From positions 1,116,001 through 1,180,000 of the forward strand of contig NZ_JBAMDA010000001.1 in NCBI RefSeq assembly GCF_036964665.1: DNA of 64,000 nucleotides, read 5' to 3'. Below, in pieces: positions 1 to 64,000 of the stretch. Each line of letters starts with the position of its first letter. The first letter of the stretch is position 1. Made by a program: the position numbers and the translations under genes. The stretch is from Nitrobacter sp. NHB1 (GTDB taxonomy: Bacteria > Pseudomonadota > Alphaproteobacteria > Rhizobiales > Xanthobacteraceae). The notes under the pieces were generated by a model, which worked only from the letters and a program-made list of their open reading frames with translations, had not been told where the DNA came from and made no database searches.

Positions 1-590
1 AGGGACGCCCGCGCCTCGCTCAACGACCAGACCGTGCGCTTGGCCATGTGGACGGTCGCCAAGACGCGCTGCTGGCGCTGCGCGGCATAGGCGGTGAGCA
101 GGTCGAACAACGTCGCCGTAAACCGCGGATGGCGGATCTCCGCGATCGCCTCCGGATTTCCGCGCGGAAAGATGTCGCGCCGCAGTTGCTGGCGGTTCAT
201 CAGGCGGTTCGACGCTTCCCGGATGGCCTCGAGGCGGCGCAGGCGATTGGCGAGCGCCGTGGCCATCTCGCCGGCGCTCGGTCCGTCCGCAGTCGCCGGT
301 TCCGGCAGCAGCAATCGCGATTTCAGGAACGCCAACCACGCCGCCATCACCAGATAATCGGCGGCCAGTTCGAGACGAATCTTGCGCGCCGCCTCGATGA
401 AAACGAGGTACTGGTCGGCGAGCGCCAGAATTGAGATTTTCGACAGGTCGACCTTCTGCTGCCGCGCCAGCGCCAGCAACAGGTCAAGCGGGCCTTCATA
501 GCCCTCGACATCGACCATGAGCGCAACGTCGTTATCATCGACGCGCGCGGCCGGCCGTCCCGTTTCAAACGACAGAATTTCCGCGCTCAT
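1..590 (-). CDS. scpA: Segregation and condensation protein A (partial, C-terminus off the left edge)
   Basis: ScpA is the kleisin subunit of the SMC-ScpAB condensin that compacts and segregates the chromosome. The N-terminus begins MSAEILSFETGRPAARV, and the characteristic ScpA segment EGYEGPLDLLLALARQQKVDL follows from about residue 30. Further on come the family-typical stretches DYLVMAAWLAFLKSRLLLPEP and RRLEAIREASNRLM. The start ATG at 590 overlaps the nagZ stop as ATGA, so the two are translationally coupled in a nagZ-scpA order that is usual in this group (scpB normally follows outside the window). About 196 codons are visible; the usual length is 250-280 aa, so only the C-terminal part is missing. 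Confidence 0.93.
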   Translation of the reverse strand, partial: MSAEILSFETGRPAARVDDNDVALMVDVEGYEGPLDLLLALARQQKVDLSKISILALADQYLVFIEAARKIRLELAADYLVMAAWLAFLKSRLLLPEPATADGPSAGEMATALANRLRRLEAIREASNRLMNRQQLRRDIFPRGNPEAIAEIRHPRFTATLFDLLTAYAAQRQQRVLATVHMAKRTVWSLSEARAS

Positions 591-1612
591 GCGCCTGCTG
601 CTCCCGCTGCCGTCAACGCGTCGAGTTCCGCCCGCGCCGCCTCGCGGTCGAACGGCTGCGGCGGCTTGCGCGATGCCAGGGCCCGTCGCGCACGGTCCAG
701 CGCTTTTCCCGACAGCTCCGGGGTTTCCCCGGCGACCTGACGCATTTCGTCGAGATTGCCGTTGCAATGCAGGACCATGTCGCAACCGGCCGAAACGATT
801 GCCCGGGTCCGCTCGGCAATTGATCCCGTCAACGCATTCATGGACACGTCATCACTCATCAACAATCCCTGGAACCCGATCGTTCCGCGAATCACCTGTT
901 CGATGATTGTCGCAGAAGTCGTGGCCGGTTGTGTGGGATCAATCGCGCTGAACACAACATGTGCGGTCATCGCCATCGGCAGGTCGGCGAGCGGCCTGAA
1001 TGCAGCAAAATCAATGGCTTCCAGGTCAATCTTCGAGGCATCCACGACCGGCAGCCGATGGTGGGTGTCGGCGGTCGCCCGCCCATGCCCCGGAATGTGC
1101 TTGAGAACCGGCAGAACGCCACCCTGCTCCAGCCCCTCGGTGACGGCGCGCGCGATTGTCGCGACCTTGACCGGATCGGCGCCATAGGCGCGATCACCGA
1201 TGACGGCATCGGCGCCGGACGCCGGAACGTCCGCCAGTGGCAGGCAATCGACGGTAATGCCGAGATCGGCGAGGTCGGCCGCGATCAGTTGCGCGCTGAG
1301 CCGCGCCGCTTTCAGCCCCGCGGCGCGGTCGCGGTCATAAAGGGCGCCAAACATCGCGCCCGGCGGATAGGCCGGCCAGTGCGGCGGACCCAGCCGCTGC
1401 ACGCGGCCGCCTTCCTGATCGATCAGGACGGGGGCGTCGCTATCGCCGACCGTCTCCCGAAAGTCTTGAACCAAACTCGCAACTTGCAGGGGGTTATCGA
1501 CATTGCGCTTGAATAGAATAAAGCCCCATGGCCGCTCGACGCGGAGGAACTCGCGCTCCTCCGCTGTCAGGCTCAGGCCGGACATACCCGTGATAAATGC
1601 GCGTACATTCAT
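587..1612 (-). CDS. nagZ: Beta-N-acetylhexosaminidase NagZ
   Basis: This is a cytoplasmic glycoside hydrolase family 3 enzyme that removes GlcNAc from 1,6-anhydro-muropeptides during peptidoglycan recycling. At 341 aa it is full length for a single-domain NagZ. Diagnostic motifs are DQEGGRVQRL at residues 65-74 and KHIPGHGRATADTHH at 171-185, which holds the His/Asp catalytic loop. LLMSDDVSMNAL near residue 255 contains the nucleophile aspartate. It lies downstream of the SPOR-domain gene and overlaps scpA by four bases, consistent with an argS-SPOR-nagZ-scpA operon. Confidence 0.95.
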   Translation of the reverse strand: MNVRAFITGMSGLSLTAEEREFLRVERPWGFILFKRNVDNPLQVASLVQDFRETVGDSDAPVLIDQEGGRVQRLGPPHWPAYPPGAMFGALYDRDRAAGLKAARLSAQLIAADLADLGITVDCLPLADVPASGADAVIGDRAYGADPVKVATIARAVTEGLEQGGVLPVLKHIPGHGRATADTHHRLPVVDASKIDLEAIDFAAFRPLADLPMAMTAHVVFSAIDPTQPATTSATIIEQVIRGTIGFQGLLMSDDVSMNALTGSIAERTRAIVSAGCDMVLHCNGNLDEMRQVAGETPELSGKALDRARRALASRKPPQPFDREAARAELDALTAAGAAGA

Positions 1613-1659
1613 GGCGGCCGATTAGCTCGCGTCGGCAGCGAGGGTCAAGGAAACCGCGG

Positions 1660-3114
1660 TTAATTCCTTTGGACGACGCACTGTCCGCCGGCCGATTTGA
1701 GGCTGCCGCAGACGCGCGATGCTTCCTCGGACGAGCCGAACGGCCCAACCATCGCGCGATAGTAGACACCTCTCGCACCAAGGTCGGCGCGTTTGACCAA
1801 TAGAGTCCGCGACCCCAGCACCGACGGGAATTTGCCCTGCAGCACCCGGAACGAGGCCTGCGCGTCCGCTTCGTTCCGTTGCGATGAGACCTGGACCAGA
1901 TAGCCGCCGGCGCTGGCTACGGCCGACGCCTGCTGGCCCGGATTGGTCGAAGCCATCCGGGTCCGCGGTTCGTTGGCGCCCTGCGGGGACAGCGACAGCG
2001 GCGGATTTGCACCAGACGCAGCGGTGGCCGCAGGCGTATGCCGGGTGGCGACAGGTGCTGGAGCTGCCTGAGATTCATGCCGGGCGATAGTTGCAGCCGC
2101 AACATCGGCCTGATCGCCACGAACCGTCAGCGTCCTGACCCTGCGCGGTTCGTCGCCGGCAAGTGTCCCGTTCGCGACGGTCGCGGGAGGCCGGATATTC
2201 GGCGCCACGCTTGCCGCAGACGGCGGATTGGCGTTCTGGTTCAATGGCGGGAATACCACGCGCGGACCGGAGGTCGTGGCTTCCTTGACGTCGACGGGCT
2301 GCTCTTCACGCGACACCATTTGCTCGGTGCCGTTCTCCGTGGACATCCGGTCCTGAATCAACTTGCCGACGGCATCGCCCGTACTGGCCTGCCGCGGAAC
2401 GATCTTGTTGGGTTCGGCGTCGGCCTTGATGACCGGCGGCGCGCCGCTCGGGGACGTGCCGACATAGGTGCGGTAGGCATACGCTGCCCCGGTGCCGAGG
2501 ACCGCGAGCGCCAGAACCGCGACCACCGTCGCCATCCTGCCGCGACGCCTGGGAGCCGGTTCTTCCCCCTCTTCCCCGTAGCCGTCCTGATAGCCGAAAG
2601 GCGCTTCCGAATACGTCTCGCGGGGAAACTGATCCTGATACGCATCGCGGGGAACGCGGTCCTCATACGCATACGCGCGCTGCTCGTCCGGCAGACGGCC
2701 GTACAGCACGTCGTCATAGCGGTCGGGATCGGCCTGAGGAAGATAGGACTCCGGCTCGGGGTGCTGAACGTGCGGCTGATCGTCGGGATAGACAGCCGCG
2801 CGCCGCAAAACCGGGTGCGGCGCGACTTCGACGTCTTGCGGCGGATCAGGTTGAGCCATCCGCCTTTGAATCCACGACGGCGGCGAAGCGGGAGCGTCGT
2901 CTTCGATCGGGGGCAGCGGCTCAAAGTGATCGACGGGATCATCCGCGGGGATCGTCGGTGCGCTGCGTTTGATATCGCCGAAGGGATCGGTCTGGCCGAT
3001 CAGCCGGGCCAGTTCGGCAAGCGGATCGGGCTCCGCCTGGGCGGTCGCGCGGCGATCGTCGCGCCCGTAATCGTCGTCCTCCGGGAAAGGCCGGTCCTGA
3101 TATCGATGAGCCAT
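1660..3114 (-). CDS. SPOR-domain inner-membrane protein
   Basis: The predicted protein has 484 aa. An acidic, Pro-rich cytoplasmic N-terminus (about residues 1-185) is followed by an arginine patch (RRRGR) and one membrane span beginning MATVVAVLALAVLG. A low-complexity periplasmic linker leads to a C-terminal SPOR domain (last ~80 residues, GGYLVQVSSQRNEADAQASF to the end). SPOR domains bind denuded glycan strands at the division septum, so a septal cell-wall role is likely by family. The start MAHRYQDRPF at 3114 is preferred over an in-frame start at 3177, because the extra 21 residues look unlike a natural N-terminus. The place between argS and nagZ is conserved in related genomes. Confidence 0.88.
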   Translation of the reverse strand: MAHRYQDRPFPEDDDYGRDDRRATAQAEPDPLAELARLIGQTDPFGDIKRSAPTIPADDPVDHFEPLPPIEDDAPASPPSWIQRRMAQPDPPQDVEVAPHPVLRRAAVYPDDQPHVQHPEPESYLPQADPDRYDDVLYGRLPDEQRAYAYEDRVPRDAYQDQFPRETYSEAPFGYQDGYGEEGEEPAPRRRGRMATVVAVLALAVLGTGAAYAYRTYVGTSPSGAPPVIKADAEPNKIVPRQASTGDAVGKLIQDRMSTENGTEQMVSREEQPVDVKEATTSGPRVVFPPLNQNANPPSAASVAPNIRPPATVANGTLAGDEPRRVRTLTVRGDQADVAAATIARHESQAAPAPVATRHTPAATAASGANPPLSLSPQGANEPRTRMASTNPGQQASAVASAGGYLVQVSSQRNEADAQASFRVLQGKFPSVLGSRTLLVKRADLGARGVYYRAMVGPFGSSEEASRVCGSLKSAGGQCVVQRN

Positions 3115-3213
3115 CGTGATGTCGCGTCCCTTCCGGAAAGGCGCCAACTCGCTCGTTCTAAACGAAACAGCAGCCAATCAAGCCGTCACCCCCCTCGTGT
3201 CGGCTATACCCCA

Positions 3214-5007
3214 CTATCGCATCTCGTTCGGCGCATGGACGCCGAGAACGGCAAGTCCCGATGCCAGAACAGAGACGACGCCCTGAACCAGTGCCAGCCG
3301 CGCCCTGGTGATTACTGCATCATTATTGATAATGAAGCGTAAATGAGGCATATCGCGCCCTTTCGTCCAGAGCGCGTGAAATTCGCTTGCGAGATCATAG
3401 AGGTAGAATGCGATCCGGTGCGGCTCGTGCGCGAGCGCGGCGGCTTCGACGGTTCGCGGATAAAGCGCAAGCCGCCGCAGCAATCCGAGTTCCGCCGGAT
3501 CGGTCAGCCGTTCGACGGCAGCGTCAGCAAGAAAAGCGGCACGTTTTAAGGCGTCGTCCGGCAGGTCCGGGAACGCCTCGCGGGCATTGCGGAAGATCGA
3601 AAATCCACGGGCGTGGCCGTACTGCACGTAGAACACCGGGTTGTCTTTCGACTGCTCGATGACTTTGGCGAGGTCGAAATCCAGCACCGCGTCGTTCTTG
3701 CGGAACAGCATCATGAAGCGCACCGCATCGGAGCCGACTTCATCGACCACTTCGCGCAAGGTGACGAAATCGCCGGAGCGTTTCGACATCTTTACCGGCT
3801 CGCCGTTGCGCAACAGCTTCACGAGCTGCACAATCTTGACGTCGAGCGTCGCCTTGCCCGCCGTCACCGCCTTGATCGCGGCCTGCACGCGCTTGATGTA
3901 GCCGCCGTGATCGGCGCCCCAGACATCGACCATGTTGAGAAAGCCGCGGTCGAACTTGGTTTTGTGATAGGCGATATCGGACGCGAAATAGGTGTAGCCG
4001 CCGTCCGATTTTTTGAGCGGGCGATCGATATCGTCGCCATAGGCAGTGGCGCGGAACAGGGTCTGCTCGCGATCCTCATAGTCTTCGACCGGCGCGCCTT
4101 TCGGCGGCGGCAACCGTCCCTCGTAGACGTCGCCCTTCGCGCGCAGGAAATCGATGGTCGCGGCGACGCGGTCATTGCCGCCATCGATCAGTGAGCGCTC
4201 CGAGAAGAACACCTCATGCCCAATGTTGAGCGCTGCGAGGTCGCCCTTGATCATCTCCATCATCATGGCGATGGCTTTGGCGCGCGCGACCGGGAGCCAC
4301 TCCGCGTCCGACGCGCTCAGCAGCCTGTCGCCGTGCTCGGCGGCGAGCGCCTGCCCGACTGGCTTGAGATAATCGCCGGGATAAAGCCCTTCCGGGATCT
4401 CGCCAATATCCTCACCTAACGCCTCGCGGTAGCGCAGGAATGCCGAGCGCGCCAGCACGTCCACCTGCGCGCCCGCATCGTTGATGTAGTATTCGCGCGT
4501 CACATCGCAGCCTGCCATCGACAGCAGGTTGGCGAGCGCATCGCCGAACACCGCGCCGCGGCAATGACCGACATGCATGGGGCCGGTCGGATTGGCGGAG
4601 ACGTATTCGACGTTGACCTTCTCGCCCGCGCCGATCGCGCTGCGGCCATAGTCCTCGCCTTCCCGCAGCACGGTGCGCAGCGCATCCGACCAGACCTGCG
4701 GCTTCAGGGTCAGATTGATGAAGCCGGGACCGGCGATCTCGACCCTGTCGATCAGGCCGTCGGTGCGCAGTTTTGCGGCAATCGTCTCGGCAAGATCGCG
4801 CGGCTTGGTTTTAGCATCCTTCGCCAGCACCATCGCGACATTGGTCGCCATGTCGCCATGGGAGGCGTCGCGGGGTGGCTCGACCACGATCCGCGACAGG
4901 TCAAGTCCCGCCGGCAGCGCGCCGTCTTCCGCAAGCGCCGCACACGCCGTATGCACCCGCGCAAGCACGTCCGCGAAAAGGTGCTGCGATGGACTGGAAT
5001 TGGTCAT
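3214..5007 (-). CDS. argS: Arginyl-tRNA synthetase
   Basis: Class I synthetase charging tRNA-Arg. The N-terminal Add-1 domain is followed by the HIGH-type signature in [19 protein letters not shown] (HVGH) and the KMSKS-type loop [11 protein letters not shown]. The C-terminal DALR anticodon-binding domain carries the expected [14 protein letters not shown] segment and ends [11 protein letters not shown]. From [11 protein letters not shown] at 5007 the protein is 597 aa, normal for the family; another start six codons upstream (5025) is possible. It sits first in a minus-strand run leading to the SPOR gene, 36 bases downstream of dgt, so one transcript from dgt is likely. Confidence 0.97.
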
Positions 5008-5046
5008 GATATCTGCGACTTGCATAAGAGTGGAATTACGCGCCGC

Positions 5047-6261
5047 CTAACGCAATTCCGGGGTCGAGTCAAAAAGCCTGCGATGCTCGGTAATGGCGAA
5101 CCGGTCGGTCATCCCGGCGATGAAATTGCCGACCCGGCGTGCTCTTTCGGCATCAAGCTCACGGCTGTCGCCGTCCTCCGGCAACCATTCGGCGGGAAGC
5201 GCCGCCGGGTCATCGCGGTAACGCGCGAACAGATCCCGGACGAGAGCTTCAGCCTCGTCCATCACATGCATGACGCGGGGGTGACGATACATCCGCTGTC
5301 TGAGGAACGCCTTGATCAGGGCCTCCGCCTCGGCCGCCTCGCGCGGAAACGCGACCAGCGCCTGACCGTGACGGCGCACCTCGTCCACCGATCCCGGCCG
5401 GGCATCGGCAAGCCGCCTGCCCGCTTCCGATACCACCGCCGTGATCAGATAGGAGATCAGCTCGCGCACCAGTTCGGCGCCACGCCGGACGTCGTCCAGC
5501 CGAGGGTGGCGCTGGGCAATCTCTGCGATCATCGCCGCGGTCAGCGGCATCGCCTTCAGATCGTCGACGGCGAACAGACCGGCGCGCAAGCCGTCATCGA
5601 TATCGTGGGCATCGTAGGCGATGTCGTCGGCGATCGCCGCGACCTGCGCTTCGAGCGAGGCAAAACTCCATAGTTCCAGATCGTAATGCCGGTTGAAATC
5701 AGCGATGCCGACGGGGACGCCGCGCCGCTGATAGCGCCCGATGGCGCTGCCGGCGCGGTCGGTCAGCGGACCGTTGTGCTTGACCACCCCTTCCAGCGTT
5801 TCCCAGGTCAGGTTGAGGCCGTCAAAATCCGGATAGCGGCGCTCCAACAGGGTCACAATTCGCAGCGTCTGCGCATTGTGGTCAAACCCGCCAAACGCAT
5901 CGAGGCAGGCGTCCAGCGCCCGCTCGCCGGCGTGGCCGAACGGCGGATGGCCAAGATCATGCGCCAGCGCCAGCGCTTCCGTCAGATCCTCGTCGAGCCC
6001 GAGTTGCCGGGCCAGCGCGCGGGCGATCTGGGCCACCTCCAGGGTATGGGTGAGACGGGTCCGGTAGTGATCGCCTTCGTGATAGACGAACACCTGCGTC
6101 TTGTGTTTCAGCCGCCGAAAAGCGGTCGAATGGATCACCCGGTCGCAGTCGCGCCGGAACGCACTGCGGGTCTTGCTCGGCGACTCGTCGAACAGGCGGC
6201 CGCGGCTGCGGCCGGGATCGCTGGCGTAGGTCGCGTGGGGAGCTGCCATTCCGACTGCCAT
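5047..6261 (-). CDS. dgt: dGTP triphosphohydrolase-like HD-domain protein
   Basis: An HD-superfamily phosphohydrolase of the dGTPase family (404 aa), which removes triphosphate from dNTPs. The family signature [22 protein letters not shown] lies near residues 38-60, followed by [17 protein letters not shown]. The metal-binding HD motif is in [16 protein letters not shown], and the second metal ligand region is in [13 protein letters not shown]. This is the alphaproteobacterial deoxyguanosinetriphosphate triphosphohydrolase-like type. It is divergent from the erpA-like gene across about 110 bases, which must hold promoters for both directions. Confidence 0.93.
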
Positions 6262-6372
6262 GGCGTTTTGACCCTCTTATCGTTTGATTCCGGCGTCCGG
6301 CGCACTTAACTATGGCTTTGCGGGTATTTCAAAATACTGGACAATGTCCGCCATCGCATACGGAGTCGCACG

Positions 6373-6705
6373 ATGACCGAAACCAACATAACCGTCAGCG
6401 AACGCGCGGCGCGCCGGATCGGGGAAATCCTCAAATCCGAGGGCGACGGCGCCATGTTGCGGATCAGCGTCGAGGGCGGCGGCTGCTCGGGCTTCCAGTA
6501 CAAGTTCGATATCGAACGCGCCAAGGCCGAGGACGATCTGGTGATCGCGCGCGATACGGCCGTGGTGCTGGTCGATCCCGCCTCGGTCCCGTTCCTGAGC
6601 GGTTCCGAAGTCGATTTCGTCGACGACCTGATCGGGGCCTCGTTCCGGGTGGTCAATCCGAACGCCACCGCCTCCTGCGGCTGCGGCACCAGCTTTTCGA
6701 TCTAG
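6373..6705 (+). CDS. erpA: HesB/IscA-type iron-sulfur cluster insertion protein (ErpA-like)
   Basis: A-type Fe-S carrier of 110 aa that hands clusters to apo-targets. The three cluster-ligand cysteines are in the expected places: GGGCSGFQYKFD in the middle and SCGCGTSFSI at the C-terminus. The length and the N-terminal ITVSERAARRIGEILKSE segment fit ErpA/IscA. The ErpA assignment rather than IscA is an inference: no isc or suf genes are adjacent. It is divergent from dgt. Confidence 0.9.
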   Translation: MTETNITVSERAARRIGEILKSEGDGAMLRISVEGGGCSGFQYKFDIERAKAEDDLVIARDTAVVLVDPASVPFLSGSEVDFVDDLIGASFRVVNPNATASCGCGTSFSI

Positions 6706-6710
6706 GCTCC

Positions 6711-6831
6711 ATGTCATGCGCGGGCATAGCCGTTCAAAGAACGGCGTCGCTTCCGCCACCTGTGACCCGCGCATCCATCGACAGAAGAGCTTTTGAGAGA
6801 TGGATTGCCGGATCAAGTCCGGCAATGACAC
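6711..6831. repeat. Dispersed palindromic repeat upstream of xthA
   Basis: Non-coding spacer between erpA and xthA. Its right part holds a perfect hairpin, ATTGCCGGA-TCAAG-TCCGGCAAT at 6804-6826. The left part (GTCATGCGCGGGCATAG) resembles the partner arm common in REP-like repeats of Bradyrhizobium relatives. It may be transcribed in the erpA-xthA spacer, but there is no T-tract, so I do not call a terminator. Confidence 0.6.
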
Positions 6832-6844
6832 CCGGAATCACGTC

Positions 6845-7645
6845 ATGCGGATAGCGACCTGGAACGTCAATTCGGTCCGGCAGCGCCTGGATCACCTTCT
6901 CGCCTGGCTGGGGGAGACCGCGCCGGATGTCGTCTGTCTCCAGGAAATCAAGTGCGTCGACGAGCAGTTTCCGCGCGAGGCCATCGAGGCGCTCGGCTAC
7001 AACGTGGTGACGCACGGCCAGAAGACCTTCAACGGCGTGGCGCTGCTGTCGAAATTCCCGTTCGACGAAACCCGGCCCCGGCTGGCCGGCGATGACGGCG
7101 ACGTGCAGTCGCGATTCCTTGAAGGCGTCGTCTCGCTCAAGCACGGGGTGGTCCGGATCGCCTGCCTCTATCTGCCCAACGGAAACCCACCGAATACCGA
7201 AAAATATCCTTATAAGCTCAAGTGGATATCGCGGCTTATTGAATATTCAAAAGAGCGGCTGAAAAGCGAGGAGACCTTCGTTCTCGCCGGCGATTTCAAC
7301 GTCATTCCCGCGCCGCGCGACGTCTACAATCCCGCCGCGTGGATGGACGATGCCTTGTTTCGCCCGCAGACGCGGGAGGCGTTTCAGACGCTGCTCGGGC
7401 TCGGCCTGACCGATGCGCTGCGTGCGGCCTCAGATGCCGCCGAAGACTATACTTTCTGGGATTATCAGGCGGGCGCCTGGCAGAAGAACAACGGACTGCG
7501 GATCGACCACCTGCTGCTGTCGCCGCAGGCCAGCGACCGCCTTAGCGCGGTCGGCATCGATCGCCATGTCCGCGGTTGGGAAAAGGCGTCGGACCATGTC
7601 CCCGTCTGGATCGACCTCGATCTGGACGCAGCCGGATCGGCCTGA
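6845..7645 (+). CDS. xthA: Exodeoxyribonuclease III
   Basis: EEP-family exonuclease III / AP endonuclease of 266 aa acting in base excision repair. Visible motifs are MRIATWNVNSVRQRL at the N-terminus, VCLQEIKC with the metal-binding Glu, VLAGDFNVIP with catalytic Asp and Asn, and KASDHVPVW with the catalytic Asp-His near the C-terminus. The start at 6845 is chosen because the alternative upstream start (6800) would translate the palindromic repeat and the conserved family start is MRIATWN. It converges with the Sel1-repeat gene, 15 bases away. Confidence 0.95.
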   Translation: MRIATWNVNSVRQRLDHLLAWLGETAPDVVCLQEIKCVDEQFPREAIEALGYNVVTHGQKTFNGVALLSKFPFDETRPRLAGDDGDVQSRFLEGVVSLKHGVVRIACLYLPNGNPPNTEKYPYKLKWISRLIEYSKERLKSEETFVLAGDFNVIPAPRDVYNPAAWMDDALFRPQTREAFQTLLGLGLTDALRAASDAAEDYTFWDYQAGAWQKNNGLRIDHLLLSPQASDRLSAVGIDRHVRGWEKASDHVPVWIDLDLDAAGSA

Positions 7646-7660
7646 GCCGAACCCGATAAC

Positions 7661-8482
7661 TCAGTCTCGCCGCCCCTGCACCCAGTGCTCAAGCATCTGC
7701 AGCGCCATCGCGCGGTCGTCTTCCGAGGCTTTAGCAATCGCCTTGTTGTAGCTTTCGGCGATCCAGGTCTCGTCCGGCGTGGCTGCATCCCGCGCCAGCG
7801 TCAGCCACATCAGTCCGCGCGCTGCCTGCCGGGGCAACTGGTCGCCGTTGAACAGCAACTTGCCCAGCATCGCCTGGGCCTCATGCTGGCCCTTCTGCGC
7901 CGCGAGGCCAAGCCAGCGTGCGCCGTACTTGACGTCGTGGGGGGCGCCGACTCCTTTCAGATAAAGCCGCGCCAGATCGTACTGCGCATCGGCATTGCCG
8001 AAGTAGGAGGCGGCATAGGAGAACATCTCGCGCGCGCGCTCGGCATCGCGCTTGATCTTCGAGTTCGGGATGCCCTGGAGATAATAGCGTCCAAGCGCGA
8101 CGAACGCGTTGGCGACAATCCCGGCCTGCGGCGCCGAAGGGCTGTCCTCGGCATGGGCATTGGCGATACGGCTGAAGTACTCGAAGGCGCGCAGATCGTC
8201 CTGGGTGACGCCGTCGCCATTCGCGTACATCCGCCCCAATCGCCACTGGGCAACGGGGTGGCCGCCCTCGGCAGCATATTGCAGAGCCGTCAGCGAGGTG
8301 CTCGGAGGCACCGCCTTCTTCAGCGCCTGGCCGCCGGCGAGAGGCGCGGAGGCCACGGGAAGCGCCGTCGCCGCGGTATCGGGCTGGCCGGCCACGGTTC
8401 CGTCAAAGGCAAACGCCGGCACGCTCGCGCACACCACGCCCAACGCCAACGCAACAAGAACTACGCTCCTAGACGTCCGCAT
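7661..8482 (-). CDS. Secreted Sel1-repeat protein resembling ExoR
   Basis: A 273-aa protein with a cleavable signal peptide (MRTSRSVVLVALALGVVCASVPAFA) and Sel1-like helical repeats: WRLGRMYANGDGVTQDDLRAF, DLARLYLKGVGAPHD and AMLGKLLFNGD. Size, signal peptide, repeat spacing and the C-terminal ASEDDRAMALQML segment match my recollection of rhizobial ExoR, the periplasmic inhibitor of the ExoS-ChvI two-component system. In rhizobia ExoR restrains succinoglycan production and promotes motility. No exoS or chvI gene is in the window, so function is by resemblance only. A general Sel1 scaffold protein is the alternative. Confidence 0.7.
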   Translation of the reverse strand: MRTSRSVVLVALALGVVCASVPAFAFDGTVAGQPDTAATALPVASAPLAGGQALKKAVPPSTSLTALQYAAEGGHPVAQWRLGRMYANGDGVTQDDLRAFEYFSRIANAHAEDSPSAPQAGIVANAFVALGRYYLQGIPNSKIKRDAERAREMFSYAASYFGNADAQYDLARLYLKGVGAPHDVKYGARWLGLAAQKGQHEAQAMLGKLLFNGDQLPRQAARGLMWLTLARDAATPDETWIAESYNKAIAKASEDDRAMALQMLEHWVQGRRD

Positions 8483-8750
8483 AACGCAATTTCTCGTACA
8501 CCCCGCCCCGATAGGTCAGAACACCGCTGACTGCCGGTCCGATCTGCTGGGCATATTTCCAGAGCAAACCAGATGTATGGTTGGTCGCGCGGAGCCGCCA
8601 ATTGGTCTTGCGTTCGGTGGGTTCCGTGGCGGTCAAATTTACGTCAAGAGTCCCGGCGACCGCATCGATTTCGACCATATCGCCCTGCCGGAGCGACCCG
8701 ATCGGGCCGCCGACGGCGGTCCCCGGCAGGTGCGCGCGATGGGGCACGCG
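8469..8750 (-). pseudogene. C-terminal fragment of an IlvD/Edd-family dehydratase
   Basis: The open frame reads AVGGPIGSLRQGDMVEIDAVAG and then RATNHTSGLLWKYAQQIGPAVSGVLT, ending YEKLRYADV. This is the C-terminal signature of the dihydroxy-acid / sugar-acid dehydratase family (IlvD, Edd, arabonate dehydratase). Only about 90 residues are recognisable; a complete enzyme has 570-600 aa with [Fe-S] cysteines far upstream. The preceding sequence to about 9109 shows no more of it in any frame, so this is a truncated relic. Its end overlaps the start of the Sel1-repeat gene. Confidence 0.65.
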
Positions 8751-9109
8751 TTCCTGACCTTCCGTTCCATGACGGTTCGGCAGCCTGCCCTTGATGCCCG
8801 TCTCGACGTCCATCGCGAACCTGTTCTCCCCGGCGGCCTCTTTTTGACCGGAGCCGCTCCCGGGCGAGGGATGTCCCAAGCCATCAAGAGCGCCAGCCTT
8901 GAGCCGACGGGCAATAGTTCACGAAGTGGTGTGGCCAAATAGCGGCGTCTGCAAGAGCCACCTGTCCGCAGGGTTAAATGTTCGATTGGTGTTGCGCGCT
9001 CGCAACAAGGGTTACCGCCGGGCAACCATTGGCCCGGTAGCCCCGGCGCGGGGCATGAGCCCGCTAGAATTGCCGATAATCGATCGGCCAAACAGCGCGG
9101 CTTGTCTTC
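8751..9109. other. Gene-free stretch between dehydratase relic and lpdA
   Basis: About 360 bases. Open frames here have no recognisable domains. It is probably decayed upstream sequence of the dehydratase fragment and 3' flank of lpdA. No terminator with a T-tract was seen. Confidence 0.4.
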
Positions 9110-10543
9110 TTACATATTGAGCACGCGCCCGTAGGCGTCGAGCACTGCTTCCTTCATCATTTCCGAGAGTGTCGGATGCGGAAAGATGGTGTGCATCAAT
9201 TCCTGCTCGGTGGTCTCCAGGTTCATCGCAACCACGTAGCCCTGGATCAGTTCGGTGACCTCCGCGCCGACCATGTGCGCGCCGAGCAACTGGCCGGTCG
9301 TCTTGTCGAAGATCACCTTGACCAGCCCCTGATCCTCGCCCAGCGCGATTGCCTTGCCGTTGCCGGCGAACGGGAAGCGGCCGACGCGGATATCCCTGCC
9401 CGCCTCTTTCGCCTTGGCTTCGGTGAGGCCGACAGATGCGATCTGCGGGTGACAATAGGTGCAGCCGGGGATCAGGCTCTTGTCCATCGGGTGCGGATGC
9501 AGGCCCTTGATCGCCTCGACGCAGACGACCCCCTCGTGCTCGGCCTTGTGCGCCAGCATCGGCGGCCCCGCGACGTCACCGATGGCGTAGATACCCGGCA
9601 CGTTGGTCCTGCCGAAGCCGTCGATCACGATGCAGCCGCGATCGGTTTTAACGCCGAGCTTCTCCAATCCGAGATTCTCGATATTGCCGACCACGCCAAC
9701 CGCCGAAATCACCCGCTCGAACTCGGCGGTGACCGGCTTGCCATCGCCCGCGTCGATGGTGGCGACGACGCTGTCGGCCTTCTTGTCGAGCCTGGTGACC
9801 TTGGTAGAGGTCATGATCCTGATGCCCTGCTTCTCGAACTGCTTGCGGGCAAGTGCGGCGATCTCGGCATCCTCGACGGGAAGGACCTGCGGCAGCACCT
9901 CGACCACGGTGACCTCGGCCCCCATGGTGCGGAAGAACGAGGCGAACTCGATGCCGATCGCGCCGGAGCCGACGACGAGCAGCGACTTCGGAATCTTGGG
10001 CGCAACCATCGCCTCGAAATAGGTCCAGACCAGCCTGCCGTCCTGCTCCAGGCCGGGAAGCATACGCGGCCGCGCGCCGGTGGCGACGATGATGTGGCTG
10101 GCTTGATAGCTGCCCTCGCCAAGCGCGCCCTTTGGGGGCTCGGTTTTGAGGTACGGATTAGACTTCTTCACCGTGATCTTTCCGGGCGCGTCGATCGACG
10201 CCTCGCCCCAGATCACGGTGACCTTGTTCTTCTTCATCAGGAAGCCGACACCCTCGTTGAGGCGCTTGGAAACGCCGCGCGAGCGCTGCACCACGGCCTT
10301 CGGATCGTAGCTCACCTTCTCCGCCGACAGGCCGTAATCCTTGGCGTGCTGCATGTAGCGATAGATTTCCGCCGAGCGCAGCAGCGCCTTGGTCGGAATG
10401 CAGCCCCAGTTCAGACAGATGCCGCCGAGATACGCCTTCTCGACGATCGCTGTCTTGAAGCCAAGCTGTGCCGCACGAATCGCGGTGACATAGCCGCCGG
10501 GGCCCGAGCCGATGATGATGACGTCGAAGGAGGTATCGGGCAT
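9110..10543 (-). CDS. lpdA: Dihydrolipoamide dehydrogenase (E3 of pyruvate dehydrogenase)
   Basis: FAD-dependent disulfide oxidoreductase of 477 aa that reoxidises lipoyl groups with NAD+. The N-terminal FAD fold is FDVIIIGSGPGGYVTAI. The redox-active cysteines C43 and C48 lie in GGICLNWGCIPTK. The NAD-binding fold is LLVVGSGAIGIEFAS, and the C-terminal catalytic His-Glu dyad is in HTIFPHPTLSEMMKEAV. It is the last gene of the pdhA-pdhB-pdhC-lpdA cluster, separated from pdhC by a repeat-rich gap of about 190 bases. Confidence 0.96.
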   Translation of the reverse strand: MPDTSFDVIIIGSGPGGYVTAIRAAQLGFKTAIVEKAYLGGICLNWGCIPTKALLRSAEIYRYMQHAKDYGLSAEKVSYDPKAVVQRSRGVSKRLNEGVGFLMKKNKVTVIWGEASIDAPGKITVKKSNPYLKTEPPKGALGEGSYQASHIIVATGARPRMLPGLEQDGRLVWTYFEAMVAPKIPKSLLVVGSGAIGIEFASFFRTMGAEVTVVEVLPQVLPVEDAEIAALARKQFEKQGIRIMTSTKVTRLDKKADSVVATIDAGDGKPVTAEFERVISAVGVVGNIENLGLEKLGVKTDRGCIVIDGFGRTNVPGIYAIGDVAGPPMLAHKAEHEGVVCVEAIKGLHPHPMDKSLIPGCTYCHPQIASVGLTEAKAKEAGRDIRVGRFPFAGNGKAIALGEDQGLVKVIFDKTTGQLLGAHMVGAEVTELIQGYVVAMNLETTEQELMHTIFPHPTLSEMMKEAVLDAYGRVLNM

Positions 10544-10566
10544 TGTCCAGACGCTTTTCTTGCTTC

Positions 10567-10620
10567 CCTCTCCCCTTGCGGGAGAGGTCGCGGCCGCGGG
10601 CCGCGCGGTAAGGGGTAACG
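10567..10620. repeat. GC-rich palindromic repeat in the pdhC-lpdA gap
   Basis: Contains the hairpin CCTCTCCCC-TTG-CGGGAGAGG-like dyad followed by a GC-rich segment and AAGGGGTAA. It resembles the CCCTCTCCC...GTGAGGGG dispersed repeats common in high-GC proteobacteria. Non-coding. Confidence 0.5.
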
Positions 10621-10635
10621 CTACGAACTCTCGTT

Positions 10636-10719
10636 ACGTCATTGCGAGGAGCATTTGCGACGAAGCAATCCAGTCTCGTCCTATCATGTCTGGATTGCTT
10701 CGCTACGCTCGCAATGACG
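10636..10719. repeat. Inverted repeat, 84 bp, with CGTCATTGCGAG termini
   Basis: The left arm is ACGTCATTGCGAGGAGC with GACGAAGCAATCCAG. The right arm is its near-perfect complement, CTGGATTGCTTCG then CTCGCAATGACG. The transcript of either strand would fold into a long hairpin between pdhC and lpdA. This type is dispersed in Bradyrhizobium-like genomes. It could affect mRNA stability between the two genes. Confidence 0.75.
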
Positions 10720-10731
10720 GCATCATCGCCA

Positions 10732-12096
10732 TCACACCATCATCATCACGGGGTTCTCGATCAGCGTCTTGAATGCGCCGATCAGCTCTGCGCCGAGCGC
10801 GCCGTCGACCGCGCGGTGATCGCAGGACAGCGTCACGCTCATGATGTGTGCCGTCTCGATCTTGCCGCCCCGCACGACCGCGCGTTCCTCGCTGGCGCCG
10901 ACCGCGAGGATCGTGGCGTGCGGCGGGTTGATGACCGCGGTGAAATCCTTGATGCCGTACATGCCGAGGTTGGAGACCGCCGTGGTGCCGCCCTGATATT
11001 CCTCGGGCTTGAGTTTTCGCGCCCGCGCACGCCCGGCGAAATCCTTCATCTCGGCTGAAATGGTCGAGAGCGATTTCGTCTCCGCCTTGCGGATGATCGG
11101 CGTGATCAGCCCGCCCGGCATCGCCACCGCGACGCCGATGTCGGAATGCTTGTGCTTAAGCATGCCGCCCTCGGTCCAGCTCACGTTGGCATTCGGAACA
11201 CGTTGCAGCGCGATTGCCATCGCCTTGATGACGAAGTCGTTGACCGACAATTTGTAGAGCGGCTTCTTGTCCTTGTCCTTCGGCGCGGACGCGTTGATGT
11301 CCTCGCGCGCGGCCAAGAGCCGTCCGATATCGCAGTCCATCGTCAGGTAGAAATGCGGCACGGTCTGTATCGAGGCGGTCAGGCGCTGCGCAATCGTGCG
11401 GCGCATGTTGTCGTGCGGCACGATTTCATAGGAGCCGTCCTCGAACAGCGACAGGATCTGCTTGTCCGACATCGCGGGCGCGATCGACGACGCGCCTGCG
11501 GGCGCAGCGGCGGGCGCCTTCAGGCCCTTGCCGGATTTCGCCTGCTCCACGTCACGCGCGACGACGCGGCCATGCGGACCGCTGCCCTCGATGCGCGCCA
11601 GTTCGATGCCTGCTTCCTTCGCCAGCCGCCGGGCGAGCGGCGACGAGAACACACGGGCTTGGCCGTTGGCCTGCGGCGTTGGCGATCCTGACGATGCAGG
11701 CTTGGGCGCAGGGGCACTGGAGGACAGGTCCGGGGTTCGAGTCGCCCCCTCAGCTCCAGTTTTCGCTTCCGTCTTGGATTCCGTTTTTGCTTCGGCCCTC
11801 GGCTCGGCTTTCGCAGACGCCCCTCCGCTGCTCGCCGCCGCCTTCACATCCTCGCCCTCGCCGGCGAGCACCGCGATCACGTCGTTGACCGGCACATCCT
11901 GCGTGCCTTCCGGCACCAGAATTTTCGCGATGGTGCCCTCGTCCACCGCCTCGACTTCCATGGTTGCCTTGTCGGTCTCGATCTCGGCGATGACGTCGCC
12001 GGATTTGACCTTGTCGCCCTCCTTCTTAAGCCACTTGGCGAGGTTGCCCTTTTCCATCGTCGGCGACAGCGCGGGCATCAGGATGTTGATCGGCAT
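10732..12096 (-). CDS. pdhC: Pyruvate dehydrogenase E2, dihydrolipoamide acetyltransferase
   Basis: A 454-aa E2 core subunit. The N-terminal lipoyl domain carries the lipoyl-lysine motif [15 protein letters not shown] near residue 43. A flexible Ala/Glu/Lys/Pro linker follows, then the E3-binding domain ([17 protein letters not shown] ... [14 protein letters not shown]). The C-terminal catalytic acyltransferase domain contains the [14 protein letters not shown] active-site His-Asp motif. It transfers acetyl groups from lipoate to CoA. It lies 15 bases downstream of pdhB and is clearly co-transcribed. Confidence 0.96.
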
Positions 12097-12111
12097 GGAT
12101 GTCAGCCCCGC

Positions 12112-13536
<1,425 letters not shown>

Positions 13537-13563
13537 GATCGCTCCGAAAAGAGGCTTGCGCGC

Positions 13564-14586
13564 TCAGCGGTAAACATCGGTGTAAAGTTCGGACACGTCG
13601 GGCTCGGGATCGTTTTGCGCGAAGTCGGCAGCCGCGTTGACGATCTCGCGCACCCTGGCATCGATCTTCTTCAGATCGTCCTCGGAGACCTTGCCCGCCA
13701 GCAGCCGGTTGCGGACCTGCTCAATCGGATCCTGATCGTGCCGGACCTTGTCGACTTCCTCGCGCGTGCGGTACTTCGCCGGATCGGACATCGAGTGGCC
13801 ACGATAGCGGTAGGTCTGCATCTCCAGGATATAGGGTCCGTTGCCCTCGCGGCACCACTGCACAGCCTTGTCGCCCGCCGCCTTCACGGCGCGAACGTCC
13901 ATGCCGTCGATCTGCTCGCCGGGAATGTTGAAGGACGCGCCGCGCCTGGAGAAATCCGTCTGCGCCGACGAGCGCGTCACCGACGTGCCCATGGCATAGC
14001 GATTGTTCTCGATGATGTAGACCACCGGGAGCTTCCACAGCTCCGCCATGTTGAAGCTCTCGTAGACCTGGCCCTGATTGGCTGCGCCGTCTCCGAAGTA
14101 AGCGAGGCTGACGCGGTCGTTGCCGCGATAGCGGTTGGCGAAGGCGAGGCCCGTTCCGAGCGACACCTGCGCGCCGACGATGCCATGTCCGCCGTAGAAG
14201 TTCTTCTCCTTGCTGAACATGTGCATGGAGCCGCCCTTGCCCTTGGAATAGCCGCCGCGCCGCCCGGTCAGTTCGGCCATCACGCCCCTGGCGTCCATGC
14301 CGCAGGCCAGCATGTGACCATGATCGCGGTAGCCGGTTATGACCTGATCGCCCTCCCCGAGCGCCATCTGCATCCCGACCACGATCGCTTCCTGGCCGAT
14401 GTAGAGGTGACAGAAGCCGCCGATCGCACCCATTCCGTAGAGCTGACCGGCCTTTTCCTCGAAACGGCGGATCAGCAACATGTCGCGCAGCGCGTGAAGG
14501 TCCTGCTCGCTCGTGAACGCGGGGGGTGACGGGTTTTTCGAGCCGTTGGCTGCCGGCTGCGCGACGCTTTTTTTGGATGCGGCCAT
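13564..14586 (-). CDS. pdhA: Pyruvate dehydrogenase E1 alpha
   Basis: A 340-aa E1 alpha. The thiamine diphosphate / Mg motif is GDGAANQGQVYESFNMAELWKLPVVYIIENN. The conserved loop YRYRGHSMSDPAKYRT corresponds to the regulated loop of eukaryotic homologues. It decarboxylates pyruvate and, with PdhB, acetylates lipoyl groups. It is the first gene of the pdhA-pdhB-pdhC-lpdA run. About 220 bases separate it from the upstream ftsB-type gene, leaving room for its own promoter. Confidence 0.96.
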   Translation of the reverse strand: MAASKKSVAQPAANGSKNPSPPAFTSEQDLHALRDMLLIRRFEEKAGQLYGMGAIGGFCHLYIGQEAIVVGMQMALGEGDQVITGYRDHGHMLACGMDARGVMAELTGRRGGYSKGKGGSMHMFSKEKNFYGGHGIVGAQVSLGTGLAFANRYRGNDRVSLAYFGDGAANQGQVYESFNMAELWKLPVVYIIENNRYAMGTSVTRSSAQTDFSRRGASFNIPGEQIDGMDVRAVKAAGDKAVQWCREGNGPYILEMQTYRYRGHSMSDPAKYRTREEVDKVRHDQDPIEQVRNRLLAGKVSEDDLKKIDARVREIVNAAADFAQNDPEPDVSELYTDVYR

Positions 14587-14807
14587 ATTAAATCCGGGTG
14601 CGGGAAGGGTTCACTCTCTCTAGCCCAACTCAGACAACGTTGAAAGCGCGTGATCAAATTGACGCGCGCGGTTTCTGCGGTGCAGCGCGTTGCGAAATTC
14701 CGTGACCGAAAATCGGAGGTTTTTGAAATTAGACAACAAGTTTTCGAACTCAGACGAAATCAAGCGAACGGCTTGCATTCGCCCGCCGCAGCTGCGCCCC
14801 TTCGGAA

Positions 14808-15125
14808 TTACTTTTGGCGGATGATATGAACCAGATCGCGCGGATTCGCGTAGTCGAGCTGATAGCGGACGCGCTCGTCGAGCATGTCGGGATCGATACT
14901 GCTCGAGCGCAGGAGCGCGACCCGCTTCTCGCCTTCGGCACGCTCCGCCTTCAGCCGCGCCAGTTCCGACGTCAGCGCGACGATCTCCTGATCGAGTTCC
15001 TGCCGGGCATTCAAGCCGTACTTGCCGGTATAGGCGTTGACGCCGAAATAGCCGACGACCATCGCCGCCATCGCGTAGAGGGCAAGCCCGGTGAGCACCG
15101 ATTTGAGTCGTGAGCGCGAGACCAT
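14808..15125 (-). CDS. ftsB: FtsB/DivIC-family septum formation initiator
   Basis: A small (105 aa) bitopic membrane protein: a short basic N-terminus, one membrane span (GLALYAMAAMVVGYFGVNAYTG), then a coiled coil rich in Glu/Leu/Lys (QELDQEIVALTSELARLKAERAEGEKRV) and a conserved tail LDERVRYQLDYANPRDLV. This architecture is that of FtsB/DivIC, which joins FtsL and FtsQ in the divisome. Its place upstream of pdhA is conserved in many alphaproteobacteria. Sequence conservation in this family is low, so FtsB is a family-level call. Confidence 0.85.
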   Translation of the reverse strand: MVSRSRLKSVLTGLALYAMAAMVVGYFGVNAYTGKYGLNARQELDQEIVALTSELARLKAERAEGEKRVALLRSSSIDPDMLDERVRYQLDYANPRDLVHIIRQK

Positions 15126-15185
15126 AGCCTGACGATGCGGCGACCCGGTTAAGGCTTCGCTAACAACCAGGCCGGGCGCAGGTTG

Positions 15186-15743
15186 CTATTTGCTCTGCTG
15201 AGCCACCCAGGCGGCGAAGGCCTTCATATAGGCTTCTAGAAACTCGCGCAGCGACGCCTTGACCAGATCGTCGTTCTCGTCGAACGCTTCGCCAATGCCG
15301 CCGACATAGGCTTCCGGCTGCTGCAGCACCGGGACGTTGAGGAATACCAGCGATTGGCGCAGATGATGATTGGCGCCGAACCCGCCGATGGCGCCCGGCG
15401 AATTGCTGATGACGCCGCCTGGCTTGCCGTCGAATACGCTCTGTCCATAGGGACGCGATCCGACATCGATGGCGTTTTTCAGAACGCCGGGAACGGACCG
15501 GTTGTATTCGGGTGTCACGAACAGGACAGCATCCGCTTTCTTGACCCGCTCGCGAAAACTCACCCAGTCGGCGGGCGGCGTGGCTTCAAGATCCTGGTTG
15601 TAGAACGACAATCCGCCGAGCGTGATAACGTCAAGCTGAAGCGAGGGCGGCGCAAGCCCCGTCAACGCCTTGGCGATTTTCAGGGAAAACGACCCTTTGC
15701 GAAGGCTGCCGACGATGACGGCGGTGCTGTGCCGGGATGCCAT
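15186..15743 (-). CDS. NADPH-dependent FMN reductase (chromate/quinone reductase type)
   Basis: A 185-aa flavodoxin-like protein. The FMN phosphate-binding loop is GSLRKGSFSLKIA near the N-terminus, and the family motif TPEYNRSVPGVLKNAIDVGSRP sits mid-protein. Members reduce FMN, quinones or chromate with NAD(P)H; the true substrate cannot be read from sequence. It is a single gene, neither overlapping nor tightly spaced with its neighbours. Confidence 0.88.
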   Translation of the reverse strand: MASRHSTAVIVGSLRKGSFSLKIAKALTGLAPPSLQLDVITLGGLSFYNQDLEATPPADWVSFRERVKKADAVLFVTPEYNRSVPGVLKNAIDVGSRPYGQSVFDGKPGGVISNSPGAIGGFGANHHLRQSLVFLNVPVLQQPEAYVGGIGEAFDENDDLVKASLREFLEAYMKAFAAWVAQQSK

Positions 15744-15894
15744 GACAAATCCTGCCGTTGTGCGGCCTTCATGGCCGGCTGTACTCCAACCTAGCGGTCA
15801 GGGATAAAGATGCAAGTGCATCTATCTGGCGGGATACCCGTCATCACAAAAAATTTTGCCGGTTCACTCCGTCGAATGCGGACTATCGCGCCGA

Positions 15895-16482
15895 TCAATA
15901 AACGCCGGGAATAATCCGCTTGGTTTCCTGCATGTAACGGCGATAATCCTCGCCGAACGTCTCGATCATCATCTGCTCCTCGAAGCGCACGCGCGCGAAG
16001 AACAGCACCGCCACGGCGACGAGGCCGCTGAAGGCGGCGACGACGTTCGGCAACAGGCAGGCTTGCGCCGCCGCCCACAGCCAGAACGAGGCATACATCG
16101 GATGGCGGATCGTCCGGTAGACGCCGTTGCGGACGACCCGATGCCCCTCGCGTACCTCCAGCGCCGCCGACCACTGCCGGCCGAGATCCTTGTGCGAGCG
16201 GCGGAACAGCCAGAGCGAAAAGGCGAACAACGCGGCGCCGAACACGACGAGCCCATAGCCCGGATCGTAGGCGCAAGCGTGCGGCCATCCCGTCGCAAGA
16301 TTCAGGACCGGGATCGCAAACAGTCCGAGAGACGCGGCGGCCAGAAGCAAACCTTCACGCCAGGTGCCGTCGCGCCGCAACGTCGCGGTGCGCCGCGCCC
16401 GCCGGGCGTAGGGATAGCGGATGATGAACCACGCGATGACGCCGACGAGCCAGATCGTCTGTCCCAGCGCAATCGATGACAT
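15895..16482 (-). CDS. Isoprenylcysteine carboxyl methyltransferase-family membrane protein
   Basis: A 195-aa protein with about five hydrophobic segments. The C-terminal signature RHPMYASFWLWA, then RVRFEEQMMIETFGEDYRRYMQETKR, is typical of the ICMT/phospholipid methyltransferase superfamily that binds S-adenosylmethionine at the membrane face. Bacterial members act on unknown substrates. Thirteen bases separate it from the upstream 416-aa gene, so the two are probably co-transcribed. Confidence 0.85.
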   Translation of the reverse strand: MSSIALGQTIWLVGVIAWFIIRYPYARRARRTATLRRDGTWREGLLLAAASLGLFAIPVLNLATGWPHACAYDPGYGLVVFGAALFAFSLWLFRRSHKDLGRQWSAALEVREGHRVVRNGVYRTIRHPMYASFWLWAAAQACLLPNVVAAFSGLVAVAVLFFARVRFEEQMMIETFGEDYRRYMQETKRIIPGVY

Positions 16483-16495
16483 GAGCCGCCGCCGC

Positions 16496-17746
16496 TTACG
16501 CCGCGCCGACGGCGGCGTCCGCCGACCTGACCGTCGCGGTCGCTCCGGACGACGCGCGCTTCAGAAGCGCGCCGTCCTCTCCGAAACGGTCGACACCGCC
16601 GCGCGGCGCCGTGATCTCGTCGAACGGCAGCGGACCGCAGACGATGAGGCAATAATCGTAGTTGGCGCGCACGCTGTTTCCCATCAAGAACTTGTAGTGC
16701 AACACCATGAAGTCGAACCGGTGACGGCGGAAGCTATCCTTGTCCATCATATCGTGCAACTGCACGCGCCGGATATTCGGACGTCCGTCGGAGCGCTCGC
16801 GGCTGACGCGCTTCAATGTCACCGGATCGAAGCGATAGAAACTGATGGCGTCGTCGCGGGCGTGGTATTCGGTCCAGCGGATCCGGGGCTCGTCGGCGAC
16901 GGTTTGCGTGGCCTGGCGAATGCGCTCGCCGTGCGAATGCAGCGAGAATTTCGGAATGGTGGCGCCGACGGTCAGGATGCACAGCGAAGGACCGCGCCGG
17001 GCAAGCTCTGGCTCGTGCTTGAGCGCTCGCGCGACCGAATCCATGACCAGCGCGGCGCCGAGGCAGTGGCCGACAATGACGATCTCGTCGACATCGGCGT
17101 TGCGGACCCGGTCGAGGATTCGCTCAGCAAACCGATCGATCCGGGCATCCATGCGCGGCCGCTGGCCGTAGACGAACTCGCGCGAGAAGATCCAGTCGTC
17201 GAACACATGGTTGATCGGCCATCGCCAGCCTAACAAACGCAGCAAACCTGCCGTCACACCCACGGTCACCGCCGCTGCCAGCAGGAACGCTGCGAATCCG
17301 GTCACACCCGTGAGCCGGACCAGGCCGTACCCGATCCCCGCCCCGCACGCGGCAAACCCTGCGACATACAGATACGGGAACAGAAAGAAGCCGGCATATT
17401 TCCAGCTTGCATACATAAAACGGAACAGCGTGCCGGTCACAACGAAGTCCGCCAGCGTGACGAGGCTTTGACCGAGACGCGACCACATGCCTCGCACATG
17501 GTCTTCCAGGATCAGGTCGTCCCACCGCAGCATTTCGTAGGACGTCCGGGTGCTCCAGTTGGGGCCTGAGGCCTCCATCTCCCAGGACGCGCTGACCGGC
17601 GTCGCCTCGATCCCGCTCACGATCCCGGCTCTCACGCCCCAGGTCCGTTGAAACACCGACAGCGACCGCCGAACCCGTTGAAGCTGCTGCTCCGGCGTAA
17701 TCGGGTCGTATCCGCCGATGTGAAAGACATGCCGCCGTGCGATCAT
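16496..17746 (-). CDS. Membrane protein with alpha/beta-hydrolase-like elbow, unknown function
   Basis: A 416-aa protein. The N-terminus is soluble (MIARRHVFHIGGYDPITPEQQ), two or more membrane spans lie at about residues 120-170 (FFLFPYLYVAGFAACGAG; FAAFLLAAAVTVGVTAGLL), and a C-terminal domain has a nucleophile-elbow-like sequence IVIVGHCLGAALVMDS. In that elbow the usual serine is cysteine (C228). Conserved-looking downstream residues include HARDDAISFYRFDP. I do not recognise a named family. It resembles lipase/esterase-fold membrane proteins, but activity is unproven. It is divergent from another hydrolase-like gene at 17982. Confidence 0.8.
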   Translation of the reverse strand: MIARRHVFHIGGYDPITPEQQLQRVRRSLSVFQRTWGVRAGIVSGIEATPVSASWEMEASGPNWSTRTSYEMLRWDDLILEDHVRGMWSRLGQSLVTLADFVVTGTLFRFMYASWKYAGFFLFPYLYVAGFAACGAGIGYGLVRLTGVTGFAAFLLAAAVTVGVTAGLLRLLGWRWPINHVFDDWIFSREFVYGQRPRMDARIDRFAERILDRVRNADVDEIVIVGHCLGAALVMDSVARALKHEPELARRGPSLCILTVGATIPKFSLHSHGERIRQATQTVADEPRIRWTEYHARDDAISFYRFDPVTLKRVSRERSDGRPNIRRVQLHDMMDKDSFRRHRFDFMVLHYKFLMGNSVRANYDYCLIVCGPLPFDEITAPRGGVDRFGEDGALLKRASSGATATVRSADAAVGAA

Positions 17747-17981
17747 CCGCTCCCGCCACTTCCGTCGCCGTCAATTTGCATGTTCGAATCAAGCTGGGAG
17801 ATGGGGATACTCTCCGACCGCGAACAGGATACCCCGAATTCGACCCCGAATACTTGCATCGACACAAGTCCACATGTGACGTTTCCATCACAACACACAG
17901 GATTTATGGCAGCGCAATTGACGAGAGAACATAGAGACGAAATATTGTGCGATCTCAGGTCATTTGAACTGGAACCTATTT

Positions 17982-18656
17982 ATGCCAAGCACCTTTCCGC
18001 CTGCACGCCGCGGCCTGTATGTCGCGGTGGTAAGTCTTGCCTTGTTTGTGATCTGCGGGTTCCTGACGACTTCGGCCGACGCGCGGACCGCGGCGCCGCA
18101 CCGGCCCGGTCACGTCTATCTGATGCGCGGCCTGTTCAACGTATTTTCGCTCGGCATGGATGAGTTGGCCGCGAAGCTGGAGAAAGTCGGCGTGAAGGCC
18201 GAAGCCATGCCCTATACATCCTGGTCATCGCTCGCCGACAGCATCACGGCCAAATATCGCGCCGGCAACCGTGAGCCGATCATTCTGATGGGCCATTCCT
18301 TCGGCGCTGATACGACGATTTCCCTGGCGCGCAAGCTGAACGAGAGCAGGATTCCCGTGGCTCTGATCGTAAACTTCGATCCGACCTCGCCGGGCCCGGT
18401 TCCACGGAACGTCCGCCGAATCATCAATTTTTACGTGCCCACCGCATGGGGACGTCCGGTCGAGGGAGGCAAGCGGTTCCGCGGCCGCCTGTCCAACCTC
18501 AACGAAAGCGGCAAGTACAGCCATTTCGGCATCGACAAGGCCGACGACCTCCAGCGCAAGGCAATCGCGGCGGTGCTTCAGGCAGTCAGCCGGGGCACCC
18601 GCCGCGTCAAGCGGCCTGCCAGGCACAATCAGATCTCGGCGTTGCCGGCACAGTAA
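17982..18656 (+). CDS. Secreted alpha/beta-hydrolase-like protein
   Basis: A 224-aa protein with an N-terminal signal sequence (GLYVAVVSLALFVICGFLTTSADA). The conserved core HVYLMRGLFNVFSLGMDELA is followed by a serine elbow, ILMGHSFGAD (S106). The aspartate-containing FDPTSPGPVP and a histidine in YSHFGID could complete a triad. Lipase/thioesterase-like activity is inferred from the fold only. The ATG at 17982 is preferred to an upstream TTG at 17964. The 235 bases to the divergent 416-aa gene must hold both promoters; that stretch is visibly less GC-rich. Confidence 0.82.
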   Translation: MPSTFPPARRGLYVAVVSLALFVICGFLTTSADARTAAPHRPGHVYLMRGLFNVFSLGMDELAAKLEKVGVKAEAMPYTSWSSLADSITAKYRAGNREPIILMGHSFGADTTISLARKLNESRIPVALIVNFDPTSPGPVPRNVRRIINFYVPTAWGRPVEGGKRFRGRLSNLNESGKYSHFGIDKADDLQRKAIAAVLQAVSRGTRRVKRPARHNQISALPAQ

Positions 18657-18737
18657 ACTGCATCGCAGTCTCAATCGGCCGACGCGCAGAGCCTCGCGCG
18701 CCGGTCGGTTTGTTTGCAAGTCCGCTTGATAGCCGCG

Positions 18738-20126
<1,389 letters not shown>

Positions 20127-20206
20127 CTATCAGCAGCATGATCCGCCAAAGTGTGAGCGGTTTGGCGAAAAGATCACGCGCCCTTTAAAAATGTTTAGAG
20201 ACGATC

Positions 20207-20683
20207 ATGCCAAGAAAGCTTCCTTCTTCGCCAAAAACGCCCGCTCTGCAACTCGGCCGCGCGGTGGCGTGGCCGGATTCACCGGAGAAGGCGAATCTGG
20301 ACCGCGTGCCCAATCCGCAGAAGGGCACCAACTATGTCGCGCGGTTCACGGCGCCGGAGTTCACCACGCTGTGCCCGGTCACCGGTCAGCCGGACTTTGC
20401 CCATCTCGTGATCGACTATGTGCCGGGGTCGTGGCTGCTGGAGTCGAAATCGCTCAAGCTCTATCTTGCCAGTTTCCGCAATCACGGCGCTTTTCACGAG
20501 GACTGCACGGTGGCGATCGGCAAGCGCATCGCCGCCGCGGTCAGGCCGAAATGGCTGCGCATCGGCGGTTACTGGTATCCGCGCGGCGGCATTCCCATCG
20601 ACGTGTTCTGGCAGACCGGCACGGTGCCGAAGGGCGTCTGGATTCCCGACCAGAGCGTCCCGGCCTATCGGGGACGGGGCTGA
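20207..20683 (+). CDS. queF: NADPH-dependent 7-cyano-7-deazaguanine reductase
   Basis: Type I QueF (158 aa) that reduces preQ0 to preQ1 in queuosine biosynthesis. The catalytic cysteine lies in [16 protein letters not shown], and the QueF signature [22 protein letters not shown] follows. The C-terminus [19 protein letters not shown] is intact. The last 34 or so codons (20580-20683) lie in the left copy of a 106-bp direct repeat whose second copy is at 22611-22716. The gene's present 3' end may therefore have been supplied by an inserted element. Confidence 0.95.
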
Positions 20684-20685
20684 GC
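20580..20685. repeat. Left direct repeat (att-like), 3' end of queF
   Basis: 106 bases, identical to 22611-22716 except for one base (G at 20677, A in the other copy). It spans the final codons and the stop of queF. Offset between copies is 2031 bases. The identity begins and ends abruptly, as expected for an attachment-site core or for duplication on integration. Confidence 0.93.
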
Positions 20686-20715
20686 CGCACACCGCCGCTT
20701 TAACTTGTCTTCAGT

Positions 20716-20739
20716 CGCCGTTTCTTAGCGGCGTTTTTT
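20716..20739 (+). terminator. Probable rho-independent terminator of queF
   Basis: Hairpin CGCCG-TTTCTTAG-CGGCG followed by six T. It overlaps the last codons of the convergent dCTP deaminase gene and lies 33 bases after the queF stop, inside the island. Confidence 0.6.
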
Positions 20740-22302
20740 GATATTTTTTCTTCCCTTTAATGCGCCTTCCACAGTGTGCGCCATACTGAGGGCCGCGAGA
20801 GCTCTCGCTTTGCTCTTTTCCAACGCTTCTTCAACGTAACGTTCTAAGGGAAGAAAAATCGCCACCTTAATATCCAAAATAGGTCGGGGTTCATTTTGTG
20901 ACCCGACCCATTCTTGGGACTTTCCTGTGATTTTGTTCTTGCGTAACGATTTCTCGAAGAAGTCACGATACCGACGTGGCGATATGCCGTAAAAGTGGGT
21001 AAATTTGACTTTGCGATAATTAGCATAATGAACGCGTGAAGAGCCCTCTACCTCGATCGAGTCAGGATGCAGAGCGAACGCCGCGCTTTTTGGGTAAGGC
21101 TCCAAAAAAAAGACTGTATCAATACCTGATCCAACTATATGTTTTGCACAAATATGACACGGAAACGTCGTGCAGAATAATGTTGCATCTTGAACCGCTC
21201 GCCCGAGCCTAGCGGCATCCATAAGAGCGGACATCTCTGCGTGCAGAATACGTCCGAACTCAATGATGTCCATGAGTTGGGAGTCTTTGACAGCAGGATG
21301 CTGGAGCATATCGTCAATTTTTTCGACACACTCTTCGTTCATCAAAGCTTGGCCACTTAGCCTCTCAAATAGATCGAGAATTAACGCGCGCTTCTTTTCG
21401 TCATTTGGATCATTGCCCCACTTAAAATCACGCGCATCATTGCCGCCATTTTCCGCCCAATAGGTACCGCCCCCGCCTTTAGGGACTTCGTTGCAACCAA
21501 GCGAAATGACCTCGTGATTTTTTGAAAAAATGGCGGCGCCAACTTGTCGAGACAAATCCAGCGAACGTAGCGAGGCGCCCTTGGCCATGTACATTCCATA
21601 TTCAACTGGAGTCGGCGACAGGTCAGTGGCACCGAAAATAAGCTTGATGAATCTATATAGTTGCTCAGATTGAGTGGACGGGATATCTACGTTGATGATG
21701 AAATCGGCTAAATGGAATACGTCGCGAACTCGTTGCCCATTTTGATCCTCTTCCTGATCTTCATCCAATTTTATAAGTTGATCTGCAGCTGCCTTGTACT
21801 TGTCAAGATCGGTACTTTTGTGATCGCGTGCGATACGTTGGGCAAAGGCATCTGTTCTTTCCCCCTTCGATGAGTAAACTGAAATTTGAAAAAACAATTT
21901 GCCATAGACGCTGCGTAAAAGATCGATCTCTTCTTTGCGTTTAAATTGATGAATTATATATGCTTTGCTTTCGCGGTGTTGCCGTTTTGAGTGCTTGAGT
22001 CCTCGTCCCTTGGCAATTTTATCAATAACGAGGGAGGCACAAATAGCTTTGTCACCCGAAATCTCCCGTAAGCGATTTCCAAAATCTATATAGCTTTTGA
22101 AGCGCGCCTCGCTCGGTCTGTCATTAAGCTTTACATCGCAGTAGTCGATGTCTCGAAAGAGATCAGTGACCTTGATCACTTCGACGTCATAGCCGAATCC
22201 CTCCAATTGAGACTTCAATGGTTGGACTGTTTCAGAAAGGTCAACACCTATCGGAGCAACGAGACCGAAAAAAAGTTCAGGAAATTCTATTCTTTCTAAC
22301 AT
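20725..22302 (-). CDS. Anti-phage dCTP deaminase (AvcD/DCD-type)
   Basis: A 525-aa two-domain protein. Residues about 1-200 resemble a nucleotide-kinase-like P-loop domain as in known anti-phage deaminases (ELFFGLVAPIGVDLSETVQPL). The C-terminal domain is a zinc-dependent dCMP-deaminase fold: HAE at residues 354-356 (H354 Zn ligand, E356 general acid-base) and PCHICAKHIV with C382 and C385. Characterised relatives deaminate dCTP/dCMP during phage infection and starve the phage of dCTP. In Vibrio cholerae the partner RNA AvcI keeps the protein silent. Here it is the main gene of the queF island, lower in GC than its surroundings, with a tail rich in Lys/Arg (GRKNIKKRR). Confidence 0.85.
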   Translation of the reverse strand: MLERIEFPELFFGLVAPIGVDLSETVQPLKSQLEGFGYDVEVIKVTDLFRDIDYCDVKLNDRPSEARFKSYIDFGNRLREISGDKAICASLVIDKIAKGRGLKHSKRQHRESKAYIIHQFKRKEEIDLLRSVYGKLFFQISVYSSKGERTDAFAQRIARDHKSTDLDKYKAAADQLIKLDEDQEEDQNGQRVRDVFHLADFIINVDIPSTQSEQLYRFIKLIFGATDLSPTPVEYGMYMAKGASLRSLDLSRQVGAAIFSKNHEVISLGCNEVPKGGGGTYWAENGGNDARDFKWGNDPNDEKKRALILDLFERLSGQALMNEECVEKIDDMLQHPAVKDSQLMDIIEFGRILHAEMSALMDAARLGRAVQDATLFCTTFPCHICAKHIVGSGIDTVFFLEPYPKSAAFALHPDSIEVEGSSRVHYANYRKVKFTHFYGISPRRYRDFFEKSLRKNKITGKSQEWVGSQNEPRPILDIKVAIFLPLERYVEEALEKSKARALAALSMAHTVEGALKGRKNIKKRR

Positions 22303-22331
22303 ATGCTCATCTCTCGGAGATTCCCATTAGG

Positions 22332-22346
22332 TTAACGAAACGTTAA
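22332..22346. promoter_or_regulatory. 15-bp palindrome between the divergent island genes
   Basis: TTAACG-AAA-CGTTAA, a perfect dyad centred in the gap between the deaminase start (22302) and the short ORF (22348). It is a plausible operator for a regulator, or a small RNA hairpin. No regulator gene is in the island. Confidence 0.45.
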
Positions 22347-22347
22347 A

Positions 22348-22560
22348 ATGGCTAGCTTCCAGGATGAAAGAGTAGCGTCGATGTCACGAAAGCCACCCAC
22401 CCGACAACAGTCCCAAACTCAGAGGCAGCAAAGTTCAGGCACAGGATCGGCTAGAGCAGTAAGAGCCGATGCTTTCGATCAATTCATCGAAGATCGCCTT
22501 CAACAAATTGATCGTCATGGAGATCAATCGGAATCTGAAGTCGTTTGTCACGTCTATTAG
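22348..22560 (+). CDS. Short hypothetical protein in the island (uncertain)
   Basis: A 70-codon frame (or 59 from ATG 22381) encoding a Gln/Arg/Ser-rich, probably disordered N-terminus (KPPTRQQSQTQRQQSSGTG) and a more regular tail DAFDQFIEDRLQQIDRHGDQSE. I recognise no family. It is divergent from the deaminase gene. It could be a small partner protein, a truncated gene, or chance coding over a non-coding antitoxin RNA. Confidence 0.35.
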   Translation: MASFQDERVASMSRKPPTRQQSQTQRQQSSGTGSARAVRADAFDQFIEDRLQQIDRHGDQSESEVVCHVY

Positions 22561-22610
22561 TACTAGCTGACCCGATTTTGCAATTTGAGGTTTTGCTAAA
22601 AGTCCGAAGT

Positions 22611-22716
22611 CGCGCGGCGGCATTCCCATCGACGTGTTCTGGCAGACCGGCACGGTGCCGAAGGGCGTCTGGATTCCCGACCAGAGCGTCCCGGCCTATC
22701 GGGGACGAGGCTGAGC
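22611..22716. repeat. Right direct repeat (att-like), queF 3' remnant
   Basis: Second copy of the 106-bp segment at 20580-20685, with one mismatch. It encodes the last codons and stop of QueF but has no start and no upstream part, so it is a pseudogene fragment. It ends 13 bases before the stop of the convergent MFS gene. The ancestral order was therefore queF facing the MFS gene directly. Confidence 0.93.
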
Positions 22717-22729
22717 GCGAACTGCAGTT

Positions 22730-23941
22730 CTAACCCCCGCGCGATCCGGCCTTCCCGACCAGCAGCCGCGCACAGACGAATCCGAGAATCGCGATGACGA
22801 CGGCGTTTGCAGCAAGGGTCGGAAATTTTCCGGCCCAGGCGAGGCTCACGCCATAGGCGATCGGACCGGCCGTCTGCCCCATGTAGAAGAAGAAGGAGTG
22901 CAGCGACAACGCGGTCGCCCGCGCCTGCTCGGACAATTCGCTCGCAAACACCTGCAGGCAGCCGTGCAGCATGTAGAAGCCCCAGCCCATCAGGATGAAG
23001 CTGAGCACCTGGATCCGCCAGTCCGGACCGAAACCGACCGCGACGATCTGCGCCGCCACCAGCATAGCGCCTGATATCATCATACCGCGTACGCCGAGCA
23101 GCGACAGCAACCGCGACACCGTCATGGTGTAGAACAGCCCGCCGACGGCAAATCCGGCGATGACGATGCCCGCGACCGAAAGCCGGGTTTCGCCGAGTTC
23201 GAACAGAAACGCCGCGACGTAGGGAAACAGTCCAAGCACGCAGCAGCCTTCGATGAAAACGGCGGAGTAGCAGACCCGGGCGTTGGGATTGCTGAAGATC
23301 TGCCGGTAGCCATGCCGCAGATCGATGAACTTCATGGGCTGCGAGGTCGTGATCGCATTGCCGCGGCGGAATCCAGACCCGACGGCGATCGAGGCGGCCA
23401 GAACCAGCACTCCGAGCACAACGAGCACACCGCGCCAGCCGACAAGATCGCCGATCACGCCGGAAAACGAGGCGCCAAGCAGATTGCCGCTCACTGTACC
23501 CGCGATCGTCCTGCCGATCGCCACCTGCCGCTGTGACACTGGAACGAGATCGCTCGCCATGCCGAGCGCGACCGGAAAAACACCGCCCGATGCGATTCCT
23601 GCGAAGATGCGCGTCACGAACAGCGCACTGTAGGACGTGCACAGCGCGCCGGCGACGTTCGCGATGCCGAGCAGCACCAGGCACACCAGCATCAGCCGCC
23701 CCTTGCCGAAGATATCGGCGGCCGCGCCGACCAGCGGCTGCACAATGGCAAACGAGAAAGCGGTGACCGCCGACAGGCCGGCGGCGGTTGCGACCGTCAC
23801 CGACAGATCGTCGGCGACATGCGGCAGCACCGGGTCCATCGCGCGCGTCGACAGGCTGGCTGCGAAGGTGGCCAGCGCGATAATATTCAGGAGCGGCGGC
23901 AGTTTGTGCTTTCCAGCCGCTGCCGACGTGACCGATGTCAT
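22730..23941 (-). CDS. Major facilitator superfamily transporter
   Basis: A 403-aa protein with about 12 hydrophobic helices. The MFS loop motif between helices 2 and 3 is [13 protein letters not shown], and [20 protein letters not shown] matches the drug:H+ antiporter motif C region. The substrate is unknown; arabinose/drug-efflux-like DHA1 transporters are the nearest type. The start overlaps the kdsA stop as ATGA, so it is co-translated with kdsA. Confidence 0.88.
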
Positions 23942-24801
23942 TTTGGGAGGGCCGGATCGGCCGCCTTCGCCAGCGCATCGAACGCCATCAGCCTTCGCAC
24001 CAGCGCCTCGAACTCGCGCAGCGGCACCATGTTGGGACCGTCCGACGGTGCATGATCGGGATCGGGATGGGTCTCGATGAACACGCCGGCGACACCGACC
24101 GCAACGGCCGCGCGCGCCAGCACCGGCACGAATTCGCGCTCGCCGCCGCTTGAGGTGCCCTTGCCTCCCGGCTGCTGCACCGAATGGGTGGCGTCGAAGA
24201 TGACAGGCGCGCCGGTGGTGCGCGCCAGGATCGGCAGCGCGCGCATGTCGGAGACCAGCGTGTTGTAGCCGAAGGACGCCCCGCGCTCAGTCACCAGCAC
24301 GTTGCGGTTGCCGCCGCCGGTGATCTTGCTGACGACGTTGGCCATGTCCCACGGCGCGAGGAACTGCCCCTTCTTGACGTTGACGACCTTGCCCGTCGCC
24401 GCCGCCGCCAGCAGCAGGTCGGTCTGCCGGCACAGGAACGCAGGTATCTGCAGCACGTCGACCGCCTGCGCGACCTCGGCGCATTGCGCGGCCTCGTGTA
24501 CGTCGGTGAGCACGGGCAATCCGAGCGACGAGCCGATCTCCGCGAACACCGGCAGCGCCTGATTCAGTCCGAGCCCCCGCTCGCCCGACGCACTGGTGCG
24601 ATTGGCCTTGTCGAACGAGGTCTTGAAGACGAGGCCGATGTTCAGGCGCGCGGCGATCTCCTTCAGCGCGCTGGCCACCTCAAGTGCATGCGCCCGGCTT
24701 TCCATCTGGCACGGACCGGCAATGACCGACAGCGGCCGGTCCTGACCGAAAGTGACGGAGCCGGCGGAGACGACGGGCGCCGCGGAGACGGACTGATTCA
24801 A
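23938..24801 (-). CDS. kdsA: 3-deoxy-D-manno-octulosonate 8-phosphate synthase
   Basis: Condenses phosphoenolpyruvate with arabinose 5-phosphate in the first committed step of Kdo synthesis for lipopolysaccharide. Motifs are [53 protein letters not shown] and [15 protein letters not shown]. The length is 287 aa from a TTG at 24801 ([11 protein letters not shown]). That codon is preferred because AAAGGA lies just upstream and the encoded start matches the family; an ATG at 24828 would add nine residues. It overlaps the downstream MFS gene. Confidence 0.95.
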
Positions 24802-24828
24802 GGGTGAATTCCTTTGCTGACCGACCAT

Positions 24829-25172
24829 GCCGGGCAGCGGCGGCGGGATCAACCCGCTTATTGCGGCTTCGAAGATAAGGAATGCGCGGGGCACAGCGGA
24901 ATCGGCCGCCGCGCCCCTGCATTTCAATAGCAGCCGCAGTCGCGGATCGACGAGGTCTTCCGCAAGATCGTCAAGAAGGCAGGCTGAGCGACGTTAGTCC
25001 GACGGCGCTCAACCATCCTGACATCCGTGAGCCCTCCGCAACAGCAGTCGCCGCTGCCTTGCACAAGTTTTCGGCGCACGTCTGCTGCTGTCGCGAGCAA
25101 TTCTGCAGTGTCGTTCGTGCCATCAATCGATCTCAGCCGTGTTTCGAACGGAAGTGTGCTGCATTTCAAGGT
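24829..25172. other. Intergenic region upstream of nirB and kdsA
   Basis: About 340 bases with no convincing gene. In one plus-strand frame 24931-24987 reads [18 protein letters not shown] and a stop; this looks like the tail of a decayed gene. Around 25064-25082 a weak dyad (TGCACA ... GGCGCA) could be an NtrC-type site, but its spacing is two bases longer than the consensus. Confidence 0.35.
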
Positions 25173-25188
25173 TGGCACGGGGCTTGCT
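25173..25188 (+). promoter_or_regulatory. Sigma-54 promoter of nirBD
   Basis: TGGCACG-GGGC-TTGCT matches the RpoN -24/-12 consensus TGGCACG-N4-TTGCW at every position. It lies about 70 bases before the nirB ATG. It implies control by an enhancer-binding protein such as NtrC under nitrogen limitation. Confidence 0.85.
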
Positions 25189-25256
25189 TGAAAACCGATG
25201 AAGGTCTTGTCGGGCTGCCGCCGTGCGTATCTGAGGACTAAACGGACAAAGCGAAT

Positions 25257-27704
25257 ATGAAGGAAAAGCTGGTTGTCATAGGCGCCGGTATGGCCTCCGG
25301 AAGGATGCTGGAGCATCTGTTCGAGGCCAATCAAGATCGTTTCGACATCATCCTTTTCGGAGCGGAACCGCGCGGCAATTACAACCGCATCATGTTGTCG
25401 CCAGTGTTGGCCGGCGAGAAGTCGTTCGATCAGATCGTCACGCATGATGCGGCTTGGTACGACGACCATCAGGTCAAATGCCGCTTCGGCGAAACGGTGA
25501 CACGCATCGATCGCATGGCGAAGATGGTGCACTCGGCGAGAGGCGAAACTCCTTACAACAGGCTTGTGATTGCGACCGGATCCGCTCCCTTCATGATCCC
25601 CATTACCGGGCGGGACTTGCCGGGCGTCATGGCATTTCGCGACTACGACGATGTCCAGGCGATGGTGGCCGCAGCCGGAAAAAAGGACGCCAAAGCTGTC
25701 ATTATCGGCGGGGGTTTACTCGGACTGGAGGCTGCCGCGGCACTTGGACTGCGCGGCATGGAAGTGGTCGTCCTGCATTTGATGAGCCACTTGATGGAGC
25801 GTCAGTTGGACGCCGCGGCCAGCTATCTGCTGCAGAAGGAACTGGAGGGCCGCGGAATCAAAATCCATTGCAAGGCGCAGACCATCGCGATCCTCGGCCA
25901 CGAGCGCGCCGAAGCCGTGCTGCTCGATGACGGCACCGTTTTTCCTGCCGATATCGTTGTAATGGCGATCGGCATCCGCCCGGAGGTGCGGATCGCAACC
26001 GATGCAGGCATCCATGTTGAGCGCGGCATCGTCGTGGACGACCGAATGCTGACCTCTGATAACAACATCCTCGCTATCGGCGAATGCTGTGAGCATAAAA
26101 ACGTCTGCTACGGCCTCGTCGCGCCGCTCTACGATATGGCCAAGGTCGCCGCGAAGACCCTGACAGGAGTTGAAGCGACATTCCATGCCGTTGAAACAGC
26201 AACCCAGTTGAAGGTGACCGGCGTGAGCCTTTACTCGGCGGGCGACTTCGCCGATGCGCCTGATCGAGAAGAGATCGTGCTGCGGGATGCAGGCTCGGGC
26301 GTCTACAAGAGGCTCGTGCTGAAGGAAAACCGCATTTTGGGAGCTGTCCTTTACGGGGAGACCGCAGACGGTACCTGGTTCTTCGATATGCTGCGCAAGG
26401 GCACCGACGTCTCGCAGATGCGCGACATGTTGATTTTCGGTCAGGCCTATCAGGGGAGCGCGCCGCTCGACCCTATGGCGGCCGTTGCAGCCTTGCCGGA
26501 TGATGCGGAAATCTGCGGCTGCAACGGCGTCTGCAAAAGCAAGATCGTCTCGACCATCACTGCCAAAGGCCTGATGTCGCTCGACGACGTGCGCTCTCAC
26601 ACCAAGGCGTCTGCTTCCTGTGGTGCCTGTACAGGTCTCGTCGAACAACTCATGAAAGTGACGCTCGGGGACAGGTACAATCCCGGTGCCCTACAGCCGA
26701 TGTGCGGCTGCACCGCGTTTGGTCATGATGACGTCCGCCGGCTCATCAAGGCCAAGAACCTGAAGACCATTCCCGCGGTCATGCAGGAATTGGAGTGGAA
26801 GACCTCGTGCGGTTGTGCGAAGTGCCGGCCGGCGCTCAACTATTATCTCGTCTGCGACTGGCCCGGCGAATATGCCGACGATTCCCAGTCGCGTTTCGTC
26901 AACGAGCGCATCCATGCCAACATTCAGAAGAACGGCACCTATTCGGTCGTGCCGCGCATGTGGGGCGGTGTCACCAGCGCGAAGGAACTGCGCGCCATCG
27001 CCGACGTGGTCGATAAATTCCACATTCCCACGGTTAAGGTGACGGGCGGCCAGCGCGTCGACATGCTGGGCGTCAAGAAGGAAGACCTGCCCGCGGTGTG
27101 GGCCGATCTCGGCAAGGCGGGCTTCGTTTCGGGACACGCTTATGCCAAGGGCCTGCGCACGGTGAAAACCTGCGTCGGCACCGACTGGTGCCGCTTCGGC
27201 ACGCAGGATTCGACGGGACTCGGAATCCGCATCGAGAAATTCATGTGGGGATCGTGGACACCGGCCAAGGTCAAGATGGCGGTTTCGGGCTGTCCGCGCA
27301 ATTGTTCCGAGGCGACCTGCAAGGATGTCGGCGTGATCTGCGTCGATTCAGGCTACGAGATTCATTTCGCCGGCGCGGCGGGCCTCGACATCAAGGGCAC
27401 GGAGGTTCTTGGACTGCTGAAAACCGAGGACGAGGCGCTGGAGCATATCGTGGCGCTGGTCCAGATGTACCGCGAGCAGGCACGCTATCTCGAGCGCATC
27501 TACAAGTGGGCCAAGCGCGTTGGCCTCGACGAAATCCGCCGCCAGATTCTGGAGGATCACCAGAAGCGCAAGGCTTATTTCGAGCGATTCATATTCAGCC
27601 AGAGATTCGCGCAGATCGATCCTTGGTCCGAACGCGTGTCGGGGAAGGACAAGCATGAGTTCCGGCCGTTGGCGACTATCGTTTCCCCAGTCGTAGCGGA
27701 GTGA
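25257..27704 (+). CDS. nirB: Assimilatory nitrite reductase (NADH), large subunit
   Basis: Siroheme enzyme (815 aa) reducing nitrite to ammonium in the cytoplasm. The N-terminal FAD/NAD domains have GAGMASGRMLEHL and AVIIGGGLLGLEAAAALG. A BFD-type [2Fe-2S] domain starts at C420 (CGCNGVC) and continues to CGACTGL; further cysteine clusters CGCTAF and CGCAKCR follow. The sulfite/nitrite reductase core has siroheme-[4Fe-4S] ligands C639, C645 (CVGTDWC) and C679, C683 (CPRNC). It is on the opposite strand from kdsA and pyrG and is preceded by a sigma-54 promoter. Confidence 0.97.
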   Translation: MKEKLVVIGAGMASGRMLEHLFEANQDRFDIILFGAEPRGNYNRIMLSPVLAGEKSFDQIVTHDAAWYDDHQVKCRFGETVTRIDRMAKMVHSARGETPYNRLVIATGSAPFMIPITGRDLPGVMAFRDYDDVQAMVAAAGKKDAKAVIIGGGLLGLEAAAALGLRGMEVVVLHLMSHLMERQLDAAASYLLQKELEGRGIKIHCKAQTIAILGHERAEAVLLDDGTVFPADIVVMAIGIRPEVRIATDAGIHVERGIVVDDRMLTSDNNILAIGECCEHKNVCYGLVAPLYDMAKVAAKTLTGVEATFHAVETATQLKVTGVSLYSAGDFADAPDREEIVLRDAGSGVYKRLVLKENRILGAVLYGETADGTWFFDMLRKGTDVSQMRDMLIFGQAYQGSAPLDPMAAVAALPDDAEICGCNGVCKSKIVSTITAKGLMSLDDVRSHTKASASCGACTGLVEQLMKVTLGDRYNPGALQPMCGCTAFGHDDVRRLIKAKNLKTIPAVMQELEWKTSCGCAKCRPALNYYLVCDWPGEYADDSQSRFVNERIHANIQKNGTYSVVPRMWGGVTSAKELRAIADVVDKFHIPTVKVTGGQRVDMLGVKKEDLPAVWADLGKAGFVSGHAYAKGLRTVKTCVGTDWCRFGTQDSTGLGIRIEKFMWGSWTPAKVKMAVSGCPRNCSEATCKDVGVICVDSGYEIHFAGAAGLDIKGTEVLGLLKTEDEALEHIVALVQMYREQARYLERIYKWAKRVGLDEIRRQILEDHQKRKAYFERFIFSQRFAQIDPWSERVSGKDKHEFRPLATIVSPVVAE

Positions 27705-27709
27705 GCACC

Positions 27710-28039
27710 ATGAACTGGATATCTATCGGCCTGACGGCAGATATCCCTATTCGCGGCGCACGCTGTGTGGCAACGCCTCAGGGGTGGATCGCGGTGTTCC
27801 GCACCGTCGAGAATCGCTTCTTCGCCATCGAGGACCGCTGCCCACACAAAGGAGGCCCGCTTAGCCAGGGGATCGTGCATGGCGCTCAGGTCACCTGCCC
27901 GTTGCACAACTGGGTGATCTCGCTCGAAACAGGCACGGCTCTCGGCGCCGATGAGGGCTCGGTACGCACTTTTGCGCTGAAGGTGGAGGGCGGAAAGCTC
28001 TTCATCTCCTCGGAAGCGCTCGTCAAGCGCACCGCATGA
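27710..28039 (+). CDS. nirD: Nitrite reductase small subunit, Rieske type
   Basis: A 109-aa Rieske [2Fe-2S] protein partnering NirB. Cluster ligands are CPH at DRCPHKGGPL and CPLH in VTCPLHNW. The ATG at 27710 has GGAG eight bases upstream and begins MNWISIGL; a GTG at 27701 would overlap the nirB stop and is less likely. Five bases separate it from the nirB stop, so the pair is one transcription unit. No nitrate reductase or transporter follows. Confidence 0.93.
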   Translation: MNWISIGLTADIPIRGARCVATPQGWIAVFRTVENRFFAIEDRCPHKGGPLSQGIVHGAQVTCPLHNWVISLETGTALGADEGSVRTFALKVEGGKLFISSEALVKRTA

Positions 28040-28183
28040 CGTGAAGCGATTTGCCGGGCGGCGTCAGGTCCGCAGGACTTCTCCATTGCGCGGACGGCTA
28101 TGGCGTGGGCAGGCTCGAATCACCGGCGCCTCGCCGATCCGGTCCCTCATCGAATTTCGGACGGCTCTGCTCCTATAGATCAC

Positions 28184-28267
28184 GATGATTTTGGATCGAA
28201 TCGATCCAAAATCATGGGGAATGCAGGCGGACAACCGCTACACACTTTTTCTTACCCCGCCCTAGAG
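28184..28267. repeat. Type-1 palindromic repeat, copy A (shortened)
   Basis: Begins with a perfect 31-base palindrome (28185-28215: ATGATTTTGGATCGA, A, then the complement). It continues GGCGGACAACCGCTACACACTTTTTCTTACCCCGCCCTAGA. Compared with the 53761-53870 copy it lacks the middle segment. Non-coding, between nirD and pyrG. Confidence 0.85.
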
Positions 28268-28369
28268 CCTTTTCGCTTCTGACGGAATCAGAAGCGAGGC
28301 TCTATGATTTTGAATTGACGCGTTTTCTTCACGCGAACCGGTACCCACTTCGCTCGAAAACGCTCTAGA
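28262..28369. repeat. Type-2 palindromic repeat, copy A
   Basis: Starts CTAGAGCC, contains the hairpin CGCTTCTGA-CGGAA-TCAGAAGCG and an outer dyad GCGTTTTC ... GAAAACGC, and ends CTCTAGA. It abuts copy A of the type-1 repeat and stops two bases before the pyrG stop codon region. Nearly identical to 41679-41784. Confidence 0.88.
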
Positions 28370-28370
28370 A

Positions 28371-30014
<1,644 letters not shown>

Positions 30015-30167
30015 TTAAGGCTCCCGTGTCGATTCGCCAAAACCAATCGCAGCCGTCAGCCGGAACGCCGATGGGCTGTGGGTGACTTCAAAGTTCCAAC
30101 GATTGCAGTCTCTTGGCTGAGGCTGCTGATGCAGGACGGAAACCCCGTCCCTGCATGGTGCCCTGCT

Positions 30168-30560
30168 TTATTGCGACCGAGGCGCCTGCGGACCCGCGGG
30201 CGCCGGCGCGGCCGGATGCTGCTCCGATTGTTTCAGCGAATCGAGGAGACCGCCGCTGGCCGGCGGAGCAACCGGCGTCGCGCCTCCCGCCGGCTGGGAC
30301 TGCGATGCCGGCGCCCTGTCCAGAATTGAACTCGGCGCATGTTCGTAGCCCGCAAGCCAGGACAGGAACAGGCTGGTCGCAAAGAAGCCGGCCGCGAGGA
30401 TGGCCGTGGTGCGGGTCAGCAGGTTCGCGGTGCCCCGGCTCGACATGAACCCGGCGCCGCCGCCCATGCCGAGACCGCCGCCTTCGGACTTTTGCAGCAG
30501 GACGATGACGGTCAGCGTCGCAACAATTATCAGGTGGAATACGATAACAACGGTTTGCAT
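30168..30560 (-). CDS. secG: Preprotein translocase subunit SecG
   Basis: A 130-aa membrane protein of the SecYEG channel. The N-terminal span MQTVVIVFHLIIVATLTVIVLLQ is followed by the family motif QKSEGGGLGMGGGAGFMSSRGTANLLTRTTAILA, a second span, and a Pro/Ala/Gln-rich C-terminal tail typical of alphaproteobacterial SecG. The start is MQTVVIVF; the longer upstream frame is not family-like. It lies between tpiA and pyrG. Confidence 0.92.
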   Translation of the reverse strand: MQTVVIVFHLIIVATLTVIVLLQKSEGGGLGMGGGAGFMSSRGTANLLTRTTAILAAGFFATSLFLSWLAGYEHAPSSILDRAPASQSQPAGGATPVAPPASGGLLDSLKQSEQHPAAPAPAGPQAPRSQ

Positions 30561-30696
30561 CTCTGGCCTTCCATCACAAGCGCGCGCCGGCTGGCCGGAA
30601 ATCACAGGCTTGCGGGGCTTGAACCTGGCGGGTGTCTACACGATCAGGCGCGACGTTGCCACCCCGCAGGCTGACGCGCCGCCGCGATTGAACCGG

Positions 30697-31449
30697 TCAG
30701 GCAACGGCCTGGGCGATCGCAAGGAAATCTGTCGCCTTGAGGCTGGCGCCGCCGACCAGCGCTCCGTTCACATTCGGAACCGCCATCAATTCCGCGGCAT
30801 TCGACGGCTTCACCGAGCCGCCGTAGAGAATACGGACCCTGGTCCCCTCCCCGCTAAAGCGCTGTGTGAGCTGATCGCGGATAAACCCATGGACATCCTG
30901 CACATCTGTTGGTGTGGGGGTGCGTCCAGTGCCGATTGCCCAGACCGGCTCGTAGGCGACGACGAGATTTGCAGCAGTCGCGCTATCCGGCAGCGAGCCC
31001 GCAAGCTGCCGGCCGACCACCTCGAGCGTCTGACCGGCATCGCGCTGGTCCTGGGTTTCGCCGACGCAGACGATGGCGATCAACGCCGCCCGCCACGCCG
31101 CTTCCGCCTTTTGCCGCACAAGCGCGTCGGTCTCGCCGTGATCGGCGCGCCGCTCGGAGTGACCGACGATGATGGCGGTGGCGCCCGAATCGGCCAGCAT
31201 CTCGGCGGATGTGTCGCCCGTATGGGCTCCGGAAGGATCAGGGTGGCAATCCTGCGCGCCGATCCGCAGCGGCGACCCCTGGACCGCCCCCGCGAAGGCC
31301 AACACGAGCGTCGCCGGCGGACAGATCAGCAGATCGGCCTTTTGCGCGGGGCCGCCCGCGCCTGCGATCATCTGGCCGAGTTCGCTGGCCGAAGCCTTGA
31401 GGCCGTTCATCTTCCAGTTTCCAGCAATCAGCGGTCGCAGCCCGGTCAT
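30697..31449 (-). CDS. tpiA: Triosephosphate isomerase
   Basis: A 250-aa TIM-barrel enzyme interconverting dihydroxyacetone phosphate and glyceraldehyde 3-phosphate. Active-site residues are Lys in AGNWKMNG, His in [14 protein letters not shown] and Glu in [13 protein letters not shown]. The phosphate loop is in [12 protein letters not shown]. The start [16 protein letters not shown] (31449) is chosen by homology. A triplicated 14-mer lies 13 bases upstream of it. It is divergent from ppiD. Confidence 0.96.
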
Positions 31450-31461
31450 GTATCTCTCATG

Positions 31462-31503
31462 GTGATTTCGACTGTGTGATTTCGACAGTGTGATTTCGAC
31501 AGT
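31462..31503. repeat. Three tandem copies of a 14-mer upstream of tpiA
   Basis: GTGATTTCGACTGT, GTGATTTCGACAGT, GTGATTTCGACAGT in perfect head-to-tail register. They lie in the 5' leader of tpiA, within the 270-base divergent gap to ppiD. The period (14) is not a multiple of a helical turn, which favours replication slippage over an operator array, though regulation is possible. Confidence 0.85.
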
Positions 31504-31719
31504 TCGCCCCCTCGACACGAGCAATCCCGCCGCCGAAGTTTGAAGGGTCTTGCTAGCAGACGTTATCGGCCGGGGCCAGTCTCCGGTGCCCGCTGCGGCG
31601 TTCCGTCGAGGTTGCGACGGCGCGTCTGCCACTTTATGATGCGTTATCAACCCGGTGACGCCCTCACGCGGTTTCCGCTCAGGTACGCTCCGCTTCTCCC
31701 TCCTGCAAAAGACGGTCTC

Positions 31720-33630
31720 ATGCTTCGAGGAATACGCAACGCCTCATCAAACTGGCTCGGCAAGATCCTCATGTCCATCGTGATGGGCCTGCTGATCGTA
31801 GCCTTCGGCATCTGGGGCATCGCGGATATCTTCCACGGTTTCGGCCAGTCGAACCTGGCCACGATCGGCAGCACCGAGATTTCGACCGAGCAGTTCCGCC
31901 AGATCTACAATGACCGGCTGCAGCAGCTCGCGCGCCAGTTCGGGCGTTCGTTAACCCCCGATCAGGTCAGGGCCCTCGGCCTCGACCGTCAGGTTTTGCA
32001 GCAGGTGATCGCGGAAGCCGCGCTCGACGAGGACGCCCGACGCAAGGGCCTCAACGCATCCGACGACGAGATCAGGCGCCAGATCATGAGCGATCCCAAT
32101 TTCAAGGGCGCCAACGATGCCTTCGACCCGGCGCGCTTCGCCGGCCTGATCCGCCAGATGGGGTATACCGAGCAGCGCTACGTCACTGAGCAGCGGCATA
32201 CGACGCTGCGCCGCGAGATCGCCGGCACGGTGGCGGCAGGCGTCGAGCCCTCGAAGACGCTGCTGGAGATGCTGAACCATTTCCAGAACGAGCAGCGCAC
32301 CATCGACTATGTCAAACTCGGCGTAACCCAGGCCGGAACCATCGATCCGCCGACACCGGAGCAACTGGCGAGCTATTTCGACGCCCACAAGGTGCAGTTC
32401 CGCGCGCCCGAATTCCGCAAAATCGCGTTCGTCGTGATGACGCCCGAGGGGATCGCGAAACGGACGGCGGTGTCCGACGAGGATGCGAAGAAGGCCTACG
32501 AGCAACAGAAGGACAAGCTGTCCACGCCCGAAAAGCGGCAGCTCTGGCAAATCGTATTCCCCAACGTCGCCGAGGCCCAGGCTGCGCGGAGCAAGATCGC
32601 CGGCGGCGCTTCGTTCGACGACATCGCCAAAGAGCGCAATCTCGCCGCCTCCGACGTCGACCTCGGCACGATCTCCAAATCCGAGATCATCGACCCCGCC
32701 GTCGCCGAAGCCGCCTTCTCGCTGAAGGCCGACGAGATCAGCCAGCCAATCCAGGGCAGGTTCGGTGTCGTACTGGTCAAGGTCGGCAAGATCGAGCCCG
32801 GCAACCAGCCGACCTACGACAGCGTCTCCGCGAAACTGAAGCATGACATCGCGGTCGATCGCGCACGCACTGCGGTCAACGACCTCCACAACAAGATGGA
32901 GGACGAGCGTGGCGGCGGCGCGAGCGTGATCGAGGCCGCCAAGAAGCTCGGCCTCACCGCGGTCACCATCGATGCCGTCGACCGCTCCGGACGCGCGCCG
33001 GACGGCAAACCCGTGACGGGGATTCCGCCGCACGTCGACCTGATCGCGCAGGCGTTCGCCAGCGACGTCGGCGTCGACAACGAGACGCTGCAAGTCGGCA
33101 ACAACGGCTTCGTCTGGTTCGACGTGCTCGGCGTCACGCCCTCGCGCGACCGCACCCTCGACGAGGTCAAGGACAAGGTCGAGACGGGATGGCGGGACGA
33201 GCAGATCACGGGCCGGCTGATGACCAAGGCGACGGACATGATCCACAAGCTCGACCAGGGCGGCAAGCTCGCCGACGAGGCAGCAGGCCTCGGTCTCAAG
33301 GTCGAGAACGCGAGCGCTCTCAAGCGCGACTCCACGGCGGGCGGCCTGCCCGCCGCCGTGATCGCCGCCGTCTTCCGCACCGCCAAGGACGGAGCCGGAC
33401 AGGCGCCGGGCGCAGGCCGTGAGGAATGGGTCGTTTTTCGTGTGACCGACGTGAAAGTGCCGCCGCTCGATCTTGCCTCCGATGAGATGAAAAAGCTGAA
33501 GGACAGCCTCCAGCGCAGCCTGTCGGATGAGGCCGTCGGCCAGTACATTGCCAAACTCGAAACCGAGATCGGCACCACGGTCAATCAGGCGGCGGTGGCG
33601 CAGATCACCGGCGCCAACAGCAACAACTGA
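31720..33630 (+). CDS. ppiD: Peptidylprolyl isomerase PpiD-like, membrane-anchored
   Basis: A 636-aa periplasmic chaperone. The start [34 protein letters not shown] contains the single N-terminal anchor. A SurA-like N-terminal region ([21 protein letters not shown]...) and a parvulin domain in the middle ([21 protein letters not shown] ... [27 protein letters not shown]) follow. It folds outer-membrane proteins near the Sec channel by analogy with PpiD. The N-terminal extension possible upstream (from 31540) is not family-like. About 40 bases separate it from trpD. Confidence 0.9.
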
Positions 33631-33669
33631 CGGGATCGACGGCGTCCCGCCATTTTCCGAAAGCATCCG

Positions 33670-34683
33670 ATGGACGATCTCAAGGCCCTGATCGGAAAGG
33701 TCGCCACCGGCGCAACACTGACGCGCGAGGAGGCGTCCTGCGCGTTCGACAGCATGATGTCCGGCGAGGCGACGCCCTCGCAAATGGGCGGCCTTTTGAT
33801 GGCGCTGCGCGTGCGCGGCGAGACCGTCGACGAAATCACCGGCGCGGTCGCGGCGATGCGCTCCAAGATGCTGCGGGTCACAGCGCCGGCGGATGCCGTC
33901 GATGTCGTCGGCACCGGCGGCGACGGCTCCGGCTCGGTGAACGTCTCGACCTGCGCGTCGTTCATCGTCGCAGGCGCGGGCGTCCCGGTCGCCAAGCACG
34001 GCAACCGTGCGCTATCCTCGAAATCCGGCGCCGCCGATTGTCTCGCCGCGCTCGGCATCAAGATCGACCTCACGCCCGAACAGGTCGGCCGCTGCGTCAA
34101 CGAGGCCGGCATCGGCTTCATGTTCGCGCCGTCGCATCATCCCGCGATGAAGAACGTCGGCCCGACCCGCGTCGAACTGGCGACCCGCACGATCTTCAAC
34201 CTGCTGGGCCCGCTATCCAACCCCGCCGGCGTCAAGCGGCAGATGGTCGGCGTATTCTCGCGGCAATGGGTGCAGCCGCTGGCGCAGGTGCTCAAGAACC
34301 TCGGTTCGGATTCGGTATGGGTCGTGCACGGTTCCGACGGCCTCGACGAGATCACCCTCGCCGGCCCGACTTTCGTGGCCGCGCTCGAGGACGGCAACAT
34401 TCGCTCGTTCGAGGTGACGCCGGAGGACGCCGGACTGTCGCGCGTCCATGGCGACGCGCTGAAAGGGGGCGACGCCGAGGCGAACGCAGCGTCCTTGCGC
34501 GGGGTGCTCGAGGGCAAGCCCGGCGCCTTCCGCGATGTCGCGCTGCTCAACGCGGCGGCGGCCCTGATCGTCGCGGGCAAGGCGAAGAACCTGAAGGACG
34601 GCGTCGCGCTCGGCGCGACATCGCTCGACAACGGAGCCGCCATGAACAAACTGAAGCAGTTGATTGCGGTTTCCAACGGTTGA
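33670..34683 (+). CDS. trpD: Anthranilate phosphoribosyltransferase
   Basis: Second step of tryptophan synthesis, 337 aa. The phosphoribosyl-pyrophosphate site is [14 protein letters not shown], followed by [21 protein letters not shown]. Anthranilate-site residues are in the [30 protein letters not shown] segment. The stop at 34683 is 10 bases before the trpC start, so trpDC are co-transcribed. Confidence 0.97.
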
Positions 34684-34693
34684 GGATCGTGGC

Positions 34694-35539
34694 GTGGCTG
34701 ACATCCTGACCAGGATCGAAACCTACAAGCGCGAGGAGATCGCGAGCGCAAAGCGCGCGCATTCCCTCGGCGACGTTCTGTCCGCCGCCAAGGCTGCGTC
34801 GCCGCCGCGCGGCTTCGTCCGAGCCATCCGAGCAAAACTCGCCCACGGCGATTATGCCCTGATCGCCGAGATCAAGAAGGCCTCGCCCTCGAAGGGCCTG
34901 ATCCGCGCCGACTTCGATCCGCCTTCGCTCGGGCGCGCCTATGAGGCCGGCGGCGCGGCCTGCCTCTCGGTCCTGACCGACACGCCCTCCTTTCAGGGCC
35001 ATCTCGATTTCATGGTCGCCGCCCGCGCCGCGACGTCGCTGCCGGTACTGCGCAAGGACTTCATGTTCGACACCTATCAGGTGGTCGAGGCCCGCGCGCA
35101 CGGGGCCGACTGCATCCTGATCATCATGGCCGCGCTCGACGATGCCGCGGCGAAAGACATCGAGGCGGCCGCGCTCGATCTCGGCATGGACGCGCTGCTC
35201 GAAATCCATAATCGCGAGGAACTGGATCGCGCACTCAAACTTCGTTCGCCGATGATCGGCGTCAACAACCGCAACCTCCGCACCTTTGAAACGACGCTTG
35301 CGACCAGCGAAGCGCTGGCGCCGCACATTCCGAAGGACCGCCTGATGGTGGGCGAAAGCGGCATCTTCGCGTCGGCTGACCTCGCGCGGCTCGAACGGGT
35401 CGGCATTTCCACCTTCCTCGTCGGCGAAAGCCTGATGCGGCAAGCCGACGTCACCGCCGCAACCCGTACGCTGCTGGCACGCGGCGAACAATCATTTCCA
35501 CAGGTCGCCCCTGCGAACGCAGGGACCCATAACCCCTGA
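34694..35539 (+). CDS. trpC: Indole-3-glycerol phosphate synthase
   Basis: TIM-barrel enzyme of tryptophan synthesis, 281 aa from a GTG start ([16 protein letters not shown]). The frame is also open upstream into trpD, but the GTG has a GAGG ribosome site. Motifs are [49 protein letters not shown] and LMVGESGIF. The last residues (about 271-281, [11 protein letters not shown]) are encoded by the left arm of a dispersed palindromic repeat, so the natural C-terminus has been rewritten. Confidence 0.96.
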
Positions 35540-35670
35540 CGATCGTGACGGAGCAGGCGTCAAACCGTTTTCAAGCGAAGCTGGTTCGCACGACGTGCTG
35601 TTCCTGTCCGCACTACCTGTATTCATTCGCGCGTCCTCGGCGTATGGATTCCTGCGTCCGCAGGGACGAC
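35504..35670. repeat. Palindromic repeat overlapping the trpC 3' end
   Basis: The left arm GTCGCCCCTGCGAACGCAGG and right arm CCTGCGTCCGCAGGGACGAC are imperfect complements extending over about 28 bases. About 110 bases lie between them. Each arm is itself palindromic (CCTGCG...CGCAGG). The left arm supplies the trpC C-terminal codons and stop. The repeat ends 24 bases before the moaC ATG. Confidence 0.75.
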
Positions 35671-35693
35671 ACCGGTTTTGGAGTTCCGCAAAC

Positions 35694-36209
35694 ATGTCCG
35701 GAAAAGTGAAAGACGAACCCGCCCTCACCCATATCGATGTCAAAGGCGAGGCGCGGATGGTCGACGTCTCGGCAAAGCCCGCGACCGAACGCATCGCCGT
35801 CGCCGAAGGCCAGGTCATCATGACCAAGACCACGCTGGCCCTGATCGAGAGCGGCAACGCCAAGAAGGGCGACGTACTCGGCACCGCGCGGATCGCCGGC
35901 ATCATGGCGGCCAAGCGAACATCGGACCTGATCCCGCTCTGTCATCCGTTGGCGCTGTCGAAGGTCACGCTCGACATCGAAACCGACAAAAAACTCCCCG
36001 GCTGCCGCGTGCGCGCCAGTGTCAAGGTCTCCGGCCCGACCGGCGTGGAAATGGAAGCCCTCACCGCGGTTTCCGTCGCCTGCCTGACGATCTACGACAT
36101 GATCAAGGCCGTCGAACGCGGCGTCCGCATCGAGGGCATTCACCTCGTCGAGAAGAAGGGCGGCAAATCCGGCCACTACCTCGTGACGGATACTCCGTCA
36201 GGACAATAG
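35694..36209 (+). CDS. moaC: Cyclic pyranopterin monophosphate synthase
   Basis: Molybdenum cofactor biosynthesis enzyme, 171 aa, acting after MoaA to form cyclic pyranopterin monophosphate. Signature stretches are [39 protein letters not shown] with the active-site His, and [24 protein letters not shown]. The start at 35694 is preferred because the upstream frame runs through the repeat. It ends 12 bases inside the convergent SPW-repeat gene, and moeA lies further downstream. Confidence 0.95.
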
Positions 36210-36590
36210 CGGCCGGTCCTCCTCGTGCGGCGCCGGATTGCGGGATTCGTCCTCCTCGTCGTAGACCAGCCATATTTCAAGCACTGACATGAACGCCACC
36301 ACGACTCCGATGCCGATGCTGAAGTGCATGGCGCTAGTGTGGGCGAAGCCCAGAAGCCATGGCGAGGCGATCAACCAGAGGCCGAGCAGCAGGTTGATCC
36401 ACTCTTTCCACCAGGCGAACGCCAAAATCGCGGCCACCGAGATCGCGCCGATCGCCGCGCTGCTCGCCCAGAGAGTGAGGTCCACAGCCATGGTATCCCG
36501 CGCGAGAAACCACGGCGTTACAAACAGGACCAGAGCCAATACGAGATTGTAGACATCGAGGATCGATTCGCGCCGCCATTTCCGCATCAT
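36198..36590 (-). CDS. SPW-repeat membrane protein
   Basis: A 130-aa protein with four predicted membrane helices and two SPW-type motifs: [15 protein letters not shown] and [15 protein letters not shown]. The tail is acidic ([19 protein letters not shown]). SPW-repeat proteins have no established role. It is the only minus-strand gene between trpD and lexA and overlaps the moaC 3' end by 12 bases. Confidence 0.85.
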
Positions 36591-37037
36591 GGGTGCCTCC
36601 TTCGACCTGCGCTCCGCTTGCCGGGGCAGTCCTCCCTGACGGTCCTCCGCATGACTGGCTGCAATCGCGCCATCCCGGATCAAACCGTCAGTTTATGGGA
36701 CAACCGATCCGGCCCCGGACGGTTCCGCCGCTCCGATTCCGAGAATCGCACGTCGTCGCGGCATGATTTAATTTTGAATCAAGAAGCGCGGACAACTTTA
36801 TGATCCAAGTGTCATTTGGAATGATGAGTTCGTCTGACGGGTGAACTCCGAAAAAGGGAAGCGATCCTCCGAAACCACCATCAGAGCCGCGCGGAGCCTC
36901 GAGCGAACGCTCCACCCGAGCGTTTCGGTTCAGGGAGCCGTTGTCTGCCGACCGCAAGTTCTATAGATGAACTTGTGTGCTCTCGAAGCGCATCGTCTAA
37001 AACTCCATTAGTCATCTATATTTGCCAGTGGTCCTTT
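36591..37037. other. Gene-free region upstream of moeA
   Basis: About 450 bases with lower GC than the flanks. An 89-codon minus-strand frame (36688-36957) has no recognisable features. An inverted repeat ATAGATGA (36963-36970) / TCATCTAT (37012-37019) lies just upstream of the larger dyad at 37038-37090. Nothing else was identified. Confidence 0.4.
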
Positions 37038-37090
37038 GATTCCAACATTCGCAAAGACACCTGCTCGCACGGGATGCGAATGTTAGAATC
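37038..37090. promoter_or_regulatory. Long inverted repeat just upstream of moeA
   Basis: Arms GATTCCAACATTCGCA (37038-37053) and TGCGAATGTTAGAATC (37075-37090) are complementary at 15 of 16 positions, with a 21-base loop. It ends about 30 bases before the moeA start. There is no T-tract, so it is not a terminator. An operator or RNA leader structure is possible. Confidence 0.6.
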
Positions 37091-37120
37091 GGATCATTGG
37101 AAACCTGGGAGAATATGGTC

Positions 37121-38335
37121 ATGGCCCTGATGGCAGTCGCCGACGCCCTTGCGGCCGTTCTCGCCGGAGTCGAACCGCTGCCGGAAGAATCGGTTGGCCT
37201 CGAGGCCGCGCATCGCCGGGTGCTGGCGCGCGACCTCCCCTCGCGCCGGACCCAGCCGCCGGTGGCGATGTCGGCGATGGACGGCTACGCGGTGCGCGCG
37301 GCGGACATCGCGACGATTCCGGCGCGGCTGCATGTGATCGGCGAGATCGCCGCGGGACGGCCGCTCGAGCGGGCGCTGGGGGCCGGCGAAGCTCTGCGGA
37401 TTTTTACCGGAGGCGTGGTGCCGGACAGCGCCGACACCGTCGTGATCCAGGAGGACACGGAACGCGACGGCGACGACGTCATGGTCAAGGAAGCCACCGC
37501 GGCCGGAAAGAATATCCGCCCTGCCGGCGTCGATTTTCACGAAGGCGACGTGTTGCTGCGCGCCCGCAGCCATCTCACCGACCGCCATCTCTCCCTTGCC
37601 GCCGGCATGAACTATCCGGACCTGCCGGTGCACCGCCATCCGAAAATAGCCGTGCTCGCCACCGGCGATGAACTGGTTTTGCCGGGCACGACGCCCGGTC
37701 CGGGTCAAATCGTCCTGTCCAACGGCTACGCGCTTCGCGCGCTCGCCCGGAACGAAGGCGCCGAGGCGATCGACCTCGGCATCGCCGCCGACACCATGGA
37801 GGCGACCAGAAGCGCAATCCGTCGTGCCCGCGACAGCGGCGCCGACATTCTCGTCACCACAGGCGGGGCGTCAGTCGGAGACCATGACCTCGTCAAGCGC
37901 GCGCTGGAGGCCGAAGGCGTGGAGATTGCGTTCTGGCGGATCGCGCTGCGGCCCGGCAAGCCGATGATGCACGGACGCCTCGGCGCAATGCGCGTGATCG
38001 GCCTGCCCGGCAATCCCGTCTCGTCTTACATCTGCGCGTTCCTGTTCATGGTGCCGCTGATTCGTGCGTTGTCGGGCCGTCAGGATATCCACCATCGCAT
38101 TGAACCGGCGGTGCTCGGCAGCAATGTCGCCGCCAATCAAGCCCGGCAGGATTATCTGCGCGCCCGCCTCGCGCACTCGCCAGACGGGTTGCCGGTCGCG
38201 ACGCCGGTCGGACATCAGGACAGTTCGTTGATGGGAAATCTCGCGGCAGCGGAAGCACTCGTGGTCCGCGCGCCGCTTGCGCCTGCCGCGAGCAAAGGCG
38301 AGCCCTGCGCCGTCATTAAGCTCTCGCTGTCGTAA
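37121..38335 (+). CDS. moeA: Molybdopterin molybdenumtransferase
   Basis: Inserts molybdate into adenylylated molybdopterin, 404 aa from MALMAVADALAAVLAG. Motifs are PPVAMSAMDGYAVRAADI, VLATGDELVLPG, ADILVTTGGASVGDHDLV and LRPGKPMMHGRLGAMRVIGLPGNPVSSYICAF. The ATG at 37121 has GGGAG at good spacing; ATG 37115 and a TTG at 37097 are alternatives. It lies between moaC and lexA. Confidence 0.95.
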   Translation: MALMAVADALAAVLAGVEPLPEESVGLEAAHRRVLARDLPSRRTQPPVAMSAMDGYAVRAADIATIPARLHVIGEIAAGRPLERALGAGEALRIFTGGVVPDSADTVVIQEDTERDGDDVMVKEATAAGKNIRPAGVDFHEGDVLLRARSHLTDRHLSLAAGMNYPDLPVHRHPKIAVLATGDELVLPGTTPGPGQIVLSNGYALRALARNEGAEAIDLGIAADTMEATRSAIRRARDSGADILVTTGGASVGDHDLVKRALEAEGVEIAFWRIALRPGKPMMHGRLGAMRVIGLPGNPVSSYICAFLFMVPLIRALSGRQDIHHRIEPAVLGSNVAANQARQDYLRARLAHSPDGLPVATPVGHQDSSLMGNLAAAEALVVRAPLAPAASKGEPCAVIKLSLS

Positions 38336-38371
38336 AGCCTCGCCTTGTTGACGTTAAATTAAAGGGTTGCG

Positions 38372-38386
38372 GAACACATATCGAAC
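38372..38386 (+). promoter_or_regulatory. SOS box (LexA operator) of lexA
   Basis: GAAC-ACATATC-GAAC, the direct repeat GAAC-N7-GAAC typical of alphaproteobacterial LexA. It is 112 bases before the lexA ATG, which indicates autoregulation. The second GAAC also opens an inverted repeat GAACATA ... TATGTTC (38383-38401). Confidence 0.85.
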
Positions 38387-38498
38387 ATATAGTGTATGTT
38401 CATGATTTGTTTCGAGTAGTCGTGCCGCCCGGTATAAGGCTGTAAGCCTGAGGTTCTGGAATCGGACGGCAGGCACCATCAACCGGGGACTGGTCGGA

Positions 38499-39203
38499 AT
38501 GCTCACGCGCAAACAGTACGAACTCCTGCGTTTTATCAGCGAACGGCTGAAGGAATCCGGCGTGCCGCCCTCGTTCGATGAAATGAAGGATGCGCTCGAT
38601 TTGCGCTCGAAGTCCGGTATCCATCGCCTGATCACCGCGCTGGAGGAACGCGGCTTCATCCGCCGCCTGCCCAATCGCGCCCGCGCCATCGAGGTCATCA
38701 AGCTGCCGGAGGTCGCCGGCAGCGGCGGCGGCCGTCGCGGTTTCACGCCGAGCGTCATTGAAGGCAATCTCGGCAAAGTCCGCCCGAGCAGCGGCGGCGG
38801 TGTCGTCGACGATGCAGACCGTCCGGTCGCCGTTCCGGTGATGGGACGTATCGCGGCTGGCACACCGATCGAGGCGCTACAGACCCGGAGCCACACAATC
38901 AGCGTGCCGCCCGACATGCTCGGCTCCGGCGAGCATTATGCGCTCGAGGTGCGCGGCGATTCGATGGTCGAGGCCGGAATCCTCGACGGCGACATGGCGC
39001 TGATCCAGCGCAACGAAACGGCGGAAACCGGCGACATCGTCGTTGCCCTGATCGACGACGAGGAAGCGACGCTGAAGCGCTTCCGCCGCCGCGGGGCTTC
39101 GATCGCGCTCGAGCCCGCGAACACAGCTTACGAGGTTCGCATTCTTCCGCCCAACCGCGTCCAGATCCAGGGCAAGCTGATCGGCATCTATCGCAAGTAC
39201 TGA
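38499..39203 (+). CDS. lexA: LexA repressor
   Basis: SOS-response repressor, 234 aa. A winged-helix DNA-binding domain covers residues 1-65 ([28 protein letters not shown]). The self-cleavage site A120-G121 is in [12 protein letters not shown]. The S24-peptidase dyad is S155 ([10 protein letters not shown]) and K193 (ATLKRFRR). The linker of about 40 residues (Gly/Ser-rich) is longer than in E. coli, as in other alphaproteobacteria. The stop codon lies in a 16-base tandem repeat. Confidence 0.96.
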
Positions 39204-39232
39204 CTCTCGCAAGTGCTGGCTCTCGCAAGTCC
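39191..39232. repeat. 16-base tandem repeat at the lexA stop codon
   Basis: TCGCAAGTACTGACTC, TCGCAAGTGCTGGCTC and a partial TCGCAAGTCC. The first copy holds the last lexA codons and the TGA. The later copies look like slippage products downstream. Confidence 0.75.
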
Positions 39233-39251
39233 TTGGGCGGCGGCGGACCGT

Positions 39252-41648
39252 TCAATCGTCCGGCTGGAGATCGTCAGCCGCGGGCGTGGCATCGATCGGG
39301 TGTGCCGGCCTGGGCCGGGTGCTGACATGCGCCGGTTTTTCACCGCCGACGGCGGGCGACCAGGGCCGGTCGACCTGATCGGGCCGGACGGCATTGACCG
39401 CAAAGTTGTGTTTTGCGCCGCCGAGGGCGGGATGAAAAGTGTGCAGCGGTTTTCCGCCCGCATCCCGCTCTAAAATATTGGAATCGATCACGTTCGTGAT
39501 GTTGGATCGATTCGACCCAAAATTATCATGATCCGGCGTTCGCCGCAGCGCCAGGGCGCCTTCCCGCCGCAGCCTGTCCTGATCGATGACCTGCGCAAGG
39601 CAGCCCTCCGGAGCCTGCCACGGCGTCACCATCACCTCCGCCCGCACGCAGTCGTCCTCCATCGCGTCCGCGCGCCGCGCCAGCGCGACAATTCCACCTC
39701 CGCTCACCTTAACCACGCAGCCCGCGTCGTCGCATGAGACGCCCTCTGCAAGCGTGGGGTCGGCAGGCCCACGTCCGTCCGCATCAGCGGCCAGCCATTC
39801 CCTGACCGTAAAGTTGTCTTTGGCCGTGCGGATGAGACGCAGCCGGCCGTCTCCGCCCCGCACGCCGACATTGTGGCCGTCGGCGGAGACCAGAATGTCC
39901 GGCTGCGTCACGGCAAGCGACCATGCGATCGCCAGCCCGATGATGGCCGCACCGCTCCAGCGCAGCGGCGTTCTGAGCAGTCCGAGCAGAACGATGCCCG
40001 CGGTCGCAGCGATCAGCGGCCCGGTTCCGAACGCCGCCATGCGGCCGATGGCGCCGGGCAACGCCGCCACCCATTGCGTGACCACGATCATCCATTCGAT
40101 GCCGATATCCATCAGCCGCCAGAACACACCGTCGAAACCGAACGGTATCGCAGCCAGTCCCAACAGCCCGGCCGGCATCACCAGTGCGGAGACCACCGGC
40201 ATTGCCAGCAGGTTTGCGACCACGCCGTACGGCGTCACGCGATGAAAATGGAACGCGGCATAGGGCGTCGTCGCAAGTCCGGCGACGAGCGACGCCAGTG
40301 TTAGCGTAACGATTTCGCGGCCGCCCCACAGTGCCGCCCGCGCCGTCGGCGAATGATCGGGCGTTGCGAACAATTTCGGCATCCCGACCTGGACCAGCGC
40401 CACGAGCCCGAGCGTCGCCGCGAACGACATTTGAAAGCTCGGATGCACCAGTGCCTCCGGCGCAATCGCGAGCACAATCATCGCCGCGACCGCCAGCGTG
40501 CGGAATGTGATGGCGCGCCGATCGACCATGATCGCGATCAGCACCACCGCCGTCATGAAGAACGAGCGCTGGGTCGCGACCTCGGCGCCCGACAGCAGGA
40601 GATAAAACGCGGCCGCGGCGAGCGCTGCCGCAGCCGACCATTTCTTGATCGGAAAGGTCGCCGTCAGCGCCGGGATCAGCGCCAGCAACGCGCGCACCGC
40701 GAAGAACACCACGCCGGCGACCACGGCCATGTGATAGCCGGAAATCGACAGCACATGGCCCAGCCCCGAAATGAACATCGCGTCGTTGACGGGCTTCGTG
40801 ATGGCGTCGCGCCGTCCGGTCAGGAGCGCGGTGGCAATCGCCCGGGAATCGCCGCTGAGAATGAGACGGATGCGGGCGTCGATGGCGTCGCGCAGTTCCT
40901 GCATCAGCGCGGCATAGCGCAGCGCGATCCCGCCGCCGCGCGGCGGATTCACGGTTTTGATGGCGCCCATGACAAAGCCGGAGGCGCCGATGCCCTGGAA
41001 ATACATGTCGCGCGCGAAATCGTAGCTTCCGGGCCGCAAAGCTGTGAGCGGCGGCTGCAACCGCGCTTTCAATTCCACGAAACTGCCGACGGCCGGCGCG
41101 GTGCCCTTCCTGACCGACAGCCGCACGCGATCCAGTTTGACGTGCCGCCACGGATCGTCCATCCGGACGACGCGCAGAACAAATCTGTCGGTGCGCTCGC
41201 GCACCTCTCGGGTTTCGACGAAGCCCCTGATTAGCGGCGAATACATCGGCCGCGTCAGGACGACGTGTCCAACCCGTGCCGTTTTCACCGTGGCGACGGC
41301 AAAACCCGCGGCCATTGCTGCGATCACCACGGCGGCTGGAAACAGCCGATGCCGACGCAGTAACAGCGCCGCAACACAAAGGGCCCCCGCAGTCGCAACG
41401 ACAACCCAGGCTATCGGCTCGTGATCGGCCGAAAAATAGATCGCAATGCCTGCGCCGAATGCCACCGGCACCCAGGGCAACAGCCGCCCGGCTCCCGCTT
41501 CCGCGCGCGCCCAGTCTCGCAGCCGTGCCACAAGTGCCGGCAAAGTGCCCGAAGGCGTTTGTGAGGGACTGGCAGCGACCGCTTGCCGCGACGGCCACGT
41601 TCCTGCGTATCCCCCTGTCCGATCCCGAGCCCTGCCCCGCTCCGGCAT
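39252..41648 (-). CDS. comEC: ComEC/Rec2-family competence membrane protein with in-frame repeat insertion
   Basis: A 798-aa polytopic membrane protein. The N-terminal DUF4131-like region has helices around residues 60-120. The competence domain has ATALLTGRRDAITKPVNDAMFISGLGHVLSISGYHMAVV near residue 275-315, then many helices. No complete metallo-beta-lactamase domain follows. Family role: DNA passage across the inner membrane. Residues about 705-743 (DNFGSNRSNITNVIDSNILE to HPALGG) are translated from a dispersed type-1 repeat, while the flanks (GALALRRT before, FAVNAVRP and RPWSPAVGG after) read as one natural protein. Confidence 0.88.
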   Translation of the reverse strand: MPERGRARDRTGGYAGTWPSRQAVAASPSQTPSGTLPALVARLRDWARAEAGAGRLLPWVPVAFGAGIAIYFSADHEPIAWVVVATAGALCVAALLLRRHRLFPAAVVIAAMAAGFAVATVKTARVGHVVLTRPMYSPLIRGFVETREVRERTDRFVLRVVRMDDPWRHVKLDRVRLSVRKGTAPAVGSFVELKARLQPPLTALRPGSYDFARDMYFQGIGASGFVMGAIKTVNPPRGGGIALRYAALMQELRDAIDARIRLILSGDSRAIATALLTGRRDAITKPVNDAMFISGLGHVLSISGYHMAVVAGVVFFAVRALLALIPALTATFPIKKWSAAAALAAAAFYLLLSGAEVATQRSFFMTAVVLIAIMVDRRAITFRTLAVAAMIVLAIAPEALVHPSFQMSFAATLGLVALVQVGMPKLFATPDHSPTARAALWGGREIVTLTLASLVAGLATTPYAAFHFHRVTPYGVVANLLAMPVVSALVMPAGLLGLAAIPFGFDGVFWRLMDIGIEWMIVVTQWVAALPGAIGRMAAFGTGPLIAATAGIVLLGLLRTPLRWSGAAIIGLAIAWSLAVTQPDILVSADGHNVGVRGGDGRLRLIRTAKDNFTVREWLAADADGRGPADPTLAEGVSCDDAGCVVKVSGGGIVALARRADAMEDDCVRAEVMVTPWQAPEGCLAQVIDQDRLRREGALALRRTPDHDNFGSNRSNITNVIDSNILERDAGGKPLHTFHPALGGAKHNFAVNAVRPDQVDRPWSPAVGGEKPAHVSTRPRPAHPIDATPAADDLQPDD
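39421..39535 (-). repeat. Type-1 palindromic repeat, copy inside comEC
   Basis: On the minus strand it reads ATAATTTTGGGTCGAATCGATCC, then GTGATCGATTCCAATATTTTAGAG, GCGGGCGGAAAACCGCTGCACACTTTTC and CATCCCGCCCTCGG. This matches 53761-53870 over its whole length with scattered substitutions. The length keeps the comEC frame open with no stop. Confidence 0.88.
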
Positions 41649-41678
41649 CCGGCCACTCCTCGCGCCCTCGCCGCGATG

Positions 41679-41784
41679 CTAGAGCCTTTCCGCTTCTGAT
41701 GGAATCAGAAGCGGGGCTCTATGATTTTTATTTGACGCGTTTTCTTCACGCGAACCGGGATCCACTTCGCTCGAAAACGCTATA
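41679..41784. repeat. Type-2 palindromic repeat, copy B
   Basis: CTAGAGCC ... CGCTTCTGA-TGGAA-TCAGAAGCG ... GCGTTTTC ... GAAAACGC. Nearly identical to 28262-28369. It fills the gap between comEC and glnS. Confidence 0.88.
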
Positions 41785-41836
41785 ACGGAAGAGACCGCGC
41801 AAGGAACAGTGGAACGGATGCGGAATACTGGCGAAA

Positions 41837-43516
41837 TCAGGAGCCGGACGCCGCGACCTTGGCCCAGGTGTCGCGCAGGCCGACCGTCCGGTTGAACACC
41901 AACCGGCCGGGCGACGAATCCCGGTCCCGGCAGAAATAGCCCTGCCGTTCGAACTGCACTGCGCCCTCGGTATCGTCGCTGGCAAGCGCGGGCTCGACCA
42001 TGCAGCCGGACAAAGTCTCCAGCGATTGCGGATTGAGTTCGGATGCAAAGTTCGCGGCGTCGGGTTGCGCCGTTTCAAACAGATGACCGTAGAGTCTGAT
42101 CTCGGCCGGCACGGCCTCGGCTGCACTCACCCAATGCATCGTGGCCTTCACCTTGCGGCCGTCGGGCGCGTTGCCGCCTTTGGTCGCGGGGTCGTAGGTG
42201 CAGCGGAGTTCGACCACTTCGCCCGCCGCGTTCTTGATGACATCGCGGCAGGTGATGAAATAGGCGTAACGCAGCCGCACTTCCTTGCCCGGTGAAAGGC
42301 GGAAGAACTTCTTCGGCGGGTTCTCCATGAAATCATCCTGCTCGATATAAAGTTCGCGCCCGAACCGGATCCGTCGCGTGCCCCGCGATGCATCGTCGGG
42401 GTGATTGACCGCCTCAAGCTCCTCGCTCTCGCCTTCCGGATAGTTCTCGATCACGATCTTGAGTGGACGCAAGACGGCCATGCGACGCGGTGCGCTCCTG
42501 TTGAGAGTCTCGCGGACCGCAAAATCAAACATTCCGATGTCGACGGTGCTGTTGGCCTTGGCAACGCCGATCCGCTTGATGAACTCGCGTAGCGCCGCGG
42601 CCGGCACACCGCGCCGCTGCAGGCCCGCAAGCGTCGGCATCCGTGGATCATCCCAGCCCGAGACGTGACCGCCACGGACGAGTTCGGTCAGGATCCGCTT
42701 CGACAACAGGGTGTGCGTGACATTGAGCCGTGCGAATTCGTACTGATGCGGCCGCGACGGCACTGGAAGGTTGTCGAGAAACCAGTCATAGAGCGGCCGG
42801 TGATCCTCGAACTCCAGCGTGCAGATCGAATGCGTGATGTGTTCGATCGAATCCGATTGCCCATGGGCAAAATCGTAACTCGGATAGATATTCCACGCCG
42901 TGCCCGTGCGTGGATGAGGGGCATGGAGGATCCGGTAAAGCACGGGATCGCGCAGGTTGATGTTGCCCGACGCCATATCAATCCTGGCACGCAGAACCCG
43001 CGCACCATTGGGAAATTCTCCGGCCCGCATCCGCGCGAACAGGTCGAGATTTTCATCGACCGGCCGGTCGCGGAACGGACTGTCCCTGCCGGGCTCGGTC
43101 AGCGTGCCGCGCGCCAGCCGGATCTCCTCCTGCGACTGGTCATCGACGTAGGCCTTGCCCGCGCGAATGAGGTGCTGCGCCCAGGCGTAGAGCTGCTCGA
43201 AATAGTCCGAGGCATAGTGAAGGTTCTTCCTCCAATCGAAGCCGAGCCAGCGGACGTCGCGCTGGATCGCGTCGATGTATTCCTGTTCCTCCCTGGCCGG
43301 ATTGGTGTCGTCGAAACGCAGGTGGCAGCATCCGCCGAATTCCTCGGCGATGCCGAAATTCAGGCAGATCGATTTGGCATGTCCCAGATGCAGATAGCCG
43401 TTCGGCTCCGGCGGGAACCGGGTGACGACGCTGTTGTGCTTTCCGGACGCGAGATCGGCCGCCACGATATCGCGTATGAAATCCCGGCCCGCATCCGCGG
43501 TCGATTCGTCAGTCAT
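41837..43516 (-). CDS. glnS: Glutaminyl-tRNA synthetase
   Basis: Class I synthetase charging tRNA-Gln, 559 aa from [16 protein letters not shown]. The HIGH signature is [43 protein letters not shown] follows, and the KMSKS-equivalent is [14 protein letters not shown]. The C-terminal anticodon-binding beta-barrels are intact. Many alphaproteobacteria lack GlnRS and use GatCAB, but members of this family keep one. It is divergent from gltX, whose start is about 170 bases away. A longer frame to 43699 exists but is not family-like. Confidence 0.96.
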
Positions 43517-43689
43517 TGTGTGCCTTTCAAAGCTGAGCCTATGTGCCAAATCCGCAAGCGCCCGCCAAGGGCCGAGATACTGGCCGTTTTGCGGGAACGG
43601 CAGGCCCGTATCGGCTCGCAGCCTTTCATGCGAATCCCGGGTGTGATAAAGGCCCGCCGATACCGTCTCTGAAAGTTTGATCCCCGAAA

Positions 43690-45114
43690 ATGACCGCACC
43701 CGTCGTCACCCGTTTCGCTCCGTCACCGACCGGTTTTCTTCACATCGGGGGCGCACGAACCGCGCTGTTCAATTGGCTCTACGCGCGCAAGTACGGCGGC
43801 AGGATGCTGCTTCGGATCGAGGACACCGATCGCGCGCGCTCCACGACGGCGGCAATCGAGGCTATCCTTGACGGGCTCAAATGGCTGGGAATCGACTGGG
43901 ACGACGATGTCGTGTACCAATTTTCCCGCGTCGCACGGCATCGCGACATCGCCGAGCAATTGCTTGCCGAAGGCAAGGCTTACCGATGCTATGCGACGCC
44001 GGAAGAGCTGGCCGAGATGCGGGACAAGGCGCGCGCCGAGGGCCGCACTAAGCTTTACGACGGCCGCTGGCGCGACCGCGATCCGTCGGAAGCCCCGCCT
44101 GACCTCAAGCCGACCATTCGCCTCAAGGCGCCTCTGATCGGCGAGACCGTGATCGAGGACCAGGTTCAGGGGCGTGTTGTCTGGCAGAACGAGAACCTCG
44201 ACGACCTCGTGCTGCTGCGGGGCGACGGCACCCCGACTTACATGCTCGCGGTCGTGGTCGACGATCATGACATGGGAGTGACGCACGTCATTCGCGGCGA
44301 CGACCACCTTATCAATGCCGCCCGCCAAAAGCAGATCTACGATACCCTCGGATGGGCTCTCCCAACGATGGCCCACATTCCCCTCATCCACGGCCCCGAC
44401 GGATCGAAGCTCTCGAAGCGCCACGGCGCGCTGGGGGTGGATGCCTACCGCGCCATGGGATATCTGCCGGCGGCACTCCGCAACTATCTGGTCCGGCTCG
44501 GCTGGAGCCATGGCGATCAGGAGATTTTCTCCACACAGGAAATGATCGACGCGTTCGACCTGTCCGCGATCGGACGATCCGCGGCGCGCTTCGACTTTGC
44601 CAAACTCGAAAATCTCAACGGCCACTATATCCGCAATTGTGACGATCACGTTCTTGTAAACCTGTTCCAGGATGCGCTCGATTACGTTCCCCGCGGAGCG
44701 GACCTCAAACCGAAACTCAACGATGTCACGCGAGCGCAACTGCTGCGCGCGATGCCCGGACTCAAGGAACGAGCTAAAACCCTGATCGAACTGATCGACA
44801 GCGCCAGGTTTATCTTCGCCGATCGGCCGTTGACACTAGACGCCAAAGCCATCCCGTTGTTGACCCCGGAGACTCGCGCGCTGATCGGCAGACTCCGCGC
44901 AACGCTTGAATCGGTGACATCGTGGAGCGCGGAGACCACCGAAGCCGCGATGCGAACTTTTGCCGAGCAAAACAACCTGAAACTCGGCGCCATCGCGCAA
45001 CCGCTTCGCATCGCCTTGACGGGACGAACGACCTCGCCAGGCATATTCGACGTCCTCGCCGTGCTTGGAAAACAGACGTGTCTGGCTCGGCTTGACGATC
45101 AGGTCTCGCCGTAA
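43690..45114 (+). CDS. gltX: Glutamyl-tRNA synthetase
   Basis: Class I synthetase of 474 aa. The HIGH region is [47 protein letters not shown] follows, and the KMSKS-type motif is [20 protein letters not shown]. Anticodon-binding helical domains complete the C-terminus. It charges tRNA-Glu and supplies precursors for tetrapyrroles. It is followed by gltA on the same strand after a 144-base gap with no T-tailed terminator. Confidence 0.97.
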
Positions 45115-45258
45115 CACCGACCACCGATTTTTGGCGATCTTGCGATGCACACAGCAATACGATACCCATTGCGCGGCGCTTCTGGAATGACCGACTCGTC
45201 TCTCTAGCTCATCGAGAGAACTAGCCGGCCCGCAACGATATCATCGGGGGGCTTCGCG

Positions 45259-46554
45259 ATGAACGCAACAAAAACCGCAACGCTGACGGTCGACGACAAG
45301 ACCTACGAGTTTCCTGTTTTGAGCGGCACAGTCGGACCGGACGTCATCGACATCGCCAAGCTTTATGCACATGCAGGCATGTTCACCTATGATCCTGCCT
45401 TCACGTCCACCGCCAGTTGCCAATCCAAGATCACTTATATCGACGGTGACGCAGGCGTGCTCGAATATCGCGGTTATCCGATCGAGCAGCTCGCGGAAAA
45501 CGGCGATTTCCTCGAGACCTGTTATCTGCTGCTCTACGGTGAACTGCCCACCAGGTCGCAGAAATCCGATTTCGACCAGCGTGTCATTCACCACACCATG
45601 GTTCACGAGCAAATGACGCGGTTCTTCCAGAGCTTCCGCCGCGACGCTCACCCCATGGCGGTCATGGTAGCTGCTGTCGGCGCACTCGCCGCTTTCTATC
45701 ACGACTCCACCGACATCAACGATTCCAAGCAACGCATGATCGCGTCCATGCGCATGATCGCGAAAATGCCGACACTGGCTGCGATGGCCTACAAATACAC
45801 CATCGGCCAGCCGTTCATTTATCCGAAGAATTCGCTGAGCTTTGCCGAGAATTTCCTCCAGATGTGCTTCGCCGTGCCGTGCGAGGACTACGAGATCAAC
45901 CCCGTTCTGGCGGGCGCGCTCGACACAATCTTCATCCTGCATGCCGACCACGAGCAGAACGCCTCGACATCGACCGTGCGCATCGCGGGTTCGTCGGGCG
46001 CGAATCCGTTCGCGTGTATCGCCGCGGGCATCGCCTGCCTGTGGGGACCCGCGCACGGCGGCGCCAATGAGGCAGCCTTGGCCATGCTCTCCGACATCGG
46101 AACGGTCGACAGGATTCCCGACTTCATAGCGAGGGTGAAGGACAAAAACAGCGATGTCCGCCTGATGGGCTTCGGACACCGGGTCTACAAGAACTACGAT
46201 CCGCGCGCCAAGATCATGCAGAAGGTGTGTCACGCGGTGCTCGATGAGACCGGCCACGGCGACGATCCGATGCTCAAGGTGGCGCTGGAGCTTGAGAAGA
46301 TCGCCCTGAACGATCAGTATTTCATCGATCGCAAGCTGTATCCGAACGTCGATTTCTATTCGGGCATCACGCTGAAAGCGATGGGCTTCCCGACCTCGAT
46401 GTTCACGGTTCTGTTCGCCGTCGCGCGCACTGTCGGCTGGATCAGCCAGTGGAGCGAGATGATCGAGGATCCGCAGCAGAAGATTGGCCGCCCGCGGCAG
46501 CTTTATACCGGCGCGGCGCGGCGCGATTACGTCGATATGGCCGACCGAAAATAA
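45259..46554 (+). CDS. gltA: Citrate synthase (type II)
   Basis: First enzyme of the tricarboxylic acid cycle, 431 aa. Active-site histidines and aspartate are in [16 protein letters not shown] and [18 protein letters not shown]; the aspartate lies later in [20 protein letters not shown]. The N-terminal extension of about 50 residues is that of hexameric, NADH-sensitive Gram-negative enzymes. A strong purine-rich ribosome site (GGGGGG) precedes the ATG. Confidence 0.97.
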
Positions 46555-46615
46555 GCTCTCGAAATGAGGCGAGGCCGGATGCTGCTACGGACCCGCTCAT
46601 CCTTTTCTTTACGCA

Positions 46616-47809
46616 CTACTCCGGTCCGCGGGACGCGCGCATTGTTTCAAGGACGATGTCCGCCGCGCGCTCGCTCGGCGAGCGCTGTCCCGTTTCCATA
46701 ATCGCATCGAGCGTGGCAAACGCCTCGAGCTGACGCAGCCGCAGCGGCGAGTCTGTCAGAATGTCTCGAAGCGCCGGCGCAAGATTCCCGGGCGTACAGG
46801 TTTCCTGAAGAAATTCGGGAATGACGTTTTCACCAATCACGAGATTGGCCAGAATGACCGATGACGTGCGGATCACGCGTTGTGCGATCCAGGCCTCCAC
46901 TGCGCCCCCCCTGTAGGCGGTAACCATCGGCACGCCCGCGAGCGCCAACTCGAGTGTGACGGTTCCTGATTTCGTGAGGGCTGCACGGGCGACACGAAAC
47001 GCCGCTTGTTTGCCCTGCTCGCCAACGACGATTCGGGGTTGCAGCGGCCAGTTCGCGACTGCCACTTTCACCTTCTCGATCAGATGCGGCATCGTCAGCA
47101 GCACCACATCCATCGCGCCGGCGTCCGCCTGTAGCGCACGCAACGTCTCGCCGAACACCGCCATGTGATGATCAATCTCGCTGCGCCGGCTTCCGGGCAA
47201 TACCAGAAGCACCGGCGGCGGCGCATCGCGCCGCTGGCGTTCCTGTGCGTCCGGTCGCAGCATTCCGACCTGCTCGGTCAGCGGATGCCCGACATAGGTG
47301 CAAGGCGGACCTCCGAGCCTGCGATATTCTTCCGGCTCAAACGGCAGCAGCGCCAGCACATGATCCACATAGCGACGCATGGCCCGCGCTCGACCGGGCC
47401 GCCACGCCCACACCGAGGGCGAGACGTAGTCCACTATCGGCAGGGCCGGTCGCCGCGCACGCACCCGTCGCGCCACGCGATGGGTGAAGTCGGGACTGTC
47501 GATAATGACGAGCATGTCGGGCGCAGCCGCGATCACGGCATCGGCGGTGTCGCGTATCCGCCGCAGGATCATGGGAAGCTGCTTCACCACGGCCGCTAAT
47601 CCCATGATCGACAGATCTTCGATCGGAAACAACGACACCAGGCCTTCGCGCGCCATTGACCGGCCGCCGACGCCTTCGAACCGCACGGCACCATCGAGCC
47701 GCCACCGCAGGGCTTTCATCAGGCTGGAACCGAGGCGGTCGCCCGACTCCTCCGTCGCGATGAGAAATATCCGTCGCGAGCGATTTGCAGCGGTCCCGTC
47801 CGCCATCAC
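46616..47809 (-). CDS. lpxB: Lipid A disaccharide synthase
   Basis: Glycosyltransferase family 19 enzyme, 397 aa, joining 2,3-diacylglucosamine 1-phosphate and UDP-diacylglucosamine. Motifs are IATEESGDRLGSSLMKAL at the N-terminus, VDYVSPSVWAWRPGRARAM, PCTYVGHPLTEQ and LLVLPGSRRSEIDHHM. A segment VPMVTAYRGG near the C-terminus is also typical. The start overlaps the lpxI stop, and it is the last gene of the outer-membrane cluster in this run. Confidence 0.96.
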   Translation of the reverse strand: MMADGTAANRSRRIFLIATEESGDRLGSSLMKALRWRLDGAVRFEGVGGRSMAREGLVSLFPIEDLSIMGLAAVVKQLPMILRRIRDTADAVIAAAPDMLVIIDSPDFTHRVARRVRARRPALPIVDYVSPSVWAWRPGRARAMRRYVDHVLALLPFEPEEYRRLGGPPCTYVGHPLTEQVGMLRPDAQERQRRDAPPPVLLVLPGSRRSEIDHHMAVFGETLRALQADAGAMDVVLLTMPHLIEKVKVAVANWPLQPRIVVGEQGKQAAFRVARAALTKSGTVTLELALAGVPMVTAYRGGAVEAWIAQRVIRTSSVILANLVIGENVIPEFLQETCTPGNLAPALRDILTDSPLRLRQLEAFATLDAIMETGQRSPSERAADIVLETMRASRGPE

Positions 47810-48663
47810 GCAGGCAGTCCGACAACGAACAGGCTTGACGCATCCGCCGCGCCGACCAGCGCCTGCGGTTCGGCAACCAGCGTATTGCCGGCGACGACGG
47901 CCATACCGGCGAGTCCGGCGGCGGCCGTATTCTCGACGGTTCGCGGACCCAGCGTCGGAAGGTCGTAGCGCAAGTCCTGCCCGTTCTTCGGCGCCTTCAC
48001 CAGCACGCCGCGCGCGGCTTTGGCGCGGATTCGTCCCTCGGTGCGCAGTTGGGCGATACGAGCCAACAGCGCATCCGTTCCCTCGATGCCTTCCACGCCG
48101 ACCACATGCCCGTCGATCACCACGGCGGCCTGCCCGATGTCAAACGGACTGAGGGCGCGCAGCACGTCCAGCCCCTTCGCTATGTCTGCCGAAGCGGATT
48201 GGTCCGGCGTCTTCCGGGTCAGGCATCCAGCCGGCATCAGCAGATCCGGGGCAATGTCCCTAATACCTACCATTCGAAAACCGTCGCGCTCGAGGATGCG
48301 GCCGATCCCAGACAGCAAATGGTCATCGCCGCCGCGAAATGCCGCCAGAACATGTCCCATCGCCCGAACAGTCCCCCAGTCCAGGCGAATCTCCGACAGC
48401 GCCGGGCGAACCAGCGTTCCGATGAAAACCAGATCGTGGCAATTTTCGGCACGCAGCAGACGGACAACCTTCCCGATCTGGCCGACCGCAATCCAGTGAT
48501 GTCGGAACTGCGACACCTTCTCCGGATCGCAAACGCCCTTCAATGCGAAAAAAACCGGTTTGATGCCTCGCGCCAAAAGCGAATCCGCAACCGCGAACGG
48601 CAGCACTCCGCCTCCGGCAATCAAGCCAATCGGCGAAGAGATATCCGAAACGCGATTAGTCAT
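47806..48663 (-). CDS. lpxI: UDP-2,3-diacylglucosamine pyrophosphatase LpxI
   Basis: A 285-aa protein of the LpxI (DUF1009) family, which replaces LpxH in alphaproteobacteria for hydrolysing UDP-2,3-diacylglucosamine. Motifs are IGLIAGGGVLPFAVADSLLARG at the N-terminus and VLVKAPKNGQDLRYDLPTLGPRTVENTAAAGLAGMAVVAGNTLV at the C-terminus. It overlaps lpxB by four bases and is 18 bases downstream of lpxA, giving the complete LpxA-LpxI-LpxB order. Confidence 0.95.
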   Translation of the reverse strand: MTNRVSDISSPIGLIAGGGVLPFAVADSLLARGIKPVFFALKGVCDPEKVSQFRHHWIAVGQIGKVVRLLRAENCHDLVFIGTLVRPALSEIRLDWGTVRAMGHVLAAFRGGDDHLLSGIGRILERDGFRMVGIRDIAPDLLMPAGCLTRKTPDQSASADIAKGLDVLRALSPFDIGQAAVVIDGHVVGVEGIEGTDALLARIAQLRTEGRIRAKAARGVLVKAPKNGQDLRYDLPTLGPRTVENTAAAGLAGMAVVAGNTLVAEPQALVGAADASSLFVVGLPA

Positions 48664-48681
48664 GGCTCGCCGACGACTCCG

Positions 48682-49488
48682 CTATGCAGATTTATTTGCA
48701 CCGTCCTCCGGCAAACACAAAGGGCGATGCTTACCCTCGCCGATGAACGTCAGGATCTCCGCAATGGCCGGATCGTCCGACGCACAGGCTTGAACGCGCT
48801 CGAGGCGCTCTGCAAACAGACCCGGCCCGTAAAACAGCTCCTGATAGAAGGACCTGACCTTGGCGAGACGCTCGCGGGTGAACTTGCGGCGCCTCATGCC
48901 GACAACGTTGAGACCCTCGAGGTGCCCATGCTGGCCGTTGACGAAGCCATAAGGAATCACATCGCCGCGAATGCCGGTGAGGCCGCCGATCATGGCTTGT
49001 CTGCCGATACGCGCGAACTGATGCACCGCCGAAAGACCGCCGATATAGACGTTATCTCCGACCTTGCAGTGCCCTCCCAACGTTGCCGAGTTGGCAAAGA
49101 TCACGTCATCGCCGACCTGGCAGTCGTGGCCGACATGACTGTAACTCATGAAGAACCCGCGGGCACCGACGCGGGTAACGCCGACATCCTTGGGGCTGCC
49201 GACGTTCATCGTCACGCTTTCGCGGATCGTGCAGCCGTCACCGATCTCGAGACGCGTCGGCTCGTTCCGGTAACCCATATCCTGTGGCGCGCCGCCAAGC
49301 GCGGCGAACGGATAGATCGTGCAATTTGCCCCGATGGTCGTGTGGCCCGTGACGGACACATGCGATATCAGGCGGCAATTCGGGCCGAGGACGACGTGAG
49401 GGCCGACCGTGCAGAACGGCCCGATCTCGGTCGCCTCTCCGATCACGGCACCATCTTCAATCCGTGCGGTAGCGTCGATCTTGCTCAT
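48682..49488 (-). CDS. lpxA: UDP-N-acetylglucosamine acyltransferase
   Basis: First enzyme of lipid A synthesis, 268 aa from [22 protein letters not shown] left-handed beta-helix of hexapeptide repeats occupies most of the protein (IGPFCTVGPHVVLGPNC, ISHVSVTGHTTIGANC, VGDDVIFANSATLGGHCKVGDNVYIGGLSAVHQFARIG). The catalytic His lies in the SHVGHDCQVG region. The C-terminal alpha-helical region (KFTRERLAKVRSFYQEL) supports trimerisation. The start overlaps the fabZ stop as ATGA. Confidence 0.96.
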   Translation of the reverse strand: MSKIDATARIEDGAVIGEATEIGPFCTVGPHVVLGPNCRLISHVSVTGHTTIGANCTIYPFAALGGAPQDMGYRNEPTRLEIGDGCTIRESVTMNVGSPKDVGVTRVGARGFFMSYSHVGHDCQVGDDVIFANSATLGGHCKVGDNVYIGGLSAVHQFARIGRQAMIGGLTGIRGDVIPYGFVNGQHGHLEGLNVVGMRRRKFTRERLAKVRSFYQELFYGPGLFAERLERVQACASDDPAIAEILTFIGEGKHRPLCLPEDGANKSA

Positions 49489-49943
49489 CAGTCGGTCAGC
49501 ATCGCGCCGACGTCGGCTTCGGCGACGGTCGCGCCATTCACCTTCGCGTCGCCGTGAAACCACCACATCGTCTTGCGGCGACCGATGCTGCGCATGTGAT
49601 ATTCGACGATATCGCCCGGCATCACCGGCTTGCGGAACTTGCACTTGTCGATGGTCAGGAAATAAACCGCGCGAGGCTTTTCGGTGCCCTCTACCGACGT
49701 GATGCCGATGACACCCGCCGTCTGCGCCATCCCCTCGATCATCAACACCCCCGGATAGACCGGTCGTTCCGGAAAGTGCCCCTGGAACGCAGGCTCATTG
49801 ATCGTGACGTTCTTCACGCCGATACCGCTGTGATCGGCGCGAATGTTGATGACCCGGTCGATCAGCAGGAATGGATAACGATGAGGGAGAGTTTTGAGAA
49901 TGGTGGCAATGTCCACCTCCTCGAACTTGATCGGCGACTCCAT
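49488..49943 (-). CDS. fabZ: 3-hydroxyacyl-ACP dehydratase FabZ
   Basis: Hot-dog-fold dehydratase of fatty acid synthesis, 151 aa. The catalytic His and Glu are in [25 protein letters not shown]. It feeds hydroxyacyl and acyl chains to phospholipid and lipid A synthesis. It is between lpxD (three bases upstream) and lpxA (overlapping), the usual arrangement in Gram-negative bacteria. Confidence 0.97.
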
Positions 49944-49946
49944 TAC

Positions 49947-51032
49947 TCATTCACCTCGATCCGTTGGATCGGGCGTGGCCGATCCGGCGTTGGGCGCACC
50001 ATCGCGCCCCAGGCGCTCCACCGCAAACAGTTCGCGGTACCACTGCTTGGTTGGTTTTGCGAAATAACCGCCCCAGCGACCGTTCGGAGGAATATCGTCC
50101 TTGACCCCGCTCATCGCAACGATCTGCGCGCCGTCACCGATATGAAGGTGGTTATTGATCCCGACCTTGGCGCCTATCGCCACGTTGTCGCCGATCGTCA
50201 GGCTGCCCGCCAGGCCGATTTGGGCCGCCAGCAGGCAGCGCCGGCCGATCCTGACGTTGTGGCCGATCTGGACCTGGTTGTCGATTTTGGTCCCCTCCCC
50301 GATAACCGTATCGCGCAGGCTGCCGCGATCGATGGTTGTGCCGGCGCCGATCTCGACATCGTTCTGGATCAGCACGCGCCCGGTCTGCGGAACCTTAACA
50401 TGGCCTTCGGAGCCGAAGAAAATGAAGCCGTAGCCATCCTGACCAATATGACAGCCGGGATGGATGAGAACATTATTGCCGATAAGAGTGGTCTGGATCG
50501 TCGTGCCTGCGCCAACATTGCAGTTCCTGCCGATCCGCACACCGGGGCCGATCACCGCGCCCGAACCGATGACCGAACCGGTTCCGATTTCGACTCCGGG
50601 GCCGATCACCGCCAAAGGATCGACGACGACCGAATCTTCAAGATGCGCGGACGGATGAATGACGGCCGAGGGCGCGATTGCCTCGTTGTCGAACCAGGAT
50701 TGCGGCCGGAGGGTATCGGCATGAAAGTCTCGCGCGATCCTCACGAACGCACCAAACGGCGCCGCCGATCGCAGAACAGCCACGTGGGCCGGTACGCTGG
50801 CCTCGAATCGCGGGCTGACGAAACAGGCGCCCGCCTTGGTCGCCGCCAGTTGCGCGGCATACTTCTGGTTGTCGAAAAACGTGAGATGCATCGGCCCGGC
50901 CTGGTCGAGCGAAGCGAGGCCGGTAATCCGCTGGTCACCACGGGAGGCGTCGATCAACTGCGCTCCCGTCGATGCGGCGATCTCCGCCAGCGTCAACGAC
51001 GGCGGCTGCTTAAAGAATGCCGGTTGCGCCAT
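49947..51032 (-). CDS. lpxD: UDP-3-O-(3-hydroxyacyl)glucosamine N-acyltransferase
   Basis: Third lipid A enzyme, 361 aa from [19 protein letters not shown]. An N-terminal uridine-binding domain (about residues 1-110) is followed by a hexapeptide beta-helix ([33 protein letters not shown]). The catalytic His lies in [13 protein letters not shown], then [24 protein letters not shown] start at 51062 is possible but would lie outside the conserved N-terminus. It follows bamA by 32 bases. Confidence 0.96.
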
Positions 51033-51064
51033 TCCATCCGTCGCGGTGCGCGCCGTGATCACGC

Positions 51065-53593
51065 TCAGAACGTCGTTCCGCCGCCAAACCTGAACTCCTG
51101 CACCCGGTCGTACTTGCCCTTTGTGATCGGCACGGCGTAGTCGAAGCGGAGCGGGCCGAACGGAGACTGCCAGATCAGGCCGACACCGACCGAGGTCCTG
51201 ACCAGGTTGGTGTCGTCATACTGAAGACCGGCACACGTTCCCGAACTGCTCGACGTACCTTTTATGCAGCCCGGCGCATTGAACTCGCCGGTCAGCGCGT
51301 AAGAGGTCGGTCCCTCGTAACCCCAGAGCGAGCCGGCATCCGCATAGACCGCGCCCTTCAACCCGACTTCCTTCGGCAGGAACCAGAACGGCATCTGCAA
51401 CTCGACCGAAGCGCCCCAGTACTTGGTGCCACCCAAAGCATCCATCGTGCTTAGATAATTGGTATCTCTCGGACCGATGCCATTCGGCGCGAAACCACGC
51501 ACCAGATTCGGGCCCATCTGGAAATTATCCAGCATACGAATTCCAGGCTGTCCGTCGTCCTTGCCGACGCTATTCAGGATACCGCCTTGCAGATGGATCA
51601 GACCGACGATGTCCGAGACCAGCGGCCGATAGTACTTCGCATCGATCGCGGTCTTCAGGTAGCTGACGTCACCACCGACGCCGGCAAAGTCCTGCCTGAA
51701 ATCGATCAGCAGACCGTCGGTCGGGTTCTTGTTGTTGTCGAGGGTATTGTAGGTCAGCGTGTAGCCGAGCATCGAGGTCAGCGTCTTGCCGCCAGCCAAC
51801 TCCCGGCGGATCGGAAGCGAAGCTTCACCGTCGGAGTAGCAACCCAATCCGACTCCCGGACCAGCGAATGCGGGCGACGGATTGTAGAGCGGGTTAGGCG
51901 TACCATCCGGGTTGAATTGAATATTGTTACAGTTCCGCAGGGCGGTCGGCAGCGTAATTTCCTGCTGGAAGATCGAATAACGCAATTGCAGGGTCAGATC
52001 CTCCCGCAGGCCGAAGCCGAGCCGCGGGCTGAATCCGAGCGTCTTCATGTTATAGGAGATGTATTGGTTGGCGAGTTGCTCGCGCTGGTAGAAATCGAGC
52101 CCGAGCGCGACACGATAGTCCAGCAGGTAGGGCTCGACAAACGACAGCGAATATCCCCGCGCGTACTGCCCGTACTGAACAGCGGCCTTTGCATACAGAC
52201 CGCGGCCCAGCAAGTTGCGTTCGGAGACGCTGACTTCCGCGAGTGCGCCCTGGGTCGTCGAATAGCCGCCGGACACCGAGAAGTCGCCGGTCGACTTATC
52301 CTCGACGTCGACGTCGAGAATCACGCGATCGCTGGACGATCCCGGCTCGGTCGTGATCTTGACCGTCTTGAAGAAATCGAGGTTCTTCAGGCGGCGCTCG
52401 GCACGATCCACCAGCGATCGATTGTAGGCGTCGCCTTCAGAAATATCGAACTCGCGCCGGATCACATAGTCCCGCGTCCGCGTGTTGCCCCTGATGTTGA
52501 TGCGCTCGATGTAGGTTCTCGGGCCTTCGTCGATCGCAAATACGATCGAGACGGTATGGGCATCGAAGTTGCGGTCACCTCGCGGGCGCACCACGGCGAA
52601 TGCAAATCCGCGCCGCGACGCTTCGACCTGCATTTCCTCGACCGACTTCTCAAGCGCCTCGGCGTTATAGAGTGCCCCGACGTGGACTTGAGAAAAGCTG
52701 CGCAACGAATTTCCGTCGAGCGACGGAACCGTCGATTCGAATGTCACCGATCCGACGCGGTACTGCTGGCCTTCGTCGATCTTGAAGGTCACGAGGAACC
52801 CGTGGCGAGCGGGATCGTATTCGGTCAAGGCGGCAACGACCTGAACGTCCGCATAGCCGTGCTTCAGATAATAGCGGCGCAGCAAGTCGCGATCGGCCTC
52901 GACGCGGTCGGGATCGTACACGTCCCCGCTACCGAGGAAGCTCAGGATGTTCGACTCATGCGTCTTGATCACGTCCTTCAGACGGTAGGACGAAAAAGCG
53001 TGGTTGCCGATGAATTCGACCGATTTGACGCTGGTCTTGCCGCCTTCGTTGATCGAAAAAACGAGATCAACGCGGTTGTTGGGTTGCTCGATGATCTGGG
53101 GGGTAACGCGCACATCGTAGCGGCCGGAGTGGCGATAGATTTCAACGATTCGCTGGACGTCGGACTGGACCATCGGCCGGGAGAACGTGCCGCGCGGCTT
53201 GGACTGAATTTCCGCCTTCAGTTGCTCGTCCTTGATCTTCTTGTTGCCCTCGAACGCAACCCTGTTGATGACCGGATTTTCCACGACCGAGACCACGAGC
53301 CGGCCTCCGACACGGTTGATCCTGACGTCCTGGAACAGACCGGTCCCGATCAGCGCTTTCAACGCGTCGTCGATGCTCGCCTGGTCGAGGCGCCCGTTTG
53401 CATCCGGCTTGAAATACGAACGGATCGTCTCCAGCTCGACCCGGCGGTTCCCCTCGACGGAAATCGACGAAAGAGTCTGGGCGGCGGCTGGCGACGACAC
53501 AAGCGGAACGGTCACGACAGCGGCGACCGGCACGGCAACGGCCATCAGGGCGGCGAGCAGTGTCCCCCTTAACACTCGCATTCCAGCATTCAT
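51065..53593 (-). CDS. bamA: Outer membrane protein assembly factor BamA
   Basis: Essential beta-barrel insertase, 842 aa from [18 protein letters not shown] signal peptide ends near [14 protein letters not shown]. Five POTRA domains cover about residues 40-440 ([88 protein letters not shown]). The C-terminal 16-strand barrel closes with [10 protein letters not shown], the terminal aromatic signature. An ATG at 53629 would give 12 more residues and cannot be excluded. It precedes lpxD. Confidence 0.96.
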
Positions 53594-53760
53594 GCGCAGC
53601 GCGCCCTTATCATTCCGATGCCGGCCCATACCCCTACGAACCGGCAGATTCCCATTCGTTGCAACGCTTGTAGCTAATTTTGCCAGAGTGGCAAACGGCC
53701 TTTCGCAGTGCAATTCCAATTTAACTCCAAGACGTTGCCCATTAGCCACGCCCGGATCGC

Positions 53761-53870
53761 GATGATTTTGGATTGAATCGATCCAAAATCATGAACGTGA
53801 TCGATTCCAGCATTTTAGGGCCGCATGCGGGCGGAAAACCGCTACACACTTTTCCTCATCCCGCCCTAGA
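53761..53870. repeat. Type-1 palindromic repeat, copy C (full length)
   Basis: Starts with the ATGATTTTGGATTGAATCGATCC palindrome (53762-53792), continues GTGATCGATTCCAGCATTTTAGGG, then GCGGGCGGAAAACCGCTACACACTTTTCCTCATCCCGCCCTAGA. It fills the bamA-rseP gap. It is the copy that best matches the one inside comEC. Confidence 0.88.
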
Positions 53871-53881
53871 GAACGCGCGAC

Positions 53882-55033
53882 TCACGAGCCGGCCAGATGC
53901 AGAATATCGTTGTAGGTCGCAAAAACCATCAGCATCAGCACCAGGCCGAGTCCGATTCGGAACCCCATTTCCTGTGCACGCTCGGACATCGGCCGGCCTC
54001 GAGCGGCTTCGACCGCATAAAACAAAAGGTGCCCGCCATCCAGCAACGGAACCGGAAACAGGTTCAGCAGCCCGATGGATATGGAAAGAACGGCGGCAAG
54101 ATGGATTAGCGCGGCGGGGCCGATCGTGGCGACCTGCCCGGATATCTGCGCGATCCGAAGCGGTCCCCCGATCTGGTCGGCGTCCTCGCGCCCGGTGAAA
54201 ATTCCACCGATATAGGACATCGTGCTGTCGACCACGAACCAGGTTTCCTTGACTCCCAGCCATACCGCCGTCGCCGGATTCACGCGTTCCGTGGTGACAT
54301 CTCCAGGCGAGGTCGCGCGCGCAATCCCGAGAACGCCGATCCTGTGCTCGTTTCCAAACCTGTCCTTGATGTCCTTGAGCTGCGGTGTTCCCCGCAGATC
54401 GATAATCGAATCGCCGCGCTTCACGGCGAATGTCAGCGTCTCGCCGGCGCTGATTCCGACGATACGCTGCATATCTGAAAAGCTGTCGATCCCGCTGCCG
54501 TTGATAGCGGTCACGATGTCGCCGGGTTTGAAACCGGCCGCTTCGGCTGCGCTGCCGGCCTGCACCGTATCGACACGGGGGGTCGTGCTGGGCTTGCCGA
54601 AAATCGTGAACAGGCCGGCGAAGATGACGATCGCGAGGATAAAGTTGGCAATCGGCCCCGCAGCCACGATCGCGGCACGCGGGAGAACTTTCTTGTGATG
54701 AAAGCTGCCGTCTCGCTCCTCCGCCGTCATGGCTGCGAGGGCTGCATTCGACGGCGTACTCGCTTCGGAATCATCGCCAAAAAACTTGACGTATCCACCG
54801 AGGGGGATGGCGGAGAGTTTCCAGCGCGTCCCGTGCCTGTCGTTGAAGCCCGCCAATTCTGGTCCAAAGCCGACGGAGAAGGTCAGGATCTTCACGCCCA
54901 CCCAGCGCCCAACCAGAAAGTGGCCGAGTTCGTGAAAGAAAACGACGATGGTGAGAACAAACAGGAACGGAACGATATAGCCGATCAAACCGTGGCTTAA
55001 TGTATTGAAACCATGAAGAAAAAACTCGGCCAT
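53882..55033 (-). CDS. rseP: Site-2 metalloprotease RseP/EcfE
   Basis: Intramembrane zinc protease (383 aa) of the sigma-E regulated proteolysis type. The N-terminal HExxH motif is VVFFHELGHFLVGRW. A central PDZ domain follows (AAGFKPGDIVTAINGSGIDSF). The C-terminal LDG motif is LLNLFPVPLLDGGHLLFY. The start is MAEFFLHGFNTL at 55033. The repeat at 53761 separates it from bamA, and dxr is 46 bases upstream. Confidence 0.95.
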   Translation of the reverse strand: MAEFFLHGFNTLSHGLIGYIVPFLFVLTIVVFFHELGHFLVGRWVGVKILTFSVGFGPELAGFNDRHGTRWKLSAIPLGGYVKFFGDDSEASTPSNAALAAMTAEERDGSFHHKKVLPRAAIVAAGPIANFILAIVIFAGLFTIFGKPSTTPRVDTVQAGSAAEAAGFKPGDIVTAINGSGIDSFSDMQRIVGISAGETLTFAVKRGDSIIDLRGTPQLKDIKDRFGNEHRIGVLGIARATSPGDVTTERVNPATAVWLGVKETWFVVDSTMSYIGGIFTGREDADQIGGPLRIAQISGQVATIGPAALIHLAAVLSISIGLLNLFPVPLLDGGHLLFYAVEAARGRPMSERAQEMGFRIGLGLVLMLMVFATYNDILHLAGS

Positions 55034-55079
55034 CCCGTTTCCCTCGTCCAGTGCCGGAGGCCCTGTTTCCGGCCACCCT

Positions 55080-56303
55080 TTAGGTGGCCTTTGCGGCAAT
55101 TTGTGGCAATAGCGACGCGGCCATGTTCCGCGCGTTGTGATCAATGGCGATGGCGTCGTCAGCCGACGTCAGCGGCGCGAGATTTCCTGCCCGGACCCAG
55201 TCATTCATGGTGGCCTCGACCAGCCGCGCAATGGCGCCGAACCTGATTTTCTCGCCGATGAACGCCGCAACGGCGATCTCGTTTGCGGCATTGTAGACCG
55301 TGGTTGCGCCGTTCCCCGTTCTCAGCGCGTCGTAGGCCAGCCGGAGCGCTGGGAACCGCGTGAAATCCGGCGCCTCGAATGTCAACTGTCCGATGGTGGC
55401 GAGATCGAGCTTCGCCGCCGGTCCAGCAATGCGCTCGGGCCAGCCGAGGCAATGGGCGATCGGCGTCCGCATATCGGGAGTTCCGAGTTGAGCGACGACG
55501 GATCGGTCGGAGAATTCGACCATGCCGTGGACGATCGATTGCGGGTGAACCAGGACGTCGATCTCGTCCGGCGTCAGCGCGAACAGGCAGGCCGCCTCGA
55601 TGACCTCGAGTCCCTTGTTCATCATCGACGCCGAATCGATGGTGATCTTCCGGCCCATGCTCCAGTTCGGATGCTTTAGCGCCTGCGCCAGGGTCGCCTT
55701 CTCGATGTCGGCCGCCGCCCAGGTGCGAAACGGCCCCCCCGATGCGGTAATGATGACGCGCGTGAGTTCATCGCGATTTCCCGAACTCAAGGCTTGAAAC
55801 AGGGCATTGTGTTCGGAGTCGGCCGGCAGGATGCAGGCCCCCGCCTTCGCGGCGCGCTGCATGAAGAAGTCGCCGGCGCAGACGAGGCACTCCTTGTTCG
55901 CAAGCGCAATCGTTGTCCCGCGATCCACGGCCGCAAGCGCGGGCTTCAGTCCGGCCGCGCCGCTCACCGCCGCCATCAACCAGTCGGCCGGACGCGAAGC
56001 AGCCTCGATGATCGCGCTTTCGCCGACGCCACACTCGATACCGCTGCCGGCGAGCGCATCCTTCAACTCGCCAAAGCGCGTGGAATCGGCGACCGCCACG
56101 AACCGCGCGTCGAATTCCCGCGCCAGTTTGACAAGAGCCTCGACATTGGAATTCGCGGTCAGCGCTTCGACACGGTAGCGGCCGGGCGCGCCGCGCAACA
56201 AATCCATCGTGCTGTCGCCGATCGATCCGGTCGCTCCCAGAACCGTCACGGTCCTGACGCCAGCCTGAACCGGCTTGTCGTTTTTCAGCGGAACAGCACT
56301 CAT
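55080..56303 (-). CDS. dxr: 1-deoxy-D-xylulose 5-phosphate reductoisomerase
   Basis: Second enzyme of the MEP isoprenoid pathway, 407 aa. The NADPH-binding segment is [18 protein letters not shown], and substrate and metal-binding stretches are [37 protein letters not shown] and [30 protein letters not shown]. It is followed by rseP and lies three bases downstream of cdsA. Confidence 0.97.
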
Positions 56304-56306
56304 ACA

Positions 56307-57155
56307 TCACCAAACCATAAGGGCATGACCGATGCCATCCGCATCGCCACGCAAAAATCCGAAAAGCGCGGCGAGAACAATCGCCGCAACAAAGCCGTCG
56401 AGGCGGTCGAGCAACCCGCCGTGTCCCGGAATGATCTGACTGGAGTCCTTGACCCCGAAACGCCTCTTGACCGCCGACTCAAATAGATCGCCCGATTGCG
56501 ACACGATTGACAGAATCGCCCCAAGCAGAAGCAAGGGCGCTATTCCTCCAAAACCGAAGGCGGAAAATCCGGCGGCGACAACTAGGCTCGCGACGAGGCC
56601 GCCCACCGCACCCGCCCATGTCTTCTTCGGACTAACGCGAGGCCACAATTTGGGTCCACCGATTCCGCGGCCGGCGAAATAACCTCCGATATCGGTCACC
56701 CAAACCACCAGCAGCACCAACATCAACGCGATGAATCCGTAGTCGCCGTCGATGCGCAGTTGCGCCGAGGCGAATTCCGCCGCCGCCGCATAACAAAATC
56801 CGGCCACCGACCAAAGGCGCAGCCGTTGCGACACCGCAGCAACCGCCGCAGCGCCGATAACAAGAATAATCAGCGAATATCCGCTGTGTCCCAACCCCAG
56901 ACACAGGCCCGATACGACGAGAGCCGTGATCCCGGCGGCAGCCGTCCGCGTTTCCTGCGCGGTGCCGACGATCATGAGCCATTCGACGTAAAGGCCGACG
57001 GCCGCGAGCGTCACAAGTCCGATCCACAGCGGTCCGCCGGTCCATGCGACGGCAATCGCAGCCGGCGCGAGAACCAGTGCTGCGATGATACGCGCCCGGA
57101 GATTTCGCGATTCCCCTCCGGAAACTGGCGCTACCTGATCCTGGTTCATATCCAT
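56307..57155 (-). CDS. cdsA: Phosphatidate cytidylyltransferase
   Basis: Makes CDP-diacylglycerol, the precursor of phospholipids. 282 aa with about eight membrane helices from [17 protein letters not shown]. The CdsA signature is in the C-terminal region: SPKKTWAGAVGGLVASL and SQSGDLFESAVKRRFGVKDSSQIIPGHGGLLDRLDG. The start overlaps the uppS stop as ATGA. Confidence 0.95.
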   Translation of the reverse strand: MDMNQDQVAPVSGGESRNLRARIIAALVLAPAAIAVAWTGGPLWIGLVTLAAVGLYVEWLMIVGTAQETRTAAAGITALVVSGLCLGLGHSGYSLIILVIGAAAVAAVSQRLRLWSVAGFCYAAAAEFASAQLRIDGDYGFIALMLVLLVVWVTDIGGYFAGRGIGGPKLWPRVSPKKTWAGAVGGLVASLVVAAGFSAFGFGGIAPLLLLGAILSIVSQSGDLFESAVKRRFGVKDSSQIIPGHGGLLDRLDGFVAAIVLAALFGFLRGDADGIGHALMVW

Positions 57156-57913
57156 CACGATGCGGTTTTCGCAGCCAAGCCACCGAAGCGACGCTCGCGT
57201 CTGGCATATTCGGCAATCGCGCCTTCCAGCGCTGCCTTGTCGAAATCCGGCCAATGCATCGGAACAAAAACGAATTCGCTGTAGGCCGCCTGCCACATCA
57301 GGAAATTCGACAGACGCTGTTCGCCGCTGGTGCGGATGATCAGGTCGGGATCAGGAATATCGGGCGCATCGAGATACTGACCGAGCGCGTCCGCATCGAT
57401 CGTCGCCGGATCGCGCTTGCCGTCCGCGACCTCCTGCGCCAGTTGCTGCGCGGCGTTGGCAATTTCCTGCCGTGAGCCATAGTTGAAGGCCACGACCAGC
57501 GTGAGGCGAGTGTTGTCTCTGGTGAGTTCTTCCGCCTCGCCGAGAAGCGCGCAAATGTCCGGCTCCAGCCCCGCGCGCTCACCGATAACGCGCACGCGAA
57601 CACCGTCACGATGCAGCGAGGCCAGATCATTGCGGACAAACCGGCGTAGCAAGCCGAAAAGATCGCCAATTTCGGTGGCGGGCCGCGACCAGTTTTCCGA
57701 GCTGAAGGAAAAGATCGTCAGGTACTGAATGCCGAGTTCATGCGCCGCCCGCACAACGCGCCGCAGCGCCTCGACACCGCGACGATGACCTTCGGCGCGC
57801 GGCAAACCGCGCGACGCCGCCCAGCGCCCATTTCCGTCCATGATGATGGCGACATGCAGCGGCGCATCGGTGTGATCCGATCCATTGGTTGCGGGCGCGA
57901 CGGCATTCGACAT
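57155..57913 (-). CDS. uppS: Isoprenyl (undecaprenyl) diphosphate synthase
   Basis: cis-prenyltransferase, 252 aa, producing the lipid carrier for cell-wall and O-antigen synthesis. The catalytic Asp is in [31 protein letters not shown]. Further motifs are [15 protein letters not shown] and [28 protein letters not shown]. It overlaps cdsA by one base of the start/stop and follows frr closely. Confidence 0.97.
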
Positions 57914-57931
57914 GAGGTCAGTCCAGTCCCG

Positions 57932-58495
57932 CTAAACGGTGAGGATTTCCTTTTCCTTGCCCGCCAGCAATTGATCGATTTCGGAGATCATAGCATCGGT
58001 CGCTTTCTGAACGTCATTGTCCAAACGCTTCTGATCGTCCTCCGACATCTCGTGATTCTTCTCGAGCTTCTTGATCGTATCCAGGCCGTCGCGCCGCACG
58101 TGACGAACCGCCACTTTCGCCGCCTCGGCATACTTGTGCGCGACCTTGACCAGTTCCTTGCGACGCTCTTCGTTCAGTTCGGGGATGCGAAGACGCAGCA
58201 CCTGTCCTTCGGTCGCGGGGCTCAATCCCAGATTGGAATCGACGATCGCCTTTTCCACCGCCTTCACCATCGACTTGTCCCAGACCTGCACCGACAGCAG
58301 GCGCGGCTCCGGAACACTGATCGTCGCAACCTGATTCAAGGGCATGTGGCTGCCATAGGCCTCGACCTGCACCGGTTCGAGCATCGATGCCGCCGCCCGC
58401 CCGGTCCGCAAACCGCCCAACTCGTGCTTGAGGGATTGAATTGCCCCCTGCATCCGGCGTTTCAACTCGTTGATATCGAAATTACCCGCCGTCAT
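57932..58495 (-). CDS. frr: Ribosome recycling factor
   Basis: Dissociates the post-termination ribosome together with EF-G. 187 aa from [15 protein letters not shown], the normal length. Motifs are [38 protein letters not shown] and [35 protein letters not shown]. The ATG at 58495 has a GGAGAG ribosome site. It follows pyrH in the usual tsf-pyrH-frr order. Confidence 0.96.
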
Positions 58496-58555
58496 ACCGC
58501 TCTCCATCCCGGACACGTCTTCGACCTCCGACCGCACCCGGCCCGACGCCATGAA

Positions 58556-59272
58556 TCAACTGGCGACGACCGTTCCCCGACCGGTGCCTTGCAAAATTGC
58601 ACCGATCGAACCCGGTTCGGCGATCGAGAACACAATGATAGGCAGCGACGTCTCGCGGGCAAGCGCGAAAGCAGTCGCATCCATCACCTTATAGCCGCCT
58701 TCGAGCGCCTGCGAGTGGCTTAACCGCTCGAACCGTTTCGCTGACGGGTCTTTCTTCGGGTCCGAACTGTAAACACCATCCACGTTCGTCGCCTTGAGCA
58801 CGGCTTGCGCGCCGATTTCTGCGGCACGAAGCACCGCCGTGGTGTCGGTCGTGAAATAAGGATTGCCGGTCCCGCCGGCGAGCAGAACAATACGCCCCTC
58901 CGAGAGGTATTTGTGCGCCGCATTGCGGGTGAAAAGCTCGCAGACTTCGGGCATCACGAACGCAGACAGGGCGCGGGCCGACTGCCCGCGGCGTTCGAGG
59001 GCGGCCTCGAGCGCAAGGCAGTTCATCACGGTCGCAAGCATTCCCATGGTATCGCCGGTCGGGCGCGAGACGCCGCGAGATGACACTTCGACGCCCCGGA
59101 ATATGTTTCCACCACCGACCACAACCGCGATTTCCGTTCCCAACTCGCGTGCAGAGGTCAGATCGCCGGCGATACGATCGACGGTCGGCTGGTCGATCCC
59201 GAAGGGCTGCGAACCCGCCAGATATTCCCCGGACAATTTAATGACAACACGACGATAGGCCGGCTCATCCAT
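58556..59272 (-). CDS. pyrH: UMP kinase
   Basis: Hexameric bacterial UMP kinase, 238 aa. Amino-acid-kinase-fold motifs are [15 protein letters not shown] at the N-terminus, [62 protein letters not shown]. It supplies UDP for nucleotide and wall precursor synthesis. It sits 50 bases downstream of tsf. Confidence 0.97.
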
Positions 59273-59323
59273 GATGCGTTAGCTCCGCCGTGAGTCTTGT
59301 CTCCGCCCCATTCAGGTCTGGCG

Positions 59324-60247
59324 TTACCCCTGCCCGGCGGCCGCGGCAACCTCGGCCGCAAAATCGGATTCGGCCTTCTCGATGCCCTCGCCGAGTGCAT
59401 AGCGCACAAAGCCTGTGAGCTTCACGGGCGCGCCGACCTTGCCCTCAGCGTCCTTGAGCGCCTGGCCGACGCTTTTCTTGTCGTCGAAGATGAACGGTTG
59501 TTCCAGCAAGGTCTGTTCCTTGAAGAAGGTTTTCAGGCCGGACTCGGTGATCTTCTCGATCATCGCTTCGGGCTTGCCCTGCTGCCGGAACTTGTCGGCG
59601 AGGATGTCCTTCTCGCGCTTGACGACGGCAGGATCGACCCCCGAAGGATCGATGGCCAACGGGTTCGAGGACGCGACATGCATCGCGATCTGACGGCCAA
59701 GCGCAGCGAGTTCGTCGGAGTTCCCCGCTGACTCGAGCGCGACGATCACACCCATTTTTCCGGCGCCATCGATGACGGCATTGTGGACATAGCTCGCGAC
59801 AAGCCCCTTGCTGACCTCGAGCAACGCGGCGCGACGCAGCGTCATGTTCTCGCCGATGGTGGCGATCGCATCCGAGATGGCCGTCTCCACGGTCGCGCTG
59901 CCAACCTTGGCGGCCTTGATCGCCTCGACATCGGCGCCGACGCTGAGGGCGACTTGCGCCACCATCTTGACCAGCCCCTGGAACTGCTCGTTGCGCGCGA
60001 CGAAGTCGGTTTCCGAATTGACTTCGACGACGACGCCCTTGTTGCCGCTGGTGACGGCGCCGATCAGGCCCTCGGCCGCAACGCGTCCGGCCTTTTTGGC
60101 GGCTTTCGACAGTCCCTTCTTGCGCAGCCAGTCGATCGCAGCCTGCATATCACCGTTGTTCTCGGCCAGCGCCTGCTTGCAATCCATCATGCCGACGCCG
60201 GTGGTTTCGCGCAGTTCCTTGACCATGGCTGCGGTGATTGTTGCCAT
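59324..60247 (-). CDS. tsf: Translation elongation factor Ts
   Basis: Nucleotide exchange factor for EF-Tu, 307 aa from [27 protein letters not shown], which includes the TGVGMMDCK signature. The second signature is [18 protein letters not shown]. The C-terminal core repeat and dimerisation module follow. It is downstream of rpsB, separated by about 130 bases. Confidence 0.97.
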
Positions 60248-60376
60248 TGCTGTATGTCCTTTGCCTGTCAGGAGACTGCGGTGCAGCTCACCGGCCACCG
60301 CCCCACCTCTACTCAGGAAACAAGTCAGAAGATCCGGTGTGAAAGCGGGCGGCCGCGAAACCGCCGGCCCGTCACG

Positions 60377-61375
60377 TTATTCGGCCTCGGCGGTCAGCGC
60401 CTTGGCCTGGGCGACCCAGCCGTCAGCACGGCCCGGAAGTCCAACCTCTTCACCGATCTTGTGAGCGGTCTCGTGGTCGAACTCGGCGAGCTGCCAGTAG
60501 TGGAAGATGCCGAGGTCGTTGAACTTCTTCTCGATCTCACCGGAGACGCCCGTGAGCTTCTTGAGATCGTCGGCGACGCCGCGCGGACCGGCGAGACCCT
60601 GGAAGCCGGCAGGCTGCGCGGCAGCCGGAAGTTCTTCGCGCGCCGGCTGAACCGAAGCGCCGATGTCAATGCCGGAATCACCCTGGGCTCGCGAAATGCC
60701 GTCGATCGCCGCACGCGCAATCAGGTCGCAATACAGGCTGATGGCGCGGCCGGCGTCGTCATTGCCCGGAACCAGATAGGTGATGCCCTTGGGATCGCAG
60801 TTGGTGTCGACGATCGCCGCGACCGGGATGTTCAGCCGCTGGGCCTCCTGGATCGCGATGTCTTCCTTGTTGGTGTCGATCACGAAGATCAGGTCCGGCA
60901 GGCCGCCCATGTCCTTGATGCCGCCCAGCGAGCGATCAAGCTTGTCGCGCTCGCGCTGCAGCGTCAGCCGCTCCTTCTTCGTGTAGGCGTTAGCATCGCC
61001 GGAATTGAGCACCTCATCGAGATGGCGCAGCCGCTTGATCGAACCGGAAATCGTCTTCCAGTTGGTCAGCGTGCCGCCGAGCCAGCGCGAGTTGACAAAG
61101 TACTGCGCCGACCGCTTCGCAGCCTCGGCGACGCCGTCCTGCGCCTGCCGCTTGGTGCCGACGAACAGTATGCGGCCACCCTTGGCGACGGTATCGCTGA
61201 CGGCCTGCAGCGCGCGATGCAGCAGCGGCACGGTCTGCGCCAGATCGATGATATGGATGTTGTTGCGCGCACCGAAAATGTAATCCGCCATTTTCGGATT
61301 CCAGCGGTGCGATTGGTGGCCGAAATGAACGCCAGCTTCAAGCAGCTGACGCATGGAAAATTCAGGAAGCGCCAT
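60377..61375 (-). CDS. rpsB: 30S ribosomal protein S2 with C-terminal extension
   Basis: A 332-aa S2. The core (about residues 1-230) has [30 protein letters not shown] and [25 protein letters not shown]. An extra ~100 residues, [49 protein letters not shown], form a helix-hairpin-helix-like domain seen in S2 of many alphaproteobacteria and in RpsA/L21-type extensions. It heads the rpsB-tsf-pyrH-frr series. Confidence 0.96.
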
Positions 61376-61605
61376 AGTTCAATTCTCCGGTTGGTTCCTC
61401 CGGAAACGTGTGAGCAGGACAAACCGTCAAACCAAAAGGAATGCGGTCCGGCTGCCACCGGACGGCTGTTTAGGCCATGTTTCCGTGTGAGATGGCGCGG
61501 CTTATAGCCGCCGCATCACCCTAGCGCAAGGATTTCCGGCCGTTATTCGGCCTCCCGTAAAGGGAACAATGTCGGTCAGATGGCGAGGTCGGACCGGCAC
61601 TACTG
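61376..61605. other. Intergenic region upstream of rpsB
   Basis: 230 bases between the C14-like gene and rpsB, both on minus. It contains a hairpin GGCCG-TTATT-CGGCC (61538-61552) with no T-run. The promoter and any leader of rpsB must lie here; I could not identify a specific motif. Confidence 0.35.
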
Positions 61606-64000
61606 CTAGCATTTGGCGACGTTCGGCGGACACTTCTTGGCCGCAGGCGCGGCACGATGTGGCGGTGGCGCCGGACGGGCGACCGGCGCCGGCCGTGGGG
61701 GGCGTGGGGCCGCCCGAGGCGGCGCGACAGGTCTCGGCGGCGGCGCAACGCGCCGCGGCGGAGCCATTCGCGAAGGTGCGGCGTGCGGCGCGGGCCGCGG
61801 TGGCCGGGCGACGCGTCGCGGCGGCGCAGGTCTCGGAGGCGCCGCCATCCTCCGCAATGGCGGGGCCGCGTGCGACACTGGAGCCGCGGGTCTTGCCGTT
61901 GGCCCGGCACGTCGTGGCGGAGACGCGGACCTTACGGTCGGAGCAGCCCGCGGCGGAGGCGTATGTGGAGGCGCGACAGCTGTTGGAGTGCTTCGGGATG
62001 ATGGTCCCGGCCTTCGGAGTTGCGGGTGAATTTGCGGTTTCCGCGCTGAAGTTGCGGCGCCGGGTTTTGACACAGCCCGTGGCGCGGCTGGGCTTGGCAC
62101 AACACCACCCCGTCGGACGCTCGGCGATGGTCGAACACCGGAAACTGGTGCCGTCCCAGGACCAGTGGCGGCGGGTTTTGGTGTCGACGCGCCCGGTTCC
62201 GGCGGCGTCCCTTTGGTACCGGGCACCGGCAGCGCGTTGGTCTTCGGAATCTGCTTGCTGGCCGAAGCCGAGCCCGACGCTGGCTTGCCAGGCTGCACCG
62301 CTGTCGCGGGCGGGTGCCCGGTCGTGGCCGGGGCCGTGGCAGGCGGAGTTGTAGCCGATTGCGGCTTAGCGGGCTGAGCCCGTGTGCCGCCAGCCTTAGG
62401 CATCGCACGGCGTGGTCCGGGCGGCTTGCCGGTACGTTCCGTAGCCGATCCAGCTTTCGCAGCCGGTTTAATGGACGCGCTCAGCGGGACTGGCGCTTTG
62501 CCTTGTTGAATCAGGGTTGCTTTCCGCATCACCGCGGCAGGTAGCCCGGGTCCTGCATGTGCAGCGGGCTGGCTGACCTGAACTTGCGCGGCCGGGTTTT
62601 GCACCGGAGCGGTCTTGTTGCCCGGCGCAACTTTGGGCGCCGCCGGGTTTATCAGAGGCGCCGCCGGATTTGCCGTGGTCGCGGGCGGCGAACGGTTGAT
62701 GACGTTGTTGATCACCGTAGTGTTGTGGATGTTGTTGAAGATGATGTTGTTCGGCGGCGGCTGCACATAAGCTGGGGCGCTTACATAGGCAGGTATCGGC
62801 ACGAACAACGGACTCGGCAGGTAGAACAATCCGATCGGCGGCGGCGGCGGCTCCAGCACCACGAAGTCCGGTGGCGGCGGCGGCAGGAAAAACACCGGCG
62901 GCGGTGGCGGCGGAGCAAAGTCGAAATCCGGATCGCTGAACATCAGCACCGGGCGGTCGACATAGACAATCTCATCCGGCGGCGGCGGCGGCACGTCGTA
63001 ATCCAGAGCCGTGAATGTTTGCGGCGGCTCGAGCGCAGCCGACAGAATCGCGAGCCTGCGCCGCGCATCAGCGGCATGGGGGCCGTGCGGATAGCGCCGC
63101 AAGTATGACCAGTAGGCGTCCGGCGTGTCGGCGCGATAGCTGCGCCGCCAGGTGATCGCCTCACGACGCGCCGCGACGATCGCCCTCACCCGCTTCGCCA
63201 TTGGATCGTGCGGATAGGCGGTAAGGAAATCCTCGTAGCCCTGCAAGGTGTCCCGATCGAGCGCCGCCAGATACGCGTCTGACGCACCGAGATCGCGGAT
63301 CGGTTTGTCGCGCACCGCCGCGACTTGATCAGGCGACGCGGTCGCTGGCGCATCCGGCGCGCGATCGAAGAACATGAACCGCGCATCGTCGACCTTCTGC
63401 GTGTCCCACGGCACCTGCGCGCCCTTGGTGTTCTCGTTGACGCGCAGACGCACCCGATTGAACAACTCGGGAAGCGGCAGGCCGCCGGTGCGGATCATTT
63501 CAGCGAGCGCCTGCGCGTAAACGCCGTATGGCCCCTGCTCTTCCGGCGCGACCGTACCCGGCGCAGCATTGAATGCGACCAGCATTCGCGGATTGGGTTC
63601 GACCAGGGCAAGGCCGCTTGCAATTGATCCATCTTCGACGAACGGCTGCTCGCGCGCGATATCCAGCACGACGATGCTGAGCTTCAACGGCAACGCCGTG
63701 AGTTGGTGCATGTAATCACCGATCCGCAAACCTTCGGTCGGGATATCGGTGTCATGCGTGATCGTCGAATCCACCGGAATGAAATAGTTCTCGCCCGCGT
63801 ACTGGACGCCGTAACCTGCGAGATACACCACCGCGACGGTATCAGGGCCCGATGCTTCCGCTTTCTTCACGAAGTCACGAAAAGCCCCGCGCAGCGTATC
63901 GCCGTCGAGATCGCGCGCGCCGCTGACATCGAACCCGGCCGCTTGCAGCGTCTGCGCGATAAGTCCACCATCATTGGCTGCGGTCGCGAGCGGAGCCTTG
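61606..64000 (-). CDS. Caspase-like (peptidase C14) pseudo-enzyme with proline-rich tail (5' end off window)
   Basis: At least 798 codons; translation is open at the right edge, so the start lies outside. The visible N-terminal part matches a caspase-like domain: FDVSGARDLDGDTLRGAFRD, AVVYLAGYGVQYAGENYFIPVDS, LSIVVLDIAREQPF and NAAPGTVAPEEQGPYGVYAQALAEMI. In active relatives GHG and DACR hold the His-Cys dyad; here they are GYG (Tyr at 63811-63813) and DIAR (Ala at 63655-63657). A central region with AYPHDPMAKRVRAIVAARREAI and YPHGPHAADARRRL resembles tetratricopeptide-like helices. The last 400 or so residues are extreme Pro/Ala-rich repeats. Confidence 0.85.
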   Translation of the reverse strand, partial: KAPLATAANDGGLIAQTLQAAGFDVSGARDLDGDTLRGAFRDFVKKAEASGPDTVAVVYLAGYGVQYAGENYFIPVDSTITHDTDIPTEGLRIGDYMHQLTALPLKLSIVVLDIAREQPFVEDGSIASGLALVEPNPRMLVAFNAAPGTVAPEEQGPYGVYAQALAEMIRTGGLPLPELFNRVRLRVNENTKGAQVPWDTQKVDDARFMFFDRAPDAPATASPDQVAAVRDKPIRDLGASDAYLAALDRDTLQGYEDFLTAYPHDPMAKRVRAIVAARREAITWRRSYRADTPDAYWSYLRRYPHGPHAADARRRLAILSAALEPPQTFTALDYDVPPPPPDEIVYVDRPVLMFSDPDFDFAPPPPPPVFFLPPPPPDFVVLEPPPPPIGLFYLPSPLFVPIPAYVSAPAYVQPPPNNIIFNNIHNTTVINNVINRSPPATTANPAAPLINPAAPKVAPGNKTAPVQNPAAQVQVSQPAAHAGPGLPAAVMRKATLIQQGKAPVPLSASIKPAAKAGSATERTGKPPGPRRAMPKAGGTRAQPAKPQSATTPPATAPATTGHPPATAVQPGKPASGSASASKQIPKTNALPVPGTKGTPPEPGASTPKPAATGPGTAPVSGVRPSPSVRRGGVVPSPAAPRAVSKPGAATSARKPQIHPQLRRPGPSSRSTPTAVAPPHTPPPRAAPTVRSASPPRRAGPTARPAAPVSHAAPPLRRMAAPPRPAPPRRVARPPRPAPHAAPSRMAPPRRVAPPPRPVAPPRAAPRPPRPAPVARPAPPPHRAAPAAKKCPPNVAKC

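Follow-up and report, generated by a model that had tools for sequence, protein, structure and literature searches.

We analysed a stretch of 64,000 nucleotides from Nitrobacter sp. NHB1 (the window), in which the 3' end of queF occurs twice, on either side of a short insert that carries an anti-phage dCTP deaminase (DCD) gene. Positions without a contig or locus label are those of the window. The locus has these features:

20207..20683, + strand: queF (7-cyano-7-deazaguanine reductase), intact, 158 amino acids (Pfam QueF, E = 1.8e-30)
20580..20685, + strand: left (gene-proximal) copy of the 106-bp repeat, from direct-repeat comparison
20686..22610, no strand: inserted segment, 1925 bp, 45.7% GC, recognised by composition and missing from four congeners
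20725..22302, - strand: anti-phage dCTP deaminase (DCD), 525 amino acids (NF041025, 451.6 bits; PADLOC dCTPase)
22348..22560, + strand: small open reading frame (ORF) of 70 amino acids, divergent from DCD (ORF list; kin beside other DCD genes)
22611..22716, + strand: right (distal) repeat copy, an orphan queF 3' end, from direct-repeat comparison
22730..23941, - strand: MFS transporter gene, which adjoins queF in the congeners with an empty site (Pfam MFS_1, E = 5.7e-39)

The two copies of the 106-nt repeat are 99% identical and lie 2031 bp apart, start to start. Their sole mismatch is at repeat position 98 (G in the left copy, A in the right), and the bases just outside both edges of the repeat are unlike between the copies. 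The left copy comprises the final 104 bases of queF, which end in the stop codon, and 2 further bases. Across the whole genome (3.79 Mb in 4 contigs), a search with the repeat at E up to 0.001 yields no match besides these two. We discount a chance origin of the pair because the next longest direct pair in the 6 kb around the insert is just 31 nt at 74% identity. A tandem duplication of queF was also considered and is ruled out, as the homology of the right copy ends at 22611.

The insert is richer in AT than its surroundings (45.7% GC, versus 62.5% for the window). Outside DCD, its ORFs of at least 60 amino acids are the 70-residue frame at 22348-22560 (+) and three others, at 22435-22653 (-), 22545-22733 (+), and 22596-23978 (-), which overlap the 70-residue ORF or enter the right repeat. 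Neither the ORF list nor a Pfam search revealed a recombinase within the 1925 bp. On all of these points the preliminary description, which had been made from the letters of the window, holds up: it had reported 106-base repeats with one mismatch, 2031 bases apart, the left copy being the 3' end and stop of an intact queF and the right copy an orphan beside the MFS gene (22730..23941), with an AT-rich insert between them that contains one anti-phage dCTP deaminase gene and no recombinase. It had also suggested that queF homology upstream of the right copy would indicate a tandem gene duplication, and there is none upstream of 22611. (Another direct repeat in the window, of 213 bp and 85% identity at 11885-12097 and 13325-13537, lies inside one long open frame stretch.)

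The cargo protein is an ordinary anti-phage dCTP deaminase (the kind represented by AvcD of AvcID): it exceeds the NCBIfam cut-off (451.6 bits for NF041025, cut-off 400) and matches PADLOC's dCTPase (E = 6.5e-163). Its translation contains ILHAEMSA and TFPCHICAKHI and matches Pfam PF00383 (E = 5.9e-17). The zinc-binding motifs of deaminases are HAE and PCxxC, and they are present here. Proteins of this family protect against phage by depleting deoxycytidine nucleotides. A study of AvcD describes protection by such depletion (PMC10511110). By analogy, the DCD of the window would guard the cell by consuming deoxycytidine nucleotides upon infection. The antitoxin of AvcID is an RNA (PMC10511110), whereas the window has a divergent small ORF beside DCD.

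Among the ORFs of the insert other than DCD, only this 70-residue frame has counterparts beside other DCD genes. Its C-terminal part is kept beside the closest DCD homologues, and searches of Pfam, PADLOC, and NCBIfam gave no significant family match. Small ORFs of about 50-90 amino acids that are divergent from DCD occur, by our reading, at 24 of 50 loci, in six sequence groups that look unrelated; clusters that resemble frames of flanking host genes were excluded from this count. (The 50 loci are the 49 non-redundant DCD loci described below and a plasmid of Pararhizobium gei, on which the divergent small ORF is annotated as hypothetical.) Examples are at 22348-22560 in the window, at 9676-9921 in locus L098, at about 7830-8015 in L067, and upstream of DCD in L071. 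The small ORF is possibly a regulator or a partner of DCD.

The genome has a second DCD gene, 45% identical to the first and about 43 kb upstream of the insert (G000:C1:1091886-1093364, locus L071). A weak tyrosine-recombinase match lies about 8 kb beyond this second gene, at C1:1101315. Contigs C3 and C4 contain runs of three neighbouring tyrosine-recombinase matches (for example C3:200769-203217 and C4:99736-102184), which resemble recombinase-in-trio elements.

We compared the locus with eight congeners, each of which has a single copy of the 106-bp repeat. In four of them (G001, G003, G005, and G007), the MFS gene is directly behind queF, with one repeat copy. Three others have other genes between queF and the MFS gene and no repeat: in G004, a 240-residue frame that resembles an outer-membrane protein, and in both G006 and G008, a gene that is MFS-like (all named by eye). 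In G002, the contig stops 162 bp past the repeat. The two copies in the window are 99% identical, versus 89% for the nearest congener. Since queF is flush with the MFS gene, with a single copy, in four of the eight congeners, the DCD insert is a gain in the window's lineage. The preliminary description had looked to related strains for a single-copy site without the island and had held that an island fixed in all relatives would speak against its reading; half of the congeners have the empty site, so the island is not fixed. (Further along the window, a segment of about 3.5 kb at 24873-28372 contains a nitrite reductase-like gene at 25257-27704 and corresponds to about 0.5 kb in G004 and G005. 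No direct repeat of at least 50 bp flanks it.)

To see how often a queF end is duplicated, we turned to 391 genomes of the family; the 106 bases match 361 of them (E up to 1e-7). Just four of the 361 have two matches, as judged by reading the rows: the window genome, G149, G352, and G253. We do not count G253, whose queF is on two contigs of a 420-contig assembly. G149 and G352 each have an intact queF, then one gene for an FkbM methyltransferase, and then an orphan queF end, with a distance between copies of 1389 bp in G149 and 1552 bp in G352. The orphan end is 228 bp in G149 (93.9% identity) and 298 bp in G352 (91.9%). This is the other cargo between two repeat copies that the preliminary description had proposed to look for. 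The left edges of the repeats at queF differ between cargos (106, 228, and 298 bp), and the repeat ends 2 bases past the queF stop in the window and in G352 and 9 bases past it in G149.

Relatives have this FkbM site in other arrangements. G133 and G385 have an empty site, in which the sequence that lies behind the orphan of G149 and G352 directly follows queF. In G258, the FkbM gene is directly behind queF, with no orphan and no such following gene within 16 kb. (The FkbM gene matches PF05050 in G149 and in G258; that of G352 is 94% identical in protein.) Given the empty sites of G133 and G385 and the orphan-free queF-FkbM order of G258, the occupied form of G149 and G352 looks like a hybrid of the queF-FkbM arrangement and the empty site. 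Thus, all three arrangements (empty, gene with cargo, and hybrid with orphan) are found for FkbM, and the empty and hybrid ones alone for DCD: among the 391 family genomes, no queF-DCD without an orphan was found, and DCD is at queF in the window genome only.

A scan of 60 regions behind queF, up to about 16 kb, found no second queF end of more than 27 bp; it covered the region downstream of the better-matching copy only and is blind to G149, where the intact queF lies upstream of that copy and which the whole-genome counts revealed. Among viral contigs, 14 loci have a QueF relative, and none of the 14 has the tail alone. (Behind queF in G193, a 78-bp direct repeat of 97% identity surrounds about 3.8 kb, at L243 3633-3710 and 7500-7577. 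A third, partial copy of 57 bp at L243 1869-1925 suggests that this is a dispersed repeat.)

Which of the two copies arrived with the cargo? For G352 and G149, we took those columns of the repeat where every genome has a base and G258 is unlike both empty-site genomes; there are eight of them in each. In G352, three of the eight columns pair the G258 base in the left copy with the empty-site base in the right, none shows the reverse, and five have the empty-site base in both copies. The corresponding counts for G149 are two, one, and five. This thin evidence leans toward the left copy being the incoming one and the orphan the native one. The left and right copies of G149 are 94% alike, which is closer than the left copies of G149 and G352 (89%), so conversion or two events would be needed. 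In the window, the lone mismatch gives no direction.

We also searched for direct repeats around other DCD genes. We found 49 non-redundant DCD loci, including the window, by similarity to the window DCD. For each, we compared the 1.2 kb before the gene with the 1.2 kb after it and scored the best direct match; the best inverted match served as a control. No inverted match scored above 13. The direct scores were 121 for G081 (136 bp), 103 for the window, 57 for Labrys okinawensis (69 bp), 34 for G561 (37-40 bp), 20 for G750, and 16 for G515; the other 43 loci scored 14 or less. We did not count G515 (locus L143) as flanked. Overall, five of the 49 loci have DCD between direct repeats (20-136 bp), in different places, and in these five cases (scores of at least 20) the copies are spaced 1.85 to 2.9 kb apart. 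As a further control, we used 71 loci (1.15 Mb) from queF surroundings and congener segments, which partly overlap and are not matched gene for gene with the DCD loci; four pairs, in two of these loci, scored at least 30 at a spacing of 1.5-4 kb. Scores of at least 30 were seen at 4 of the 49 DCD loci, versus 0.23 expected by chance (P about 1e-4). With the window removed, 4 of 48 loci scored at least 20 and 3 of 48 at least 30, versus 0.22 expected (Poisson P about 0.0016). The closest DCD homologues (85-86% identity, in G227 and G401) have no such flanking repeat.

The repeats of the window, Labrys, and G081 are unrelated sequences. In Labrys, the repeat lies behind a gene and looks like a terminator; that genome contains it twice in full and once as a partial match of 29 bases. 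Among four congeners, G537 and G583 have one close copy each, and G440 and G476 have weaker partial matches. The distal 69-bp copy of Labrys is identical to the single copy of G537, which is flush with the downstream gene, and has 3 differences from that of G583. The gene-proximal copy has 4 differences from G537 and 5 from G583; as it is not the copy of G583 either, these differences may be later mutations. In G561, a phosphoglycerate mutase gene (so named by its sequence) precedes the repeat, which looks like a terminator; 16 congeners have a match, and all 10 that were examined have one copy with the same downstream sequence. In G750, a 26-bp pair overlaps the 3' end of a tRNA-Val gene, and a second pair, of 23 bp, lies inside it. 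The 136-bp repeat of G081 (L067 7273-7408 and 10160-10295) is dispersed, with 48 matches in the genome. We retained it as a flanked case because the copies beside DCD are closest to each other (96% alike, versus 86% for the best other copy). The bracketed loci have in common one small cargo, a position behind or between genes, and target-derived repeats of variable length; a recombinase was not seen at them.

Our tentative preference is that the window insert is a single-gene defence cassette gained by recombination anchored in homology, either one-sided or with a circularised fragment. A transferred piece of DNA would have contained both DCD and a queF 3' end. By homology, this piece would have recombined with the resident queF, the incoming 3' end replacing the resident one and the DCD cargo entering along with it. 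Its other end would have been joined inside the resident queF, leaving the resident last 106 bp as an orphan before the MFS gene. A linear piece could have entered by homology-facilitated illegitimate recombination, a circularised one by a single crossover; an integrase would be unnecessary. Both this mechanism and a like origin for the DCD insert and the FkbM case are inferred from comparing genomes. As the copies in the window are so much closer to each other than to the nearest congener, the donor of its queF-DCD would have been a close relative. The single-copy empty sites of the congeners agree with this explanation, as do the three FkbM arrangements, the columns with a donor-like left copy and a native-like right copy (three in G352 and two in G149), and the identity of the distal Labrys copy to that of G537, from which the gene-proximal one differs at 4 places. 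That repeats vary in length at queF and are unrelated around other DCD genes also fits a join that does not depend on a single site-specific enzyme. Against it, both copies have the empty-site base at five of eight columns in G352 and G149, with one G149 column reversed; the two copies of G149 are more alike than its left copy and that of G352; the gene-proximal Labrys copy is also unlike that of G583; the donor-type queF-DCD without an orphan was not found among the 391 family genomes; the one mismatch in the window gives no direction; and the repeat in G750 runs into a tRNA 3' end, a classic integrase site.

That last case, together with the restored gene end, the orphan at the far side, the AT-rich cargo, the empty sites, and the use of the same queF site by FkbM cargo, would also suit a site-specific mini-island, in which the repeats are the attL and attR of an integrase specific for the queF 3' end, now lost or acting in trans (as in CIMEs). 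With 23 matches to PF00589 in the genome, tyrosine recombinases are available, and the microcin H47 island is a precedent: it is integrase-less, has long repeats, and was excised in E. coli K12 (PMC3191183). We consider this alternative possible, if somewhat less likely. The insert has no recombinase, the left edges at queF are unlike, the unrelated repeats at other DCD units would require several enzymes, and none of the 14 viral loci with a QueF relative has the tail alone. A lone queF-specific integrase accounts neither for the other loci nor for the differing left edges at queF; several acting in trans could. The preliminary description had proposed the footprint of a site-specific element that targets and restores the 3' end of queF. 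Its observations stand (queF is left whole, empty sites exist, and the site has received other cargo), but site-specificity does not follow, given repeat lengths of 106, 228, and 298 bp, unrelated repeats elsewhere, and the FkbM case, which suits recombination anchored in queF no less well. Nor was an element with an integrase seen at queF in the 60 regions behind it, which were scanned for a second queF end.

A long target-site duplication would need no incoming queF: the cargo would enter a break that was staggered or re-copied, and copies of the last 106 bp at the resident queF end would come to lie on both sides. The near-identity of the window copies (99%, against 89% for the nearest congener) and the variable, unrelated repeats of other DCD units would fit, but we think this improbable in view of the donor and recipient direction between the copies of G352 and G149 and of the orphan-free queF-FkbM in G258. 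An assembly or other artefact is very improbable: the comparison does rest on assemblies, with one genome per species, but the composition breaks over the insert, the insert is on a 3.3-Mb contig, and independent analogues occur in other genomes. A broader idea, which we rate as unlikely, is that DCD and its fast-changing divergent small ORF form non-autonomous single-gene elements. These would replace a resident gene's 3' end or terminator and leave the displaced end behind, with the host or other elements supplying recombination and the queF end as a recurrent site.

Much of this has parallels. DCD itself, repeat-flanked islands without an integrase, and homology-helped illegitimate recombination are already known. 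CIMEs retain flanking repeats and are without integration and transfer genes (PMC5704250). The window insert likewise has flanking repeats without such genes, the repeats keep the target gene whole, and an empty site exists elsewhere, as for CIMEs and integrase islands; it differs in having a single-gene cargo and no known parent ICE or IME or integrase for the queF site. The microcin H47 genomic island has long direct repeats, no integrase of its own, and a length of 12.6 kb, with demonstrated excision (PMC3191183), whereas the window insert is 1.9 kb and known as sequence. Elements that integrate at the 3' end of a protein gene, such as SGI1 at trmE, duplicate that end and leave the gene whole, as at queF, but they carry their own integrase (for SGI1 at trmE, PMC8409611) and the window insert has none. 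PMC3240628 describes recombination in which one end of a piece pairs by homology and the other is joined illegitimately, or in which the piece is ligated into a circle; the product would be a gene, cargo, and an orphan end, as here. That process is known from laboratory transformation and conjugation, whereas our case comes from genome comparison. Natural transformation that yields merodiploids (PMC3784515) is an alternative mechanism that we did not adopt. A non-exhaustive search of the open-licence literature found no report of queF as an insertion site or of DCD inserts with such scars; one paper mentions queF as a copper-response gene.

Many defence genes stand alone in chromosomes, and the vehicle that brought them is invisible. 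A scar made of an intact gene, cargo, and an orphan end orients the insertion and may show which copy arrived with the cargo, so the route by which a single defence gene was acquired becomes testable. The same build with a different gene in relatives hints at a simple way for bacteria to take up single genes that encode no mobility enzyme themselves. If DCD and its small ORF do form minimal cassettes, they would be an undescribed class of non-autonomous elements, and if an integrase acts in trans, a class of minimal elements has so far gone unnoticed. Should host recombination be the source of the scar, no mobile element would be needed for defence genes to spread among close relatives.
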